Shown: piece by piece, positions 1 to 64,000 of the stretch
How positions within the stretch are numbered: the stretch's first letter is position 1
Layout: every line of letters starts with the position of its first letter
Origin: Verrucomicrobiia bacterium
GTDB lineage: Bacteria; Verrucomicrobiota; Verrucomicrobiia; Limisphaerales; CAIMTB01
Length of the DNA stretch: 64,000 nt
NCBI GenBank assembly: GCA_019634625.1
Contig: JAHCBA010000001.1
Coordinates: forward strand, 1-64,000
Direction of reading: 5' to 3'
Program-made: the position numbers and the translations under genes
Notes under the pieces: model-generated
Databases searched by the model: none
What the model was told of the DNA's origin: nothing
What the model saw: the letters and a program-made list of their open reading frames with translations, nothing else

Positions 1-392
1 GCGGCGCTCGTCCCTCCGATGGCAACCGGGCGGGGCGATTCCGTCTGCGGCGCGGTGCGGTCTGCGAGGGCGGCGCCTTGGGTGGGGGTGGGGACACCTG
101 GCGGTGCCACCGTGGGCGGAGTGGGCCGGAGGACAGCGGGTTGGGGCGCGGCTTCGCTCGGACTCGCGGCGCTCGTCCCTCCGGTGGCAACCGGGCGGGG
201 CGATTCCGTCTGCGGCGCGGTGCGGTCTGCGAGGGGGGCGCTTTGGGTGGGGGTGGGGACACCCTGCGGTGCCACCGTGGGCGGAGTGGGCCGGAGGACA
301 GCGGGTTGGGGCGCGCCTTCGCTCGGACTCGCGGCGCTCGTCCCTCCGATGGCAACCGGGCGGGGCGACTCCGTCTGCGGCGCGGTGCGGTC
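1..392 (-). repeat. 165-bp tandem repeat inside fliK (55 residues per unit)
   Basis: Units begin at 1, 166 and 331 (plus-strand numbering); the third is partial and breaks down near 392, and the array continues off the left edge. The period is a multiple of three, so copy number can change without a frameshift. Each unit carries a core, GGAGGGACGAGCGCCGCGAG on the coding strand, that closely matches the core of the dispersed repeats at 32.4, 44.7, 48.5 and 60.4 kb. Confidence 0.9.
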
Positions 393-1910
393 GCCGAATG
401 CAAGACTTTGGGCAGTGCCCTGGGGCGCGGGAACCCCTCCACGTGGGCCGATTCGCGCCATTCCGGCGGCAGGCGGCCCGCCTGGGTTGGGGCGAGTCCC
501 GGCGCCATCCGATCGACCCTCCACTCCGCGCTCCAGCGGCGTGCCGTTCGGAGCCGCGCCCGACTGGATCGGCCGGTCGGCGAATGGGTCCGACAACGCC
601 TTGCTCGGAGCCGGCCCGGTTTGCATCGGCGCGGGTTCCGTCTCCGGAGGCTGCTCCGATCCGGAGGTGACCGGAGCGGCCTTGGGCGATGCCCCCGCGG
701 CGGAGACTGCCACGATGGCAGGGTCCCGGATTCCCAACACGTCTTCCGGCGTCGTGCCCGGAGGCCTCGCCAGACTCGGGACGGATCCCGACGCGGCGGG
801 GCTTTCCGCGCCGACAACCGCCTGAGGCGTTCCCATCGGCAACCCGGGTCGGATCGCATCCTCCTGCCAGGCGGGATCCCCACCGGGGACCGCGAACCTG
901 CTGTTCCCCGCTGCAAGGCTGTTCTCCGCCAGCGGCCGGCTCACGTCGTGTCCGGCCTGACCTGCATGGGGGATCGCCCGCGGTCGTGCGGACGTCGAGG
1001 GCCCTTCGCCCGCTGGAACGGTCGTTGTCGCCAACGGGATCTCCGGAGATGACGTTCGCGCGCTCACTGCAACACCCTGACGGGCAGTCCCGATCACGGC
1101 GGGCGTCCCCGGCTCCCGCGGAACGAACCTCGGCGCCGGTTCGTATCCCGAAGCGGACGGGCGACTGAAAGGGTGATCCTCGGCGGAGTGGGATCGCGTT
1201 TCCCGATTCGCGTCGTGGACGGCCTCGCCGTGAGGCGTACCCGGCAGGGTCGGCGGGGGGGCAATCATCCCCGGTGCGGTGTCCCCGACCACGGGCCATG
1301 ACTCCAGCACGGGGGGGATGACCCGATCCGTTTCGGGTCCCACGCCCCCGCCGTCGCTCCATGCCGCCGCCGGGTCCGGTTCGACCGTCGTCCGCCCGTT
1401 CACCGTCGGCTCCCCAGCCTTCGTGGACGCCGCCGCGACGACTGAGATCCCGCCGGCTGGCGGGACCCTGGGAACAGGCATGCTTTCGGCGGCCTCTGGC
1501 CTTGGCCCCGGTGCGGACATCGTCTGCCGATCCGGGCCACGCTGGGGCAGGGCCGGACTCCATGTCGGAACGGGATTCGAACCGGGCTGGATCGTGACGG
1601 GCCGAGTGGCTTCCGCGGAAACGTCCGCCTCGCCCCGAGGAAGATCGGCCCGCCGGCCGGGTCCCACGGTCGAAGTCGGGACCGATGCCTCAACCGGGCC
1701 GGCGTTCGCATCGCGCACCTCGGGGGCGGCCCCGCGATGGGTTTCCCCCTGCACCAGGGCACGCGCCACCAGGGCCGGGAAATCGGACACCCCCGGAATG
1801 ACCGGTTCGCCGGCGGATGCCGGTCCCGCCGTTGCGCCCGGAACCATCAGGTCCACCGGACCCGGCCCGGTGCCGCCCAACCGCGCGAGAAAGCCATGGG
1901 GAGAGGTCAT
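1..1910 (-). CDS. fliK: FliK-like flagellar hook-length control protein, N-terminal part (gene cut by window edge)
   Basis: An uninterrupted minus-strand frame starts at the ATG at 1910, which overlaps the TGA of the upstream motE-like gene (ATGA), and stays open for 636 codons to the left edge. The visible part is rich in Pro, Ala, Gly and Thr with no recognisable globular domain, as in the variable N-terminal ruler region of FliK. The conserved C-terminal FliK domain would lie outside the window. From about residue 515 the protein becomes a tandem 55-residue repeat. Position after fliF-G-H-I-J is the usual fliK position. The name rests on operon position and composition, not on a seen domain. 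Another long Pro-rich export or linker protein is possible. Confidence 0.6.
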   Translation of the reverse strand, partial: MTSPHGFLARLGGTGPGPVDLMVPGATAGPASAGEPVIPGVSDFPALVARALVQGETHRGAAPEVRDANAGPVEASVPTSTVGPGRRADLPRGEADVSAEATRPVTIQPGSNPVPTWSPALPQRGPDRQTMSAPGPRPEAAESMPVPRVPPAGGISVVAAASTKAGEPTVNGRTTVEPDPAAAWSDGGGVGPETDRVIPPVLESWPVVGDTAPGMIAPPPTLPGTPHGEAVHDANRETRSHSAEDHPFSRPSASGYEPAPRFVPREPGTPAVIGTARQGVAVSARTSSPEIPLATTTVPAGEGPSTSARPRAIPHAGQAGHDVSRPLAENSLAAGNSRFAVPGGDPAWQEDAIRPGLPMGTPQAVVGAESPAASGSVPSLARPPGTTPEDVLGIRDPAIVAVSAAGASPKAAPVTSGSEQPPETEPAPMQTGPAPSKALSDPFADRPIQSGAAPNGTPLERGVEGRSDGAGTRPNPGGPPAAGMARIGPRGGVPAPQGTAQSLAFGDRTAPQTESPRPVAIGGTSAASPSEGAPQPAVLRPTPPTVAPQGVPTPTQSAPLADRTAPQTESPRPVATGGTSAASPSEAAPQPAVLRPTPPTVAPPGVPTPTQGAALADRTAPQTESPRPVAIGGTSA

Positions 1911-2506
1911 CGGCGGGAAGGGTTCGGAGGCGGGCGAAACACCGCCACGCGCAGTCGTTCGGCAATCGACGCGGCCATCTTCGACTCCGCCTCGCCGAGG
2001 CGCACGAACGCCTCGAGGATGGGGGCGATCTCATCCTCCTTGAGGTAGATCAGCACCTTCACGATGGTCGATTCGTCGAGCTGCCGGAGGATCGCCACCG
2101 AACCTTCGGGGCCCATGTTGGCATACACGCGGGCGAGCTTCTTGAGGTTGGCGACCTCCTCGTTGTCCACCCGCACGAGCATGGCATCCAGGTCCTGGCG
2201 CAACCGATGGACGGCTTGGGTCACCACGGTGAGTTCCATCTGCTCGGACCGCAGCCGGGCTTCGAATTCGTTGAGCTGACGGGCCCGCTCGGCCAGAGCG
2301 GACCGCTCGTTGGTCAGTTCGACCGTCAGCATCTCCAACTCAGGGTTGGAGTACTCCCACGATGGGCCGCTGCGTCGGGTGCCGCTCCCATCGGGGGACA
2401 CGTCACGTGCCAGCTCCAGCTTCGGCCAGCACAGCACCGTGACGGACACGTATAACAGGGCGCCGAGCGTTCCGACACCGGTGGGGGACTGGAGGAACCG
2501 GGTCAT
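1907..2506 (-). CDS. MotE/MgtE-N-like flagellar protein
   Basis: A 199-residue protein with one N-terminal transmembrane segment (about residues 10-26), a long coiled coil (about 55-115) and a C-terminal MgtE-N-like helical domain (about 120-180, containing NMGPEGSVAILRQLDE and LKEDEIAPILEAF). The same architecture occurs in MotE-type proteins encoded next to fliJ, which are thought to act at the stator or the FliG/FliL interface. Its ATG overlaps the fliJ TGA and its TGA overlaps the fliK ATG, so translation is probably coupled. The family call is good; the exact role in this lineage is inferred. Confidence 0.75.
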   Translation of the reverse strand: MTRFLQSPTGVGTLGALLYVSVTVLCWPKLELARDVSPDGSGTRRSGPSWEYSNPELEMLTVELTNERSALAERARQLNEFEARLRSEQMELTVVTQAVHRLRQDLDAMLVRVDNEEVANLKKLARVYANMGPEGSVAILRQLDESTIVKVLIYLKEDEIAPILEAFVRLGEAESKMAASIAERLRVAVFRPPPNPSRR

Positions 2507-2973
2507 GGTCGTGGGTCCGTCCCGTGCAGCGTCCGGGCCAGGGCGGTCCGGCGCAGGGCCAGTTCATCGATGAGCTTCGCCTCGGCCGCCCATTGGTCGC
2601 GCTGATGCCGCTGCCGCTGCTTGTCCCGGCATTGCTCGACCACCTCGCGCTGCCGGCGGGCTTCGAGCATGGCCTGGAGCGCGGAGGCGACCCCACGGTC
2701 GGCCGTGCGCAGGACCTCCACCGCCTGCGCACGACGGACATCCAGCTCGCGGAGATGATCCTGGTGCCGGGCCGCATCGCCCGCCGGCACCGCGGCGGCG
2801 AGTCGCGTGCGAAGGACATCGGCCCCACGCACCAGCTCCTCCTCGGCCGACTCCAGCGCTTCGCCGGCCTTCCGCCGTGCCATCAGCGCCGCCGCATAGC
2901 GTTCGAGGGCCTCACGTTCCTGGCGTTGCCGGACCGTCAGGACCGCCTGAAGGGTGAATCGAAACGGTTTCAC
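2503..2973 (-). CDS. fliJ: Flagellar export chaperone FliJ
   Basis: A 156-residue, almost entirely alpha-helical, highly charged protein that begins MKPFRFTLQAVLTVRQRQE, the usual FliJ opening (FxLqavLxlR). FliJ is the central stalk of the FliI ATPase ring and helps deliver substrates to FlhA. Sequence divergence is normal for this family, so the call rests on length, coiled-coil character, the N-terminal motif and position immediately after fliI. Start and stop both overlap neighbours as ATGA. Confidence 0.85.
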   Translation of the reverse strand: MKPFRFTLQAVLTVRQRQEREALERYAAALMARRKAGEALESAEEELVRGADVLRTRLAAAVPAGDAARHQDHLRELDVRRAQAVEVLRTADRGVASALQAMLEARRQREVVEQCRDKQRQRHQRDQWAAEAKLIDELALRRTALARTLHGTDPRP

Positions 2974-4355
2974 GAAGTCGCTCGTTGGCCGGGTGCGGGC
3001 GCCGTGGACGCGGCGGACGTGAGGGAGCGGGCCAGGCCCTCCCAGCTCTCCCGCAGGGCACAGCCCTGATCCACCGGCTGCCTCAGGAATCCCTTCAGCG
3101 GCTCATGCAGGCGGATGGCCTCGTCGATCGCCGGATTGCTGCCCGGGGGATAGGCGCCGATCCCGATCAGGTCCTGGTTGCGTCGGTACACCGCCAGCGC
3201 CTCGCGCGCCCGCCCCGCCAGGTCGCGCTGTTCCGCCGAGGTCAGATCCCGCACCAACCGGCTCACACTCTCCAGCACGTCGATCGCCGGGTAGTGGTTC
3301 TGGGTGGCCAGTTCCCGCGTCAGCACGATGTGCCCGTCGAGGATCGACCGCACCGCGTCGGCGATCGGGTCGTTCATGTCGTCCTGCTCGACCAGCACCG
3401 TGAACAGGCCGGTCATCGATCCCCGTTCGCCCGTGCCCGCCCGTTCCAGCAACTGCGGCAGCAGCGAAAACACCGAAGGGGTGTAGCCGCGCGTCGCCGG
3501 CGGTTCCCCGACCGCCAGGCCGATCTCCCGCTGCGCCATCGCGAAGCGCGTCACCGAATCCATCATCAACAGCACATTCTGTCCCTCCGATCGGAAATGC
3601 TCCGCGATGGACATCGCCACAAACGCCCCCTTCAGCCGGGCGATCGCCGGCTCGTTCGAGGTCGCCACCACCACCACCGACCGGCGCCGCCCCTCGTCCG
3701 TCAGGTCCTTCTCCAGAAACTCGCGCACTTCGCGACCCCGCTCGCCAATCAGGGCGATGACGTTCACATCCGCCTCCGACCCGCTGGCGATCATGCCCAG
3801 CAGGGTGGACTTGCCCACACCGCTCCCGGCGAAGATGCCCATGCGCTGTCCCCGTCCGCACGGCATGAAGGTGTCGATGGCCTTGACCCCTGTCCGGAAC
3901 ACCTGCCCGATGCGCTGCCGCTTGAGCGGGTGCGGCGGCTGCATGTGAATCGGCACGCTGTCGGCCGTCCGGATCGGACCCAGGTCATCCAGCGGCTGGC
4001 CGAGCCCTCCCAACACCCGTCCCTTCAGCGCCTCGCCCACCGGAATCCGCAGCGCCGAACCCAGGGCGATCACCTCGCTGCCCGGATGGATGCCGTGCGT
4101 CTCCCCGAGGGGCATCAGCAGGACGTGGTGGTTCCGGAACCCCACCACCTCGGCAAGCGTCGCACCCTCATGCCGGGCGGATTCGATGCGGCACATCTCC
4201 CCCACGGCGGCCAGCGGTCCCTCCGATTCCACCACCAGTCCGATGGACTGCACCACCCGGCCATGGTTGCGGACGAACGACGCCTGCTGCAGGCGCTGAC
4301 GAACGGCCTCGACGCGATGCAGGGGCCGGCTGGGGGTGGAGATCCGGGGGGTCAT
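2970..4355 (-). CDS. fliI: Flagellum-specific ATPase FliI
   Basis: A 461-residue F1-beta-like ATPase that powers type III export of flagellar subunits. The Walker A motif GSGVGKST lies at about 177-184, followed by LIGERGREVREFLE and the Walker B region LLMMDSVTRFAMAQREIGL. The C-terminal SRLVRDL and YPPGSNPAIDEAI segments are typical of FliI. The frame is open further upstream, but the ATG at 4355 is preferred: it overlaps the fliH TGA as ATGA and gives normal FliI length. Its own TGA overlaps the fliJ ATG. Confidence 0.97.
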   Translation of the reverse strand: MTPRISTPSRPLHRVEAVRQRLQQASFVRNHGRVVQSIGLVVESEGPLAAVGEMCRIESARHEGATLAEVVGFRNHHVLLMPLGETHGIHPGSEVIALGSALRIPVGEALKGRVLGGLGQPLDDLGPIRTADSVPIHMQPPHPLKRQRIGQVFRTGVKAIDTFMPCGRGQRMGIFAGSGVGKSTLLGMIASGSEADVNVIALIGERGREVREFLEKDLTDEGRRRSVVVVATSNEPAIARLKGAFVAMSIAEHFRSEGQNVLLMMDSVTRFAMAQREIGLAVGEPPATRGYTPSVFSLLPQLLERAGTGERGSMTGLFTVLVEQDDMNDPIADAVRSILDGHIVLTRELATQNHYPAIDVLESVSRLVRDLTSAEQRDLAGRAREALAVYRRNQDLIGIGAYPPGSNPAIDEAIRLHEPLKGFLRQPVDQGCALRESWEGLARSLTSAASTAPAPGQRATS

Positions 4356-4945
4356 TCGAGAAGCGATCGTTGGATGAGGTCCAGCTTGGTTTCCCTTCGC
4401 GCATCCACGATTCCGAACCGCGTCTGGACCAGGCAACCGCCCCGCGACACCTCGGGCGATCCGTGAAACCGCACGGCGCCCTCATCGTCGGGAGATGCCA
4501 GCAACGGCGATTCGACCTTTCGGAGAAGCTCCAGATCGGCCGGATGCAGGCGCACCTGGAATTCGGACGACCCCTCCACCTGGGAGAGCGCCTCGTGGAC
4601 GGCCGCCTCGACCACCTCGACCGAGATGGGGATCTCGCCGACCACCTTCCGGGCAATGTCGAGGGACAGGGCCACAAGGTGCTCTTCGGTGTCCGCCACC
4701 ACCTGCCCCACGGCCTTGCCCAACGCCGCGATCGCACCATCGAGCATTTCGCGGACCTGCTGCCGCTGCTGCAGGAGCTGTTCGCCGAGCGCCTTTTCGC
4801 CGTCGGCCCGTCCCCGCTCGTAGGCGGCCTGGACGTCCGCCTCGGAGAGGGCGGGCCCGGGTTCCGGCATCGCGGCACCATTCCGGACCGGGCGCACATC
4901 GCGCACCGGAGCGGTCAGGCGGATGACCTCACGCGACAATTTCAT
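4352..4945 (-). CDS. fliH: Flagellar assembly protein FliH
   Basis: A 197-residue protein with an acidic and Gln-rich helical middle (about 55-100) and a C-terminal FliH/YscL-type domain (about 105-195, with VALSLDIARKVVG and VRLHPADLELL). FliH binds FliI and regulates its ATPase and its docking at the export gate. The start at 4945 is chosen over the longer open frame because a strong purine-rich site (GGGGAGG) lies just upstream and the N-terminus MKLSREVIRL is FliH-like. The coding sequence overlaps fliG by 17 bp and fliI by 4 bp. Confidence 0.9.
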   Translation of the reverse strand: MKLSREVIRLTAPVRDVRPVRNGAAMPEPGPALSEADVQAAYERGRADGEKALGEQLLQQRQQVREMLDGAIAALGKAVGQVVADTEEHLVALSLDIARKVVGEIPISVEVVEAAVHEALSQVEGSSEFQVRLHPADLELLRKVESPLLASPDDEGAVRFHGSPEVSRGGCLVQTRFGIVDARRETKLDLIQRSLLE

Positions 4946-5978
4946 CGCCTCCCCCCCCGGCGGCGCTGAGTTCGATCTCGCCCTCGGACTCGAGCCGCCG
5001 CACCACATCGATGATCCGGCCCTGGGCGCCCTCGATGTCGCGCAGGCGCAGCGGTCCCATGAAACCGATCTCCTCGTTGACGGTCTCGGCGGCGCGCTTG
5101 GAGATGCTGGCCAGGAGCGCCTCCTTGACCCGGTCGCTGGCGGTCTTGAGAGCCATGGCCAGGTCGCGCATTTCGACTTCGCGAAGGATCTTCTGGAGCA
5201 TCGCGGTGTCGAGCTGGGCGAGGTCCTCGAAGGTGAACATCTTCTGGCGGATCGCCGCCCCGAGGTCCGGGTTGCGTTCCTCGAGCCCCACCAGCAGCGC
5301 CTTGCTGGTGCTCTTGTCCATCGAGTTCAACAGATCGGCCGCCGTCTTGATGCCCCCCGTCTGGCTGAGCGCCCGGGTGTGGCGCCCGGCGATCTTCGCG
5401 TTCAGCAGCTCCACCACCCGCTCGACCACCTCGATCGGCGTCGGCGCCATCGTGGCCAGCCGTTCGATCACCTGGTCCCGCGCCTCCGTGCGCAGCAGCA
5501 TCAGGAATTCCGAGCTCTTCTCCGCAGCCAGATAACTCACCACCAGCGCGATGGTCTGCGGTTGTTCCTGCTTGAGCAGGTTGAAGATCTGCCGGGCATC
5601 CATCTCCAGGATCTGCTGCATCGCCCCCGGCGTGGACCGCGCCGGCGCCACCCGCCCGATGATGCTCGAAGCCCGGAAGGGTCCGAACGACTTCTCCAGC
5701 ATGTCCCGCGTAAAATCCAGCCCCCCCAGCGTGCAGGTCCCGGCCTGGACCGCCACCTCCGCAAACTCCCGCAACACCTCCATCCGCATCTCCTGGGAAA
5801 CCACCGTGATCTTGGTCATCTCGGACGTCACGGCCTCCATCTCGGCCTCGTTCATCTGCCGCAGCAGGGTTCCGGCCCCCTCGGGTCCCAGCACGATCAT
5901 CAGTGCCGCCAGCTTCTGCAGCTTGGTCATCGACGCCACTTCGGGCGCCGCCGGGGTTTCTGTTGAGGACGTGGCCAT
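4929..5978 (-). CDS. fliG: Flagellar motor switch protein FliG
   Basis: A 349-residue rotor protein. The N-terminal domain (about 17-110) binds FliF, the middle domain carries EQPQTIAL (about 138-145; family consensus EHPQ), and the C-terminal torque domain (about 240-340) shows MLQKILREVE, DLAMALK and the charged helix SDRVKEALLASISKRAAE that contacts the stator. Length and domain order are normal. It lies 3 bp downstream of fliF, and its 3' end overlaps fliH. Confidence 0.97.
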   Translation of the reverse strand: MATSSTETPAAPEVASMTKLQKLAALMIVLGPEGAGTLLRQMNEAEMEAVTSEMTKITVVSQEMRMEVLREFAEVAVQAGTCTLGGLDFTRDMLEKSFGPFRASSIIGRVAPARSTPGAMQQILEMDARQIFNLLKQEQPQTIALVVSYLAAEKSSEFLMLLRTEARDQVIERLATMAPTPIEVVERVVELLNAKIAGRHTRALSQTGGIKTAADLLNSMDKSTSKALLVGLEERNPDLGAAIRQKMFTFEDLAQLDTAMLQKILREVEMRDLAMALKTASDRVKEALLASISKRAAETVNEEIGFMGPLRLRDIEGAQGRIIDVVRRLESEGEIELSAAGGGGDEIVA

Positions 5979-5981
5979 GGA

Positions 5982-7613
5982 CTACTTGGCTGGGTTGCCC
6001 CGGTTCATCCAGGACCGCACGGCCTGGGTGACACTGGCGGGATTCTCGCGGATCAACTGGTTGAGCACCTCGACGGTGACGACCTTGGGGGCGTCGTCCT
6101 GGTGGCCATGGGCGCCGTTGCCGTTCCTTCCCATTCCCGGCACCAGCCGGCCGTTGCCCGACCCGTTGGCCGACGGCACCGGCAACCCGAAGGTCAGATC
6201 CTCGGGCCGCGTGCGTCGCAGGGCCCGGCGGAACAGCAGCAGGGCGCCGAGACCCAGCGCCGGGAGAATGAGTTGCTGGCCCAGCTCCAGGCCCTGACGC
6301 CACGACTCCTGACGGTCGAGCTGGGTCGCCAGATCCATGACCTGACGATCGTTGAACGGCATCTCCTCCAGGGTGATCGCATGCGGCCGGTCCGGATCGC
6401 CGTCGGCAATTCCCAAGGCGCTTTGCACAATCCTCTGCAGCCTCAGCAAATCTTCCGCGCTGCGCGGGAGCGCCCGGCGGTCCGCGCCAGTACCCTCGAA
6501 CTGCTGGGCCACGAACACCGCGGCGGTCAACCCCTCAAGACTGCCCGCCCCCTGCGTCATCGTGCTGACCGTGCGGTTGATCTCGTACTGGTTGTTGGTG
6601 GTCTTGCGCTTGGTCCGCGAGGTGGGCGATGCGGGCGCCGCCGGGGCCGAGGGTTCCAGGTCGAACTCCGTGTTGGCTGCCATTCCCGCCGCTGCGGTCG
6701 AGGACGGCGAGGTGGACTCGACGCTTTCATCCTCCACGGTGGAGATCCGGATCACCTGCCCGTCCGGGTCGTAGCGCTCCTCGTACCGGGTGATGGAATC
6801 CCAGTTGATGTCGGCCGACACCCGCACGACCGCCTGGCCGTGACCCAGCACCCGCTCGAGCATCCCTTCGGCCTTTCGTGCCAGGTACTGCTCGAGGTTC
6901 TTCCGTGCGGTGAGCTGGTTGTTGCTCAGGCCGGCGATCGAATCGTCCTCGTTGTCCGAAAGCACATTGCCCAGGTTGTCCACGACCGACACGCTCTGCA
7001 CCGCCAGCCCTTCGACGGCATTGGCCACCAGCAGGCGGATGGAACTGACCGCCGCCGCCGGCAACGGGCCCGCACCCCGCACCCGTACAAACACGGACGC
7101 CGTCGGTTTCTGCTGGTTGCCGATGAGCAGCCGGTTCTCGGGCAGCACGATCATCACCCGGGCGGCATCCACCTGGTCGAGCTGGCTGATGGTGCGGGCC
7201 AGTTCCCCCTGGATCGCCCGCGTGTAGTTCGCCCGCTGCACAAAGTCCGACACCCCGAAATTGGGCTTGTCGAAGATCTCGAACCCGACCCCTTCGCCCC
7301 GCGGAATCCCCTTTCCCGCCAGTTGCATGCGCAGGGTGTGCACCTGGTCGGCAGGCACCAGGATCGCGCCCCCCGGCCGCACCTGGTAGCGCACCTTCGC
7401 CTCGTCGAGCGCCGCAATGACCTTGGCCGCCTCCCCCTCGTCCAGACGGCCGTAGAGAAGCGAGTAGCTGCCCCGGGCGGACCACGCCGCCAGTCCCAGC
7501 AGTCCGCCGATCACCAGTGCGCCGGTCAGGGCGATACTGATCCGCTGGTTGAGCCCCAACTGCTTCCAGATGGCCAGCAGTTGGCGCCCGAGCTGCGACA
7601 GACTTTCGTTCAT
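5982..7613 (-). CDS. fliF: Flagellar MS-ring protein FliF
   Basis: A 543-residue protein that forms the membrane/supramembrane ring. A first transmembrane helix lies at about 26-47 and a second at about 446-461. Between them are the YscJ/FliF ring-building domains (RPGGAILVPADQVHTLRMQLA, FVQRANYTRAIQGELARTI, DAARVMIVLPE). The C-terminal tail (about 510-543) is the expected FliG-binding segment. A Gly/Asn-rich linker precedes it. It sits 22 bp downstream of fliE in the usual fliE-fliF-fliG order. Confidence 0.97.
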   Translation of the reverse strand: MNESLSQLGRQLLAIWKQLGLNQRISIALTGALVIGGLLGLAAWSARGSYSLLYGRLDEGEAAKVIAALDEAKVRYQVRPGGAILVPADQVHTLRMQLAGKGIPRGEGVGFEIFDKPNFGVSDFVQRANYTRAIQGELARTISQLDQVDAARVMIVLPENRLLIGNQQKPTASVFVRVRGAGPLPAAAVSSIRLLVANAVEGLAVQSVSVVDNLGNVLSDNEDDSIAGLSNNQLTARKNLEQYLARKAEGMLERVLGHGQAVVRVSADINWDSITRYEERYDPDGQVIRISTVEDESVESTSPSSTAAAGMAANTEFDLEPSAPAAPASPTSRTKRKTTNNQYEINRTVSTMTQGAGSLEGLTAAVFVAQQFEGTGADRRALPRSAEDLLRLQRIVQSALGIADGDPDRPHAITLEEMPFNDRQVMDLATQLDRQESWRQGLELGQQLILPALGLGALLLFRRALRRTRPEDLTFGLPVPSANGSGNGRLVPGMGRNGNGAHGHQDDAPKVVTVEVLNQLIRENPASVTQAVRSWMNRGNPAK

Positions 7614-7635
7614 AACATTGCCACCGTCTCAGTCC

Positions 7636-7983
7636 TCACACCTGCATCCGCATCAGCTCCTGGTACGCCTCGAGCAGCTTGTTGCGGACCTCGACCATCA
7701 GTTGAAACGACACGCTCGCCTCCTCGGTCGCAATCATCACCCGGTGCAGCGGAATGTCCTCGCCGCTCAGCAGTCCACGGACGGCCTCGGCCGACGCCAT
7801 CTGCTTGCTGTTGACCTGCTCGACGAACCGGCCCAGGACCGTTTCGAAGGGCTTGGCACCCTCCGTCGGTCCGAGCGGCGCCGCCGCCGCGCCCGGCGGC
7901 ATCGGCGGCACCGGCGGTTCGATCGCGGGCATCCCGCGCATCGCCGGATCCACCACGTTCCGAATGGCCGAAAGAGAATGCAT
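7636..7983 (-). CDS. fliE: Flagellar hook-basal body protein FliE
   Basis: A 115-residue protein. A Pro/Ala-rich N-terminus precedes the conserved FliE C-terminal helices (FETVLGRFVEQVNSKQ, IATEEASVSFQLMVEVRNKL, AYQELMRMQV). FliE joins the MS ring to the rod. It lies between flgC and fliF, 16 bp after flgC. Confidence 0.95.
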   Translation of the reverse strand: MHSLSAIRNVVDPAMRGMPAIEPPVPPMPPGAAAAPLGPTEGAKPFETVLGRFVEQVNSKQMASAEAVRGLLSGEDIPLHRVMIATEEASVSFQLMVEVRNKLLEAYQELMRMQV

Positions 7984-7999
7984 GCGCCCTCCTCACCGC

Positions 8000-8428
8000 T
8001 TATCGCTTCCCGATGCCCAGGGTCTGCATCGCCATGCTGCGGGCCGTCTTCAGCACCGCCAGGTTCGCCTCGAAGGCCCGCGTCGCCGCAATCATGTCCA
8101 CCATCTCCTCGTGGACGTTCACGTTCGGCATCGCCACCATCCCCGTCCCGTCCGCATCCGGATGCCCCGGCCGGTACACCAGCCGCGGCTCCCGCGAATC
8201 CCCCTCCACCCGGGCCACGCTCACCGCCGGCAGGCTGGGTGAACCCGCCCTCCCCTGGGCGGAAGCCAGCACCGCCTCGAAAACCACCTGCTGGCGCCGG
8301 TACGGCTGCCCGTCCGCCCCGCGCGTCACCTGGGCGTTGGCGATGTTCTGTCCCACGACATCCATCCGGACGCGCTCGGCCGCGAGGGCGGCGGACGTGC
8401 TTTCGAGACCTCCGAAAATCTTGATCAT
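8000..8428 (-). CDS. flgC: Flagellar basal-body rod protein FlgC
   Basis: A 142-residue rod protein. The N-terminal flagellar rod motif (RVRMDVVGQNIANAQ, about 20-34) and the C-terminal helix (VDMIAATRAFEANLAVLKTARSM) are both present, with the FlgC feature PNVNVHEEMVDM ahead of the last helix. It is 4 bp downstream of flgB. Confidence 0.97.
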   Translation of the reverse strand: MIKIFGGLESTSAALAAERVRMDVVGQNIANAQVTRGADGQPYRRQQVVFEAVLASAQGRAGSPSLPAVSVARVEGDSREPRLVYRPGHPDADGTGMVAMPNVNVHEEMVDMIAATRAFEANLAVLKTARSMAMQTLGIGKR

Positions 8429-8432
8429 GGCG

Positions 8433-8816
8433 TCAGGCGGACCGTCCGGTGATGGCGTGCCGCATCTTCAGCAGCGCGCTGGTGATGAAGTGGGCCTCGA
8501 CCCCGTACTCGATGCTGTTCCGGTTCAGCCGGACCATCTCGCTCTCGAGATCGACCGTGTTGCCGTCCCGGCGCCGCGACACCGCCGTGGCATCCACCGC
8601 AAGTTGCGGGCGGATCGACTTCATGGACGCGACGTCCCGCGCCGCCACCGCCTTCTGCAGTTGCTGCTCGAAGGCCGGCCCCACATCCATCCGGCGGTAG
8701 CCCGGCGTCTCCACGTTCGCCAGATTCGTCGCGATCGCCTCGTGACGGAGCACCGTCACGTCCATCAACCGCTTCGCAGCGACCAGGTTCGGTTGATTGA
8801 AGAGGGCGTCGATCAT
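8433..8816 (-). CDS. flgB: Flagellar basal-body rod protein FlgB
   Basis: A 127-residue proximal rod protein, first gene of the visible flgBC-fliEFGHIJ operon. It carries the rod motif HEAIATNLANVETPGYRRMD and the C-terminal VDLESEMVRLNRNSIEYG typical of FlgB. Upstream lies a 415-bp spacer containing a possible sigma-54 site and a perfect 54-bp palindrome. Confidence 0.95.
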   Translation of the reverse strand: MIDALFNQPNLVAAKRLMDVTVLRHEAIATNLANVETPGYRRMDVGPAFEQQLQKAVAARDVASMKSIRPQLAVDATAVSRRRDGNTVDLESEMVRLNRNSIEYGVEAHFITSALLKMRHAITGRSA

Positions 8817-8914
8817 GGCGGGCCGTTTCTATCCCCCAGCCTCGAAGCACCCGGCATGCCAGGAGAAGAACCTGCCGCCTGCGTGGGGTTTCCCTCCCCG
8901 TCACCCCGTCAGCC

Positions 8915-8931
8915 GGGCAATTTCGTTCCCA
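8915..8931 (-). promoter_or_regulatory. Possible sigma-54 promoter for the flgB operon
   Basis: On the minus strand the sequence reads TGGGAACGAAATTGCCC. It keeps the near-invariant GG of the -24 element and GC of the -12 element with correct spacing (consensus TGGCAC-N5-TTGC), but three bases of the -24 element differ. It lies about 100 bp upstream of flgB. An NtrC-type activator is encoded at 20054-21511, which makes a sigma-54 flagellar class plausible. Such partial matches can arise by chance. Confidence 0.25.
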
Positions 8932-9138
8932 TCCACCCCCCAACCCGGCAACGAACGCCTACCCCAACCCGCCCTGGGAAGAATTCGCCACGTGCCATGC
9001 TCCCAACCGCCTTCACGCGTCCCCAAGACCGGCCTGGAGCGGAACGCCGCCCACCTTTCGCCCCGTTCCCAACGGCCCCCTGCCCTCCGCCCTTCATCCC
9101 CCACCGCTCACTTGTGGCGGCTCAGGCGCCCTCCCCCA

Positions 9139-9192
9139 GATCAAATAGACGGAATCGTCGTGCATATGCACGACGATTCCGTCTATTTGATC
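9139..9192. repeat. Perfect 54-bp palindrome in the flgB upstream spacer
   Basis: Two 27-bp arms meet at TGCAT|ATGCA with no mismatch and no spacer. Position 9138/9193 breaks the symmetry. Neither strand shows a T-tract after the palindrome, so it is not a standard intrinsic terminator, although it lies 40 bp past the stop of the minus-strand kinase gene at 9232. The rest of the 8817-9231 spacer shows no gene I can support. Possible roles: regulator binding site upstream of flgB, cruciform, or RNA processing/terminator stem. Confidence 0.95.
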
Positions 9193-9231
9193 CGCCCGCC
9201 CCTGCCGCGCCCGGCCCCGCCCGGTCAGGCG

Positions 9232-10737
9232 TCAGGTCGAGGCCGCCATCTCCCCGGCCAGGTGCGATCCCTCAGGGATCCCGGGCGGAACCGGGAAGGC
9301 GATCACAAATTCGCAGTACTGACCCTCCTCGCTGCGCGCTTCGATGGTCGCACCGACGTCACGTAGAAGCCGGTAACAGATGCTGAGACCGAGTCCCATG
9401 CCGCGCCCGGTCTCCTTGGTGGTGAAGAAGGGCTCAAAGATCCGGCCCAGACTGACAGCGGACATGCCAGGACCATTGTCCCGAACCCGCACCATCCGGC
9501 ACTCGCCGTTGCCGTCGGCGGACAGTCGGATGCGGGGCCGCTCGCCGGGCGGGAAGGTCTTCGACCGCAGGGCGTCCGCAGCGTTGTGGAGCAGATTGAT
9601 GAACACCTGGGTGAGCCGGGGGCCGACGGCATCGACCGTGAACTCTTCGGGGATGAGATTCTCGACCTCGACCTGTCCTTTGAGTTCTCCGGCCAGGAGC
9701 CGCACCGCGACATCCGCCACCCGCTTCACTTCCACCGTGGCCATCGCTCCGTAGCTCGGGTGGTTGAACTCGCGAAGGTCGCGAACAACCGACGCAATGT
9801 GGCTCAACCCTTCGCGAATGTCCGTCAGGGTCTCCAGGAACTCCTCCCGACTCGATTCCGAGATGTCCGTGGCATGGCGCCGGCACAGGTTGATCGCCGT
9901 GAGCGCGTAGTTCAGGGGATTGTTGATCTCGTGCATGATCCCGGCGCTCATGCGGCCGAGGGAGGCCATCTTCTCCGAATGCACCAGCTGCACCTCCGTG
10001 TCCCGCAGCTGGTTGAACGTGCTTTCGAGGGTATGTCGCAACCGATGCAGCACGTCCGGCAACGACCGGACGTCGATGCCGTCGGCACCGGGATTCGGAG
10101 GCTTGAGATTCGAGACGCCCGCGGCCTGCGCCCGGGTCAGACCCCGGGCCCCGGCCGAGCGAACCAGCATTTCCTGCATGTCGCGGACCACCCCATGCAG
10201 CCGGTCCGTGGCCGTGGCAGCCTGGAGGTTGAGATCCCGTTTCCGGCCCATCGCATGGGCCAGTTGCTGCACCTCGACGTTGTCGAACGGCTTCTTGAGC
10301 ACCACCAGGTTCTCCGGCTGCCCCAGGCGGGCCCGCATCTCGTCCCACGAATAGTCCGAGTACGCTGTGCAGATCACGATCTGCAGCGCGGGATCCACCT
10401 CCCACAACCGCGCGGTGGTCTCGATCCCATCCCATCCCGGGGGCATGCGGACGTCCACAAAGGCCAGCGCATAGGGTTGATCCTGGGCCAGCGAGCGCCG
10501 GACCATCTCCAGCGCCTCCTGACCCTGATAGGCGCTCTGCAACTCGAAGACGGGACCGGCATCCGGGCGCGGCGCCGTATTGAAAAGGATGCTCTCCAGC
10601 TCCTGCACCGCTCCCTCCCCGGACCGGTCGGGGCACAGGATCTTGCGGAAGTCCACGTGGATCGACGGATTATCGTCGATCACCAGAATGCGTCGATTCG
10701 GAGGCGGGGCCGGTCCCCAGGGAGGGCATGAGTTCAT
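9232..10737 (-). CDS. Receiver-histidine kinase (REC-HisKA-HATPase)
   Basis: A 501-residue soluble signalling protein. An N-terminal receiver domain (about 15-150; RRILVIDDN and phosphoacceptor in FVDVRMPPGWDG) is followed by a linker, an H-box with GIMHEINNPLNYAL (phosphoacceptor His), and a C-terminal HATPase with N, G1 and G2 boxes (NLLHNAADAL, DNGPGMS, TGRGMGLGLS). The ATG at 10737 is chosen because the frame further upstream is the shadow of the preceding kinase and has no domain. It overlaps that kinase by 68 bp. Its receiver resembles the N-terminal receiver of the hybrid kinase at 17915-19750. It may be the last relay step in this operon. Confidence 0.85.
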   Translation of the reverse strand: MNSCPPWGPAPPPNRRILVIDDNPSIHVDFRKILCPDRSGEGAVQELESILFNTAPRPDAGPVFELQSAYQGQEALEMVRRSLAQDQPYALAFVDVRMPPGWDGIETTARLWEVDPALQIVICTAYSDYSWDEMRARLGQPENLVVLKKPFDNVEVQQLAHAMGRKRDLNLQAATATDRLHGVVRDMQEMLVRSAGARGLTRAQAAGVSNLKPPNPGADGIDVRSLPDVLHRLRHTLESTFNQLRDTEVQLVHSEKMASLGRMSAGIMHEINNPLNYALTAINLCRRHATDISESSREEFLETLTDIREGLSHIASVVRDLREFNHPSYGAMATVEVKRVADVAVRLLAGELKGQVEVENLIPEEFTVDAVGPRLTQVFINLLHNAADALRSKTFPPGERPRIRLSADGNGECRMVRVRDNGPGMSAVSLGRIFEPFFTTKETGRGMGLGLSICYRLLRDVGATIEARSEEGQYCEFVIAFPVPPGIPEGSHLAGEMAAST

Positions 10738-13048
10738 GGTGTGAATCGCTGACTGCCGGATGAATGGGAAGTTCCAGGATGAATGTGGCGCCCTGACCCA
10801 GACCTTCGCTGTGGACCGACAGGCTCCCGCCCATCTCCCGTGCGGCGTTGGCGCCACTGTGCAGTCCGAAACCGTGCCCGTTCTTCTTGGTCGTGAAGCC
10901 GTGCTGGAAGACTCGGATGAGATTCTCCCGGGCGATGCCGATGCCCGAGTCCCGCACGATGAAGGCCAGACGCTCGGCGGCACGGCGTTGGATGCCGATC
11001 TCGATGCGCCGTGCAGCGGCATCCATCGTCGCCACGGCATGCTTCGCGTTGCGCAGCAGGTTCACGAGGATCTGCAGCACCTTGTGCCGGTCCACGTTCA
11101 TCGGCGGCAGATCCGCGTCGAAATCGCGAAGCACCCGGATGCCGTTCGTTTCGAAGGAGGCCCCGTTCATCCGGAGCGCGTCCTCGACCAGTTCGACCGA
11201 GGCGACCTGTTCCGAAGTGCCCGACACCGTGGCATAGGCCTGCTGCAAGGCCACCACCTTCTTGATGTGCTCGATGTTGCGCATCAGCCCGTCGATCTCC
11301 GTCAGGATGGCGGCGCGCTCGCCCTCGATCTGGGCCGTAACGGCGGCGAAATACTCGGGGAGAATACGACCGCGCTGATCCTCGGTCAGGAACCGGCCGA
11401 GCTCTCCTCGGTGCTCAACGAGCATGGCAACCGCCCGCTGAAGTCCGTTCAGCGGGGACTTGCGCAGGCGATCTCCAACGAGCGTTGCGGAGACGCCGAC
11501 GCTGTTGAGCACGTTGCCGACGTTGTGAAGCACGCTGGTGGCGACCTCGGCCTTGCCGGCGAGACGGGACGCCTCGATCAGCCGCTGCTGGGCCTCGGCC
11601 AGGTCCTTGCGGGCCTTTTCCTCTGCGCGCACCTGGTCCACCAGCTCCTGGGTCCGTTCCGCCACGCGCTCTTCAAGGGTCCTCTTGGATTCGAGGAGGG
11701 CGTCCTGAACCCTCTGGCGCGAAATGGTGGCCCCCAAGGTGTCGCCCACCGTGCGGAGACTGTCCCGCTCCGAGTCGTTCCACACCCGGTCCTCCCGGCA
11801 CTCATCGATTCCTAGAAATCCCCACCAGTCTCCGTCCACATGAATGGGTATGGCCAGAAGCGAGCGGATTCCCTGAGGATCGAGCGTCTCCCGTTCCTCG
11901 GCAGGCATCTCACGAACCAGCCCGAAAACGACCTCCCCGCGGCTGAGAATCTCCACCCAGCGCTGAAACCCCGCAGCCTCGTAATCCACCTCCTGGAGTG
12001 CCGGATTGCCGACCTGCGAAGCAGCGTACGAAACAGTCCATTCGAAGCGCTGACAGGTGAAAAGGCGACCTCCCGGTCCGCGGTAGTTCTGAAACAGGTA
12101 GGTGCGACAGCTCTCCGTCGCCTCGCCGATCTTGGCGAGCACCGCCGGCAGCGCGTGATGCCAGCCGTCCGCCTCGAGCAACTCCTGGGCCGCAAACCGG
12201 ACGCTTTCCAGAACCCGATCCCTCCTCTGAAGGGCGGACGTCATGCAATTGACCGACCCGGCCAGCGCCCCGATTTCGTCAAGGCCCCCCACCTGGGCCA
12301 TGGCAGACAAGTCGCCGCCCGCAACCCGTCCGACCACCGTGCGAAGGCTGAGGATGGGCCGGACCAATCGGCGGGCGTACACGACCGAGGCGCCAAGGCT
12401 GAGGAGAATGCAGGCGGCAGCCATCTGGGTGGTCCTCAGATAGGCATCCGTGACACTGCGATTGAAACCATCGAGGGAGAGGCCGACGTTGATCCAGCCC
12501 CATTCGATTTCCGGATAGTCCAGGGGAAGGGCGTAAGCGAACACCCGGCGTTCAAGGACGGGCGCCATGGCAATGCCGCTGTGGATCTCCCGTCGGGCCG
12601 GACGCCATTCGACCGGACCGTCTTCCAGGGAGAACCAGCGGTCGCCCCCCTTTTCGTGCAGCAGCGAATACCCGTCATGGCGGGCGATGACGATGTAGTC
12701 GATGGAGGGATTGCCGCGAAGGACCAGCCGGCAGTGCTCCACCACGGCGCCGTAATCTTCGCCGGCCAGCCCACTGGTGGCGACGTCACGAATGGAGATG
12801 GAAACGCCGTGCGCCTTGGACTCGAGGTTTTCCAGAAACGTGCGCCGCTGCCCGGGAAGCATCGCCACCAGAAAGATCAACAGCGAGGCAATGGCTATCA
12901 GCCAGGCGAAGAGTGCGGTGCGGAAGGTGATGCCCCGGCGCGGAAGCCAGCCGACCACCGCGGCCTTCAGCCGGCAGCACGGGCGCCCGACCCGTGGCCC
13001 CGAACGCTCGCCCTCTGACGACGAAACGACTGGAGGGGATAACGTCAC
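10670..13048 (-). CDS. Transmembrane sensor histidine kinase with HAMP and GAF domains
   Basis: A 792-residue protein. A transmembrane helix (about 45-66) is followed by an extracytoplasmic sensor of about 145 residues, a second helix, HAMP (about 230-285), a GAF domain (about 295-455), a coiled coil, a kinase core and HATPase (VNLLRNAKHAV, DSGIGIA, GHGFGLHSGANAA). The H-box reads EVATSVLHNVGNVLNSV, with Asn where HisKA kinases usually have Glu or Asp after the His. The start codon is GTG at 13048 with GGAGGG 7 nt upstream. It is 73 bp downstream of the related kinase at 13122-15176. Confidence 0.88.
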   Translation of the reverse strand: MTLSPPVVSSSEGERSGPRVGRPCCRLKAAVVGWLPRRGITFRTALFAWLIAIASLLIFLVAMLPGQRRTFLENLESKAHGVSISIRDVATSGLAGEDYGAVVEHCRLVLRGNPSIDYIVIARHDGYSLLHEKGGDRWFSLEDGPVEWRPARREIHSGIAMAPVLERRVFAYALPLDYPEIEWGWINVGLSLDGFNRSVTDAYLRTTQMAAACILLSLGASVVYARRLVRPILSLRTVVGRVAGGDLSAMAQVGGLDEIGALAGSVNCMTSALQRRDRVLESVRFAAQELLEADGWHHALPAVLAKIGEATESCRTYLFQNYRGPGGRLFTCQRFEWTVSYAASQVGNPALQEVDYEAAGFQRWVEILSRGEVVFGLVREMPAEERETLDPQGIRSLLAIPIHVDGDWWGFLGIDECREDRVWNDSERDSLRTVGDTLGATISRQRVQDALLESKRTLEERVAERTQELVDQVRAEEKARKDLAEAQQRLIEASRLAGKAEVATSVLHNVGNVLNSVGVSATLVGDRLRKSPLNGLQRAVAMLVEHRGELGRFLTEDQRGRILPEYFAAVTAQIEGERAAILTEIDGLMRNIEHIKKVVALQQAYATVSGTSEQVASVELVEDALRMNGASFETNGIRVLRDFDADLPPMNVDRHKVLQILVNLLRNAKHAVATMDAAARRIEIGIQRRAAERLAFIVRDSGIGIARENLIRVFQHGFTTKKNGHGFGLHSGANAAREMGGSLSVHSEGLGQGATFILELPIHPAVSDSHHELMPSLGTGPASESTHSGDRR

Positions 13049-13121
13049 GGCGGGCCCTCCAACCGGACCTGCTTCCGCAGCACGACCGCCGCACCTGGGG
13101 GGTGGACTGTGGGCCGAGTCA

Positions 13122-15176
13122 TCACGGCAGGGGTTCGTCGTGGCTCAAATCGTCAGATGCACCGCCGGCCAAGGGCTCCGGAGCATGGGAATCCCCGTGC
13201 CCCGGATGGCTGTCTGACAGGACCCGCGGATCGCCCGCCTGAGCCACCTTCAGTACCAGGACAAATTCCGCCCCATGGCCGATCCCGTCACTGGTGGCCG
13301 TCAGGTGCCCCCCCATCTCGCGGGCGGCGTTGGCGCCGCTGTGCAGACCGAATCCATGCCCCTCCTTCTTGGTGGTGAAACCGTGCTGAAAGATGCGTGT
13401 CAGGTTCTCGGAAGCGATCCCGACCCCGTTGTCGCGAACGCGAATGGCAATGTGTTCGGGGTTGTACGGCTCGATAAGGATGGTGAGCCGGCGACCATCG
13501 GTGCGGCCAGCGTCCAGGGCATGCTTCGCGTTGCCCAGGAGGTTGATCAGGATTTGCAGCGCCTTGTGCCGGTCCACGATGACCCGGGGCAGGTCCGGGT
13601 CAACGTCGCGGCAGACCACGATTTGATGCCGTTCGAAAGACGCGGCGTTGATCCTCAATGCGTCATCGACAAGTTCGGCCGGGTCGATGGGTTCGTATGC
13701 CCCGGAGACCTTGGCATACGCCTGCTGCATGGCGACGATCTCTTTCAGGTGCTCGACGAACCGGTTGAGCGTGGCGATTTCGTTCAGCAGTTCGGCATGT
13801 TCCATGACGAGGAACCCCGCCGCGGTGCCAAGGTACTCCGGGAGCAACCGGCCCTTGGGATCGTCCTCGAGGTAACGGGCAAGGTCCTCCCGGCGATCCC
13901 GGAGCATGCCGACAGCACGCTGGAGATTGCCGACCTGCTGGCGCTTCAACCGCTCGGCGACGAGGTTGACGGAGACGCTGACGCTGTTGAGGACGTTGCC
14001 GACGTTGTGGAGGATGCCGGTGGCGACCTCCGCCATGCCGGCCAGGCGCGACGACTCCATCAGGCGACGGTGCAAACGCTCCAATTGTTCCTCGGCCCGC
14101 TTTTGCTCGGTGATGTCCAGCGCCACGCCCCGAAGACACGACGCCCGCCCGTCCTCCGATTCCACCGCGACGTTCTCCCGGATCCAGATCATGCGTCCGT
14201 CGGCGCCCAGCATCCGGTAGTCGATCTGGAAGCCTTTGGAATCCGCCACGGCCTTGTCGTAGGTCTCCTCAACCCGGCGCCGGTCGCCCGTGTGCACGAT
14301 CTCGAGCCGAAACGCCGGGTCCTCGATCCACCGGCGGAATGGGTACCGAAACAGCGGCTCAACCTGCCGGCTGACGAAGGTGGTGTGTCGGGTGACGGCA
14401 TCCGCCTCCCATACCACCCCGTGAACGGATTCGAGGATCGACTCCAGCTTGGCGTGGGAATCCAGGATCGCCCGTTCCTGACTCTGCACCCGGCTCAGCA
14501 CCTCGTTGAAGGTGCGGGTCAGCACTCCGAGTTCCCGTCCCTCTTCCTCCCGCGCGCGGATCGAGAAGTCCTTCCGGTCGGCAATCTCTTGAGCAACGCC
14601 GGTGAGGCGGGCAAGGGGGTCGGTTACAACGCGCCGCATCCAGACCAGACAGACGCCCACCAGTGCGGCCCCCGCAGCGGTGAGCCCGACCAGTAGCCAG
14701 GCGACGAGACGGGAAAGGCCGGAGTAGACTTGGGTGTGGTCGCCGACAAGGTTGAGCCAGGCCACCGTCTGACCATCCATCACGACAGGCTCCACCAGGA
14801 ACCCTTCCCGGCCCCGGAGCAACACCCCCCCATCGCCGTGAGCCACCGGTTGCCCCACCGGGTTGCCATAATCGGCAAGCACTGTCCCGTCGGGAAGGAC
14901 CAGCACCGCACCGAGAACGTTCGCCTTGGTGCGCAACGATCGAAGGAGTTCAGCCGCGGCGCGCCCGTCATCGAAGACCACTGCAGCCGCGGCGTTGTCG
15001 GCGACGATGCGAGCCACAGTCTGGAGATCGCGGACGAAGTCCCGGCGAAGCATGCGCATCTGGAAAGCCACCAGGGTCGTGCCCGCAAACAGCAGAAAGA
15101 CCAGGCACGGCACCAGGACGATGAGTAGCACCTTCCCCTGGATGGACATTCTGACTTGTGGTTCAGCGGAGTTCAT
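13122..15176 (-). CDS. Transmembrane sensor histidine kinase with CHASE8-like, HAMP and PAS domains
   Basis: A 684-residue protein. A first transmembrane helix (about 17-38) and a second (about 160-185) bracket a CHASE8-like sensor (with VARIVADNAAAAVVFDD and LRTKANVLGAVLVLPDG). HAMP, a PAS domain (about 255-375) and a kinase core follow. The H-box is VATGILHNVGNVLNSV, the same unusual HN form as in the next kinase, and the HATPase has INLLGNAKHAL, DNGVGIA and GHGFGLHSGANAA. The ATG at 15176 is preferred to a TTG two codons earlier. The yfiR-like gene ends just upstream, so the pair is probably co-expressed. Confidence 0.88.
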   Translation of the reverse strand: MNSAEPQVRMSIQGKVLLIVLVPCLVFLLFAGTTLVAFQMRMLRRDFVRDLQTVARIVADNAAAAVVFDDGRAAAELLRSLRTKANVLGAVLVLPDGTVLADYGNPVGQPVAHGDGGVLLRGREGFLVEPVVMDGQTVAWLNLVGDHTQVYSGLSRLVAWLLVGLTAAGAALVGVCLVWMRRVVTDPLARLTGVAQEIADRKDFSIRAREEEGRELGVLTRTFNEVLSRVQSQERAILDSHAKLESILESVHGVVWEADAVTRHTTFVSRQVEPLFRYPFRRWIEDPAFRLEIVHTGDRRRVEETYDKAVADSKGFQIDYRMLGADGRMIWIRENVAVESEDGRASCLRGVALDITEQKRAEEQLERLHRRLMESSRLAGMAEVATGILHNVGNVLNSVSVSVNLVAERLKRQQVGNLQRAVGMLRDRREDLARYLEDDPKGRLLPEYLGTAAGFLVMEHAELLNEIATLNRFVEHLKEIVAMQQAYAKVSGAYEPIDPAELVDDALRINAASFERHQIVVCRDVDPDLPRVIVDRHKALQILINLLGNAKHALDAGRTDGRRLTILIEPYNPEHIAIRVRDNGVGIASENLTRIFQHGFTTKKEGHGFGLHSGANAAREMGGHLTATSDGIGHGAEFVLVLKVAQAGDPRVLSDSHPGHGDSHAPEPLAGGASDDLSHDEPLP

Positions 15177-15182
15177 GGGCAA

Positions 15183-15782
15183 TCACCGGATCACTGTCCG
15201 GGCAAGCGACAGCAGTCGGGAACTGATCTGCAGGCGGGCCGCCTGGGTCGCGCGGAGGTTGATGTCGAAGCGTACATTCCGATCCACCAGCACGAACCCG
15301 ATCATGCCGCCCTGGCCGACGAAATCCGCATGGCGGCCGACCACCAGCACCGGATGCCTGGACAGCGGCCGCAGCACCTCGCCCATGGGCTCCATGGGGC
15401 CCGGATCGAGATACAGCAGGTGAATCCCCGTGAAGTCGTCGTCCAGCGCCAACCGCCGCACTTCAAGCCGGCGCCGGCCGACGGTCTGCCCGGGAACGAT
15501 CAGCTCCAGGACTGACGCCATGGCCTCGTCACCCACGACTCCGATCGCCAGCGGGGCGTCGCCTTCGAAAACGGCGGACGGCCACTCGACGAATCGGGCG
15601 AAATTGATCAGGAAAGCCGCCCTGACCTCATGCTCCCTGGGCGGTGCGGATGCAGGTGACGAAACGGAGAGCACGCCAAGCAGAACGGCCAACAGCCCGG
15701 GGAAACGCCCCCATGCCACCTCAGGGCGGAAGGATGCCGCCCACGAAGGACGGGTCACACCGGGTGGGCTGTGGAGATTCAT
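15183..15782 (-). CDS. YfiR/DUF4154-family periplasmic protein
   Basis: A 199-residue protein with a hydrophobic export segment (about 28-48; LLAVLLGVLSVSSPASA) and a DUF4154/YfiR domain: VRAAFLINFARFVEWP, PLAIGVVGDE, LVVGRHADFVGQGGMIGFVLVDRNVRFDINL. YfiR proteins are periplasmic and repress membrane signalling partners such as the diguanylate cyclase YfiN. Here the neighbours are CHASE8/HAMP histidine kinases, so the likely partner is a kinase sensor domain. No clear ribosome binding site precedes the start. Confidence 0.85.
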   Translation of the reverse strand: MNLHSPPGVTRPSWAASFRPEVAWGRFPGLLAVLLGVLSVSSPASAPPREHEVRAAFLINFARFVEWPSAVFEGDAPLAIGVVGDEAMASVLELIVPGQTVGRRRLEVRRLALDDDFTGIHLLYLDPGPMEPMGEVLRPLSRHPVLVVGRHADFVGQGGMIGFVLVDRNVRFDINLRATQAARLQISSRLLSLARTVIR

Positions 15783-15821
15783 CGGGCGGGTCTTGCGGGG
15801 AGGATTCTGCCGAACCGCCAG

Positions 15822-17918
15822 CTAGAAACGGTAGGTCAGCTTGCACCGGAAGGTGCGGCCGTTCTGCTGGATCCGGTCCAGCTCCACGATCCCGCCGGAG
15901 ACGGGCCCGCGATAGTAATGGTCGCTCGAAACCGGGTCGGAATATCGACGATCGAAAAGATTGTAGATGCCCGCTGTGACCTCCAGTCCGGGCATGAGTT
16001 CGCGGGCGAACAGGTTCAGGTTGACAACCGCATGGGGACTGACCGTCTCGCCCGCAAGGGAACGGCGTCCGCTCATGGCCTGGATCGCCGTGCTGGCAAA
16101 GACCTTGTTGCCCCAGACCGGCACGCTGAGGTTGACCTTCCCGAGATGCTCGGGAGCGTTCGGAAGCGGCGCCCCGCGGTCGGCATCCATGGTGTCCGTG
16201 AACGAGTAGCTGGCCGACGCCATCACGCCCCTGGGAAGATGATGATCCACCTCCAATTCCACGCCCCGGATCCGGGCCGATCCCTGGTTGGCGTACCTGA
16301 AAACCCCGCCCCCGAGATGGTCGGGATCCGCGGACGGATCGACCTCCAGTCCGATCAGATGATCGACGTCGTTCCAGAAGGCGGAGAGGGTGAGGTTCCA
16401 TCGGGCGCCAAGGACCTGCTCCCAGACGAGTTCGTAGGAGCGGACGGATTTCGGGGTCAGGTCGGGATTCACCGCGAAGAAGGCACCGCTGTAGAACGCC
16501 TCGTATGCGTTGGGGGCCCTGAACGCCTGACCATAGAGAGCCTTGAAGGTGGTCTTCTCCCAAGGCGAGTAGAGGGCGGCCACGCGGGGGGTCAAGGCGC
16601 CGCCCGAGGGGGTGACATGATCGTAGCGAAGCCCGCCGCTCAGGACCAGATCGTCGCGAAGGCTCCACTCGTCCTGGGCGAAGATCCCGACCCTATCGGC
16701 GGATTCGTTCGAATCCGCATGGCTCAGGTACGGGTCATCGTCCCAATTGCGCTGGTCGAGAACCATCTGACCCCGCCACTCGACGCCGGTGCTCAGGTGA
16801 TGGCGCTCTCCAAGCGGCTTGCCGAGGAGCAGGTTGAGCCCCGTGGAGAAGGACTCCGCGAGGTAGCGATTGACGATGGGCGGCGCTGAAGAGTCGTCCT
16901 CGCTGGCGTAGGGGTAGATCCCATCAAAGCGGAACCAGTCGAGTGAACTGCGGGCGTCGAGCAGCCATCCGTCCCCCCACTCGTGCCGGAAGCCGAGTGT
17001 GGCGAATGCCCGCTGGTCGGTGATGGACAGTCCTGGTTCCTGCGAATTGGGTAGAGTGTACCAGGCGGCCGTCGGCACATCCTTGACCCTTCGCCCGTAA
17101 CCGCCGCGCAGCGACCAACTGGCATGCACCACGCTCATGAAGGCGTTGCCCGCCTGTTCTCCATCCAGGTCTTCGGCCACGAATTCCGGAAACTTCAACC
17201 GCTCCGCCCCCTCAGACCCCTGCAGCGTCCCGGACACCAGCAATTCCGTCCCATTGCCGAAACGCGTGCCGTAGGTGGTGCGGCCGGACCAGGCGTCGTA
17301 CGACCCGTACGTGCCGGAGACCTCCACCCCATCGACCTGCCGGCCGCTGCGGGTGATCACGTTGATGACTCCGAAAAGGGCGTTGTTGCCGTAAAGGGAC
17401 GAGCCCGGGCCGCGGATGATCTCGATCCGTTCAATCAGGTCGATATCGAGTGGAAAATCGAGACCGACGGCCGCCGTGTCGTACACGGCATCGTTGATCC
17501 GGTGCCCGTCGATCATCACCAGCAGACGCCCTCCGAAATCGCCGGGCCGTTGGAAACCCCGGATCCCGAGATAGCTGTACGACCGGTCGGACGTCACATA
17601 GAAGCCTCGAACGCGCTGAAGCACTTCGCCCAGCGTGCGGTCCCCATGCCGGGCAATCTGCTCGCGGGTGACCAGGGTGACCGCGGAGGGCGCACGGTTC
17701 AGCTTCTGTTCCCGCCTCGATGCGCCATAAACGGTCTCCACCTTGATCTCGCCAAGCTCCTCCAGGCTCATTCCGACCAGACTCTGCAGGCGGGCGAGTT
17801 CTGACGGCGCATCGCCTGGCAGTTCCTCCCCGCCCCAGACACCCCCCCAGCACCCGAGAACCACCGCAGCGATCAGATGGGGCGTGCGCAGCACTGGGGC
17901 AGGCAGCGGACGGGTCAT
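15822..17918 (-). CDS. TonB-dependent outer-membrane receptor
   Basis: A 698-residue protein with a signal peptide (about 1-29), a plug domain (about 70-190; PSAVTLVTREQIARHGDRTL, IRGPGSSLYGNNALFGVINVITR) and a 22-strand-type barrel ending in aromatic YRF, as outer-membrane proteins do. Substrate cannot be read from the sequence; the plug resembles the colicin I/BtuB/vitamin group. The ATG overlaps the TGA of the upstream hybrid kinase (ATGA), and a yfiR-like gene follows 40 bp downstream. A receptor placed inside a kinase operon suggests ligand sensing or uptake linked to signalling. Confidence 0.93.
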   Translation of the reverse strand: MTRPLPAPVLRTPHLIAAVVLGCWGGVWGGEELPGDAPSELARLQSLVGMSLEELGEIKVETVYGASRREQKLNRAPSAVTLVTREQIARHGDRTLGEVLQRVRGFYVTSDRSYSYLGIRGFQRPGDFGGRLLVMIDGHRINDAVYDTAAVGLDFPLDIDLIERIEIIRGPGSSLYGNNALFGVINVITRSGRQVDGVEVSGTYGSYDAWSGRTTYGTRFGNGTELLVSGTLQGSEGAERLKFPEFVAEDLDGEQAGNAFMSVVHASWSLRGGYGRRVKDVPTAAWYTLPNSQEPGLSITDQRAFATLGFRHEWGDGWLLDARSSLDWFRFDGIYPYASEDDSSAPPIVNRYLAESFSTGLNLLLGKPLGERHHLSTGVEWRGQMVLDQRNWDDDPYLSHADSNESADRVGIFAQDEWSLRDDLVLSGGLRYDHVTPSGGALTPRVAALYSPWEKTTFKALYGQAFRAPNAYEAFYSGAFFAVNPDLTPKSVRSYELVWEQVLGARWNLTLSAFWNDVDHLIGLEVDPSADPDHLGGGVFRYANQGSARIRGVELEVDHHLPRGVMASASYSFTDTMDADRGAPLPNAPEHLGKVNLSVPVWGNKVFASTAIQAMSGRRSLAGETVSPHAVVNLNLFARELMPGLEVTAGIYNLFDRRYSDPVSSDHYYRGPVSGGIVELDRIQQNGRTFRCKLTYRF

Positions 17919-19750
17919 GGCAGCGCCGCGATCAGGGGCTCGGGTCGGCTCTCACCTCCCCGCAGGGAGGACACATGATGGTAAAACAGCGCAGGGATCG
18001 CCGACCACTGCACGGGTTTGGAAACGTACTCGTCCATCCCGGCCGCCAGGCACGCTTCGCGGTCGCCGCGAACGGCGCTGGCCGTCATCGCGATGATGGG
18101 GACGCGCCGTCCCGTGCAGGTTTCGTTCTGCCGAATCAGCCGGGTGGCGGCCAGGCCGTCGAGTTCCGGCATCTGGCAGTCCATCAGGACCAGGTCGAAC
18201 GCCTCCTCGGCCGCGGCTTCCACGGCCTGACGGCCATTGACCGCGAAGACCACCTCGCAGCCCATGCGCCCAAGGTAGAGCCCGGCGACCTTGCGGTTGA
18301 CGGGGTTGTCCTCCGCAACCAGCACGCGCAAGGCAACTGGAAACGGGCCAAGGACCGGCGCCCGTTGCGCACGGGGCGATGCCGGCGCCGCGGCGCCGGA
18401 ACACGAAACCACGCCCGGGTCGGCGGCAGCGGGAAGCGGGACGCGCAAAACAAAGGTCGAGCCCTGGCCAGGCATGCTCGATGCCTCGATCGATCCACCC
18501 ATCAGCTCGGCAAGCTGACGGGAGACCGCCAGTCCCAGTCCGGACCCACCGAATTTCCGGGTGATCGAGGAGTCCGCCTGAGAGAAGGCCTTGAAGAGGA
18601 GGGGAAGCTGCTCCGGGACGATTCCAATCCCGGTGTCCCGCACCTCGAACTCAACGCCTGCCGGGCCCGCCGGCAACCCGCACGGGCGCACCGCAAGGCC
18701 GATCGATCCCTGAAGCGTGAACTTGACGGCGTTGCCGACCAGATTGAAGAGCACCTGCCGAAGGCGCACCGGGTCACCCACCAGCACCGCGGGAAGTTCG
18801 GGATGCAACGTGGCGGTCAGCGCGAGCCCCTTGACTTGAGCCTTGGGGATGAAGAGGCCGACAGAGGCGTCCACCAGCGCATCGAGGCGGAACGGCGTCC
18901 GTTCAAGTTCCAGCTTGCCCGCCTCGATCTTAGCGAGGTCGAGGATGTCGTTGAGCTGGGCCAGAAGCGACTCGCTGGAGTACTTCAGCGTATTGGCTGC
19001 GTCCCGCTGCTCGGTGGACAGCGGGGTCCCCAGAAGAAACTCGCACATTCCCAGAACTCCGTTCATCGGGGTGCGGATCTCGTGGCTCATGTTGGCGATG
19101 AACACCGACTTGACGCGGGACGCCTCTTCGGCTGCCAACCGGGCCTCGCGTGCCTCCATCTCGTGCCTCCGACGCTCGACGATCTCGGCCCGCAACGCCG
19201 CGGTGCGGTTCGCCACAATGGCCTCGAGTTCGTCCATGCGAACGCGCGCGGCCCGCTGCAGCCGCCACTTCTCCGTCAGAGCATGGGCGAGCTGGATCAC
19301 CTCCACCGTGTCAAAGGGCTTCTTGAGAATGACCAGGCTGTCCGACTGCCCCAGGCGCCCTGTGATGCCGTCCCACGAATAATCCGAATAGGCCGTGCAG
19401 AGCACCACTTGCAGGCCGGGATCCACCTTCCACAGTCCCTCGATCGTTTCGATCCCATCCATCCCGGGCGGCATCCGCCCATCCACGAAGGCGAGGGCAA
19501 AGGGAGCCCCCCCGCGATACGCCGCTTCCGCACGGAGAATGCCGTCCCGTCCCTGATACGCCGACTCCAGTTCGAAACAGGCTGCCTCCGGCGTGGGTGC
19601 AGGGACGCTCTCCGAGAAGAGCACCGCCTCCATCGCGGCCATCGAGCCCTGCAGCTCCGATACCCTGGGCGTCAGGATCTTGCGGAAGTCATCGTGGATT
19701 GCGGCATTGTCGTCGACGATCAGGATCCGCCGGTTCACCGGAGACGGCAT
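17915..19750 (-). CDS. Hybrid histidine kinase (REC-HisKA-HATPase-REC)
   Basis: A 611-residue soluble hybrid kinase. The N-terminal receiver (RRILIVDDN; phosphoacceptor in FVDGRMPPGMDG) is followed by a coiled coil, a canonical H-box (NMSHEIRTPMNGVLGM), HATPase (NLVGNAVKFT, DTGIGI, GGSGLGLAVSRQL) and a C-terminal receiver (LVLMDCQMPELDG). The ATG at 19750 is chosen by analogy with the paralogue at 10737. Upstream in-frame ATGs at 19915 and 19933 would add a domain-free extension and lack clear ribosome binding sites. It is first in the receptor/YfiR/kinase operon. Confidence 0.88.
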   Translation of the reverse strand: MPSPVNRRILIVDDNAAIHDDFRKILTPRVSELQGSMAAMEAVLFSESVPAPTPEAACFELESAYQGRDGILRAEAAYRGGAPFALAFVDGRMPPGMDGIETIEGLWKVDPGLQVVLCTAYSDYSWDGITGRLGQSDSLVILKKPFDTVEVIQLAHALTEKWRLQRAARVRMDELEAIVANRTAALRAEIVERRRHEMEAREARLAAEEASRVKSVFIANMSHEIRTPMNGVLGMCEFLLGTPLSTEQRDAANTLKYSSESLLAQLNDILDLAKIEAGKLELERTPFRLDALVDASVGLFIPKAQVKGLALTATLHPELPAVLVGDPVRLRQVLFNLVGNAVKFTLQGSIGLAVRPCGLPAGPAGVEFEVRDTGIGIVPEQLPLLFKAFSQADSSITRKFGGSGLGLAVSRQLAELMGGSIEASSMPGQGSTFVLRVPLPAAADPGVVSCSGAAAPASPRAQRAPVLGPFPVALRVLVAEDNPVNRKVAGLYLGRMGCEVVFAVNGRQAVEAAAEEAFDLVLMDCQMPELDGLAATRLIRQNETCTGRRVPIIAMTASAVRGDREACLAAGMDEYVSKPVQWSAIPALFYHHVSSLRGGESRPEPLIAALP

Positions 19751-20053
19751 CGAGGTCGCCGGCGCTTCGTTCGTCGCGACGGGCCCCGGAGGAGGGCAAC
19801 AGGACGCCAATTGGACCGACTCCGCATCGTTCGTGAGAGATCCCACATCGTATTCAACGGCCGGTTGGCACCTGCCATTGAGTTCGCTGGGACTTTTTTG
19901 CGCACCGTCCTCCATGTCACGGCGGACGGGCATGGCAACCCGGCCTTGGAATCGATTTGGATTGAAGCGGCCGGTACGAGAACCGCGACAACGGTCGATC
20001 AGCCCTCCTCAACTCACCCGGGACGGGCGCTCACCGTCCCGCGATGGAAGTCG
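19751..20053. other. Spacer between hybrid-kinase operon and NtrC-type gene
   Basis: About 300 bp with no gene I can support beyond a possible N-terminal extension of the hybrid kinase (to 19933). I see no convincing terminator or promoter in it. Confidence 0.5.
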
Positions 20054-21511
20054 TCAATCGCCCTCGGGGCCACTTCCGGCGTCGTCCAGGTCGCCGTCCC
20101 GCGTGTCCCGGCCATACTCGTGCAGCTTGTTCCGAAGGGTCCGGATGCTGATGCCCAGCAACCGGGCCGCGTGGGTGCGGTTCCCTCCCGTATGGTCGAG
20201 GGCCTTGAAGATCTGGATCCTCTCCAACTCGGCCAGCGACTGGATCCCGTTGGCCCCTTCTCCTGACCCCGTTCCCTCGGCCCCCGCATCCCCGACGGCC
20301 GTCGCCTTCGTGCCCGCAACCGGGGCGAATCCCAGGTGTTCCGCCTCGAGCAAACCTCCCTCGCCACAGAGAATCACGCCGCGCTCAATGACGTTCTGCA
20401 GTTCCCGGACGTTCCCCGGCCAGGAATGGCTCTGCAGGACCCGCAGGCAATCGTCGGCGATCCCGCGCACCCGCACCCCGTGCTTCCGGGCGAACCGCTG
20501 CATGAACTGCTCGGCCAGTTCGGGAACATCCCCGATCCGGTCCCGAAGCGGCGGCACCTGGATGGGCACCACATTGAGCCGGAAGTACAGGTCCTGGCGG
20601 AATTCCTTGCGCTGCACGCTCTGCTCGAGATTCCGGTTGGTGGTCGCGATCACCCGGACATCCACCTTGATCGTCCGATTCCCTCCCACCCGCTCCAGTT
20701 CCCGCTCCTGAAGCACCCGCAGCAGCTTGGCCTGCACCTGGGGCGACACCTCGCTCACCTCGTCCAGCAGGATCGTCCCCCCATGCGCCAGCTCGAACCG
20801 CCCCTCCCGACGGGAAATGGCCCCGGTGAAGGAGCCCCGCTCGTGCCCGAAAAACTCGCTCTCGATCAGGTTCTCCGGGATCGCCGCGCAATTGACCTTG
20901 ATGAACGGCGCCTGGCCCCTCGGGCTTTGGCGGTACAGGGCCCGCGCCACCAGTTCCTTCCCGGTGCCGCTTTCCCCCTGGATCAGCACCGTCGCCTGCG
21001 TCGGCGCAATCTTCCGGATCATCTGCCGCAATCCTTCCATCGCCGGACTGCGCCCCAGCAGCTCGAAACCCGTCTCCTCGCTCTCCTCGTGACTCAGATA
21101 GCGGGTGACGCGCACCAATTGCGAGAAGTCCTCCGCCTTCTTCAGCCGCACCTCGATCTCATCGAAGGTGAAGGGCTTGGTGAGGTAATCGAGCGCCCCC
21201 ATCCGCATGCACTCGACCGCCGACTCGATCGAACCCTCCCCGGTCATCATCACCACATGCGGCCGTTGCGGCCGCGACTGAAGCTCCCGAAGCAGATCCC
21301 GCCCGTCGCCGTCCGGCAGATTCACATCCACCAGGATCAGGTCGAAGGTCTCCCTCCCGAGCAACTCGTGCGCCTCCCCCAGCGTACCCGCGCTGGCCAC
21401 CTCGTACCGCCGCTGCCGCAATTGCAGCTCGAGATTCTTCCGCTGAATCAGATCGTCTTCGAGGACGAGGATCTTCTCGATGGGCATGGGCGCTGGGGTT
21501 TCATCGGGCAC
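20054..21511 (-). CDS. NtrC-family sigma-54-dependent response regulator (FlrC/FlgR-like)
   Basis: A 485-residue activator. The receiver (about 10-125) has acidic pair EDD and phosphoacceptor D62 (LILVDVNLPDGDG). The AAA+ domain carries Walker A GESGTGKE (179-186), the sigma-54 loop GSFTGA (226-231; usual form GAFTGA) and Walker B GTILLDEVSE. A Fis-type helix-turn-helix (about 445-470; NRTHAARLLGISIRTLRNKL) ends the protein. It is the last gene of a chemotaxis/flagellar operon, so control of flagellar class genes is likely. The start may be GTG at 21511 or ATG at 21487; neither has a strong ribosome binding site. Confidence 0.92.
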   Translation of the reverse strand: MPDETPAPMPIEKILVLEDDLIQRKNLELQLRQRRYEVASAGTLGEAHELLGRETFDLILVDVNLPDGDGRDLLRELQSRPQRPHVVMMTGEGSIESAVECMRMGALDYLTKPFTFDEIEVRLKKAEDFSQLVRVTRYLSHEESEETGFELLGRSPAMEGLRQMIRKIAPTQATVLIQGESGTGKELVARALYRQSPRGQAPFIKVNCAAIPENLIESEFFGHERGSFTGAISRREGRFELAHGGTILLDEVSEVSPQVQAKLLRVLQERELERVGGNRTIKVDVRVIATTNRNLEQSVQRKEFRQDLYFRLNVVPIQVPPLRDRIGDVPELAEQFMQRFARKHGVRVRGIADDCLRVLQSHSWPGNVRELQNVIERGVILCGEGGLLEAEHLGFAPVAGTKATAVGDAGAEGTGSGEGANGIQSLAELERIQIFKALDHTGGNRTHAARLLGISIRTLRNKLHEYGRDTRDGDLDDAGSGPEGD

Positions 21512-21926
21512 CCTGCCGGCGGTAGAGGTCGGTCACAAAATGGGGCCGTTGCCGGTTCACGGAAGGCAGCTCGCGAGCCGGGAACATCCCCTTCCTCAAA
21601 AGCATCTGTTCGTTCTCGCGATCCATGACGATGATCTTCATCAGCAGATCCTGGCTCTGCCGAACCAACGCGCCCACCTCCGGATGACGCGCCCGCGCCG
21701 CAGGGCCTCCCGCCTGCCAGGCAGCCCGTGAACTGGCGAGCGCATCTAGCGACGCAACCAGACGGGGAAGCAAGTCCTTTTTGTCCCGCCCCTGCCGCAC
21801 CGGAACCTGCCCCGTGTCGGAGCGCAGTTCCTCCCCCTCTTCGGACACGGCCCGCCATACGGTCTCGTACAGCGCCAGGTTTTCCCGCAGGACGGCGGCG
21901 ATTTCAGAAGGTGCCTTCATCGACAT
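21501..21926 (-). CDS. FlgN-like helical protein, putative flagellar chaperone
   Basis: A 141-residue helical protein. Its C-terminal half (ALVRQSQDLLMKIIVMDREN followed by EQMLLRKG) resembles FlgN-type chaperones of the hook-filament junction proteins, where a long helix and a DxEN-like patch recur. It overlaps the NtrC-type gene by 11 bp and the TPR gene by 23 bp, so all three are translated from one mRNA. ATG at 21926 or 21920 could be used. The family assignment is tentative. Confidence 0.5.
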   Translation of the reverse strand: MSMKAPSEIAAVLRENLALYETVWRAVSEEGEELRSDTGQVPVRQGRDKKDLLPRLVASLDALASSRAAWQAGGPAARARHPEVGALVRQSQDLLMKIIVMDRENEQMLLRKGMFPARELPSVNRQRPHFVTDLYRRQGAR

Positions 21927-23193
21927 TCAAGGATTCCTTTTCCGTCAGCGTCCCCCGCAGCGCCGCCACCCGCTCGGCGACCCCGCCAAGCCAGCCCAAC
22001 TGGTCCGCGCGCCACTGCGCCATCTCCAGCACGGTTCGCAGGTCGGGCGTGCGCTGCCCCTCCTCCAAGCCCTTCCCCCGCTGGACCACATTCGAATAGG
22101 TGGCCGAGGCGCGTCCGGGTTGCTCGAGCCGCTCGTACACCAGACCGATCTGGTACCACAGCGGAAGCTGCCACTCCGGCGAATCATCCAGCACTGCCAG
22201 CCGCTCGAAGATCGCCAGCGCGCTCAGATAATCGCCTTCCTGGTAAAGCTGGTTCCCGATCTTGTTCCCGGCCCGCTTCTGCCAGTAGGCCCACACCCGC
22301 GGATCCTCCGTCGCCTGGGCGCGTTGCACTTCCAGCAGCCGCAACACCTGCCGCAGCGAATCCGCATTCCGCCCCTGCTCCTTCAAGGCGCCCGCCAGCA
22401 GAAATCGCACCTCCGAGGCCTCCGGCAGCCCGCCGTGCGATTCGAGGTACAGCTCCGCCTGGGCCACACACTCGTCCCGCGCCTCGGGCATCATCGAAAG
22501 GGCCCGGATCAGCTTGTAACGCACCTGCGCCCGGTCCAGATGGGGCGACGCCAGCCGCAGCAACCGGCGCAGAAAATCCGCCGCATCCTTCCATCGCCCC
22601 GCCAGGTAATGCGTGTCCGCAATCCCAATCTGTGCCTCCAGCACCAGCCGCTGGTACAGGTCCAGTTGATCCACACGCAGGCTCAGCGCACTCGTCATGA
22701 CCGCGTAGTACTTGGACAATGCCAGCCCGTTCGCCCCCGCACGCCGATACAGGTCTCCCTGCCTCAGCAGCACCTCCACCGTGCTCGGATGCCGCGGATA
22801 CCGGCTCACGTACTGCGACAGGATCTGCTGCACCCGGTTCCACTGCCCCTCGTCCTGCGCCACCCCGGCCAGTTCCAGAAGCGCCGCCCGATGAATCTCG
22901 TCCGGGGCGTCCGACTCCAGCAACTGGGTGAGGTGACGCGTCGCCTGGGAACGATGACCGCTCGCCCGCAGCGTCCGCGCCATTTCCAACCGCACCCCAT
23001 GCGCCTGCAGGCCGGTCCCCGTCACCCCTGTCCCCGCTGCCACAGCCTCCCCACCCGGGTTGATCCCCACCCCCACCCCTCCCGGATCCGCCCCCACACC
23101 GCCACCCGCCAGCGCCACCGTCCCAACCAGAACCAGGACCAGCGCCGCCAGGCGCCGCCCGGCCCGATCTCCTCGATGAATTCCAGCAGGCAT
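21904..23193 (-). CDS. Secreted or membrane-anchored TPR-repeat protein
   Basis: A 429-residue protein with an N-terminal hydrophobic export segment (about 15-34), a Gly-rich linker, then helical tetratricopeptide-like repeats from about 65 to the end (RHLTQLLESD, RVQQILSQYVSRYPRHPSTV, QLYQEGDYLSALAIFERLAVL, WYQIGLVYERLEQPGRASATY). It probably acts as a periplasmic or surface scaffold. Its place between motility genes suggests a role in the flagellar envelope structure, but no specific function can be named. Confidence 0.7.
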   Translation of the reverse strand: MPAGIHRGDRAGRRLAALVLVLVGTVALAGGGVGADPGGVGVGINPGGEAVAAGTGVTGTGLQAHGVRLEMARTLRASGHRSQATRHLTQLLESDAPDEIHRAALLELAGVAQDEGQWNRVQQILSQYVSRYPRHPSTVEVLLRQGDLYRRAGANGLALSKYYAVMTSALSLRVDQLDLYQRLVLEAQIGIADTHYLAGRWKDAADFLRRLLRLASPHLDRAQVRYKLIRALSMMPEARDECVAQAELYLESHGGLPEASEVRFLLAGALKEQGRNADSLRQVLRLLEVQRAQATEDPRVWAYWQKRAGNKIGNQLYQEGDYLSALAIFERLAVLDDSPEWQLPLWYQIGLVYERLEQPGRASATYSNVVQRGKGLEEGQRTPDLRTVLEMAQWRADQLGWLGGVAERVAALRGTLTEKESLNVDEGTF

Positions 23194-23208
23194 GGCTCCA
23201 GGTTCCGG

Positions 23209-23739
23209 CTACCGCCCGCGCGTGTACGTCGCCTGACTGGACCGCCTCGCCGCCGGCTGCGGCGGCACAAAGCGCACCGGCTCCGCCACCAGCAGCGCCG
23301 CCCGGCTCGCCTCCGCGTCCGTGAAGAACGGCACCAGCAACTGCGGCGTGACGATCTCGGCCCGTTCCGCAACCCCCAACTCCAGCGGCGTCGTTCCAGC
23401 CCAGGTCAGCGTCGGCACCCCATTGGTCGAACCGCCGGCGACCGCCACCCCGGCCGTGCCGGAAGGCCCCTCGACCCGCTCCAGGACAGCCCCGGACTGC
23501 CCCCCCGAAGCTCCGTTCGCCGAGGCTTGCGGTCCCGCCTCCGCCGGGGTCGAAACGGCAGGCGCCGGATCCCACAGCGCCAGCGGCGGCAGCACCACCG
23601 GGTTGGCCACCACCGGCTTCGGCCGTTGATACCGCAACCTCGGGGGCGCGTCGCTGGCGAGATAGCCTCCCGCCCAACCCAAGCCGCTGCCCCACAGGCC
23701 CGCGGCCACCATCAACGCATGTCCGGCCGGCAGCTTCAT
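23209..23739 (-). CDS. Hypothetical exported protein
   Basis: A 176-residue protein with a hydrophobic N-terminus (about 6-27), then Pro/Ala/Gly-rich low-complexity sequence and a short conserved-looking core (GVAERAEIVTPQLLVPFFTDAE). I do not recognise the family. It lies 15 bp upstream of the TPR gene and 19 bp downstream of the REC-REC-STAS gene, within one operon; it may be an envelope component of the same machine as the TPR protein. Confidence 0.6.
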   Translation of the reverse strand: MKLPAGHALMVAAGLWGSGLGWAGGYLASDAPPRLRYQRPKPVVANPVVLPPLALWDPAPAVSTPAEAGPQASANGASGGQSGAVLERVEGPSGTAGVAVAGGSTNGVPTLTWAGTTPLELGVAERAEIVTPQLLVPFFTDAEASRAALLVAEPVRFVPPQPAARRSSQATYTRGR

Positions 23740-23758
23740 GGCCTCGATCGGCAGCGGC

Positions 23759-24907
23759 CTACGCCGCCACCGGCACCTCCCGGCCGTTCAATGCCGTCAG
23801 CGCATCCTCAAACGAACTGGCAAACGACCAGTCCTTCGTCTCCTCGTACTTCCGGCATTCCTGGATCACCACCGGCGACCCGATCATCCGCAACCGCAGC
23901 GACAATTCGTTGCAGAACTGCATCACCTCGAGTCCCAGCTTGATCAGCAGGATGTCCGCGGACTTCAACGCGCTCACATCGAACACCACCCGCCCAAAGC
24001 CCGCATCCACCGCCTCCGCCACCTTGGCCCGAAGGTGCGAGGACACCTCGTTGGCCACCGCTCCGTTGAAGGACACCGGCAGGCTCAGCACCAGCACGCC
24101 GTCCCGGTGCTGGAAGTACTTGTACGAAGTGTCCAGCGAGAGCGCCCGGGCAACCTTCCCCTTCAGTTCCTCAAACTCGATCGGCTTGGTGATCACACCC
24201 GTGAATCCGCTCTGCTGCGCCCGCGCCTGATCCTCCACCGCGTTTTTCACGCACATCGCAAACACCGGCACCGACTTCGTCCGCGCATTCCCCCGCAGCG
24301 CCTGGAACAGCGAGAACGCCGAATCGTCCGGCAGCGTGAGGCTCACCAGCACCGCATCCGGCGCCGTCTGATGGCAGTAGTCCAGCGCCTCCCCCGCCTG
24401 GCCCCGCGCCACCACCGTCCACTGCGTGTCCGCCAACCCGGCCCGCACCTGATCACCAATCGCCGGCTTGTCGTCCACCACCAGAATCGACAGGGCGTCG
24501 TCGAAGCGCCGCGCCTTCACCGGCTGCAGCCCCTTGGGCTTCAGGTCGATGATCCGCCCCACCCGCTCCACGATCAGCTCCTCCTTGAAGGGCTTCACCA
24601 GGTAGTCGCGCACCCCCTGTTTGGCGATCCGCAGGACGTTCTCGCGCCCGGATTCGGCGGTCAGCATGACCACCGGGATCGATTTGAGGTCGGGATCCGA
24701 CTTCAGCTTGGTGAGCGCCTCGTATCCGTCCATCACCGGCATGGTGAGGTCGAGGATGATCACATGCGGCCGTTCCTTCGCCGCCACCGCCAGCCCCTCC
24801 ACCCCGTTCGAGGCCTCGAACACCTCGCAATCAAAGGGCTTGAAGGCCTTGGCAACGATCAACCGGATCGTCTTGCTGTCGTCAACAGTGAGGATCTTGA
24901 TGGGCAT
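23759..24907 (-). CDS. REC-REC-STAS-like signalling protein
   Basis: A 382-residue protein. The first receiver (1-125) is canonical, with phosphoacceptor D53 in ILDLTMPVMDG and Lys105 in LVKPF. The second (about 140-265) keeps VVDD at its start but has Ser189 where the phosphoacceptor Asp should be (VLVSLTLPDD), so it is probably a pseudo-receiver. The C-terminal 100 residues (LVLSLPVSFNGAVANEVSSHL, VVFDVSALKSADILLIKLG) look like a STAS/anti-sigma-antagonist-type domain. It follows cheX by 10 bp with GGGGA ahead of the ATG, so a chemotaxis or motility adaptor role is likely. Confidence 0.75.
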   Translation of the reverse strand: MPIKILTVDDSKTIRLIVAKAFKPFDCEVFEASNGVEGLAVAAKERPHVIILDLTMPVMDGYEALTKLKSDPDLKSIPVVMLTAESGRENVLRIAKQGVRDYLVKPFKEELIVERVGRIIDLKPKGLQPVKARRFDDALSILVVDDKPAIGDQVRAGLADTQWTVVARGQAGEALDYCHQTAPDAVLVSLTLPDDSAFSLFQALRGNARTKSVPVFAMCVKNAVEDQARAQQSGFTGVITKPIEFEELKGKVARALSLDTSYKYFQHRDGVLVLSLPVSFNGAVANEVSSHLRAKVAEAVDAGFGRVVFDVSALKSADILLIKLGLEVMQFCNELSLRLRMIGSPVVIQECRKYEETKDWSFASSFEDALTALNGREVPVAA

Positions 24908-24917
24908 AGTCCCCGTT

Positions 24918-25385
24918 TCAGCTGGATTTGATAAGTGTTTCCACCACGAACTGCCGGTCGCCGCAGCGAAACGTATTCACCCGGCGCGTCGTTGAACTGA
25001 CCGACTCAATGACAAAATGGCTTCCCCGCACAATCGACGGGATCGTCAGCACGCACGGCATCCCCCGGTCCGACAACTGCGACTTGATCTGACCCACCAC
25101 CATGTTGGTCAGCTCCCCCACCGCGTCGTTGACCATCTCGTCGCCCTCGATCTCCTCCGTCGCCAGACCGAGCATCCGTCCCGTGATCTCCCGCGCCAGG
25201 GGCGCACTGGCGTAGATGTACACCACTCCGCTCAAGCGCCCGATGAACCCCACCGATCCCGCCACGTGCGGTTCTCCGTTCCACGTCGGCACCCCGGCCT
25301 CCTCGGGCGTCACCTTGAGACTCAACATCGTCTCGAAGGCGCGGGCCACCGCCTGAGTGACCAGTTCCTCCAGTTGATCGATCAT
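24918..25385 (-). CDS. cheX: CheX-family chemotaxis phosphatase
   Basis: A 155-residue single-domain protein with the CheC/CheX/FliY active-site pattern E-x2-N in NDAVGELTNMVVGQIKSQL, preceded by AREITGRMLG. CheX dephosphorylates CheY-P; in this locus the substrate may instead be the adjacent receiver protein. It is the first gene of the 25385-20054 operon. A sigma-28-type promoter ends only 9 nt before the ATG, with no room for a ribosome binding site, so the mRNA is probably leaderless. Confidence 0.88.
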   Translation of the reverse strand: MIDQLEELVTQAVARAFETMLSLKVTPEEAGVPTWNGEPHVAGSVGFIGRLSGVVYIYASAPLAREITGRMLGLATEEIEGDEMVNDAVGELTNMVVGQIKSQLSDRGMPCVLTIPSIVRGSHFVIESVSSTTRRVNTFRCGDRQFVVETLIKSS

Positions 25386-25394
25386 GCACCCGTT

Positions 25395-25421
25395 ACATCG
25401 GCATTTTCTGCCCGCCCTTGA
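25395..25421 (-). promoter_or_regulatory. Sigma-28 (FliA)-type promoter of cheX
   Basis: Minus strand: TCAAGGGC, 11 bp, GCCGATGT. The bacterial sigma-28 consensus is TAAAGTTT-N11-GCCGATAA. The -10 element ends 9 nt before the cheX ATG at 25385, which puts the expected transcription start at or within a few nt of the start codon. Confidence 0.8.
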
Positions 25422-25440
25422 GCGCCCGGTTTCGATTTCC

Positions 25441-25467
25441 TCAAGTCGCCGCCGCCTCAGCCGATAT
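25441..25467 (+). promoter_or_regulatory. Sigma-28 (FliA)-type promoter of the HDOD gene
   Basis: Plus strand: TCAAGTCG, 11 bp, GCCGATAT. It is divergent from the cheX promoter, with 19 bp between the two -35 elements. The -10 element ends 9 nt before the ATG at 25477, again predicting a leaderless mRNA. Confidence 0.8.
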
Positions 25468-25476
25468 CGATGACCG

Positions 25477-26394
25477 ATGAGCGTCGCCGTCGCCCCATGT
25501 CCCGTCGAGTTGCCGCGCTATACGACGGCCCAGATCGAGACCCGCCTGCACTCCTGCCCCCGCCTGCCCTCCCTCGGCAGCGTCAACAGCGCCCTCCGGG
25601 AACTGCTCAGCGCCGACCACCGCTACACCACCCAGATCGCCGAAATCATCCGCCGCGACCCCAGCCTCACCGAACGCCTCCTGCGCCTCGTCAATTCGGT
25701 GTATTACGGATTCTCCACCCCCGTGAACAGCATCGAGGAGGCCGTCTTCTTCCTCGGCGTGCGCCAGATCCGCCAACTCGCCATGATGACCCCCATCATC
25801 GAGGACTTCCAAAAGCTGTCCGCCGGGGCCCCCTTCGACTGGCGCGAGTTCTGGCAGCATTGCATCGGTACTGCGATCCTGGCCCGCGAAGTCCTCGGCA
25901 CCTTCGAGATCCCCGGCGACGAATCCGACTACGTCGCGGGACTCGTCCACGATGTCGGCAAGATCGCCATGGCCGCCGCCTTCCCCAAACACTTCGCGGC
26001 CATCCATACCCTCCACCGCGAATCCCTGCGCGACCTCACCGAGCTCGAATCGGAGATCCTCGGCGTCGATCACTGCGAACTCGGGGCCCTGTACCTCCGC
26101 AACCATCGCCTCCCCGACCTGCTCGTGGAGGCCGCCCGCCACCATCACCGCCCGGAACTCGCCAGTCGCCATGTCCGCATCGTGGCGGCCGTCCAGATCG
26201 CCGATCTCCTCGTCCGCCACGGACGCGTCGGGCACAGCGGGAACCATGTCGAAGTCACCTCGGAGGCCTGGACCAGCGCATCCGGCTGGGCCATCCTCTG
26301 CGGCCGCCGGCCCCACACCGAACGGACCATCGCCGAGGCCAGCCTCATGCGGAGCCTCCAACGCCTTCCCAGCATCCTCGAGGGGCTCGTCTAG
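25477..26394 (+). CDS. HDOD-domain signalling protein
   Basis: A 305-residue protein with an HDOD domain over about residues 25-220 (LPSLGSVNSALRELL, IAEIIRRDPSLTERLLRLVNS, SIEEAVFFLGVRQIRQLAMM, GLVHDVGKIAM). HDOD proteins are non-catalytic HD relatives found in regulators of motility, c-di-GMP signalling and chemotaxis arrays. This is the only plus-strand gene in the motility region; it diverges from cheX and has its own sigma-28-type promoter, so it is likely part of the late flagellar regulon. It converges on the kinase at 26414 with only 19 bp between stop codons. Confidence 0.88.
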   Translation: MSVAVAPCPVELPRYTTAQIETRLHSCPRLPSLGSVNSALRELLSADHRYTTQIAEIIRRDPSLTERLLRLVNSVYYGFSTPVNSIEEAVFFLGVRQIRQLAMMTPIIEDFQKLSAGAPFDWREFWQHCIGTAILAREVLGTFEIPGDESDYVAGLVHDVGKIAMAAAFPKHFAAIHTLHRESLRDLTELESEILGVDHCELGALYLRNHRLPDLLVEAARHHHRPELASRHVRIVAAVQIADLLVRHGRVGHSGNHVEVTSEAWTSASGWAILCGRRPHTERTIAEASLMRSLQRLPSILEGLV

Positions 26395-26422
26395 GCCGTA
26401 TCCCTGCACCTGGCTACGGCTC
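26393..26422. terminator. Convergent hairpin with ends like the 55.8-kb palindromic element
   Basis: GGCCGTATCC and GGCTACGGCT pair (8 of 9 core bases) around a short loop between the convergent HDOD and kinase genes, and the hairpin includes the stop codons of both. There is no T-tract. The arms match the terminal sequences of the element at 55778-55951 (GCCGTATCCATGCAG and CATGGCTACGGC), so this may be a collapsed copy reused as a bidirectional terminator. Confidence 0.5.
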
Positions 26423-28870
26423 AGCCGGATCCGCCCGCCCGCCCGCCTCCACGCAACGCGTCACCTCGTCGATCAGCGCCCGGATCGGAAACGGCTTCTG
26501 CAGGAACGCCACCGGCCCGCCCCACGCCCGCTCCGCATCCTCCCGCTGCGACGGCATCCCGCTCACCGCCACCACCGGCACCGCTCCGTTCAACCGCCGA
26601 AACGCCGCGATCGCCGACGCTCCGTCCAGGTACGGCATCATCATGTTCACCACCACCACCCCGATCTCCGCGTGGCGTCGCCCGAAGATCGAGATCGCTT
26701 CGGCCCCGTCCCGCGCCGTGATGACCTGATACCCGGATCGTTCCAGGGTCACCCGCGCGAGTTCCCGGATCGCATCCTCGTCGTCCGCCACCAGAACCCA
26801 CTGCCGCCCTCCCTCCTGCGCCGCCGGGGGCAAACCGCCCCCCACATCCACCCCGGACGTCTCCGGACTCGCCGGCAGGTGAACCCTGAACGCAGATCCC
26901 CTTCCCACCTCCGTCTCGTACAGGACAAACCCCTTGTGCCCGCGCACGATCCCCTGAACCGTCGAAAGGCCCAGCCCGCTCCCCTGACCCTGCGGCTTCG
27001 TCGTGAAGAACGGATCGAAAATGCGATTCGCCACGTCCGGCGCAATCCCGCTTCCGCTGTCCGCCACCTCCAGCACCACATACCGCCCCGGGATGGCCTC
27101 CTGAACCGTCCCCAATCGTGCCGCATCCAGTTCAACGTTCCCGATCGACAACCCCAGCGTCCCCCCGCGGGGCATCGCATCGCGTGCGTTCACACACAGG
27201 TTCAGGATCACCTGGTGCAGTTGCGTGGCATCCCCCACCACCGGCCATAGCAACGCCGGCACCTTGACCTGGACCTCGATCGATTTCGGAAAGGTCTCCC
27301 GCAGGATGGTGGCCGTCTCCTTCAACAAATGCCGCAGATCCAGCGGCACCTGCGCCCCGTCCGCACCCCGCCCGAATTGAAGCAACTGCCGGATGATGTC
27401 CGCCCCCCGTCGCGCACTCCGGGTCAGCAGGTCCAGAAATCGTTCCCCCTCCGTCCCCGCCACCGCCGTCCGCAGCAGATCCGCCACCATCTGCACCGGC
27501 GTCAGGACGTTGTTCAGATCGTGCGCAATCCCGCACGCCAACGTCCCCAGACTCTCCAGTCGCTGTCCCCGGAACACCTGCCGCTCCAACTGTCGCTTCT
27601 CCGTGACGTCCGTCCCCACCAGCAGGATGGACCTCGATTGCCCGTCGGCGTCCCGCATCGCGCTCGCCCGGGCCTCCACCGTCAAGGGTTCGCCCCCGGG
27701 GCGGAACGACTGCAATTCGCCATCCCAGTGGCCTTCCTGCGTCACGGCCTTTCGAATCGCCGCCCAATACCGGCTCGCCCCGCCCAGCACCACGCCGGCC
27801 GCCATCTGCCCCACCGCCTCCTCCGCAGACCACCCGAACAGCCGCTCCGCACCCCGGTTCCAGTACCGGATCCGACCCTCCAGATCCGTCACGCAGATCG
27901 CATCCTGCGCCGCCGCCAACAGCGCCGCCTGTTCCCGCACCCGCTCCTCCGCCAACCGCGCCGCCGTCACATCCTCGATCCCCACCAGCACCATCGACCT
28001 CCCCTGGCTGCGCACCGGGCACGACGACACCAGCATCGTCACCTCCACCGGCAATCCGCCACGCAACAGCTTCTGCCGCACCTCGCGCCGACGGTGGACC
28101 GTCCCGTGCCGCATCGTGTCCTCCATCACCGCCCTCAATCCACACCCCTGGCACGCCTCCCCCAATCCGCAGTCGGGCGGTCCCTCCAGTTCGCCCCAAC
28201 ACCCCATCAACTCGCTCGCCCGCCAATCCCGGCACGGCCCCTCCTCCACGCCGAAATACTCCATCGCCGCCGCATTCATCCGGCGCACACGGCCGTCCTC
28301 GCCGAAGACAACCTGGATGCCGGACGACCCGAAGAACATCGCCTCCAATTCGCTCTCCTCCCCCCCGGGGGCCGGCAGCGATCCGTCCGCCAGTTCCTCC
28401 CCCAGCGCCACCAATCCGTGCACCTCCCCCCCACCCGTCCGCACCACCACATAACTCCATCGGACCAGCCGGGTCTCGCCGCTCCGCGTCCGGACCGCAC
28501 TTTCCCGGCGGCGCGGCACCGCCTTCCCCGCCCGGAATCGCTCCAATACCTCGCGCTCCCGCCCCGATTCCGGCGGTGGAACCATCGCCGTCACCCAGTC
28601 CCGCCCCGTCACCTCGGCAGCCCGCCATCCCGCCAGCTCGGCAAGACGCTGGTTGACCGTCCGGATGCGCCCCTCCCGGTCGAGTTCCACCGCCAGCAAG
28701 GGCAGATCCTCGAACAAGTCCGGCCACGGCGGGGTGACACCGTCCGCGCCCACCGGACGCGTCATCGCCAACTCGTCCGCTCGATCGTTGATTGCAGTCC
28801 CCATCGTGGATGGTTCGTCGCCCGCGGATAGGACCCCTTCCCGGATCGTTGCCCGATCCCCCTTCCCCAT
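26414..28870 (-). CDS. PAS-domain hybrid histidine kinase with mutated receiver
   Basis: An 818-residue soluble kinase. Three PAS-type domains (about 45-160, 170-305 and 315-425) precede the H-box ACGIAHDLNNVLTPV (His450), HATPase (NLCVNARDAMP, DSGSGI, GSGLGLS) and a C-terminal receiver (about 692-805). The receiver keeps its acidic pair (VADDED) and LQKPF lysine, but residue 742 is Asn in VVNMMMPYLDG where the phosphoacceptor Asp should be. The second PAS has a CxxC cluster (CGLGEACQGCGL) that could bind metal. The ATG at 28870 has AGAGGGG 8 nt upstream. It lies 550 bp downstream of cheW. Confidence 0.9.
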   Translation of the reverse strand: MGKGDRATIREGVLSAGDEPSTMGTAINDRADELAMTRPVGADGVTPPWPDLFEDLPLLAVELDREGRIRTVNQRLAELAGWRAAEVTGRDWVTAMVPPPESGREREVLERFRAGKAVPRRRESAVRTRSGETRLVRWSYVVVRTGGGEVHGLVALGEELADGSLPAPGGEESELEAMFFGSSGIQVVFGEDGRVRRMNAAAMEYFGVEEGPCRDWRASELMGCWGELEGPPDCGLGEACQGCGLRAVMEDTMRHGTVHRRREVRQKLLRGGLPVEVTMLVSSCPVRSQGRSMVLVGIEDVTAARLAEERVREQAALLAAAQDAICVTDLEGRIRYWNRGAERLFGWSAEEAVGQMAAGVVLGGASRYWAAIRKAVTQEGHWDGELQSFRPGGEPLTVEARASAMRDADGQSRSILLVGTDVTEKRQLERQVFRGQRLESLGTLACGIAHDLNNVLTPVQMVADLLRTAVAGTEGERFLDLLTRSARRGADIIRQLLQFGRGADGAQVPLDLRHLLKETATILRETFPKSIEVQVKVPALLWPVVGDATQLHQVILNLCVNARDAMPRGGTLGLSIGNVELDAARLGTVQEAIPGRYVVLEVADSGSGIAPDVANRIFDPFFTTKPQGQGSGLGLSTVQGIVRGHKGFVLYETEVGRGSAFRVHLPASPETSGVDVGGGLPPAAQEGGRQWVLVADDEDAIRELARVTLERSGYQVITARDGAEAISIFGRRHAEIGVVVVNMMMPYLDGASAIAAFRRLNGAVPVVAVSGMPSQREDAERAWGGPVAFLQKPFPIRALIDEVTRCVEAGGRADPAEP

Positions 28871-29422
28871 CCCAACAACCCCTCTTTACCTAACGAACCC
28901 ACCACAGAAAACCAAAAGTGGGTGAGTTGGAGGCAAGTGAATTCGCTACGTAAATACACTCCCGTCAGGTCGCGTAGCGCCATGCAAGGGGCGCACGCGA
29001 GGCCCCACCCCCTCCGAAGCCCCTGCACAGATCGGATCGGTGCAGGGTCCGCGCAGGACCCGTACCTCCCAACGCCCCGCCCCCCCCGATCGCCGGCTTA
29101 GGTCCGCTCGTCCCCCGCCGCCATCGGCGTTTCCACACGACATTCCAGGATCCACTCCGTGTATTCCCACTGCAGCACCGGCACGCTCCTCGCCCCCATG
29201 TCCGACTCCGGCGCCCCCCCCTTCCCGCCGGCAATCCGCGCCCGCCCGACCTCCACATCCTCGGTCTGCGTCGCCTCCCCGGGACAATGCGTCGGACGGG
29301 CGGACACGACAGGGACGGATCGAAGTTCGAAGCTGGGGCGCTGACGCATGGTGCGGAGGAATGAGAGGGATTGGGAACCAGGCCGGACCGGCAACCTGCG
29401 CCGGAACCGTGGCCCCGGATGT
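28871..29422. other. Spacer between cheW and PAS kinase
   Basis: About 550 bp with no gene I can call confidently. A minus-strand frame at 29098-29394 has a short plausible stretch (LQWEYTEWILECR) but no ribosome binding site. A hairpin CCTGCAC...GTGCAGG lies near 29022-29046. It may hold the promoter of the kinase at 28870. Confidence 0.5.
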
Positions 29423-29926
29423 TCAGGTCTGAAGTCCAGGCGGGATGGCGTCGGTTCCGATCACCTTGTCGATGTCGAGCAACGTCTTGACCCCACCCTT
29501 GATCTTGGCCATTCCCAGCAGGCATCCCGTGTCCTCGGTGGCCCCGAAATCCGGCGTCGGCTCGATGTCCGCCGCCGCGATCTGGATCACCTCCTCCACC
29601 GCATCCACGATCACCCCGTTCTGCGCACTGGAACCGTTGGGCAGCTCGACCCGTACGACGACAATGCACGTCCGCTCGGTGGCGTCCGCCACCGGAAGTC
29701 CGAACTTCATCCGCAGATCGATGACCGGGATGATCTTTCCCCGCAGGTTGATGACGCCCCGGATGTGGGCCGGCATCTGGGGCACCGAGGTGATGTCCGT
29801 GTACCGGATGATCTCGCGGATCTTCAGCACCTGGACGCCGTACGACTCGCGCCCAAGCAGGAACGTCAGGTACTTGCCGGCCACCGCGTGCTCAGCCGAT
29901 TGAATGGAGGGTAGGGTCTCTGTCAT
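29423..29926 (-). CDS. cheW: Chemotaxis adaptor CheW
   Basis: A 167-residue CheW-like protein that couples receptors to CheA. It shows the family pattern KYLTFLLGRESYGVQVLKIREI, ITSVPQMPAHIRGVINLRGKIIPVIDLRMKFG and the closing VKTLLDIDKVIG. The ATG at 29926 is chosen over the longer open frame because AGAAGGA lies 6 nt upstream and the extension is low-complexity. It is 115 bp downstream of cheA. Confidence 0.95.
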   Translation of the reverse strand: MTETLPSIQSAEHAVAGKYLTFLLGRESYGVQVLKIREIIRYTDITSVPQMPAHIRGVINLRGKIIPVIDLRMKFGLPVADATERTCIVVVRVELPNGSSAQNGVIVDAVEEVIQIAAADIEPTPDFGATEDTGCLLGMAKIKGGVKTLLDIDKVIGTDAIPPGLQT

Positions 29927-30041
29927 AGTCCTTCTTCTGTTTGCCCCGGATGCGCCGATCCGGTGCCTTCTTCCTGAGTATCGGAGGGAACCCGCGAAAC
30001 GTGAGTCTCCGTCCGGGCCGGCGCACCCCGCAGGGCCTCGG

Positions 30042-32270
30042 TCAGGCCGCCATCGCCAGGGCACCCGCCCGGGATGTCCCCAACTGCTCGACATCCAGGA
30101 TCAATCCCACGCGCCCGTCGCCCAGAATGGCCGCGCCCGACAGTCCGGCACTCCGTTTGAACGTCTCGCCCAGGCTCTTGATCACCACCTCCTGCTTGCC
30201 CAGCAGATCGTCCACCAGGATGCCCCGTGCGTCCCGTTCGGATTCCACCACGATCACGATGCCCTGGGTCGCATCCGCCGACCGCGGCGTCAGCCCGAAC
30301 AAGGCGTGCAACCGCAGCAGCGGCAGCAACCGCCCCCGCACGTTGATCACCTCCGTCCGCCCCTGCACCGTCGAGATCATGTCCGCCGTCGGCCGGAACG
30401 ACTCCCGCACGGTCAGTGTCGGCACAATGTACCGGTGCGGCCCGATCCCCACGATCATCCCGTCGATGATCGCCAACGTCAGCGGCAGATGAATCGTAAA
30501 CCGCGATCCGCGCCCGGGCGTCGAACTGATCTCCACCCGGCCCCGCAACTTCTCGATGTTCCGCCGCACGACGTCCATCCCCACACCCCGCCCCGACAGG
30601 TCCGTGACCTTTTCCGCCGTCGAAAATCCCGGGGCAAACACCAGGTTGAACACCTCGCTGTCCGTCAACTCGCTCCCCTCGGCCAGGATCCCCTTCTCCA
30701 CCGCCTTCCGGTGGATCCGCTCCCGGTTCAACCCGGCCCCGTCATCCTCCACCTCAATGACAATGTTGCCGCCCTGGTGAAACGCCCGCAGATGGATGAC
30801 CCCGTGCGGCGACTTGCCCGCCGCCAACCGCTTCTCCGCCGTCTCGATGCCGTGATCCACCGCGTTCCGGATCATGTGCACCAGCGGATCGCTGATCTCC
30901 TCCACAATGGTCCGGTCCAGTTCCGTCTCCTCCCCGCTCATCCGCAATTCGACATGCTTGCCCGCCTTCACCGAGACGTCCCGCACCAGCCGGGTCATTT
31001 TCTGGAAGGTGGACCGGATCGGAACCATCCGCAGCGACATCGCCACCCGCTGAAGATCCTTGGTGATCCGTCCCAACTGCCCGAGGTTCCGGCTCAAGAC
31101 GCGACTCTCCAAGCTCGCAAGGTCCGGATCCTGCATCACCAGGGACTGCGCGATGACCATCTCCCCCACCATGTCCACCAGCGCGTCGAGCTTCTGCGTG
31201 TCCACTTTCACGGTGGTCGCCCCCCGCCCGGCGCCACCCGCCTCCGCCAGCGACGCGGATCCGGTGCCCACGGAGGCCTTCGCCACGTCGGCCGCAGCCC
31301 CGCTCGATCCGTCTTCCTCCCCCCCGGACGCCCCGGGCCCGACCGGGCCCCTCACGACGGGTTCGACGGCCGCTGCCGGCCCGGCGGCCATCACCGCCCG
31401 CACCCGGCCCAGCACGGTGCCGGTCGGCACGAAGATCGGCTCATCCTCCTGCCGGCCGCTCAACCGCGTCTCGATCTCCCCGACAAACCGCTTGAGGATG
31501 TCACCGCCGGCAAGGATCAGGTTGATCACCCCGGAGTCGATCGCCAGCCGTCCCTGGCGCGCCAGGTCCAGCAGCGATTCCAGCTCGTGCGCCAACCGGT
31601 TGATCGGGCGGAGATTCAGAAAGCCCGATCCTCCCTTGAACGTGTGAAACGCCCGGAAGATCGAGTTCAACGTCGCCGAGTCCGTCGGGTTCTCCTCCAG
31701 CGTGAGCACCCCCAGCTCGATGTTCTGCAGATGCTCGTGCGACTCGTTGGCAAACTCCCGCAGCAACTCGGCGTCGCACGCCAGGTTCAGTAGAAACGCC
31801 TCCTCCTCCGACTCGTCCCCGTTCGCTTTCGTCAACGGGGGCGCGACCGCCGCTTCGTCCCTTTCCGCACCCGCCGCCGCACCTTCCGCAGCGTGCGCGC
31901 CATCCGCGCCATCCGCGCCATCCGCGCCGTCCGCCCCCGCGTCCGGCGTGGCCGGCAGCGGCCCGCCAGCCCCCACGGCCATCGCGCCCGCCTGCATCCA
32001 TTCCACCCACTCCCGCAGGCGCCCCAGGGTCTCTTCATCGAAGTTTCCCCGCCGGAGCGCCTCGTCCACCACGCCCCGTCCCCGCACACACATCGCCGCG
32101 AACGATTCCGGCAGATCGAGACCCGACACGGTCTCCTCGATGTCTCCCAGCAGGCTGTTGATCGGAAGCAACCCGCCATCCTGACCCGGCTGGGCCAGAA
32201 CGAGCTCCAGCGCAACCTTGTCGATCGACTGGGTCAGGGCGTTCAGCTGGGGGCGGTCCGGGCAGTCCAT
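30042..32270 (-). CDS. cheA: Chemotaxis histidine kinase CheA
   Basis: A 742-residue kinase: N-terminal helical region, Hpt domain (about 160-270, phosphoacceptor His209 in FRAFHTFKGGSGF), dimerisation domain (about 350-420), HATPase (DPLVHMIRNAVDHGIE, DDGAGL, GRGVGMDVVR) and a CheW-like domain (about 600-735). A (Asp-Gly-Ala) repeat sits in the linker near 115. CheY- and CheB-binding P2 is not evident. The start at 32270 is preferred: GAAGGA lies 9 nt upstream, and upstream ATGs at 32297 and 32279 fall at or immediately after the predicted transcription start. cheW follows. Confidence 0.95.
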   Translation of the reverse strand: MDCPDRPQLNALTQSIDKVALELVLAQPGQDGGLLPINSLLGDIEETVSGLDLPESFAAMCVRGRGVVDEALRRGNFDEETLGRLREWVEWMQAGAMAVGAGGPLPATPDAGADGADGADGADGAHAAEGAAAGAERDEAAVAPPLTKANGDESEEEAFLLNLACDAELLREFANESHEHLQNIELGVLTLEENPTDSATLNSIFRAFHTFKGGSGFLNLRPINRLAHELESLLDLARQGRLAIDSGVINLILAGGDILKRFVGEIETRLSGRQEDEPIFVPTGTVLGRVRAVMAAGPAAAVEPVVRGPVGPGASGGEEDGSSGAAADVAKASVGTGSASLAEAGGAGRGATTVKVDTQKLDALVDMVGEMVIAQSLVMQDPDLASLESRVLSRNLGQLGRITKDLQRVAMSLRMVPIRSTFQKMTRLVRDVSVKAGKHVELRMSGEETELDRTIVEEISDPLVHMIRNAVDHGIETAEKRLAAGKSPHGVIHLRAFHQGGNIVIEVEDDGAGLNRERIHRKAVEKGILAEGSELTDSEVFNLVFAPGFSTAEKVTDLSGRGVGMDVVRRNIEKLRGRVEISSTPGRGSRFTIHLPLTLAIIDGMIVGIGPHRYIVPTLTVRESFRPTADMISTVQGRTEVINVRGRLLPLLRLHALFGLTPRSADATQGIVIVVESERDARGILVDDLLGKQEVVIKSLGETFKRSAGLSGAAILGDGRVGLILDVEQLGTSRAGALAMAA

Positions 32271-32301
32271 GGGTTGCATTCCTTCGTTACCTTCCATGAA
32301 T

Positions 32302-32329
32302 GCATCGGCACCCGCCGCTCCGGACTTGA
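32302..32329 (-). promoter_or_regulatory. Sigma-28 (FliA)-type promoter of cheA
   Basis: Minus strand: TCAAGTCC, 12 bp, GCCGATGC, one base longer in the spacer than the other copies here. The transcription start should fall near 32295, giving cheA a leader of about 25 nt with a GAAGGA ribosome binding site. Confidence 0.65.
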
Positions 32330-32346
32330 GAATCCCTCCACGCCCC

Positions 32347-32503
32347 GTGCCCCGGAATCGTGGGGAAAGGTGCGAGCTTCGCGAAGCCTCGCCTCCGAGG
32401 GCCGGGTCCCACGAGGCCGCAACGGTGTGGAGCCTTGGGTTCAGGACTCGCGGGGCTCGTCCCTCCGATTCCCCGCCTCCTCACCCCCAACTCCGCGAGG
32501 CAC
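32347..32503 (-). repeat. Dispersed ~160-bp repeat, copy B
   Basis: Minus-strand copy of the repeat also found at 44676, 48459 and (partly) 60377. It contains the core AATCGGAGGGACGAGCCCCG and the flanks GAACCCAAGGCTCCACACCG and CACGATTCCGGGGCAC. It fills most of the 32298-32530 spacer upstream of the cheA promoter. Confidence 0.85.
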
Positions 32504-32530
32504 CGCGCCGCCCCCCCCGGCCGGCCCCCT

Positions 32531-33820
32531 TCAGCAGTACACCACCAGGGACTGGGCGATCGGCTGGATCCGATGATGGTTCCGCAGCTTGTCGATCGAG
32601 GTCTCGTTCAGCTCCCGCCCATCCGGAACCAGCAGGATCCCGTTGGCCGTGTAAATGCCCTTGGCCAGCACCATGCCCGGCTTCAATTCCCCCAGCGAAA
32701 CCTCCCGCTGCCGCCGTGGAATCGATGCCCCGGGAAGGCACCGCATGAAAACCAGCACCGCTTCCGGATCGTAGGCGCCCCCCCCCTGGTCGTGCACGGT
32801 CTGAACCGTGGTCGCATGGTCGTGCGGGCTGGCCGCATACCCCACCGCCACCGCCAGCAGCCGCCCCAGCCACGGTATCTCCTCCCCCGCCAGTCCCGCC
32901 GGATACCCGCGCCCGTCGTGCCGCTCATGATGGGTCCGGATCGCCACCCGCACCGCCTCCAGGCTCCCGACAAAGGAGGCCAGCTCCTCCCCAAGGATGG
33001 GGTGCTGCTCGATGAGCGCCCGCTCGGCGTCATTCAGCGTTTCCGGTGCCTGCTGCCAACGCGCGATCAGCCGCCGCGGAATCCCCACCAGCCCGACATC
33101 GTGCAGCCATGCCGCAATCCCCAGCGACCGTCGCTCCTCCCCGGTCAGACCCGCCGCCACCCCCATCGACCGGCACAACTCGAAGACCCGCCGCGCCTGC
33201 GTCCCGAGCGTCGGGTAAAAGGTCTCCATCGTCTTCACGCACAGCTCCACCGAATGGTCCAGGTTGCGCTCCAACGCCCGATTCAACCGCTCCAACTGCT
33301 CGTTCTGTTCCGCCACCCGACGCACCTGGTCCTCCAGCCGCCCGTTCAACTCCTGGAGCGACGCGTTCATCGCCTCCGTCTCGGCCCGCAACTGCGTGTT
33401 GCGCGCCATCAGGTCGTACCGCTGCGCCGCACTCTCGATCGCCCCAAGAAACTCCTCGCGCAGCCACGGCTTGATGATGAACCGGTAGATCTCCCCCTTG
33501 TTGATCGCCTCGATCACCGTCCCCAGGTTCAGCACCGCGGTGATCAGGATCCGCGTCGCGTTCGGCTGCTTCTCCTTGGCGTGACCCAGAAATTCCAATC
33601 CCGTCATCCCCGGCATCTGCTGGTCGGTGATGATCACCGCAAAGGCCTGCTCCTCCAGAAACCGGACCGCCTCCTCCGCATCCCCCGTCGCCACCACCTC
33701 GTACCCCGCCCGCAGCAGCGTCTCCCGCAACGCCACCAGCACGATCTCCTCGTCGTCCACCACCAGCAGGCGGCGTGACGGCGAGACACCGGTCGGATTT
33801 CCAGGAACAGGCGTGGACAC
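32531..33820 (-). CDS. RpfG-like response regulator with HD-GYP domain
   Basis: A 429-residue protein. Receiver (about 15-130, phosphoacceptor D66 in IITDQQMPGMTG), coiled coil (about 140-190) and HD-GYP domain (about 190-340) with HD at 240-241 and the signature HHERHDGRGYP at 297-307. HD-GYP enzymes hydrolyse cyclic di-GMP. The lysine of the usual HDxGK motif is Leu244 (HDVGLVGIP). A C-terminal extension (about 345-429; LGELKPGMVLAKGIYTANG) is common in this subgroup. The gene abuts the upstream kinase at 33821, its likely partner. Confidence 0.92.
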   Translation of the reverse strand: MSTPVPGNPTGVSPSRRLLVVDDEEIVLVALRETLLRAGYEVVATGDAEEAVRFLEEQAFAVIITDQQMPGMTGLEFLGHAKEKQPNATRILITAVLNLGTVIEAINKGEIYRFIIKPWLREEFLGAIESAAQRYDLMARNTQLRAETEAMNASLQELNGRLEDQVRRVAEQNEQLERLNRALERNLDHSVELCVKTMETFYPTLGTQARRVFELCRSMGVAAGLTGEERRSLGIAAWLHDVGLVGIPRRLIARWQQAPETLNDAERALIEQHPILGEELASFVGSLEAVRVAIRTHHERHDGRGYPAGLAGEEIPWLGRLLAVAVGYAASPHDHATTVQTVHDQGGGAYDPEAVLVFMRCLPGASIPRRQREVSLGELKPGMVLAKGIYTANGILLVPDGRELNETSIDKLRNHHRIQPIAQSLVVYC

Positions 33821-35809
33821 TTAGCGGCCGAGGATTTTCCCCAGCTTCTCCAGCACCACCGGCGGAGACAACTCCGGAGTCAGAACCAAGTCCGAAAGCG
33901 CCAGCAGCCCGGCATCCAGTTCGTCCCGGTCCCGCCCGATCGGCCGCAACACCACCCGCAACCCCGGCTGCACCTTCCTCCACGCCTCCACATGCGGCCC
34001 CAACACCACCCCCGTCGTGTCGAGCAGCAGGAACAACCCCCCGTAAACGTAGTCGCCCGCCGACAGGAATTCGGTCGCCCTCTCCAGCGTGTGGACCGTC
34101 GCCACATGGTACCCCCCCGTCCGCAGCACCTCCGCCACCTCGTCGAACAGCCGGCTCGGCGGCCCGTACAGCAGAAGCGCCGGCCGGGTCGCCGGTCGCG
34201 ACTCCGGCATCGCCACCCGCTCCGCCTCCGAGAAATCCGCCTCCGGCAGGCACACGTGAAAACTCGTCCCCTGCCCCTGGGTGGACTCCACCTGAATCCC
34301 GCCCCGATGCTTCTCCGCAAACAGCCGCGCGTTGTACAACCCCAGCCCCGATCCCTTGCTCCCGGACTTGGTGGTGAAAAACGGATCGAACAGCAGGTCC
34401 AGGTGCGCCGGCTTGATCCCGCACCCGGTGTCCTGGACGGTCAGACACACACAGGGAAAGGCCGGCGTCACCCCGTGGAATCGACCCGTCGCCGGCGGCG
34501 CAATCAGCCGCGCCGTCCGAAACACCAGCCGCCCGCGCTCCGGCATCGCATCCGCCGCGTTCAACGCCAGGTTCACGATCACCTGCCGGATCTCGAACGC
34601 ATCCACGTACACCGGCAACTGCGCCCCGGTCAGGTCGGGCGCGATCACAATCCGCCGGGGAATCACCTTCCGCACCAGTTCCATCAACTCCCCCACCACC
34701 TGGTTGAGATCGTGATAGTTCCTCTCCCCCGGCTTGCCCAGGTGCAGATTCACGATCCGATGCACCAGCTGGCTCGCCTGCAGCGAACTCTTCCGGATCA
34801 ATCCCAACCCCTCGTGAAACGCGTGCCCGGGCTCGATCTGGCTCAGGAACGATTCGCTCAGCGAATGAATCCCCGCCATCACGTTGCTGAAATCGTGCGC
34901 CAACCCCATCGTCAGCACCCCCAGCGTCTCCTTCCACGCCGCCGACGTCAGCAGCTTCTCCGCCAGGGTCTGCCGCGTCACATCCAGCCACACCCCCTCG
35001 TACCCCAGCACCAGCCCCCCTCCACTCACCACCGGCTGCCGATGCTCCAGCACATAACTCACCCGGCCCGTCCCCAGATTGCGCACCCGGAAGGTCGTGG
35101 TGACGCTCTCCCGACGGTGCGCCGCCCGCGTGATCCTCTGCTGGAGCTCGACCGCATCCCCCTCATGCACCACGTCCCAAAACCGGCCCCGCTGCTGCCG
35201 CCATTCACCCGCCTCCAGCCCCGTCAGTTCCCCAATCCGTCCGCTCACCGATTCCATCGAGAAATCGGCCCGCTGGCTGAAAATCACCCCGGGCCAGTGC
35301 TGCGCCAGCCGCTCCACCTGCGATTCCGCCCGCAGCAGCCGCACAAACATCTCGCGTCCCGCCCCCATCCCTCCAAACCCCTCGCACCACCCCGCCTCCG
35401 CCAATTCCCCACCCCGTGGCAGATTCGCCGCCAGCCGCACCACCCAGCCCACACCCGGCCGCGCCAGTTCCAGCCGGTACGACCCCGCCGGACCGCCCTC
35501 CTCCGCCGCCATCGGCAGATCCACCCGCTCCAATCGCTCCGTACCGGCAAACAACCGCTCCACCGTTCCCGCCCAAGGCGGACATCGTTCCCGCAGCGCC
35601 TCCCGGAAATCCACACCCTCCAGCCGCTCCCGTCGCATCCCCAGCCAGCCGGACATCGCCTCATCGGCCGTCATCACCCGTCCGGCGTCGTCCAGCACCG
35701 CCCACGCCCCGTCCAGCCATTCCCCGCTCCATGCCGCCAGCCCCCCGGATTCCGATCGGTCCCGGATCCCATCCTCCCGCCCCCCTCCCGCTGGTTCCGG
35801 TTCACTCAT
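33821..35809 (-). CDS. PAS sensor histidine kinase with C-terminal pseudo-receiver
   Basis: A 662-residue soluble kinase. Two PAS-like domains (about 30-130 and 165-290), H-box (VLTMGLAHDFSNVMAGIH), HATPase (NLALNAADAMP, DTGCGI, GSGLGLYNARL) and a C-terminal domain (about 545-660) that resembles a receiver without the acidic cluster. It ends next to the HD-GYP regulator start, so the two likely form a kinase-regulator pair. The ATG at 35809 is used; a GTG two codons upstream is possible. Confidence 0.85.
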   Translation of the reverse strand: MSEPEPAGGGREDGIRDRSESGGLAAWSGEWLDGAWAVLDDAGRVMTADEAMSGWLGMRRERLEGVDFREALRERCPPWAGTVERLFAGTERLERVDLPMAAEEGGPAGSYRLELARPGVGWVVRLAANLPRGGELAEAGWCEGFGGMGAGREMFVRLLRAESQVERLAQHWPGVIFSQRADFSMESVSGRIGELTGLEAGEWRQQRGRFWDVVHEGDAVELQQRITRAAHRRESVTTTFRVRNLGTGRVSYVLEHRQPVVSGGGLVLGYEGVWLDVTRQTLAEKLLTSAAWKETLGVLTMGLAHDFSNVMAGIHSLSESFLSQIEPGHAFHEGLGLIRKSSLQASQLVHRIVNLHLGKPGERNYHDLNQVVGELMELVRKVIPRRIVIAPDLTGAQLPVYVDAFEIRQVIVNLALNAADAMPERGRLVFRTARLIAPPATGRFHGVTPAFPCVCLTVQDTGCGIKPAHLDLLFDPFFTTKSGSKGSGLGLYNARLFAEKHRGGIQVESTQGQGTSFHVCLPEADFSEAERVAMPESRPATRPALLLYGPPSRLFDEVAEVLRTGGYHVATVHTLERATEFLSAGDYVYGGLFLLLDTTGVVLGPHVEAWRKVQPGLRVVLRPIGRDRDELDAGLLALSDLVLTPELSPPVVLEKLGKILGR

Positions 35810-35845
35810 TCGCACGGACGGTCTTGCTCCTCGTCGAGTCGCCCC

Positions 35846-36220
35846 TCAGGAATAACACTCCCAGCCCGCCTCGGGCTGTCCGATGAACCCCCGGTGCAGC
35901 CGGCGCAGTTGATGCGTGCTGCGCTCCGCCGCCATCCGCTCCGCTTCCGCCCGGCTCCGACACTCCTCCAGTCGCAGGGCGTTCTCCCGCTCCCCTTCGA
36001 TGAGCTCCCCGAAGACGCGCCGCTCCTCCGCCGTCAGGACCCCGATTCCCGCCCCGCCGCCTTCCGCCTCCTCCCAGACCGCCCCCAGCCGCCGTTTGGC
36101 CTCCTGGGCCAGCAGGACCGCATCCCACGCCCCGGCCTCCATCGAACGAGCCTCATCGCAGGTCGCCCGGCGCCACGCCTCGCACCATGCCGTCACTTCA
36201 AATCGTTCGGTCATGGACAT
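35846..36220 (-). CDS. Small helical protein in fliS operon (possible FliT-type chaperone)
   Basis: A 124-residue, mostly helical, charged protein (AWDAVLLAQEAKRRLGAVWEEAE, LTAEERRVFGELIEGERENALRLEECRS). I do not recognise the family by sequence. It lies 10 bp after fliS, the position of fliT in many genomes, and its size and helix content fit a FliT-like chaperone. The ATG at 36220 has GAAGGAG 5 nt upstream. Confidence 0.55.
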   Translation of the reverse strand: MSMTERFEVTAWCEAWRRATCDEARSMEAGAWDAVLLAQEAKRRLGAVWEEAEGGGAGIGVLTAEERRVFGELIEGERENALRLEECRSRAEAERMAAERSTHQLRRLHRGFIGQPEAGWECYS

Positions 36221-36230
36221 CACGGCTCCT

Positions 36231-36662
36231 TCACCCCAGCGCCCCGAGTTCTGCCACCACCTGCCCTTCGGTCTGGCCGCCCCGCGTCAGCATCTCCCGC
36301 CAGGCGTCCCGCAGCACACCCAATCGCCGGATCACCTCCTCGATTCCGTCGGGCTCCTTCCGGAGATTGCTCTCCTGCAGCCGACGCTCGAAGTAGTGGT
36401 AGATCCCCCGGAGCCGCTCCGCCAACTCCCCCCCCTGCTTCACATCCAGCGCGGCGTTCAGCTCGTCCAGGATCATCTGCGCCCGCTGCACGTTGTTGTT
36501 GATGGCCTGGTTGAATTCCGCCGGATCGTCCGACGAGAATCCCAGCAGCGCCCTCTCGAGGAAGCGGATCGCCCCCTCATACAACATCAGCACCAATTGC
36601 CCGGGCGGCGCCGTCTGCATCGCCACCTGCATGTACGATCTTCCTGCGGCGTATCGATTCAT
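36231..36662 (-). CDS. fliS: Flagellin export chaperone FliS
   Basis: A 143-residue helical protein with FliS features: AAGRSYMQVAMQTAPPGQLVLMLYEGAIRFLERA near the N-terminus (shown here as separate YMQVAMQTAPPGQLVLMLYE and GAIRFLERA motifs), then NNNVQRAQMILDELNAALD and GIYHYFERRLQESN. FliS binds the C-terminal helices of flagellin and prevents premature polymerisation. It lies 18 bp downstream of flgM. Confidence 0.95.
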   Translation of the reverse strand: MNRYAAGRSYMQVAMQTAPPGQLVLMLYEGAIRFLERALLGFSSDDPAEFNQAINNNVQRAQMILDELNAALDVKQGGELAERLRGIYHYFERRLQESNLRKEPDGIEEVIRRLGVLRDAWREMLTRGGQTEGQVVAELGALG

Positions 36663-36680
36663 GGTTGAAATGGCTCGCCT

Positions 36681-36947
36681 CTATCCATCCGCCGGCAGTC
36701 GCATCGCCAGCAGATGCGACAACCGCTGGATGGTCTCCCGGGGCGGATAGGTGGGATCCCCCACCAGGTTCCGCGCCCGCTGGATCATCTCGACCCGCAC
36801 GTCCGGCGCCTCCTCCAAGGCCCGCCGAACCGCCGTCGAACCGGCGAAACTCTCCTCCTCACGTGGAGGATCCTGGCGGCGCAAACCGCTCCGTTGCACC
36901 ACTGCCGGATTGATGCCGCCCGCTTTCTGATTTGGCTGAATTTCCAT
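36681..36947 (-). CDS. flgM: FlgM-like anti-sigma-28 factor
   Basis: An 88-residue protein with a disordered polar N-terminus and the FlgM-type C-terminus (PDVRVEMIQRARNLVGD, YPPRETIQRLSHLLAM). FlgM holds FliA (sigma-28) inactive until it is exported through the finished hook. The start at 36947 has GAAAGAGAG 8 nt upstream; the longer open frame is not needed. It heads a flgM-fliS-chaperone-kinase-HD-GYP gene string. Several sigma-28-type promoters in this window fit its presence. Confidence 0.8.
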   Translation of the reverse strand: MEIQPNQKAGGINPAVVQRSGLRRQDPPREEESFAGSTAVRRALEEAPDVRVEMIQRARNLVGDPTYPPRETIQRLSHLLAMRLPADG

Positions 36948-37007
36948 AGTACGGCTCTCTTTCAGGCAGGCTCGTCTCGTTTGCTCTCTCTTCCTACCCT
37001 GACTCAT

Positions 37008-37035
37008 CTATCGTCAGATCTCCGAAAAAACCTTA
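37008..37035 (-). promoter_or_regulatory. Weak sigma-28-like promoter of flgM
   Basis: Minus strand: TAAGGTTT, 12 bp, GACGATAG. The -35 is close to TAAAGTTT, but the -10 has a mismatch at a conserved position and differs from the TCAAG type used elsewhere here. It would leave a leader of about 53 nt before flgM. Confidence 0.35.
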
Positions 37036-37048
37036 GCGCCTTTCGCGC

Positions 37049-37741
37049 TCAGCGCCCCGGACAGGTGGCCACCAGCAGACTCGCCGTATAGCGGCCAAAC
37101 CGCGTAGGCGAATTCAGAATGTCGCCCCCGTCCGTCCCCGATCGGCTTCCCCCCGATCGCCCCCCCTGGTAGCGCCGTGCCGCCGCGGCCACCCCGGGCT
37201 CGCCCGCGTCGAACACTTCGTCCACCGCCCACCACACTGTCGGCCCGTCGGTGTCCACCAACTGCCACCGCCACCCCACCGCAATCGGCGGGTACGCCCG
37301 GTACTCGGTCACTTCGCCGAACAGGACGCCGTCACACCCCGTCTCCTCCCGCAACCGCTCGAAGAAATCCACCGGCAGCCGGTCCGTGGACCGCCATTCC
37401 CCCTGTCCCGTCCACTGACGCAGCCGCCCCGCCTCGACCGTCACCACCTCGAATCGTCCCGCCTTGCCCAACTCGGCCGCGAGTACGGGCTGCAACCCCT
37501 CCCGGATCCGGCTGCGATGCGCCTCCGGCGCATGCACCGCCAGCGGCAGCAACGCCACCCGCTTCAGTCCCCGCGGCAATCGATCCTCCAGCCGGAACAC
37601 ATTGCCCGGAACCGGGTCGCGGACCGCCGACCCCGACCCCGGACCCGAGGCACACCCCGTCAGAAGTGCCAACAGACACCCCGCTCCCATCCCCACGACA
37701 CCCGGGACGATCCAGGCCCGACTAAAAGTCGCCACGTTCAT
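37049..37741 (-). CDS. Outer-membrane-type lipoprotein
   Basis: A 230-residue protein with a lipoprotein signal peptide; the lipobox LLTGC places the lipidated Cys at about residue 30. The mature part (LPRGLKRVALLPLAVHAPE, LQPVLAAELGKAGRFEVVTV, TGCDGVLFGEVTEYRAYPP) has the alpha/beta pattern of CsgG/FlgO/LpoB-like lipoproteins, which occur near flagellar outer rings. It overlaps the upstream 147-residue gene by 20 bp in the fliD operon. Membership in that superfamily is an inference from pattern. Confidence 0.75.
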   Translation of the reverse strand: MNVATFSRAWIVPGVVGMGAGCLLALLTGCASGPGSGSAVRDPVPGNVFRLEDRLPRGLKRVALLPLAVHAPEAHRSRIREGLQPVLAAELGKAGRFEVVTVEAGRLRQWTGQGEWRSTDRLPVDFFERLREETGCDGVLFGEVTEYRAYPPIAVGWRWQLVDTDGPTVWWAVDEVFDAGEPGVAAAARRYQGGRSGGSRSGTDGGDILNSPTRFGRYTASLLVATCPGR

Positions 37742-38165
37742 TCTGGTCCTGCTGAACCCGCTCCAACTGGCTCAGGCAGGTCGCCAGGCGCCCCGCCAAG
37801 AGGTTCGAAAAACTCTCCCAGTCCCGCCGGCGTCGCAAGACTTCGTCCACCTCATCCTCCAACCGCCGCGCCTCGTCCGCCAGACGATCCAGCTGCCCCG
37901 CCTCCCAATCGCCGCCCGCCGCCATCGTCCGACCCCGCCGCCGCAGCGACTCCAACACCCACAGCCGCGTCCGCAAATGGGGCCGGAGCCCGCTCCAAAC
38001 CCGCTCCGCAAAAGCCCAGGGATCCTCCGATCCCGCCCCCGCGGCCTCCCCCATCCGCCCTCCCGGACCCGGCCCGTCATCTCCTCCCGCCAGCGGAAAG
38101 GTGGGTGGCGCCGGAGTCGTTGCCGCCTGTTCGATCGTCATCATGAAGTGGCCCTCGGGGTTCAC
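37722..38165 (-). CDS. Small helical protein between fliD and lipoprotein gene
   Basis: A 147-residue protein with a Pro/Gly-rich N-terminus and a helical C-terminal half (ARRLEDEVDEVLRRRRDWESF, LSQLERVQQDQNE). No family recognised. It starts with GTG overlapping the fliD TGA (GTGA), with an ATG at 38141 as alternative, and overlaps the lipoprotein gene. The position after fliD suggests a filament-cap or FlgN/FliT-like chaperone; this is an inference. Confidence 0.6.
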   Translation of the reverse strand: MNPEGHFMMTIEQAATTPAPPTFPLAGGDDGPGPGGRMGEAAGAGSEDPWAFAERVWSGLRPHLRTRLWVLESLRRRGRTMAAGGDWEAGQLDRLADEARRLEDEVDEVLRRRRDWESFSNLLAGRLATCLSQLERVQQDQNERGDF

Positions 38166-39880
38166 ACGCGAGCCTGCGTGCTTCCGAATCGCTGCATCAG
38201 AAACTGCATCTGCTGGTTGATGTTGGCCTGCGCCTTCTCCATCACCACAAACCTGTCGAGCATCCGCGCCCGGTTCGACTGCACGATCCGTTCCAGATCG
38301 TCGATCTGACGCCCGATGTCCGACGCCTGCCGCGTGAGCAGCGACTGCTTCGATGCCACCACCCCCTCGTCGCCGGTCATCCGGGTCAGATAACTCCCCA
38401 AACGCACGGCCAGTCCATGGTCAGGATCCGAAAACAACGCCCGCACCGCCGGCAACCGTTCCGCCAGCGCCCGGTCCAGGGCCTCCGGGTCGGCCAGCTC
38501 CAGCTTGTCGTCGTTGCTGTTCGAAACGATCCCCAGCGACTCCAGATGCCGCAGCCCCAGCCCCTCCCCCGACACCGGGCTGTACACCATCCGCCGCAGC
38601 GTCGCCGACATCCCATCCGCATCCCCGTCCGCCGTCAGCGGACTCGCCTTCACCTTGCCCTCGGAGTCCGTCGTGCTCGCCGTCTGCGACGCTATCTGCG
38701 ACTGCACCTTGTTGTACGCATCGATGAAATCCGTGATCGCCTTCCGCATCGCCCCGGCATCCCCCTCCACCCGCACCGTCGTCGTCTCCCCCTCCCGCAA
38801 GGCCGTGACAGTCACCCCCGCCAGTCCGGAACTGCCCTCCCGGATGGTGTTCGACTGGCTCCGCAGTTCCCCCCCGCCATTGACCGTATAGAGAAGGTCC
38901 CGGCCCCGGTCGAGGGTGCCCCCCTGCAACCCGGTTGCCGCCAGGAAGTTCCCGGTCACATCCTCAAGGGCGATCCCCATGTCCCCGGTCCCCTTGTTCG
39001 CCAGGACAAACCGGTCGTTCGAGAAATCGTAGCTCGCCGTCACCCCCGCCGATGACTCGTTGATCCGCCGCAACACCGCGTCCAGCCGGTCGTCCGCATG
39101 GAAGGAGATGTCCACGCCGTTGATCCGGAACTTCCCCGCCCCCGCCCCCCCGTCACTCACCGTCGTCGCCAGATTCGACTCCGCCAGCGAAGCCGTCAGA
39201 CGAACGCTCCCCAGCGCCCCGGCGCTGCTCACCTCGCCCGTCCCGTTGTTGTGAAGCTGCGCCACCTGCAGGAAGTTGCTCGTGTCCGTCGCGCTCCCCA
39301 GCACGATCGGCCCCGCACTGTCCAGCCGGATTCGATCCTGCGCCGGGTCGTAGCTTCCCACAACCGCCCCGCCGGTGGCGCTTCCGATCCTGTCGAAGAC
39401 GTTCTGCAGCGTGTCGTCGGCCGTCACTTCGACCAGGGCGCCATTGACGCGGAAGCTCCCGGCCGTGATCGGCGCGGCGAAGCCGGCCGTCGCCAGGGAC
39501 AACCCCGACACATCGGGCCCGTCGTGCAACGGTCCTCCGATGTTGCCCTGCCCCACCTGGCGCGCCGCCGTGGCCAACTGACGAAACTCGAAGGTGTACG
39601 TCCCCTCCGCCGCCCCCGCGGACGCCGTGGCGCTCGCCGCCGCCGCATCCCCCACCGATGCCTTGCGCGCCTGAAACAGGTCCGGTGACTTCAACGCATC
39701 GACGCGGGTCGCAAGAATGTTGAGCTGGGTGAGAATGCTCCCGTAGGCGTTCTTTCGCTGCTCCAGAAGGTTCTGCTCCGACATCAGCCGCCGCTGCGGA
39801 AGCCGCTCGACGTTGGCAATCTGGTCCACCAGCGATCGCCAGTCGAAGTTCGACGCCAATCCTGAGAGACCAAGCTCCAT
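38162..39880 (-). CDS. fliD: Flagellar filament cap protein FliD
   Basis: A 572-residue hook-associated protein 2. The N-terminal FliD domain has MELGLSGLASNFDW, LVDQIANVERLPQRRL and YGSILTQLN; the variable middle (about 100-350) includes two FlgK/FliD-type repeats (LVEVTADDTLQNVFDRIG and ISFHADDRLDAVLRRIN). The C-terminal coiled coil (LTRQASDIGRQIDDLERIVQ, FVVMEKAQANINQQMQFLM) is typical. A sigma-28-type promoter ends 9 nt before its ATG, which leaves no room for a ribosome binding site. The 147-residue gene and the lipoprotein follow in the same operon. Confidence 0.95.
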   Translation of the reverse strand: MELGLSGLASNFDWRSLVDQIANVERLPQRRLMSEQNLLEQRKNAYGSILTQLNILATRVDALKSPDLFQARKASVGDAAAASATASAGAAEGTYTFEFRQLATAARQVGQGNIGGPLHDGPDVSGLSLATAGFAAPITAGSFRVNGALVEVTADDTLQNVFDRIGSATGGAVVGSYDPAQDRIRLDSAGPIVLGSATDTSNFLQVAQLHNNGTGEVSSAGALGSVRLTASLAESNLATTVSDGGAGAGKFRINGVDISFHADDRLDAVLRRINESSAGVTASYDFSNDRFVLANKGTGDMGIALEDVTGNFLAATGLQGGTLDRGRDLLYTVNGGGELRSQSNTIREGSSGLAGVTVTALREGETTTVRVEGDAGAMRKAITDFIDAYNKVQSQIASQTASTTDSEGKVKASPLTADGDADGMSATLRRMVYSPVSGEGLGLRHLESLGIVSNSNDDKLELADPEALDRALAERLPAVRALFSDPDHGLAVRLGSYLTRMTGDEGVVASKQSLLTRQASDIGRQIDDLERIVQSNRARMLDRFVVMEKAQANINQQMQFLMQRFGSTQARV

Positions 39881-39889
39881 GTCTCGGTT

Positions 39890-39916
39890 CTATCGGCACC
39901 CGACGCCCGGACTTGA
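39890..39916 (-). promoter_or_regulatory. Sigma-28 (FliA)-type promoter of fliD
   Basis: Minus strand: TCAAGTCC, 11 bp, GCCGATAG. The -10 element ends 9 nt before the fliD ATG, the same distance as for cheX and the HDOD gene, so a leaderless transcript is predicted. Confidence 0.8.
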
Positions 39917-39975
39917 GTCGAACCTCCCCGCCCCGACGCAGCGCCACCCGGCGCCCGACCCCCCCCACCCCATGG

Positions 39976-40006
39976 AAAAACCCGGCTGGCCGAAGACCAG
40001 CCGGGT
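39976..40006 (-). terminator. Intrinsic terminator of the flagellin gene
   Basis: Minus strand: ACCCGGCTGG, 7-nt loop, CCAGCCGGGT, followed by TTTT. A 10-bp GC-rich stem with a T-tract located 29 bp after the flagellin stop codon: a textbook Rho-independent terminator. Confidence 0.92.
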
Positions 40007-40034
40007 CGCACAACCCGATCGTTGAGGCCGACGA

Positions 40035-40838
40035 CTACGAGAGCAGCCGTAGCGCCGACTGCGGATTGGCGTTGGCCTGGGCCAACATCGCCGTGCCTGC
40101 CTGGACGAGGATGTTGTACCGGGCGAATCGTGTGCTCTCCTCCGCCACATCCACATCCTTGATCCGGCTGTTGGCGGCCGAGAGATTGTCCTTGAGGACT
40201 CCCAGCTGTTCGCTGGTGTAGGTCAGGCGCGAGATGTTCGCTCCCACGTTCGCACGATCGGTCGCCAGCGCTGTGATGGCCGTCTTGACATTGTCCAGCG
40301 CCGTTGCCGCCGCCGTCGTCGTCTTGATGTCGTCCGACGCCAGGGTCGATACCGCCGTGGCATCGAGATCGACCGCCGTCATGTTGTACTTGTTCCCGTC
40401 CTCGTCCTTGGTGACACCCAGCGACGCGCCGTTGAACAAGCTGACCCCGTTGAACTCCTTCGCCGCCACATCGCCGATGTAGGCCTTCAGCGTGGTGAAC
40501 TCGGCGTCGTACAGATCGCGGTCCGCGTCCTGCTTGGTGACATCCTGCGACAGGACGGCCAGTTCGCTCATGCGATCAAGAGCCTTGCCCACCTTCTTCA
40601 GGAACCCGTCCTGCGTCTGGCTGAACGAAATTGCATTGTTGACGTTGTTGTTCGCGGCCGTGATCCGGTTGACCTGCGCGTCGAAGCGCGTCGAAACCGC
40701 CATACCCGCCGCATCGTCCTCCGGCGAGACGATCTTCGAGCCCGATGACAACCGGGCGAGAGACTTCGACAACATCGAGGACGATTCACTGAGCAGACGA
40801 GCGCTGGACTGGGCCGAGGTGTTTGTATTGATGACCAT
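40035..40838 (-). CDS. fliC: Flagellin
   Basis: A 267-residue flagellin with conserved D0/D1 ends and a very short variable middle (about 130-185). The N-terminus MVINTNTSAQSSARLLSESS is flagellin-like, and RLSSGSKIVSPEDDAAGMAV follows. The C-terminus is SRIKDVDVAEESTRFARYN, then ILVQAGTAMLAQANANPQSA. The ATG at 40838 has AAGGAAAG about 10 nt upstream. It is a single-gene transcript with its own sigma-28-type promoter and terminator. Codon choice looks less extreme in GC than the neighbours in places, as expected for a highly expressed gene. Confidence 0.97.
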   Translation of the reverse strand: MVINTNTSAQSSARLLSESSSMLSKSLARLSSGSKIVSPEDDAAGMAVSTRFDAQVNRITAANNNVNNAISFSQTQDGFLKKVGKALDRMSELAVLSQDVTKQDADRDLYDAEFTTLKAYIGDVAAKEFNGVSLFNGASLGVTKDEDGNKYNMTAVDLDATAVSTLASDDIKTTTAAATALDNVKTAITALATDRANVGANISRLTYTSEQLGVLKDNLSAANSRIKDVDVAEESTRFARYNILVQAGTAMLAQANANPQSALRLLS

Positions 40839-40981
40839 AAGAGACTCTTTCCTTGAGTCACCCCTTGCGGGGGTTTCCGACGCGGCATTCCATGCCACGG
40901 GCAGATCTTTCCTGGGGCGTCCGCCTTTCTCCCCGCTGGCTCTTACTGGCTGCCAACCGCCACTGTCTTACGACACCCCAT

Positions 40982-41008
40982 TCATCGGCAGCCCGTTCCA
41001 CCACTTGA
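40982..41008 (-). promoter_or_regulatory. Sigma-28 (FliA)-type promoter of flagellin
   Basis: Minus strand: TCAAGTGG, 11 bp, GCCGATGA. Unlike cheX, HDOD and fliD, it lies about 143 bp before the ATG, giving flagellin a long 5' leader. That leader contains a small hairpin (ACCCCCGCAAGGGGT near 40861-40876). Confidence 0.8.
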
Positions 41009-41013
41009 GGACC

Positions 41014-41694
41014 CTAATTCCCATCGTCCCGAAGCCGCAACTCCACCCCCTGAACCCCTTCCCTCCGGTTCAATCCCCGCACCAGTTCCGCCGCCCGAGC
41101 CCCCTCCCGCATGGTCACCGTCCAGCTCACCTCCATCACCGCCCCCTGCCTTGCCGTGGACGCCGACCCCGCCGTCCAGCGACTCAGAAACTCCGGAAAC
41201 GCCTCCCGCGCCAGCGCCTCACTGTCCGTTCCCAATCCCACCCGCATCGTCAGCACCCACTCCGTCGTGTCCGCCGCCAGCCCCCGCCCCGACCGCATCA
41301 GCCAGGCCGCCAATCCCGCCACCGCCAGGGTGGCCAGCCCCACCCGGGCATGACCCGCCCCCACCCCCATCCCCACCACCACCGAGAAAATCACGAACGC
41401 CGTGTCCCGCGTGTCCCGTACCACCGTCCGAAACCGCACGATGCTCAGGGCCCCCACCAGGCTGAACGCCCGGGCCACATTGTCTCCGATCACCTGCGTC
41501 ACGGCCGCAATCAGCACCGCCAGCAGCACCAGCGTCGCCGGCAGACTCGGCGCCCCCGCCCCGTTCCTTGTCCTCCCGTACAACCAGGCGATCACCCCCC
41601 CCGCCCCCAACGCCAGCGGCAACCGGACCGCCAGAACCGTGAACGGGACCGACGGCCCCTCAGCCAGTGCGGATGTCAGCGACTCAAGGAACAT
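41014..41694 (-). CDS. DUF4956-family membrane protein
   Basis: A 226-residue protein with several N-terminal membrane helices (about 18-135) and a soluble C-terminal domain. The DUF4956 signature ARAFSLVGALSIVRFRTVVRD followed by TRDTAFVIFSVVVGMGVGAG is clear. These proteins are encoded with VTC-type polyphosphate polymerase-like proteins and CotH kinases, as here. The ATG at 41694 has GGAGAG upstream and overlaps the end of the VTC gene by 11 bp. The function is unproven; a membrane partner in polyphosphate or surface-protein modification is one possibility. Confidence 0.88.
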   Translation of the reverse strand: MFLESLTSALAEGPSVPFTVLAVRLPLALGAGGVIAWLYGRTRNGAGAPSLPATLVLLAVLIAAVTQVIGDNVARAFSLVGALSIVRFRTVVRDTRDTAFVIFSVVVGMGVGAGHARVGLATLAVAGLAAWLMRSGRGLAADTTEWVLTMRVGLGTDSEALAREAFPEFLSRWTAGSASTARQGAVMEVSWTVTMREGARAAELVRGLNRREGVQGVELRLRDDGN

Positions 41695-42421
41695 GGCTGC
41701 TCTCCAACTCCCGCCCGGGGTCACCCGCCTCCTCCGTCGCCAAGCCGCATGCCCGCACCCCAAGCCGGTACTTCGACAGCGGACCCGGCACGAGATTCCA
41801 TTCCTCGATGAGTGCCTTCACCATCGCCGGCATCCCCCCGCGGAATTTCACCTCCAGCACACCCCGCCCCTCCAGCAGATCCCGCCCCTGCAGCGGTCGT
41901 GGCGGACCCCATCCCCCCGCTTCCTCCGCCCGCACCCCGCGGTCCAGCGTCATGCGCAATGGACCCTCCGCCGTCTCCCCCACCCGCGCCACCCGCTGGT
42001 AGCACATCCGCACCACCGGATGCAGCCCCCGAAGCGCCAGTCGATGCTGAAACCACGCCCCTTCCCATGCCGTGCCGTTCAACCGTGCCCCCAGCAGCGC
42101 CAACGACGCCTCCGGCACCGCCACCCGCCGCTTCCGCACCACGCCCGACCGCTTCAGCTTCCGCTCCAGAAACACCCCCGCCCCGTCCCCATACCGTCGC
42201 ACCCGGAACTTCGCCCGCCCGTAGGAGCCGCGACGGTGGAACACGTCGTACCCGGCCGTGTCGCAATACACGCTCTGCACCAGGTACTCGTCCCCACACA
42301 CGCCGCTGCCGTGGGGATCCGGCCGACAATGCCGGCGCAGCCACTCCAGCACCGGCTCCACCGCACCGCCCGTCAGGGGGAACTTCACCTCTGTCACGCC
42401 CGGGTCCGATTCGCCTGCCAT
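41684..42421 (-). CDS. VTC-domain protein (polyphosphate polymerase-like)
   Basis: A 245-residue protein resembling the catalytic tunnel domain of eukaryotic vacuolar transporter chaperone Vtc4. Basic and acidic signature strands are present: EVKFPL, LVQSVYCDTAGYDVFHRRGS, AKFRVRRYGD, FLERKLKRSG, GVLEVKFRGGMPAMV and SKYRLGV. In family members these line a triphosphate tunnel. The ATG at 42421 has AGAGGAAGG upstream. It is translationally coupled to the DUF4956 gene and follows cotH by 103 bp. Confidence 0.88.
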   Translation of the reverse strand: MAGESDPGVTEVKFPLTGGAVEPVLEWLRRHCRPDPHGSGVCGDEYLVQSVYCDTAGYDVFHRRGSYGRAKFRVRRYGDGAGVFLERKLKRSGVVRKRRVAVPEASLALLGARLNGTAWEGAWFQHRLALRGLHPVVRMCYQRVARVGETAEGPLRMTLDRGVRAEEAGGWGPPRPLQGRDLLEGRGVLEVKFRGGMPAMVKALIEEWNLVPGPLSKYRLGVRACGLATEEAGDPGRELESSHVP

Positions 42422-42524
42422 GATCGCCTTCCTCTCTGCTTCAAATACCCGTCCATCACCCGTTCCGCAGCCCCGCGGATGCATCGTTTTCGCCTCGGGA
42501 ACCTGTGGCGGCCCGCTCCCACCC

Positions 42525-44546
42525 TCACCGCGTTCCCGGTGAAGTGCCGCCCGGAGGTCCCCCCTCCCCGCCCGGAAACGCCGGCATCGTGCCCCGGAAC
42601 CCCTCGCCGATCTCCTCCGCCGTCAGCGTTCCGTCCCCGTCCCGATCCCACTCCCTCGCCCAGCGCTCAAAAAGCGCCCGCATTTCCCCGCCCGTGAGCC
42701 GCCCATCCCGGTCCGTGTCGCCTGCCGTGAAGAATCCCGCCGCCCACATCGCCCCGGGCCCCCCAAACATCGTCGGTCCACCGGCACCAGGACCCGGCCT
42801 GAGGCGTGGCCCTGCCCCGCCAGGCCCCGGACCCGCTCCGGGAGGCGGCCCGAACTCGCGGTTCAACCCCTCAACCACCTCGTCCCGACCCACACTCCCG
42901 GTTCCCGCCCCGTCCCAAGCCTCATGCCATCGCCGCCCCAGGGCCCGGAACGATTCCGCCGTCATCCCTTCGCCCGGTTCCACCCCCGCCCCTCGCAGAA
43001 AGGGCATGGCGAAGACTTCCGCCGGCGGCGGCTGAAATGCCCCCGGTCCGCCTGGTCCCCGCCCGCCTCGCGGCCCGCCCATTCCCGGTATCCCGAACTC
43101 GATCCGCTGCCCCTCGCTCCGCCCCTCCAACTGATCACGCACCGATCGCACCCGGCGCTCCACAAACTCCACCAGCGGCAGGTTCGCCGCCTGAAACGGC
43201 CCGAAGGCCATCGGCGCCGACCCGCCCGACGGCGTCCCGAACACCGACGCCTCGAAGGCCCGCAGCATCCCCTCCCCCTCCCGTGCGATGGCCGGACGCA
43301 ACACCGCCGCCCAGGTCTCGATCTCCCGGCGCAGCTTGTCCGGACGCATCGGCCCTTCGATCAGCCGTTTCAAATCCGCCAGGTACCGGCTCCGGATCTT
43401 CTCCACCCCCAGCAACCGCTCGATCAACCGGTTCTCCCCCTGCCACGGCTGCCCTATTGAAAACGCCACCCGCTGTTCCGGGGTCCCCATCAGCGCGAAA
43501 TACCCCCAGCAGTTGTCCAGATCCCACAGCCACCAGTGCAGTCGTCCCGACTCCGCCTCGAGATATGCATAGTAGTTCTGCCCGATCGTCAGGATCGAAT
43601 CGAGGTTCACCATCGCCACGTTCAACGCCAGGAACAGCGCCGTGTTCTCCACATCCACATAGCGCCCCACCTCCCTCGCAAAAGTCGCATCGTCCGCCTC
43701 TTCCAGAAGTTTCAGGAACGCCACCATCCGCTCCCGGTCCGCCGCCGAGCCCTTCTCCTTCACATTCAACGGCCGCTCGTACTCCGCCCACGCCTCCCCC
43801 CGATACCGCAGGCTCTCCCGCCCGCCCGGCTTCATCAGCAACCCCTTCCCCGTCCCGAACCGGCCCTTCAGAAACACGTCATCCACCTGCTCGGTCACCG
43901 TGTACACGCCCAACGGCGCCCGCTCGTGGCGCCCAGGCACCGTGATCCACACCTCGGCATACGTCGTCCTCGGCGCCGGCAACCCGGCCTCCCGCGCCAC
44001 CGCATAGCCCAGCGTCTCGTGCAGAAACGTCCGGTCCACCACGTTGTTGTGCAGGTTCAACGTCTTCAGCCCCCGGAACCGTTGCCCCTTCACATACCGG
44101 TTGAAATCCACCTTCATCGGCCGCTTGTCCCCGCCTTGCGCCATCACGTAGGTCCCGTTCCCCTTGTACCTCAACCCCACCTCGCCCACCCGTTCCCCAT
44201 CCACCTCGATGGACCCTCTCACATACGCGAAGTCCAGCCCCAACGCCCCCGCCAATCCCGGCCGCGTCGCCCGCCCGCTCTCGAACGCCTCGCTCAGATC
44301 GAACCCCCGCCGCCCGGCCCCCGGCGGCCCAAACCCGCCCCCCTGCCCCTGCCTCGGCTCCATCGCCTCCCAGTCCTCCGCCGACACAATCAGGTGGATC
44401 GCATGCACCCGTCCCGGCTCGAAAAACGCCGCCGCCGGGTCCGCCAGCACTTCAGCCGCGCCTCCAACCGCGCGTCCCAACCCCGCGGAACCCAGCAATA
44501 CCCCCACCAAGGCTCCCACCCGAACCGACGCTTCACGCCATCTCAT
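42525..44546 (-). CDS. Exported CotH-type protein kinase-like protein with EF-hands
   Basis: A 673-residue protein with a signal peptide (about 1-28) and a CotH kinase-fold domain (about 45-420): VGLRYKGNGTYVMAQGGDKR, MKVDFNRYVKGQRFRGLKTL, LHETLGYAVAREAGLPAPRT, NYYAYLEAESGRLHWWLWDLDNCWG (cited in parts: NYYAYLEAESG, WWLWDLDNCWG). The C-terminal third is Gly/Pro-rich and carries two or three EF-hand-like loops (DTDRDGRLTGGE, DRDGDGTLTAEE), so it probably binds calcium. CotH proteins phosphorylate secreted proteins. It heads the CotH-VTC-DUF4956 cluster. The ATG at 44546 has AGGATGGAG upstream. Confidence 0.9.
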   Translation of the reverse strand: MRWREASVRVGALVGVLLGSAGLGRAVGGAAEVLADPAAAFFEPGRVHAIHLIVSAEDWEAMEPRQGQGGGFGPPGAGRRGFDLSEAFESGRATRPGLAGALGLDFAYVRGSIEVDGERVGEVGLRYKGNGTYVMAQGGDKRPMKVDFNRYVKGQRFRGLKTLNLHNNVVDRTFLHETLGYAVAREAGLPAPRTTYAEVWITVPGRHERAPLGVYTVTEQVDDVFLKGRFGTGKGLLMKPGGRESLRYRGEAWAEYERPLNVKEKGSAADRERMVAFLKLLEEADDATFAREVGRYVDVENTALFLALNVAMVNLDSILTIGQNYYAYLEAESGRLHWWLWDLDNCWGYFALMGTPEQRVAFSIGQPWQGENRLIERLLGVEKIRSRYLADLKRLIEGPMRPDKLRREIETWAAVLRPAIAREGEGMLRAFEASVFGTPSGGSAPMAFGPFQAANLPLVEFVERRVRSVRDQLEGRSEGQRIEFGIPGMGGPRGGRGPGGPGAFQPPPAEVFAMPFLRGAGVEPGEGMTAESFRALGRRWHEAWDGAGTGSVGRDEVVEGLNREFGPPPGAGPGPGGAGPRLRPGPGAGGPTMFGGPGAMWAAGFFTAGDTDRDGRLTGGEMRALFERWAREWDRDGDGTLTAEEIGEGFRGTMPAFPGGEGGPPGGTSPGTR

Positions 44547-44617
44547 GACTCCATCCTGGGTCGCCCCCAACCCAAACCCGAGACCGTTGTGATGAATCCC
44601 CATCCGATTGTGACAAG

Positions 44618-44641
44618 AGGGTGACGATCCGTTGTCACCCT
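44618..44641. promoter_or_regulatory. Inverted repeat upstream of cotH
   Basis: AGGGTGAC, 8 bp, GTCACCCT: a perfect 8-bp inverted repeat 72 bp upstream of the cotH ATG. It could be an operator or a transcribed hairpin. Confidence 0.4.
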
Positions 44642-44675
44642 GTCCACCCGCAACCCACCCCCCAGTGCCGATGCC

Positions 44676-44812
44676 GTGCATCCCGGAGTTGCGGGTGAGG
44701 AGGCAGCGAATCGGAGGGACGAGCTCTGCGAGTCCTCAACCCAACGCTCCGCACCGTTGCGACCTCATGGAACTCGGCCCTCCGAAGCGACGCTGGGCGG
44801 AGTTCGCACCTC
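44676..44812 (+). repeat. Dispersed ~160-bp repeat, copy C
   Basis: Starts GTGCATCCCGGAGTTGCGGG, contains the core AATCGGAGGGACGAGCTCTG, and matches copy D (48459) up to GGAGTTCGCACCTC, where it breaks off; the right terminal GGGATGCAC is missing. It lies in the 44547-45323 spacer, which otherwise has no gene I can support. Confidence 0.88.
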
Positions 44813-44822
44813 ACAAGAATAG

Positions 44823-45036
44823 TAGGTCAGACACACTATTGTTGACCACCGATACCCCAATTCCGCTTCCACTAGATTGCCATGAACATAATTGTTGACT
44901 TAGATAGCAGAAGGAAAGCAGGTCAGGCCGACCATTGTTGACCGAAAACTGCACTGCATATGATATGACCAGTCAGTCAATTGTTAACCACCGGTCTCAA
45001 TGGATTGTCTGGCACCTAATAGTTGATTGTTGACAC
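44823..45036. repeat. AT-rich region with five spaced ATTGTTGAC-like motifs
   Basis: ATTGTTGACC or close variants begin at 44838, 44891, 44934, 44979 (ATTGTTAACC) and 45026, spaced 53, 43, 45 and 47 bp. Two of them are preceded by GGTCAG about 8 bp upstream (44825 and 44921), and a third by AGTCAG. The stretch is much more AT-rich than its surroundings. It could be iterated regulator sites, degenerate iterons of a former replicon, or the decayed end of a mobile element. Confidence 0.7.
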
Positions 45037-45167
45037 GCCCATTCCCAAGTCAGCGCCACCATGGCGCTTTCCTGCGCCTTCCTGCGCCCTCCACCCCGTC
45101 TCCCCGTCTCTGCTCTGCTCTCCTGCGTTCTTGCGCCGCCCTCGCCCTTTTCCAGGCCAAACAGGGG

Positions 45168-45222
45168 TGCGACACCCTCCGCACTGGACCCCAGGCAGCC
45201 TCCGCAAAGACTTCCCTAACCC
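45168..45222. repeat. Short repeat shared with the CHAT gene upstream region
   Basis: GCGACACCCTCCGC and AGGCAGCCTCCGCAA recur with the same spacing at 50389-50436 (about 36 of 47 bases match). Each copy lies upstream of a plus-strand gene: the prepilin-like gene here and the CHAT gene there. Confidence 0.6.
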
Positions 45223-45323
45223 ACCCCCCTCCACTCCACCTTGGACCTCGTCGGTCCTACGCGGGGTTCCGGGGCTCGAACACGGCCTTGACAGCTCTGC
45301 CGCATAGCGTCAGATCCCCGCCC

Positions 45324-46109
45324 ATGTCCCCCGTCCGGCCTTCGCCACGGCGTATGCTGCCCGTTCCCCGCAACGCTTTCACCCTGATCGAACTCCTGGT
45401 GGTCATTGCCATCATCGCCATTCTGGCCTCGATGCTTCTGCCCGCGCTCGCCCGGGCCAAGTTCCAGGCCAGGGTCACGCAGTGCACTTCCAATTACCGG
45501 CAATGGGGCATCGCCGTGAATGTGTACGCCGGCGACGACGACAAGGGCCGGCTGCCCGCTTTCCGCATGCCCCGCACCGGGCTCAATCCGTGGGACGTCT
45601 CGATTCAAATGGCCCCGGGTCTCGAACCCTACGGCCTGACCGTCCCCATGTGGTATTGCCCCACCCGCCCGGCCGATTTTCTGGATGCCAACAGATGGTT
45701 CGCCAGCCGCAACGGCGGACAGAACATCCGCACCATCTCCGACCTCAACGGCTACTTCGTCCGCCAGTACGGCAACTTCGCCATCATCTGGCACTGCTGG
45801 TGGGTGCCGCGTCCCCTCGATGACGGCGGCCTGTTCCCCACCCCCACCACCTCCGGAACCGTCTCCCGCACCCAGGACGGCTGGCCCACCCGGCTCGAAG
45901 ATCCCGTCGCCGCCATCCAACCCGTCATCACCGACCTCTGTCTCGCCCAGGGCACCCGCAATACCAATGTCGCCCAGGCCCGCGCCGGTCATTCCATCGG
46001 CACCCGGCTCCAGAGCGTCAACCTCGCCTTCGCCGACGGCCACGTCGAAACCCGCAGTGTCCGCCGCATCCAGTGGCAGCAGTCCGGCAACTGGACCACC
46101 TTCTACTGA
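45324..46109 (+). CDS. Prepilin-type (type II secretion pseudopilin-like) protein
   Basis: A 261-residue protein with a prepilin leader and methylation motif ([20 protein letters not shown], about 17-36), then an exported domain ending with [12 protein letters not shown], the H-X9-DG-type motif of the large verrucomicrobial and planctomycetal pseudopilin family. The Phe of FTLIE should be the new N-terminus after prepilin peptidase cleavage. ATG at 45324 or 45354 is possible. A TTGACA hexamer lies at 45288. It converges on feoB. Confidence 0.88.
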
Positions 46110-46113
46110 GCCG

Positions 46114-48315
46114 TCACCCTCCCCATCCCATCCAGCGCCCGCCCTGGTACACCGCCCACGCCAGCACCCACGCCAGCGTCGTCATGTACAACCACTGCGC
46201 CACCGGCCATCGCCAGGAGTTCGTCTCGCGCCGCACCACCGCCACCGTGCTCACACACTGAAGCGCAAACACATAAAACACCATCAGGGTGATCCCCGTC
46301 AGCGGGGTGTACAGCCGCGTCCCGTCCGGACGCACCTGCGTCTGCATCGCCTCCGCCAACCCGCGGCTCCCGGCCTCCCCCCCATCCATCTCGCCCACGC
46401 TGTACACCGTGGACATCGCGCTCACAAAAACCTCCCGCGCGGCAAACGACGCCACCAGCCCGATTCCGATCTTCCAGTCGAACCCCAGCGGCTCGATCAA
46501 CGGCTCGATCGCCCGCCCCAACCGACCCGCATAGCTCTGGCGCAACCGTTCCCCGGCATCATTCGAACCGGCATGGACTTCCCCCGAATCCGCCACGAAC
46601 CCCGGAGTCTCCGGCGGACGCGCCCCCCGCGGATAGGTCGCCAGCACCCAGAGCACCATGTTCAGCACCAGGATCACCGTGCCGGCCCGTCGCAGAAATA
46701 CCATCGACCGATCCCATAGGTGCCGCAGCACCGCCCGCAGTCCCGGCCGCTTGTAGGGCGGCAATTCCATGATCAACAGCGGGGCCGGACCCCGCAGCAG
46801 CGTGGACTTGAACAACCACGCCGAGGCCAGCGCCACCCCGATTCCCAGGGCGTACATCCCGAACAGGGTCAGGGCGGACAGTCTCAGAAACCCAAGAAAC
46901 TCCCGCTCCGGCAGGCACGCCGCGATCAGGACCGTGTACACCGGTAGGCGCGCCGAACAACTCATCAGCGGCGCCACCAGTATGGTCACCAACTGGTCCT
47001 TCGGAGTCTCGATGGTCCTCGCCGCCATGATCCCGGGAATGGCGCAGGCAAAGGAACTCAGGAGCGGAATGAAACTCTTCCCGTGAAGACCCACCTTGCT
47101 CATCAGCCGGTCCATCAGAAACGCCGCCCGCGCCATATACCCGGTGTCCTCCAGCAGCCCAATGAAGAGAAACAGCAGAACAATCTGCGGAAGAAACACA
47201 ATCACCGCCCCCACCCCCGCGATCACCCCGTCCGCCAGCAACCCCTGCAAATCGCCCTCCGGCATGACATCCGACACCCACCCGCCCAGTCCCGCCACAC
47301 CCTCCTCGATCCACCCCATCGGGACCTCGGCGACACTGAACATCGCCTGGAAGATCGCCAGCATCAGACCCGCGAAAATCGCCAGTCCCCACACCCGATG
47401 GGTCAGCACCCGGTCGAGCCGGTCGCTCAGAGTCTCCTCCATGCCTCCCGCCTGGGCCGCCGCCGCCCCCAGAATCCGGGCCACCCCCTCGTATCGACCC
47501 TCGATCGCCGCCCCCGAGGGATCCACACCCGCCTCCGCCACCCTGCGCCGCGCCTCTTCCGTCGCCCTGACCACCCCTGGATCGTGCCGCCGTCGATTCT
47601 CGTCCCCCAGTCGCCCCTCCTCGCTCAATAGCAGCAGCGCCTCGTTCGACGCCCGTCGCCATCCCAACCCCTTCAACTGCTCCCCAAGCCACTCCCGTTC
47701 CCGTTCCAAGGCCGGCGGCAACACCGCAAAAAAGGACCGCCGCGGCCCGGTCTCCTCCCGCGGATGCAGGGCCAGACGCAGGATCTCGGCGCGCAACCGG
47801 TCCAACCCCTCCCGCCGGCTGGCCACCATCGGCACGACCGGAACTCCCAGTTCCCCGGACAACACCGCCGCATCCACCTCGATCCCGTTTGCCCGCGCGA
47901 CGTCGGTCATGTTGAGCCCGACCACGGTGGGATACCCCAGTTCGATGACCTGCGTGGCGAAGTACAGGTTCCTCTCGAGATTCGAGGCATCCACCACCAC
48001 CACCACCACCGATGGCTCCCCCACCTCCGGAAGGCGGCCCAGCAGCACATCCCGCGCAATCGCCTCATCCACCGACTGCGCGCTCAGGCTGTACGCCCCG
48101 GGAAGGTCCAGAACCGTCATCCGCCAATGCGGCGCCGTGCCCCGCAACCGCCCCTCCTTCCGCTCCACCGTCACCCCCGCGTAATTGCCCACCTTCCCCC
48201 GCAATCCCGTCAGGGCGTTGAACACGGTCGTCTTCCCGCAATTCGGGTTCCCCGTGAGGACCACCAGGGATTCGCTGGGCGGAGGAGCTGGATTCATCCG
48301 GATCGGCGCCGTCAC
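46114..48315 (-). CDS. feoB: Ferrous iron transporter FeoB
   Basis: A 733-residue iron(II) permease. The N-terminal G protein has G1 GNPNCGKT (22-29), VGNYAGVTVE (G2), DLPGAYSL (G3) and LNMTDVA (G4). The membrane domain has about ten helices, two nucleoside-recognition Gate motifs (FLPQIVLLFLFIGLLEDTGYMAR in parts; MSCSARLPVYTVLIAA) and AAREVFVSAMSTVYSVGE. Its usual partners, the feoA genes, are not adjacent but lie 7.7 kb away at 56037-56566 on the same strand, and a feoB-like scrap remains beside them. FeoB is otherwise intact. Confidence 0.96.
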   Translation of the reverse strand: MTAPIRMNPAPPPSESLVVLTGNPNCGKTTVFNALTGLRGKVGNYAGVTVERKEGRLRGTAPHWRMTVLDLPGAYSLSAQSVDEAIARDVLLGRLPEVGEPSVVVVVVDASNLERNLYFATQVIELGYPTVVGLNMTDVARANGIEVDAAVLSGELGVPVVPMVASRREGLDRLRAEILRLALHPREETGPRRSFFAVLPPALEREREWLGEQLKGLGWRRASNEALLLLSEEGRLGDENRRRHDPGVVRATEEARRRVAEAGVDPSGAAIEGRYEGVARILGAAAAQAGGMEETLSDRLDRVLTHRVWGLAIFAGLMLAIFQAMFSVAEVPMGWIEEGVAGLGGWVSDVMPEGDLQGLLADGVIAGVGAVIVFLPQIVLLFLFIGLLEDTGYMARAAFLMDRLMSKVGLHGKSFIPLLSSFACAIPGIMAARTIETPKDQLVTILVAPLMSCSARLPVYTVLIAACLPEREFLGFLRLSALTLFGMYALGIGVALASAWLFKSTLLRGPAPLLIMELPPYKRPGLRAVLRHLWDRSMVFLRRAGTVILVLNMVLWVLATYPRGARPPETPGFVADSGEVHAGSNDAGERLRQSYAGRLGRAIEPLIEPLGFDWKIGIGLVASFAAREVFVSAMSTVYSVGEMDGGEAGSRGLAEAMQTQVRPDGTRLYTPLTGITLMVFYVFALQCVSTVAVVRRETNSWRWPVAQWLYMTTLAWVLAWAVYQGGRWMGWGG
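48188..48236. repeat. 49-bp direct repeat, feoB copy
   Basis: Within feoB codons for KTTVFNAL and the following residues. It matches 55982-56030 at 41 of 49 positions in the same orientation. Together they bound a 7.7-kb segment between feoB and feoA. Confidence 0.75.
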
Positions 48316-48393
48316 CGCGCCGCCAGCCTGACCTGCCCCGCCTCATCCGGCTATCGCGCAGTTGCCGTGAGCTGGCGGAGCCTTGCCACCCAT

Positions 48394-48453
48394 GGGGTCA
48401 AATCGATACTTTTTACAATTGGCATGCCAGTCGAAATGTACGGATCTGACCCC
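48394..48453. repeat. 60-bp REP-like element with terminal inverted repeats
   Basis: Ends are GGGGTCAAATC and GATCTGACCCC (10 of 11 bases pair). GGGGTCAGATC-type ends are common in short non-autonomous elements of many bacteria. It sits 5 bp from repeat copy D, making a small repeat nest 78 bp upstream of feoB. Confidence 0.65.
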
Positions 48454-48458
48454 TTTCC

Positions 48459-48617
48459 GTGCATCCCGGCGTTGTGGGTGAAGAGGCGGCGAATCGGAGG
48501 GACGGGCTCTGCGAGTCCTCAGCCCAACGCTCCACACCATTGCGGCCTCGTGGAACTCGGCCCTCCGAGGCGACCCTTCGCGAAGTTCGCACCTCTCCCC
48601 ACCACTCCGGGATGCAC
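48459..48617 (+). repeat. Dispersed ~160-bp repeat, copy D (fullest copy)
   Basis: Starts GTGCATCCCGG and ends CCGGGATGCAC, an 11-bp perfect terminal inverted repeat, with the core AATCGGAGGGACGGGCTCTG. No coding sequence is seen inside. The rest of the 48316-48728 spacer has no gene I can support. Confidence 0.88.
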
Positions 48618-48728
48618 CGGACCCCTTCGCCGCTGATTTACCCCCATTGCCATCCTCGAGAAGTTCAAGCCGGTGCGGCCGGGCTTGATTCCTGGTAACA
48701 GGGCCCCTTCCAGTTTTCAGACAGGCTC

Positions 48729-49373
48729 TTAAGGCAAGGGCAGGCGCAGCCGGAAATACCGCTCGGACTCCCCCCCAGGCACCATCACCGTCAACCCCTC
48801 TCGGGTGGCCTCCGGTTCGACAGCCACTACGGTCCATTCCGCCGCCGATAGACTCGGACTCGACTCCAACACCGCGTCCGCCGCCAGGGCCGGCCAGGTC
48901 AATGCGAGGTCCGGACCGTGGACTTGCACTTTCAGGGCCGGCGGTTCCGCAACCACGGTCATCTGTTCCAATCCCACCAGGTTCGGGGGCGGCATCGTGC
49001 CTCCCCCCAGGGTGACCCGCACCGGATTGGATTCCCCACGGCCCCAGCCGCCAATCTCCCGCACCACCACCTTCAATGTCACCTCTTCCCCCGGTTGGCT
49101 CCCCTCCACCTCGCCCATTCCCCCGAAGAAATAACCGCCCGCCAGACCCTCAGGCGCCAAGGTCGCAGGCCCCAGCACTCTGCGGCTTGAACCGTCCGCC
49201 TCGATCCGGTGCAGTTCGGCCGTCCACCGCTCCCCCGCCAGCCGCTCCCCCGTCGATGCCAGCCGCACGGGGGCATCCACCCCGGCGGCCCCGTTCGCGA
49301 AGTTGACCGTGCCCACTTCGCCCGCTCCCGCCACCCATCCCCACATCGCCGCTCCCAGCCACAATCGCTTCAT
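48729..49373 (-). CDS. Hypothetical secreted protein with RYFRLR-type C-terminus
   Basis: A 214-residue protein with a short signal peptide (about 1-18; KRLWLGAAMWGWVAGAGE). The middle (WTAELHRIEADGSSRRVLGP, EEVTLKVVVREIGGWG) recalls secreted proteins of Verrucomicrobiota that handle measured quantities, and the end (VLESSPSLSAAEWTVV, GGESERYFRLRLP) is a recurrent C-terminal module in that phylum. Function unknown. Its ATG overlaps the TGA of the next gene upstream (ATGA). Confidence 0.75.
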   Translation of the reverse strand: MKRLWLGAAMWGWVAGAGEVGTVNFANGAAGVDAPVRLASTGERLAGERWTAELHRIEADGSSRRVLGPATLAPEGLAGGYFFGGMGEVEGSQPGEEVTLKVVVREIGGWGRGESNPVRVTLGGGTMPPPNLVGLEQMTVVAEPPALKVQVHGPDLALTWPALAADAVLESSPSLSAAEWTVVAVEPEATREGLTVMVPGGESERYFRLRLPLP

Positions 49374-50008
49374 GGGTCCACCTCCGTCACCCACTCCAGT
49401 GCCTTCTCCGCCCGGATGAAAAAGCCCTCTCCCCGGCTCAACCGTGGTTCCTCCGGATGCCATGCGTCCCCAGGCAAATACGTGTACACCTCGAACCTGC
49501 CGTCACGCCACAGATACACGTTGTCCAGCGGCAACAACTTCAATCCCAGATCGGTCGTGAGTCGTCCCGAGATCGGGTGCAGGGCGGATCGCATCGACAA
49601 TCCCGCTGGAATCGAATTCGTCCTCCGGCCCGCAGCCAGCCCTCCTGTCAATGTCACCGTCATCGGCTCATCCTGCGGGTTCAATAGAAAGGCGCCCTCG
49701 CCGATCCGCAGCCGCTGGGCCGGTTGGTCCCACTCCCCACCGTCGAACCGGGCTTCCACGAAGGACCCATCCGACCACGTCCACAATTCCGTCCCCGCAG
49801 GAACCCCTCGCAACACCTCCCCGACCCGCTCATCCGCACCGAGCAATGGGTTCCCGATCAGGGAGTACCCCGGTGGCAAAGCCAGATTCAGGAACAGCAT
49901 CACGTTCGACGCCTGCGCCATCATCCACCCCAGACCCAATGACAAGCCGAAAGCCCAAACAACCACCTGCCACAGTTTTCGGAAATCCGATGACAACGGG
50001 ATTCTCAC
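49370..50008 (-). CDS. Hypothetical secreted protein
   Basis: A 212-residue protein with a hydrophobic N-terminus (about 12-34; LWQVVVWAFGLSLGLGWMM). The remainder has two similar motifs (PPGYSLIGNPLL, GEGAFLLNP; PLDNVYLWRDGRFEVYTY, GEGFFIRAEKALEW) seen in proteins co-encoded with RYFRL-type secreted proteins. A GTG at 50008 is the best start because it places the hydrophobic segment correctly; no clear ribosome binding site is present. It is coupled to the gene at 48729-49373. Confidence 0.7.
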   Translation of the reverse strand: MRIPLSSDFRKLWQVVVWAFGLSLGLGWMMAQASNVMLFLNLALPPGYSLIGNPLLGADERVGEVLRGVPAGTELWTWSDGSFVEARFDGGEWDQPAQRLRIGEGAFLLNPQDEPMTVTLTGGLAAGRRTNSIPAGLSMRSALHPISGRLTTDLGLKLLPLDNVYLWRDGRFEVYTYLPGDAWHPEEPRLSRGEGFFIRAEKALEWVTEVDP

Positions 50009-50445
50009 GGAAGGGGTATCTTGTAATAGAATTGATACGTTGCCGCCGCATTGCCCCGCGACGCCATCCCGATGCGCTCCCGTCGGTACCAGGCCACGTG
50101 CCCATCTTCGATTGATGTTTGCCGGCCCAATCCCGAAGTACAGAAGGCCTGGGGCCACCCCATGAAGTGCGGAAGCTGGGAGATGACGGCCGCGATCTGC
50201 AAGTCCATTCTTGGCTGGCAGCGGACCTCGGGCGCATCTCCGAGTTGTCGGAAGGTGCGACGGAATCGGGGTCGGGGTCGCTATCGGAATCGGTATCGAC
50301 AGGAGCCAGGAAGCTTCGCGCTTTCGAGCGTCGTCTTCTGCCGGCCAAATAGGTTCCATCCTGCCCGCACAAGAATTGGTTCGACACCCTCCCCGCCGGA
50401 TCGTAGGCAGCCTCCGCAACATCCCCCCGAACCCGGCCCCGCCCG
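50009..50445. other. Divergent spacer between secreted-protein pair and CHAT operon
   Basis: About 440 bp without a supportable gene. It contains a simple repeat near 50265-50310 (GGGGTCGGGGTCGCTATCGG followed by AATCGGTATCGAC) and a copy of the repeat seen at 45168 (50389-50436), which ends 10 bp before the CHAT gene. It should hold promoters for both divergent operons, but I could not assign them. Confidence 0.6.
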
Positions 50446-53400
50446 ATGCTGAAACCTCCCACCCCCCTCGATCTCGAACTTCGGTTCTCCGGCATCCGGC
50501 TCGAACCCGCCGCAGGGGGTGCGTTGCGCCCGGCCTTCGACGTGCACGTCGTGGACCATTCCCTGGCCAGTCCCGCCGGGATGTCGATGTCTCTCGCGCT
50601 CCCCAATGATGTCCCCCTGGGCGGCGACCTCTCCGGATCCTTCGAAGACGCACAGAAGCGTTTTGCCCAGAATGCATGGTCCGAAGGGGAAGCTCTGGCC
50701 TTCGGTCGCTGGCTCGCCAACTGGCTCTTTCCATCCCGCGAACCCGAGATCCGGCAAGCCTGGGAAAACCTCTGGCGCCGCTCCCAGCGCGAACTCCGTC
50801 CCCTTCGCCTGTTCCTCACCTTCCCGCCGGACCTCGACCTTTCCTTCGATCCCGCCTCCGTTCCCTTCGAACTCCTCGCCGTGGAGGGTGCCTTCGCGTT
50901 CCGCGCCGGCGGTTCGTCGGTCATCCGGACCTTCGCCGACCTCGAAGCCGAATCGTGGTCGTGGGAACCCGGCAAACGATTCGGAACGGTCTGGGCCAAT
51001 ACAGCCGCCTCCGCCGGCACCCTCCCCGACGATGTCTTCGAAGCCCACGTGGCGACCGTTCGCGACAGCGCGGCGGCCCTCGGCGGCACCGCCCTGGACC
51101 CGTGCCCCCGGGCTTCCCTCCCTGCCCTGCGCGCCTACTTCACCGACCATTGCCCCATCGACGTCGTGGTCTGTGTCGCCCACGGGCAGCCCGGAGGAGG
51201 AAGGGTCTGGCTTCATGACCACCCGAACCGCGATCACCCTCTCGATCCGGGGGAACCGGTCTCGGCCGGCGACTTCGCCGCGGAATTCCGATCCGCCCGG
51301 GTCCGCGTCGCCTTTCTCTGGATCTGCCACGGCGGCGAACGCAATCGCGAGCTCGACGGACTCGCGGCCCAATTGCTCAGGAACGGGCGCGTGGCCGCGG
51401 TGGTGGCGGCCCATGTTCCCGTGCACGCCGAGCGCAGCGTCACCCTCGCACGCGCCATCTTCCACGCCGCCGGCGCCACGGCCCGTTCCCTCGAAGAGGC
51501 CGTCAGCGACGCCCGGCGCAGCCTGCACTCCAGCGATCTTCAATGGGCGGCCCCCGTCTATTATGCACGGCCTCTCCGCGGCGAGAGCATCTCGTTCGAG
51601 CAGCGCCTTCGCCAATCCTTCGAGGAAATCCTCGAACGCGACAGGGACCAGGCCTTCGTCCTCGCCGCGCCAGACCTTGTCCCGTACTTCCGCGGACGAA
51701 ACGAAGACCTCGCGGAACTGATCCGGCGAATGACCGCCCATCGCCTCGTCACTCTCACCGGCCTGCCCGGCATCGGCAAAAGCGAACTCGCCCGGGCCGC
51801 CGTCGCCCGCCTCGATTCCGACAAACTCCTCGTCCAACGGGCGGTCTGGATCTCGCTCCAAGCGATCTCCTCGGTGGACGCCATCGTCGCCCGCATCGCC
51901 TCCGAACTCTTCCCGGATGCCAGGGATCTGGAAGGACCCGCGGCCTTGTTCCGTGCCATGGGAAAGCTCCGGGTGCTCTGGGTCCTCGACAACGCCGAAG
52001 ACCTCATTGCCGCCGACCGGCACGGCTTCCGTCAATTCCTTGCCCAGGCCTTCGCCGCAGTCCCCGGCCTTCGCTGCCTCCTCGCCAGCCGGCGGGAACT
52101 CGGCGACCTGGAAGGGGTGACCGAAAACCTTCTCGAAGTCGATGTCCTGCCGCCCGGTCATGCCCGCGAGGTCTTCCTGGCGATCGCCGGACCCAGGCTC
52201 AACCAGGACGAGGTCGAGTCCACCGACCTGCAGGATCTTCTGAGCCTCCTGGACGGGCATCCGCGCTCGATCGTCCTGGTGGCCGGCCAGGCGGGCAGGA
52301 GCTTTCCCATCGGGTCGCTGCGGCGGCGGGTTCGCGAGCGGCGCGTGGACGCGGTGGTGGCTTGCCAGATGCTGGGCGAGGCCCCCCCGGACACCCCCGA
52401 CGAACGGCGTCTCCAACGCTCCCAGCGCCTCGTGGCCAGCCTTGAACTGGCCTATGAGGCACTCGCCGCCGCTTCCCCACAGGCGGCCAGCCTGTTCCGA
52501 TGGCTCAGTGTGTTTCCTGCCGGACTCCCTTCGGCACTGGCTGTTCCCATCTTTGGGGACGAGGCGGAAGAGGCCGTCGCCTTGCTGCGCCGGCATAGCA
52601 TGGTCCAGGTCCTGGGCGGCGACCGCCGCTTGCGCCTGCCGGCGCCACTTCGATGGTATGCCCATCGCCAGTGGCATGCCTCCCCGGACCCGGATCGCGA
52701 CGGCCGTTTGATCGCTGCGACGAAGGTGTTCGCCGAATGGTTGCCGGGCCATTACATCGCGAATCTGGGACAGCCGGGCCGCACAGGGATCGCGCTCCGG
52801 ACCGCGGCGGAGGATGGGCAGAATCTGGACGAATTGTTCGCCATCTTCGCTGAACTGTCCGCCGACGTCGCCCCATCGGCTTGGTCAGCCGCAGATCCGG
52901 CGATCGAGGCCTGGGCGGCGATCGAAGCATTCGCGGGTCGGGCCACGGCAGCCTTGGTGTTTGTTCACCGTTGGTCCGAAGAATCCGGCCGCTGCCTGCC
53001 CGGGACGCTCAAGGCGCTGGGCGATCTTCAGGTCCGCAGGGACCGGCTCGAGGACGCCGAGCAGTCCTACCGCGACGCCTTGCCCATCTATCGCCAGATC
53101 GAGTCCCGCCTCGGCGAGGCCAACACGCTTAGGGCGCTGGGCGATCTTCAGGTCCGCAGGGACCGACTCCAGGACGCCGAGCAGTCCTACCGCGACGCCT
53201 TGCCCATCTATCGCCAGATCGAGGACCGCCTCGGCGAGGCCAACACGCTTAGGGCGCTGGGCGATCTTCAGGTCCGCAGGGACCGGCTCCAGGACGCCGA
53301 GCAGTCCTACCGCGACGCCTTGCCCATCTATCGCCAGATCGAGGCCCGCCTCGGCGAGGCCAACACGCTCAAGGCGCTGGGCGATCTTCAGGTCCGCAGG

Positions 53401-54384
53401 GCCCGGCTCCAGGACGCCGAGCAGTCCTACCGCGACGCCTTGCCCATCTATCGCCAGATCGAGGCCCGCCTCGGCGAGGCCAACACCCTCCAGGCGCTGG
53501 GTGAACTTCAGGTCCGCAGGGCCCGACTCCAGGACGCCGAGCAGTCCTACCGCGACGCCTTGCCCATCTATCGCCAGATCGAGGCCCGCCTCGGCGAGGC
53601 CAACACGCTCAAGGCGCTGGGCGATCTTCAGGTCCGCACGGACCGGCTCCAGGACGCCGAGCAGTCCTACCGCGACGCCTTGCCCATCTTTCGCCAGATC
53701 GAGGACCGCCTCGGCGAGGCCAACACGCTCAAGGCGCTGGGCGAACTTCAGGTCCGCACGGACCGGCTCCAGGACGCCGAGCAGTCCTACCGCGACGCCT
53801 TGCCCATCTATCGCCAGATCGAGGCCCGCCTCGGCGAGGCCAACACGCTCCAAGGCATCGCCACACTGACTCTCCGCCAGGGTCTCTTCCGACCGGCCTT
53901 CAATCGCTATCGGCAGGCCTTGGACCTTCAGGCGGCCATCGACGATCGCCTCGGAATGGCGGGCAGCCTCGGCTACCTCGCTCGCGCAGCAGCGGCGGCA
54001 GGCGAGACCGATCGTGCGATCGTGCTCGGCGTCCGGACATGGAAGGCCCTCGCGGCCATCGAGGACGTGTTCGGCCAGGGGATTGCTCTTCATGACCTCG
54101 CGACCGTCTTCGCCAAACGGGATCCGGATTTGGCGTTTGCCGCCTTCTACCTCTCCTGGTCGAAATGGCAAAGCATCGGTGATCCAGCCGCCGGAAGGAT
54201 GTCCACGATCCTCGCCCAGGCGCTCCCGGGGTTTGACCCTCAGCACCCGAATCCAGCCCTGGGCGCGTCCTGCGAGGTTTCGATCGCCCACGCCGCCGCC
54301 GCCAGCCAGCAGGCCCTCGACGATCTGGGCATCGATCCCCTGAGTCCGCTGGACGAGGCGACAGGAAACATTCAGACGGCATGA
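50446..54384 (+). CDS. CHAT protease-STAND NTPase-TPR protein (candidate NLR-like effector)
   Basis: A 1312-residue protein. N-terminal region (1-180), CHAT caspase-like peptidase domain (about 180-378) with a likely catalytic dyad His246 (VVCVAHGQ) and Cys294 (FLWICHGG), then a STAND/NB-ARC-type NTPase with Walker A GLPGIGKS (439-446), Walker B LRVLWVLDNAEDL (Asp515) and LLASRRELG (550), a winged-helix-like part (about 655-745), and a TPR sensor from 854 with seven near-identical 40-residue repeats plus one degenerate repeat. The order protease-switch-repeat sensor matches NLR-like immune proteins. The TGA overlaps the ATG of a phosphoesterase. Domain calls are firm; an immune role is inferred. 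Confidence 0.92.
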   Translation: MLKPPTPLDLELRFSGIRLEPAAGGALRPAFDVHVVDHSLASPAGMSMSLALPNDVPLGGDLSGSFEDAQKRFAQNAWSEGEALAFGRWLANWLFPSREPEIRQAWENLWRRSQRELRPLRLFLTFPPDLDLSFDPASVPFELLAVEGAFAFRAGGSSVIRTFADLEAESWSWEPGKRFGTVWANTAASAGTLPDDVFEAHVATVRDSAAALGGTALDPCPRASLPALRAYFTDHCPIDVVVCVAHGQPGGGRVWLHDHPNRDHPLDPGEPVSAGDFAAEFRSARVRVAFLWICHGGERNRELDGLAAQLLRNGRVAAVVAAHVPVHAERSVTLARAIFHAAGATARSLEEAVSDARRSLHSSDLQWAAPVYYARPLRGESISFEQRLRQSFEEILERDRDQAFVLAAPDLVPYFRGRNEDLAELIRRMTAHRLVTLTGLPGIGKSELARAAVARLDSDKLLVQRAVWISLQAISSVDAIVARIASELFPDARDLEGPAALFRAMGKLRVLWVLDNAEDLIAADRHGFRQFLAQAFAAVPGLRCLLASRRELGDLEGVTENLLEVDVLPPGHAREVFLAIAGPRLNQDEVESTDLQDLLSLLDGHPRSIVLVAGQAGRSFPIGSLRRRVRERRVDAVVACQMLGEAPPDTPDERRLQRSQRLVASLELAYEALAAASPQAASLFRWLSVFPAGLPSALAVPIFGDEAEEAVALLRRHSMVQVLGGDRRLRLPAPLRWYAHRQWHASPDPDRDGRLIAATKVFAEWLPGHYIANLGQPGRTGIALRTAAEDGQNLDELFAIFAELSADVAPSAWSAADPAIEAWAAIEAFAGRATAALVFVHRWSEESGRCLPGTLKALGDLQVRRDRLEDAEQSYRDALPIYRQIESRLGEANTLRALGDLQVRRDRLQDAEQSYRDALPIYRQIEDRLGEANTLRALGDLQVRRDRLQDAEQSYRDALPIYRQIEARLGEANTLKALGDLQVRRARLQDAEQSYRDALPIYRQIEARLGEANTLQALGELQVRRARLQDAEQSYRDALPIYRQIEARLGEANTLKALGDLQVRTDRLQDAEQSYRDALPIFRQIEDRLGEANTLKALGELQVRTDRLQDAEQSYRDALPIYRQIEARLGEANTLQGIATLTLRQGLFRPAFNRYRQALDLQAAIDDRLGMAGSLGYLARAAAAAGETDRAIVLGVRTWKALAAIEDVFGQGIALHDLATVFAKRDPDLAFAAFYLSWSKWQSIGDPAAGRMSTILAQALPGFDPQHPNPALGASCEVSIAHAAAASQQALDDLGIDPLSPLDEATGNIQTA
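53005..53844 (+). repeat. 120-bp tandem repeat encoding seven TPR units
   Basis: Seven units start at 53005 and every 120 bp after it, differing by only a few bases each (for example LKALGDLQVRR versus LQALGELQVRR, and IESRLG, IEDRLG or IEARLG). An eighth unit from 53845 is strongly diverged. Near identity at the DNA level implies recent expansion or ongoing homogenisation. The unit length keeps the frame when copies are gained or lost. Confidence 0.97.
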
Positions 54385-55799
54385 TCCCCGAATACCAGCG
54401 CATCGTCGTCCTCAGCGACCTGCACCTGACCCCGGCGGAGCGGTTGGGCAATTTCAATTCGGGTCCGCAACTCGCCGAATTCACCCGGGTCCAGGCCGCG
54501 GCCACGCAGCCCGGCCAGGCGCTCGTGCTGGCCGGCGACATTGTCGATTTCCTGCTCATCGAGGATCGCCCACCCACCCTTCACCTGGCCACAGCGGCCC
54601 GTCTGGCAGGCCAGACCATGGCGCGCCTGCGCTCGGAGACCGATTGGATGAACCCGTGGCTCGATGCCTTGCGCCAATGGATCCAGCAGGGAGGGCACCT
54701 CGTCCTGCTGCCCGGCAATCACGATCTCGAATGGTTCCATCCGGATACCGACAAGGTCTGGCTTGATGCGCTGGGCGTCGCCGACGGATTCTCGATCTGG
54801 CGCGACGCGGAACCGTGGCAGGCGAGAGCGGGTGCCTGGGAGATCCTCGTCGGCCACGGCCATCGCGGTGACCCCCTGAACGATTGCGATCCACGAAGGA
54901 TTCACGCCGCCCTGAATCAGGGCCAGGCATCCATCCCGCTTCCGCCCGGTTCCCAATTTGTCCTGACAACGCTGCATGCCTTCAAACGGGCAATGGATCC
55001 GGCGACCGGACGCAGAAGGTTTCCATTTCTCGACGCCCTCAAACCCGAGAGCGCAACGCTGGTACTGTTGTGGGCGCTCGATCCCCCGCTCTTCTTCCGC
55101 CATCTGCCCGCCGGGTTTCGCCTGAAGACCACGGAGATCCTGCGGACGCTGCTGCGCCGGCTGCAATCCGCCAGGGTGCTGGGCGCCATCCCGCCGGCCG
55201 CCACCTCTCCGCAACCCTCTCCTGCCGCGAGCGATTCCGACAACCTGGAGCTCGAACTCGCCATGGCCGATCTGATCGCGGACGGAATGCCCGAGGGGAT
55301 GACCAAGGCGGTGCTCGAAGCCGAGATGGCCGCTCTCTTCCGTTCCGACGAACCTGCGCTTCATGGAACCTTGGCCGCCACCTCCTCCGCAGGAAGGATC
55401 AGCCGGGCCCGTCGCTGGATGCTCCGCGGCTGGCTGCGGCAGGTTTGCAGGAACGCCGGGGCCTTCTTCCATCCCACCGAACTGTCCGCCCCGGACCGCG
55501 CTGTGGTGGAGGCCTGGCTGCCGGAAGAACTCCCGCCGGAAACGCGGCGCGTCGTCGTCTGTGGTCACACCCACGCGGCACGATCCTGGTCGCGCGAAGG
55601 CAGACCGCACCACTACCTCAACTCCGGCACCTGGACGAACCTCGTCCACCTGCAAACCCCCGATGAATCGGATGCCTCCATCGACGCCCTGTGGAAATCC
55701 CTCGAAGGTGGCGAGCCTCCCCCCTGCCTGCGCCTGACCTGGGCGGAGATCTCAACGCAGGGACCCGCGTTGCAGACCTTAGCCGTATCCATGCAGTAA
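54381..55799 (+). CDS. Calcineurin-like metallophosphoesterase coupled to CHAT-STAND-TPR gene
   Basis: A 472-residue protein with all metallophosphoesterase motifs: SDLHL (12-16), GDIVD (52-56), GNHD (112-115), GHGH (158-161) and GHTH (395-398), followed by YLNSGTWTN. A 230-residue insertion, largely helical, separates the last two motifs and is unlike small housekeeping phosphoesterases. The substrate cannot be told: nucleic acid, nucleotide, phosphoprotein or lipid are all possible. ATGA overlap with the CHAT gene implies matched expression. The last seven codons and the TAA lie inside a palindromic repeat element, so the native C-terminus may have been replaced. Confidence 0.9.
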   Translation: MIPEYQRIVVLSDLHLTPAERLGNFNSGPQLAEFTRVQAAATQPGQALVLAGDIVDFLLIEDRPPTLHLATAARLAGQTMARLRSETDWMNPWLDALRQWIQQGGHLVLLPGNHDLEWFHPDTDKVWLDALGVADGFSIWRDAEPWQARAGAWEILVGHGHRGDPLNDCDPRRIHAALNQGQASIPLPPGSQFVLTTLHAFKRAMDPATGRRRFPFLDALKPESATLVLLWALDPPLFFRHLPAGFRLKTTEILRTLLRRLQSARVLGAIPPAATSPQPSPAASDSDNLELELAMADLIADGMPEGMTKAVLEAEMAALFRSDEPALHGTLAATSSAGRISRARRWMLRGWLRQVCRNAGAFFHPTELSAPDRAVVEAWLPEELPPETRRVVVCGHTHAARSWSREGRPHHYLNSGTWTNLVHLQTPDESDASIDALWKSLEGGEPPPCLRLTWAEISTQGPALQTLAVSMQ

Positions 55800-55951
55800 G
55801 GAGGAAAGCGATGGCGCCGCAGATTTTCGGGCAAGACGAGGAGTGAGCGAGGCGCGTATCGGAACCGAGATACGTAACGAGCGAACGACGAAGCTTTTGC
55901 CCGAAAAGATCAAGCCAGCGCCTCCGACCTTGCTGCATGGCTACGGCTTAG
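55778..55951. mobile_element. 174-bp palindromic element, MITE-like
   Basis: Left end CTTAGCCGTATCCATGCAGT, right end (reverse complement) CTAAGCCGTAGCCATGCAGC; arms remain similar far inward (ATTTTCGGGCAA/CTTTTCGGGCAA; CGTATCGG/CGTATCTCGG) to a centre near 55862. No open reading frame of its own. The whole element could fold into one long hairpin. It overlaps the 3' end of the phosphoesterase gene. The terminal motifs recur at 26393-26422. Confidence 0.8.
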
Positions 55952-55981
55952 AAAGCGGGATGGGCCCGACACCTCCCAATG

Positions 55982-56029
55982 GCCCACCGTGGCCCGCCAT
56001 TCCATCAGGGCATTGAACACGGTCGTCCT
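55982..56029 (-). pseudogene. feoB 5' fragment downstream of feoA
   Basis: Sixteen minus-strand codons read RTTVFNALMEWRATVG, matching FeoB KTTVFNALTGLRGKVG (G1 loop end and switch region). DNA identity over the wider 49-bp block (55982-56030) is 41/49. Nothing FeoB-like precedes or follows it. It sits 8 bp after the feoA stop codon, where feoB would normally start. It is either a remnant of a former feoB or one end of a rearrangement duplicate. Confidence 0.7.
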
Positions 56030-56036
56030 CTTCGAT

Positions 56037-56288
56037 TCACGTCCCCCCGCCGGCCGGGCGGACGAGGATCCGGTCCGCCTCGTGCCGCCGCAGGGACAGG
56101 TGGTATCCCCGCACCTTGATCTCCACCGGATCCCCCAGCGGTGCGAAGCGCACCACGCTGATCCGGGTGCCCACGAGCACCCCCATCTCCATCAGGCGCG
56201 CCCGGTCCCCCGCCTCGATCCCGATCTCCATCACCCGCCCGTCCGTCCCCACGGGCAACGAACTCAACGGCTGCAACGCCTCGCTCAT
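56037..56288 (-). CDS. feoA: FeoA-type ferrous iron transport accessory protein
   Basis: An 83-residue SH3-like FeoA: LSSLPVGTDGRVMEIGI, ARLMEMGVLVGTRISVV, RFAPLGDPVEIKVRGYHLSL and RRHEADRILV. FeoA interacts with FeoB and stimulates iron uptake. The ATG at 56288 has AAGGAGG well placed and overlaps the TGA of the upstream feoA-like gene. A feoB fragment, not an intact feoB, follows. Confidence 0.93.
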   Translation of the reverse strand: MSEALQPLSSLPVGTDGRVMEIGIEAGDRARLMEMGVLVGTRISVVRFAPLGDPVEIKVRGYHLSLRRHEADRILVRPAGGGT

Positions 56289-56566
56289 GGTCGTTCCTCC
56301 TTCCAAACCCCATCCACCCGCTCCACTTCAATCATCCCCGCCAGCTCCCGGCTGATCCCCAGCCGCACATTGCACACCAGGCAGATCACCTGCGTGTGCC
56401 GGGTCAGCAGCCGCACCCGTTGCCGCTCGCAAAACCCCAGCTCCCGCAGCCGGATCGCCACCTCCGGCGGCGCGGTTACGGCCCGCACGCGCACCGTTGA
56501 ACCCGGTTCCGCCTGCGCCAGGGAACTCACGCCGTTCCCGGCCGAATCCTCCCTCGCGGTCTGCAT
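56285..56566 (-). CDS. Second FeoA-domain protein
   Basis: A 93-residue FeoA-like protein: AEPGSTVRVRAVTAPPEVAI, RLRELGFCERQRVRLLTRHT and CLVCNVRLGISRELAGMIEV. It carries three Cys residues (positions about 45, 61 and 64), two of them as CLVC, a feature of FeoA variants found in tandem feoAAB operons; an iron or Fe-S link is possible. The ATG at 56566 follows the stop of the oxidoreductase by 8 bp, so it is cotranscribed with that gene. Confidence 0.85.
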   Translation of the reverse strand: MQTAREDSAGNGVSSLAQAEPGSTVRVRAVTAPPEVAIRLRELGFCERQRVRLLTRHTQVICLVCNVRLGISRELAGMIEVERVDGVWKEERP

Positions 56567-56574
56567 CGCCCCTC

Positions 56575-57891
56575 TCAGGCCGCCGTCGCCACCGGTGCCC
56601 GCTCGCCCACCTCCCGGCCCTCCGACGGCTCCGGCCGATGCGGATCCCCCAACGACAACGCCTCCGGCACCTCGACAAACTCCGCAATGGCCGCCCACAA
56701 CCGGGAGAAATCCTTGTTCACATCCCCGCTCAGGCAGTCCGTGATGTCCGCCGCCAGTTCCGGATACCGGTCGATCACCTGCTTGAACGAGAACTCCTTC
56801 TCATAAAACGCGTACACCAGCCGGCGCATGTTCTCGATCCCCTCCCGCATGGTCCGTGCATACGGGAGGAACCGATCCGCGGAAAGATCCCCCTCCGCCA
56901 GCGCCTCATGCACCGCATCCCCGACCGCCACCCCGCTTTTCAGCGCCAGCATCAGCCCCGATGAGAACACCGGGTCCAGAAAACAGAAGGCATCCCCCGC
57001 CAGCAGCAGCCCGTCCGTCCCGCAATGGCGCGAATGGAACGAGTACTCGCTGGTCAGGTAATGCGGCCCCACCTGCCGTCCCGGGGCCAGGTGCCGCTCG
57101 ATCCATTTGTTCTCCCCGATCTCCCGCTCGAAGATCGCCCGCGGATCCTTCACCCCGCCCCGCGTCAGGTACCGCCCCTCCGCCACCACCCCCACGCTCA
57201 CCCGGTTCTCGTGCTGCGGAATGTACCAGAACCACCCCTTCTCCGGCACAAACGCCACCGTGGTCGCCCCCGCGTCGATCCCCTCGTCCCGCGCCGCCCC
57301 CTCGTAATAGGTCCACACCGCCACCTTGTTCAGCTTCGGATCCTTCACCCGCCAGCCCTGACGCACCGCGCTGAACGCCTCCTTGCCCGTGCAGTCGATC
57401 GTCATCGGCGCCCTCAACTCCCGTTCCTCACCCGTCCCGTCCTTCACCCGCACCCCCGCCACCCGCCCCCCCTCGCGCAGCAACGCCTTCACCTCGACCC
57501 CTTCCCACACCTCGGCACCCCGCGACCGCGCATGTTCCATCAGGGTCTGGTCGAATTCGGACCGCACCACCTGCCAGGTCTGAGCCACCTCCGTCCCGTA
57601 CCGCGTGAAGAAGTAAAACGGCTGGGAAGCGCTCCCGTTCGGCTGCACGAACTGGACACTGAACTTTCGCACAAACGCCGACCGCTCCATCCGCTCGATC
57701 AATCCCAACCGCCGCATCGGCAGATTGGTGAACGGAATCATCGATTCGCCGATGTGATACCTCGGAAACCGTTCCCGCTCGAGCACCAGCACCCGGTGCC
57801 CGTGCCCGGCCAGGATCGTCGCCGCCGCGCTGCCCGACGGGCCGGCCCCCACAATCAGCACGTCCCATTCTCGCTCAGTGTTCATGCTCAT
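56575..57891 (-). CDS. FAD-dependent oxidoreductase of the flavin halogenase superfamily
   Basis: A 438-residue flavoprotein. The FAD-binding motif GAGPSGSAAA lies at about 15-24, HIGESMIP at about 46-53, and GDAFCFLDPVFSSGLMLAL near residue 300. GWFWYIPQ (about 220) fits the WxWxIP motif of flavin-dependent halogenases, though related reductases can have similar sequence. I cannot confirm the catalytic lysine. It lies between a chorismate-lyase-like gene and feoA genes. Halogenase, hydroxylase or reductase activity are all possible. Confidence 0.85.
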   Translation of the reverse strand: MSMNTEREWDVLIVGAGPSGSAAATILAGHGHRVLVLERERFPRYHIGESMIPFTNLPMRRLGLIERMERSAFVRKFSVQFVQPNGSASQPFYFFTRYGTEVAQTWQVVRSEFDQTLMEHARSRGAEVWEGVEVKALLREGGRVAGVRVKDGTGEERELRAPMTIDCTGKEAFSAVRQGWRVKDPKLNKVAVWTYYEGAARDEGIDAGATTVAFVPEKGWFWYIPQHENRVSVGVVAEGRYLTRGGVKDPRAIFEREIGENKWIERHLAPGRQVGPHYLTSEYSFHSRHCGTDGLLLAGDAFCFLDPVFSSGLMLALKSGVAVGDAVHEALAEGDLSADRFLPYARTMREGIENMRRLVYAFYEKEFSFKQVIDRYPELAADITDCLSGDVNKDFSRLWAAIAEFVEVPEALSLGDPHRPEPSEGREVGERAPVATAA

Positions 57892-57954
57892 AATTCAGCG
57901 TCTCCAGCCATGACCGCGCTCGCTCCCCCTGCAAGCCCCCCTTCCCACCCTTTC

Positions 57955-58560
57955 TCAAGGCGGCAGAATCTCCACCACCTCCGACATCGTCCTCCCCTCC
58001 GGATCGCGCAGCGTGTTGCGCCGGCCATACAGCATCCGTGCCCCGCTCAATCCGAACGCCCGGTTCATCAAGGCGTCGCTCTCCACCCGGAAGAACGCGC
58101 CCGGCCTTCCCCAATGCGCCACCTCGTGCGCCTTCAGCAGGTGTCCCAGCGGCAATTGCTCCTCCAGGACCAACCGCCGGACCAGGCTCGGAAGCCGGTC
58201 CAGTTCAATCCGGTTCGCCCCGAATTCGACCGCCCGGCCATCGGTGTCCAGCCGCAGGATCACCTCCCGGAAATACACCGCCCCCTGACGCTCCCGCCCC
58301 AGCACCTCGATATGGATGTCCCCCCCGTAGTGCCCCTCCAGCGTCGGCGTCATGTCCCGGTCATGCACCAGCAGACCCCGGTACGGTTCCGGAACCGACG
58401 TTCCCGGGATCACCTCGAACCGTGGCAACACCACCCCCGAGCGCTCGTAGAACGAATTCAGCGGGAAGATCGCCCCGACGTCGGCCGCCTGCCGTCCCGC
58501 CCCGTCGCACTCCTCCACGCGCTTCATGCCTCCGGATTCCTGGCTCGGGTTCGACCTCAT
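57955..58560 (-). CDS. Chorismate lyase (UbiC)-like protein
   Basis: A 201-residue protein with a UbiC/UTRA-like fold pattern: LPLNSF-type start (AIFPLNSFYERSG), EPYRGLLVHDRDMTPTLEGH, VYFREVILRLDTDGRAVEFG, EEQLPLGHLLKAHEV and YGRRNTL. HDRDMT and the Glu/Arg residues are typical of the bacterial chorismate-lyase-like group, which makes 4-hydroxybenzoate or serves in aromatic natural-product pathways. The start at 58560 is uncertain (an ATG at 58527 is also in frame). It follows the radical SAM gene by 15 bp. Confidence 0.7.
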   Translation of the reverse strand: MRSNPSQESGGMKRVEECDGAGRQAADVGAIFPLNSFYERSGVVLPRFEVIPGTSVPEPYRGLLVHDRDMTPTLEGHYGGDIHIEVLGRERQGAVYFREVILRLDTDGRAVEFGANRIELDRLPSLVRRLVLEEQLPLGHLLKAHEVAHWGRPGAFFRVESDALMNRAFGLSGARMLYGRRNTLRDPEGRTMSEVVEILPP

Positions 58561-58575
58561 CCCGTCCCGCCCGCG

Positions 58576-59931
58576 TCACGCATAACGACCTGTCCGGTGC
58601 TCCTCGAGAAAGAACTCGTGCAGCAACCGGTCCACCTGCAGCAACCCCGCCCGCGTGATCCCCAACCGATCCCCCTCCCCCCGGACCAGGTACCCCCAGG
58701 ACTCCAGCGTCGCCAGGGGCGCCGCAAACCGGACCCTCGGATCCTCCCCGAACTTCTCCGTGAAATATCCCGCGCTCACATTCCCCAGCTTCAGTTGCAG
58801 GATGAACTCCCGGATATACCGCTCGTCGTCACCCGGCGTCAGGGCCCGGTACACCGGGAACTCCCCCGCCGCCACCCGGTCCAGGTAAGGCTGGAAATCA
58901 TGCACGTTCTGGTAGTGCGTCCCGTTGATGTGCCCGAAACTCGCCACCCCGACCGACAGCAGATCCGCCCCCCGCCACAACTCGTCCCGATACACGAACC
59001 GCGTCCGCTCCTTGTCCTTCACCGCCGTGTACGCGCTCCCCACCGTGTATCCCGCCCGCTCCAGTTCCCCGAAGGCGTAATCCACCCAGCGCCGCTTCGT
59101 CTCCCAATCCGCCACCGGCGCCGTCAGCTTCCCCTCCGCCTTCATCTGCCGGTAGATGCCGGTGTTGTACGGCACCTCCATCTGGTAGATCGTCACCGAG
59201 TCCGGCCCCAGTTCCAACGTCTTCGCCACCGCCATCCGCCACTTCTCCTCCGTCTCCTCCACCATCCCCGCAATCAGATCGATGTTGATCTGCGGAAACC
59301 CGATCTCCCGCGCAAACCCATACGCCCGCTCGATCTCCTTCGACCGGTGCGCCCGCCCGTTGATCTCCAGAATCCGGTCGTCGAAATGCTCGATCCCCAG
59401 GCTCAACCGCGTCACCCCCATCTCCCGGATCGCCCTCAACTTGTGGTCCGTCAGCGTCCCCGGCTCGCACTCGAACGCCACCTCCTCCACCTCGTCCCAC
59501 GGCAGACTCCGCCGCATCCCCTCCATCAACGAACGCAACTGCGCCTCCGACAGGTAACTCGGCGTCCCGCCCCCGAAATACACGAACCGCGGACGCCTCC
59601 CCCCCACGAACGGCTTCGCCGCATACGCCTCCAACTCCTTCAACAACGCCTCCAGATAACCCCGGATCTCCTGCGAATCCTTGTCGGTATAAACCTTGAA
59701 ATAGCAGAAATGACACCGCTTCCGGCAAAATGGGATGTGCACATACACCCCCAGCGGCCGGTCCGCCGCCGGCGGACGCTCCAACGCCGCGTGAAACTCC
59801 GGCACCGCCTCCGGCTTCCAGAACGCAAACGGCGGATAGTTTGACACGAAGTAGTTCCCGGCTGTGGTCTCCTTCTGAATCGGAGGGAGCGCGCTGCCAG
59901 CAGGACGAGGGGCGACGGTGATGCTGCTCAT
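58576..59931 (-). CDS. HemN-like radical SAM protein (coproporphyrinogen III dehydrogenase family)
   Basis: A 451-residue radical SAM enzyme with the cluster motif CRKRCHFC (about residues 69-76), VYFGGGTPSYL, FECEPGTLT, RLSLGIEHFDD and INIDLIAGMVEETEE, plus a HemN-type C-terminal region. The spacing CxxxCxxC is canonical. Members include HemN, heme-degrading HutW and ChuW enzymes and methyltransferases, so the substrate should not be assumed. Genomic position near feoA and a flavoprotein hints at heme or iron metabolism, or an aromatic pathway. ATG at 59931; GTG at 59970 possible. Confidence 0.9.
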   Translation of the reverse strand: MSSITVAPRPAGSALPPIQKETTAGNYFVSNYPPFAFWKPEAVPEFHAALERPPAADRPLGVYVHIPFCRKRCHFCYFKVYTDKDSQEIRGYLEALLKELEAYAAKPFVGGRRPRFVYFGGGTPSYLSEAQLRSLMEGMRRSLPWDEVEEVAFECEPGTLTDHKLRAIREMGVTRLSLGIEHFDDRILEINGRAHRSKEIERAYGFAREIGFPQINIDLIAGMVEETEEKWRMAVAKTLELGPDSVTIYQMEVPYNTGIYRQMKAEGKLTAPVADWETKRRWVDYAFGELERAGYTVGSAYTAVKDKERTRFVYRDELWRGADLLSVGVASFGHINGTHYQNVHDFQPYLDRVAAGEFPVYRALTPGDDERYIREFILQLKLGNVSAGYFTEKFGEDPRVRFAAPLATLESWGYLVRGEGDRLGITRAGLLQVDRLLHEFFLEEHRTGRYA

Positions 59932-60017
59932 GATGCCTTGCCCGGGCGCCACCGACCCCCGGCCGCGCACCGACCCGCCGAATGTGCCCGGCCCGATCCC
60001 AACCGCAACCGCAAATG

Positions 60018-60320
60018 CTACCTGTACGTATTAAATCGCCTCCTCCTCCCCCGGTCCCCCAACGCCCATCCCCTCCCCATCCCCTCCCCATCCCCCATCT
60101 CAACCCCCTCCCCGCCCTCATCGCCGGAGCGAACCTCCGAACACCGGATGTTCGACATCGACACCACAAACCGCCGTCCGCCCGCCCCCACCATCCGTTG
60201 CGCCGGCAGAAACCCCAGCACCGTCACCTGCTGCCCCGCCCGCAATCCCCGCGGCAGCGGATACCGCTCCCGCTCGCAGACCCACACCGGATCCCCCAAC
60301 CGACAGAATATCGTTTCCAT
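60018..60320 (-). CDS. Small hypothetical protein
   Basis: A 100-residue protein: METIFCRLGDPVWVCERERY, LRAGQQVTVLGFLPAQRMV, RRFVVSMSNIRC, then a Gly/Glu/Arg-rich tail. The first 60 residues look like a small beta-rich (SH3/OB-like) domain. GGGAGGAT lies just upstream of the ATG at 60320. It precedes the radical SAM gene by 86 bp and may be cotranscribed with it. No family recognised. Confidence 0.6.
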   Translation of the reverse strand: METIFCRLGDPVWVCERERYPLPRGLRAGQQVTVLGFLPAQRMVGAGGRRFVVSMSNIRCSEVRSGDEGGEGVEMGDGEGMGRGWALGDRGRRRRFNTYR

Positions 60321-60376
60321 GCCCCCATCCTCCCACACCCCATGGGACATCCGCGGTCCCACCCCTCCGCCCTCCG

Positions 60377-60500
60377 GCGCATCCCGGAATTGCAGGTGAC
60401 GAGGCAGCCAATCGGAGGGACGAGCTCCGCGAGTCATCACCGCCACATGATGGGCGCTGCGAACTATGCCGGTCTCCCTTCGCGTCTTGGCGTCTCCGCG
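60377..60500 (+). repeat. Dispersed ~160-bp repeat, copy E (diverged)
   Basis: Begins GCGCATCCCGGAATTGCAGG, has the core AATCGGAGGGACGAGCTCCG, then departs from copies B-D after GCGAGTC. It lies in the 60321-60879 spacer, which contains no supportable gene. Confidence 0.75.
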
Positions 60501-60745
60501 TATGATCCGCCTATTCCTGAACTCCATTTGAACTCGGCATCGGATCGTGCCCGCGACGCCTCCCAATAATTCGCCGCCACAGAAGTCCCAGACCGGAGCC
60601 ATTGCCTCCCGATCACCACCACCTCCACCCGCTCTACAGCAGCTCCCTGAACAACCGGATCACCCCCCCTGCAAACCCTTTCGTCCGAGCCCGCAGGTCG
60701 CTCTTCCTCCCCTCATAACTGTCCTCCAACTCCATCCTCTCCCAC

Positions 60746-60810
60746 AGGTCTCCGGTCTCAGGTTTCCGGTCTCAGGTCTCAGGTTTCAGGTTTCAGGCCT
60801 CAGGCCTCAT
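60746..60810. repeat. CAGGTTTCAGG/CAGGCCTCAGG simple repeat, intergenic copy
   Basis: About 65 bp of tandem 7-bp-like units (GGTCTCA, GGTTTCA, GGCCTCA). It lies 70 bp upstream of the Ser/Thr kinase gene; a second array of the same units lies inside that gene at 61003-61077. Confidence 0.9.
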
Positions 60811-60879
60811 CCTTCAGTTTTTCCCGTAACGCCCTCCGAAAAATGCTTCTGAGGCCCGGCAGGAAGCTCAATCCTGTCC

Positions 60880-63111
60880 ATGAACACACCCGTGAATCCG
60901 AACCGGCCCTGCCCCACCTGCGGCCAGCCCGTCCCCGCCGCCGCCCCGGCCGGCCTCTGTCCCCGCTGCCTCCTCGCCGGTGGCGCCGAACCCCCCTCCG
61001 CCTCCAGGTCCCAGCCCTCAGGCCTCAGGCCTCAGCCTTCAGGTTTCAGGTCCCAGCCTTCAGGTTTCAGGTTTCACCTCGAAGAAATTGCCGCCCTCTT
61101 TCCCAACCTCGAAATCCTCCGTCCACTCGGTGCCGGCGGCATGGGCGCGGTCTATCAGGCCCGCCAACCCGCCCTCGACCGCCTGGTGGCCCTCAAGATC
61201 CTCCCCCGCGGTGGCCCCGACGCCCCCCAATTCACGGAGCGCTTCAATCGGGAAGCCCGCGCCCTCGCCCGCCTCAGCCATCCCCACATCGTCGCCGTTC
61301 ACGAGTTCGGCCAGACCCAGGGCCTCCACTACTTCATCATGGAGTACGTCGATGGCACCAACCTCCGCCAACTGCAGCAGGCCGGCCGCCTTTCCCCCCG
61401 CGAAGCCCTTCAGATCGTCCCCCAGATCTGCGACGCCCTCCAGTACGCCCATGACGAAGGCGTCGTCCACCGCGACATCAAACCCGAGAACATCCTCGTG
61501 GACCGCCGCGGCCGCGTGAAGATCGCCGACTTCGGTCTCGCCCGGATTCTCGACACCGACACCTCGGCAGCCCGCCTCACGGCCGACGGACAGGTGATGG
61601 GCACGCCCCATTACATGGCCCCTGAGCAGGTCGAACGCCCCCTCACCGTCGATCATCGCGCCGACATCTACTCCCTCGGCGTGGTGTTCTACGAAATGCT
61701 GACCGGTGACCTGCCCCTCGGGAAATTCCCGCCCCCGTCCCGCAAGGTCGAAGTCGATGTCCGCCTCGACGAAATCGTCCTCCGCACCCTCGAAAACGAT
61801 CCGGAACGCCGCTACCAGCGCGCCGGCGAGGTCAAGACCCAGCTCTCCACCATGGCCGGCACACCCAGCCCCGGCGCAGGTTCCCACGCCAGTGCCCCCC
61901 CGGCCGCCGAATCGCCCGGTCCATCCTCACCCACCCCGCCTCGGACACTCCACTGGGCCGGAATCCCCGTGGTGATCGAGCGGGACGGCGAACGGGAAGT
62001 CTCCTTTTCCGGCGCGCTCACCGCCCTCGCCACAGCCCTCGGGGCAAGCGCCGTCGCGCTCGCCGCCATTCACCTCGCGACCGGCGTTCCCCACACGATG
62101 CCGCGCACCGCCGCCTTGCTCGCTGTCGCAACCATCGTCCTTGGAATCCGACACACCCTCCGCCGGCCCGATCCCCCAACCGTCCTCACCGCTCAGGGCA
62201 CCCGGATCCTGCCCCCCGAACGACCCGCCCTGTCCGCCCGCAATCTCGCCGGTTGGGCCGCACTCGCGCTGGCCATCGTCGGTCTCCACTTCCTCAAGCG
62301 CGATGTCATCAATCCTCTCCTTCAACGGAACTCGCCCAATACCGTTCGAGAGGTTCCCGCCCACGCCGACCCCGCCCGGGGAACCCATGTCGCCCCGGTC
62401 CCCGGTGGCGGCACCGTCGAACTCCTCGCCATTGGCGAAGGCGGTTCCTCCGACGACCGCTGGTGGAGCCTCCAAGGCACGCCCCTCGAAAACCAGCACT
62501 TCGTCCTCTCCCCCGCCGGCACCGTCTTCACGGAATTCGAAGCCCGCACCCGCCAGTTCGTCCTGCGCCTCATGGACCTCCCCCAGGGGGCGTCCGGAAC
62601 CCGTTTCACCTTCGATCCTCCCGCCCCCCACTCCGGCGGTGGAACCGTCTTCGGACCCGAAGGCCCCATCGACGGCGCCTGGCCGCTGGTCGCCGCCTTT
62701 CCCCCTTCGCTACGGTCCACCACGCTCCGCGTCGGACTCGATTTCGGCCCCTGGAACACCATCACCACCCACCTCCCCGAAGAACGTTCCAGCACCCAGT
62801 TCCGGCACCCCGGCCATCCCCGCTGGACCGCCGCCGTCCACCGCGCCACCGAGTCGAACGGTTCCGCCCAGATCACCGTGCTCCTGGCGACCGACGATCA
62901 ACGCTGGAAAACCCGCGTCGTCGCCCTCGATCATGAGGGAACCCCCCATCCCTACACCGACGGCGACGGCACCCCCGCCACCGATGGTGAAGTCTGGACC
63001 TTCGCCTTTCGCGATCTGCCGCTGGCCCGCATCCGCGAATTCCAGGTCCAGGTGCGACCCATCCACTGGTTCCGCTTCGAGAACATCCGGCTGGATCCCG
63101 TCCGCCCCTGA
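60880..63111 (+). CDS. Membrane-anchored Ser/Thr protein kinase with N-terminal zinc ribbon
   Basis: A 743-residue PknB-like kinase. Residues 11-30 form a zinc ribbon (CPTCGQ, CPRCLL). The kinase domain (about 77-335) has GAGGMGAVY, Lys106 (VALKIL), HRDIKPEN (197-204), DFG (217-219) and APEQVERP. Two or three membrane helices (about 380-410, 410-425 and 450-475) are followed by an extracytoplasmic C-terminal region. Residues 42-66 are encoded by a simple DNA repeat and form a Ser-Gly-Phe/Leu-Arg-Gln-Pro linker. An ECF sigma factor gene follows 28 bp downstream; such pairs are common in Verrucomicrobiota and Planctomycetota. Confidence 0.93.
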   Translation: MNTPVNPNRPCPTCGQPVPAAAPAGLCPRCLLAGGAEPPSASRSQPSGLRPQPSGFRSQPSGFRFHLEEIAALFPNLEILRPLGAGGMGAVYQARQPALDRLVALKILPRGGPDAPQFTERFNREARALARLSHPHIVAVHEFGQTQGLHYFIMEYVDGTNLRQLQQAGRLSPREALQIVPQICDALQYAHDEGVVHRDIKPENILVDRRGRVKIADFGLARILDTDTSAARLTADGQVMGTPHYMAPEQVERPLTVDHRADIYSLGVVFYEMLTGDLPLGKFPPPSRKVEVDVRLDEIVLRTLENDPERRYQRAGEVKTQLSTMAGTPSPGAGSHASAPPAAESPGPSSPTPPRTLHWAGIPVVIERDGEREVSFSGALTALATALGASAVALAAIHLATGVPHTMPRTAALLAVATIVLGIRHTLRRPDPPTVLTAQGTRILPPERPALSARNLAGWAALALAIVGLHFLKRDVINPLLQRNSPNTVREVPAHADPARGTHVAPVPGGGTVELLAIGEGGSSDDRWWSLQGTPLENQHFVLSPAGTVFTEFEARTRQFVLRLMDLPQGASGTRFTFDPPAPHSGGGTVFGPEGPIDGAWPLVAAFPPSLRSTTLRVGLDFGPWNTITTHLPEERSSTQFRHPGHPRWTAAVHRATESNGSAQITVLLATDDQRWKTRVVALDHEGTPHPYTDGDGTPATDGEVWTFAFRDLPLARIREFQVQVRPIHWFRFENIRLDPVRP
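61003..61077. repeat. CAGGTTTCAGG/CAGGCCTCAGG simple repeat inside kinase gene
   Basis: About 75 bp of the same units as at 60746-60810, in frame in the coding sequence (residues 42-66), between the zinc ribbon and the kinase domain. Confidence 0.9.
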
Positions 63112-63139
63112 TCCGCCCCGCTCTCCGACGCCCCCTCCC

Positions 63140-63883
63140 ATGAACGATTCCGCTCAAGACGCCCGCCCGCGGGCCGACTGCTTCGCCACCACCCGCTGGA
63201 CCCTGGTGCTCTCCGCCGGCCGGAAATCCTCCCCCCAGTCCGACCAGGCCCTGGCCGAACTGTGCAGCGCCTACTGGTACCCCCTCTACGCCTATGTCCG
63301 ACGCCAGGGCCGTTCCCGCGAGGACGCCGAAGATCTCGTCCAGGCGTTCTTCGCCCGCTTCCTCGAACGGAACGACCTCGATGGACTCGACGCCCAACGC
63401 GGACGTTTCCGGGCCTTTCTCCTCGCCTCCCTCAAGCATTTCCTCGCCAACGAATGGGACCGCTCCCAGCGCCAGAAACGCGGCGGCGGCATCCCCCATC
63501 TCTCCCTCGACTGGCAGGATGCCGAAGGTCGCTACCATCTCGAACCGCCCGACCCCACCCCGCCCGAACCCCTCTTCGACCGCGCCTGGGCCCTCGCCCT
63601 ACTCCAGCGCGTCGTGAACCGCCTCGAAGCCGAATGCGCCTCCGAAGACAGGGATCGCCTCTTCCAGCACGCCAAGGGCTTCCTCACCTTCGGCGCCGAA
63701 GGCCGGACCTACGCCGAAGCCGCCCGGGAACTCGGCCTCGACGAAGGCGCCCTCCGCGTCGCCGTCCATCGCCTCCGCCGCCGGTACCGCGATCTGCTCC
63801 GGGATGAAATCGCCCAAACCCTCGCCGACCCGGCCCTCGTGGACGAGGAACTCCGCTCCCTCCAGCTCGCCCTCAGCAGTTAG
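63140..63883 (+). CDS. ECF-subfamily RNA polymerase sigma factor
   Basis: A 247-residue ECF sigma factor. Region 2 (about 40-110): LCSAYWYPLYAYVRRQGRSR, EDAEDLVQAFFARFLERNDL and GRFRAFLLASLKHFLANEWD. Region 4 (about 165-225): RTYAEAARELGLDEGALRVA, VHRLRRRYRDLLRDEI. The QRGRFRAFLL segment is typical of the verrucomicrobial/planctomycetal ECF groups linked to Ser/Thr kinases. The ATG at 63140 follows the kinase stop by 28 bp. The 117 bp after its stop show nothing I can assign. Confidence 0.93.
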   Translation: MNDSAQDARPRADCFATTRWTLVLSAGRKSSPQSDQALAELCSAYWYPLYAYVRRQGRSREDAEDLVQAFFARFLERNDLDGLDAQRGRFRAFLLASLKHFLANEWDRSQRQKRGGGIPHLSLDWQDAEGRYHLEPPDPTPPEPLFDRAWALALLQRVVNRLEAECASEDRDRLFQHAKGFLTFGAEGRTYAEAARELGLDEGALRVAVHRLRRRYRDLLRDEIAQTLADPALVDEELRSLQLALSS

Positions 63884-64000
63884 CACGACACCGGGATCCG
63901 ATCCGCCCGCTGGACACCGGCATCCTGACGCTGCCGTGGGGCTGGATGGTGCCAGCCGATTGATGCACCGGCTGCAATTTCCTCCGCTGGGGCCTTTGGA

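Follow-up and report, generated by a model that had tools for sequence, protein, structure and literature searches.

Divergent sigma-28 promoters close to the cheX and HDOD start codons, at a distance conserved for cheX, point to probable leaderless mRNAs in a Verrucomicrobiota bacterium

The window, i.e., the whole stretch of DNA that was analysed, comprises the initial 64 kb of contig C1 of an uncultivated Verrucomicrobiota bacterium. The source genome has 6.74 Mb in 88 contigs with a GC content of 66.9%, and its closest named relatives are Verrucomicrobiota MAGs, including Limisphaerales and Pedosphaera-like genomes. The window encodes cheW, cheA, flagellin and fliD and, separated by a gap of 91 bp, a minus-strand cheX and a plus-strand gene for an HDOD-domain protein. 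Two promoters of the sigma-28 (FliA) type, TCAAG-N14-GCCGATNN, lie within this gap. The features of the locus are as follows.

23759..24907, minus strand: response regulator with two receiver domains, 10 nt 3' of cheX
24918..25385, minus strand: cheX, chemotaxis phosphatase family CheX, 155 aa, start ATG at 25385 (Pfam PF13690, E 4.7e-22)
25386..25394, minus strand: spacer aacgggtgc, 9 nt from the -10 element to the cheX ATG, with the predicted transcription start within it or at the A
25395..25421, minus strand: cheX sigma-28 promoter, -35 TCAAG at 25421-25417, N14, -10 GCCGATGT at 25402-25395, kept in relatives
25441..25467, plus strand: HDOD sigma-28 promoter, -35 TCAAG at 25441-25445, N14, -10 GCCGATAT at 25460-25467, compared in relatives
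25468..25476, plus strand: spacer cgatgaccg, 9 nt from the -10 element to the HDOD ATG, as read in the sequence
25477..26394, plus strand: HDOD-domain protein, 305 aa, start ATG at 25477 (Pfam PF08668, E 1.2e-51)

CheX is an ordinary member of its family (78.3 bits for the PF13690 domain, compared to the curated cut-off of 27), and the novelty lies in the start of its mRNA; cheX and the response regulator likely form one operon. Both promoters combine a -10 of the GCCGAT type with a -35 of the form TNAA(G/C) at a spacing of N14/15, which is the sigma-28 pattern. The original prediction had placed two facing sigma-28 promoters here, each ending 9 nt before an ATG and leaving no room for a ribosome binding site. 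The motifs and their conservation in relatives bear out the two promoters, both spacers are exactly 9 nt long, and neither contains a Shine-Dalgarno (SD) sequence; the word "facing" has to be corrected, because the arrangement is back to back, transcription is divergent, and only the -35 boxes, 19 bp apart, face each other. An extra ATG at 25470, 2 nt past the plus-strand -10 element, is out of the HDOD frame.

The genome encodes a FliA-family sigma factor that could read these promoters. The FliA gene is located at C41:47128-47799 (TIGR02479, 252.6 bits, compared to a cut-off of 189.6) in an FlhF-FliA-MotA-MotB cluster, with an FlhF-like gene on one side and motA/motB on the other. A second FliA-family gene, at C4:97396-98061, also scores above the family cut-off and is isolated from flagellar genes; its neighbours are a xylulokinase-like gene and a CoA-ligase-like gene. 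With two sigma factors of this family above the cut-off, one of them alone and far from any flagellar gene, the C4 paralogue might read the cheX and HDOD promoters, which would then have no tie to the flagellar cascade. We consider this unlikely, because flagellin and fliD carry this promoter motif upstream as well, and the copy in the flagellar cluster is the one with the higher score. No FlgM was found in the source genome by PF04316, so that an anti-sigma checkpoint is at most putative here. One short ORF in G004 that follows a sigma-28 site resembled FlgM by eye, but it has no Pfam match and was rejected.

Relatives were fetched in two ways, via HDOD and, separately, via cheX. A sigma-28 site is present in 27 of the 30 cheX loci read, and in 24 of these 27 Limisphaerales loci, spread over 15 GTDB families, the homologous ATG is found 8-10 nt past the -10 octamer (9 nt in 14 sequences, 10 nt in eight, and 8 nt in two). 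The remaining three have their start codon at 7 nt (GTG), 10 nt (GTG) and 11 nt (ATG). The 24 spacers are unrelated in sequence, with a mean pairwise identity of 28%, and only one of them contains an SD-like 4-mer. The ATG, in turn, never varies, and it marks exactly where a three-base periodicity in conservation sets in, with conserved amino acids and free third positions in the N-terminal codons.

These data bear on the possibility that the annotated ATGs are wrong and that translation begins at internal codons behind a ribosome binding site and an ordinary leader, an outcome that had been named beforehand as a refutation. In the window sequence, cheX codons 5-7 contain a GGAGG that could be taken for such a site; however, it is not followed by any suitably placed start codon (the next candidate, a GTG, is ~19 nt further on), it is not kept in the relatives, and the coding pattern of the 24 sequences runs from the ATG itself. 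Internal initiation is thus not supported and appears very improbable.

In 930 kb of sequence from relatives, there are 89 strict sigma-28 sites, compared to 10, 4 and 3 matches for control motifs with wrong spacing or a permuted -10. The distance from these 89 sites to an ATG-started ORF peaks at 8, 9 and 10 nt (6, 16 and 9 cases, 31 altogether), in a tally that leans to the cheX/HDOD pair because most of its loci were obtained via HDOD. Only five cases in total fall at 0-6 nt, and the three control motifs show none at 7-11 nt.

The arrangement also recurs at a third gene of the window.

38162..39880, minus strand: fliD, flagellar hook-associated protein 2, start ATG at 39880 (Pfam FliD_N/FliD_C)
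39890..39916, minus strand: fliD sigma-28 promoter TCAAG-N14-GCCGATAG, exactly 9 nt before the ATG

Base composition predicts 0.02 occurrences of TCAAG-N14-GCCGAT with an ATG 9 nt further on in 6.74 Mb; an empirical rate, obtained with the looser THAAG motif and the ATG moved to 14 nt past the octamer, is ~0.26 per genome (38 matches in 146 genomes). The source genome has three strict matches with the ATG at 9 nt, namely cheX, HDOD and fliD, all of them flagellar or chemotaxis genes. The genome-wide statistics were derived from pattern searches and ~0.6 Mb of stretches. Among the strict 9-nt matches in the 146 relatives that were read, namely those with fetched loci, the ones opening into an ORF of at least 100 aa led to eight cheX loci, HDOD, fliD and a single unrelated protein of 437 aa. 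Chance matches in a GC-rich genome do occur, as shown by the 38 hits with the moved ATG and by the scan with two mismatches, the bulk of which is at the chance level (47/42 compared to 42/42 for the reversed motif); therefore, only strict matches are informative, and the loose scan was not taken as evidence. As an explanation for the locus, chance is at odds with three strict motility-gene matches where ~0.02-0.26 are expected and with the nearly exclusive cheX, HDOD and fliD targets among the matches read in the relatives. It is refuted by cheX spacing conserved across the order and by the 8-10-nt peak that is absent from the controls, and its probability is negligible.

The spacing of the other two genes is more variable. 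The HDOD start is found at 8-10 nt in members of the genus and of several further lineages, and at 11 to ~35 nt elsewhere. For fliD, the spacing is 9 nt in G002, G003, G004 and G010, i.e., in the genus and in G010; four further loci have 6-8 nt, and others have longer distances (up to 87 nt) or no site. Given this variability, leaderlessness is not needed for every sigma-28 gene, and leaderless geometry is near-universal in sigma-28-driven cheX and optional in HDOD and fliD. In Opitutaceae/Opitutia relatives (L121-L128), HDOD has no leaderless sigma-28 promoter beside it; the closest sigma-28-like site is weak and mostly 50-70 nt off. Within this sampling, the leaderless arrangement seems to be confined to Limisphaerales.

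In Campylobacter jejuni, mapped sigma-28 starts lie 6-8 nt past the -10 element (CGATwt; PMC3847290), and the term "leaderless" covers leaders of up to 6 nt (PMC3293720). Combined with the 8-10-nt spacing, this start-site distance predicts leaders of ~0-4 nt for cheX and HDOD, which would be leaderless in this sense and would have no place for a ribosome site. The AUG starts, the spacers free of SD sequences and the three-base periodicity from the named AUG are all consistent with such transcripts. The leaderless geometry of the original prediction is thus strengthened by the comparative data, and its transcription start at or near the A of the ATG is carried over from other bacteria as a range of 0-4 nt. 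We conclude that the 91-bp region very probably holds back-to-back FliA promoters that give leaderless mRNAs of the cheX operon and of HDOD, translated from a 5'-terminal AUG and belonging to the late FliA tier. This conclusion is built on the promoter geometry, start codons, conservation and FliA gene observed here; FliA dependence, the exact start site and leaderless translation are what we infer. FliA-RNA polymerase would start each transcript within ~0-4 nt of the ATG, and the products would be a monocistronic HDOD mRNA and a cheX-response-regulator mRNA, both leaderless. Their 5'-terminal AUG would be recognized by a 30S subunit loaded with initiator tRNA, or by a 70S ribosome, without an SD site. 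Both signalling genes would then belong to the tier of the flagellar programme that is expressed late and depends on FliA.

An additional promoter farther upstream, inside the opposite gene, could produce leadered transcripts that do most of the translation, even with genuine sigma-28 sites. Promoters inside coding sequence are possible in principle, and the opposite gene starts immediately; nevertheless, the two sigma-28 promoters occupy the whole gap, the longer transcript would likewise lack an SD sequence, and a minor promoter fails to explain why the 8-10-nt distance is held by selection in 15 families while the spacers drift. This alternative is quite improbable.

Under the preferred reading, i.e., leaderless transcripts from the two sigma-28 promoters, it should be asked how unusual the case is. 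Leaderless mRNAs are mostly described under promoters of housekeeping sigma factors, and they are reportedly poorly conserved among related species. The class III FliA promoters of enterics and Campylobacter likewise have a -35 and a GCCGAT -10 and serve motility and chemotaxis targets, and the mRNAs that depend on them generally have leaders with an SD sequence. In contrast, cheX, HDOD and fliD have an essentially leaderless geometry here, and flagellin retains a long leader. The leaderless mRNAs of C. jejuni and Helicobacter pylori resemble the present case in that an AUG start codon stands right after the -10, without an SD sequence, in flagellated hosts (PMC3847290). Those of C. jejuni, however, have a sigma-70 -10 (TAnAaT) and a leaderless status poorly conserved between species (PMC3847290), whereas the cheX case is sigma-28-driven and strongly conserved.

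The closest precedent is whiH of Streptomyces coelicolor, with a leaderless transcript from a sigma-WhiG promoter that has the -10 GCCGACAA (PMC3160421). It shares the FliA-family sigma factor, the type of -10 element and a transcript that begins at or next to the start codon, as is predicted for cheX and HDOD; it differs in being a sporulation gene of an actinobacterium, in a group where leaderless mRNAs are common, whereas the Verrucomicrobiota case involves motility and chemotaxis genes, a divergent pair, and a cheX spacing conserved across the order. Apart from whiH, we found no direct precedent in the literature for sigma-28 leaderless mRNAs or for Verrucomicrobia start-site maps, and the part of the literature that was covered described no flagellar FliA regulon with a leaderless class, nor any such class this deeply conserved.

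The description of these mRNAs as unusual is further tempered by the scarcity of SD sequences in the genome. SD-like 4-mers precede 26% of 93 strict starts, compared to 12-17% in upstream control windows (contigs C1, C2, C3, C4, C18 and C41), and some Verrucomicrobia are reported to be SD-scarce (PMC10783764); in an SD-poor genome, the missing ribosome site at cheX and HDOD is unremarkable by itself. A general leaderless signal of the sigma-70 type (TANNNT close to the start) showed no clear enrichment among 245 leading genes or the 93 strict starts, with isolated candidates only; as the starts set by the home-made gene caller are imperfect, this null result gives no more than a bound on the effect.

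A distance from promoter to cheX start that is fixed across the order, next to a spacer whose sequence drifts, is in our view strong comparative evidence for selection at cheX on leaderlessness as such. This makes cheX a clear and countable case in which to ask why a gene should be kept without a leader.

The same regulon includes, beside the leaderless geometry of cheX, a flagellin gene of the opposite design.

40982..41008, minus strand: flagellin sigma-28 promoter, 143 nt from the -10 element to the ATG, a contrast case
40839..40981, minus strand: flagellin leader, 143 nt

The leader length is ~129-154 nt in 21 flagellin loci with a sigma-28 site. The leader folds as a series of hairpins, in which two-sided changes support 11 of the 22 predicted pairs (19 sequences), and the ribosome site is displayed in the loop of the terminal hairpin, GACTC-AxGGAAG-GAGTC, just before the ATG. 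The leader had no family match in Rfam 15, and it is a candidate for a new cis-regulatory RNA, conserved and structured in many Limisphaerales. In the same genome, csrA (C18:30307-30462) is located directly upstream of a second flagellin gene (C18:30613-31023). Together with the hairpin that holds the ribosome site, this neighbourhood makes it a reasonable hypothesis that CsrA controls flagellin through the terminal leader hairpin. More tentatively, the FliA regulon of Limisphaerales may be split by design into two translational classes, such that the chemosensory and late-assembly genes cheX, HDOD and fliD, being leaderless, escape leader-based control and the structured leader of flagellin suits repression of the CsrA type. 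Leaderless initiation would then have been selected as a regulatory trait of this sigma-28 regulon and would not simply follow from genome compactness and SD scarcity; we regard this as possible, though rather doubtful.

The window contains one further contrast case.

32302..32329, minus strand: cheA sigma-28-like site TCAAG-N15-GCCGATGC

A leaderless cheA was excluded, since a conserved Met10 at 32270, with an AAGGA motif 9 nt upstream on inspection of the sequence, fits better than the first ATG. Thus, cheA is probably a short-leader gene with a wrong automatically called start. The sigma-28-like site is found 4 nt before that first ATG both in the window and in G002.
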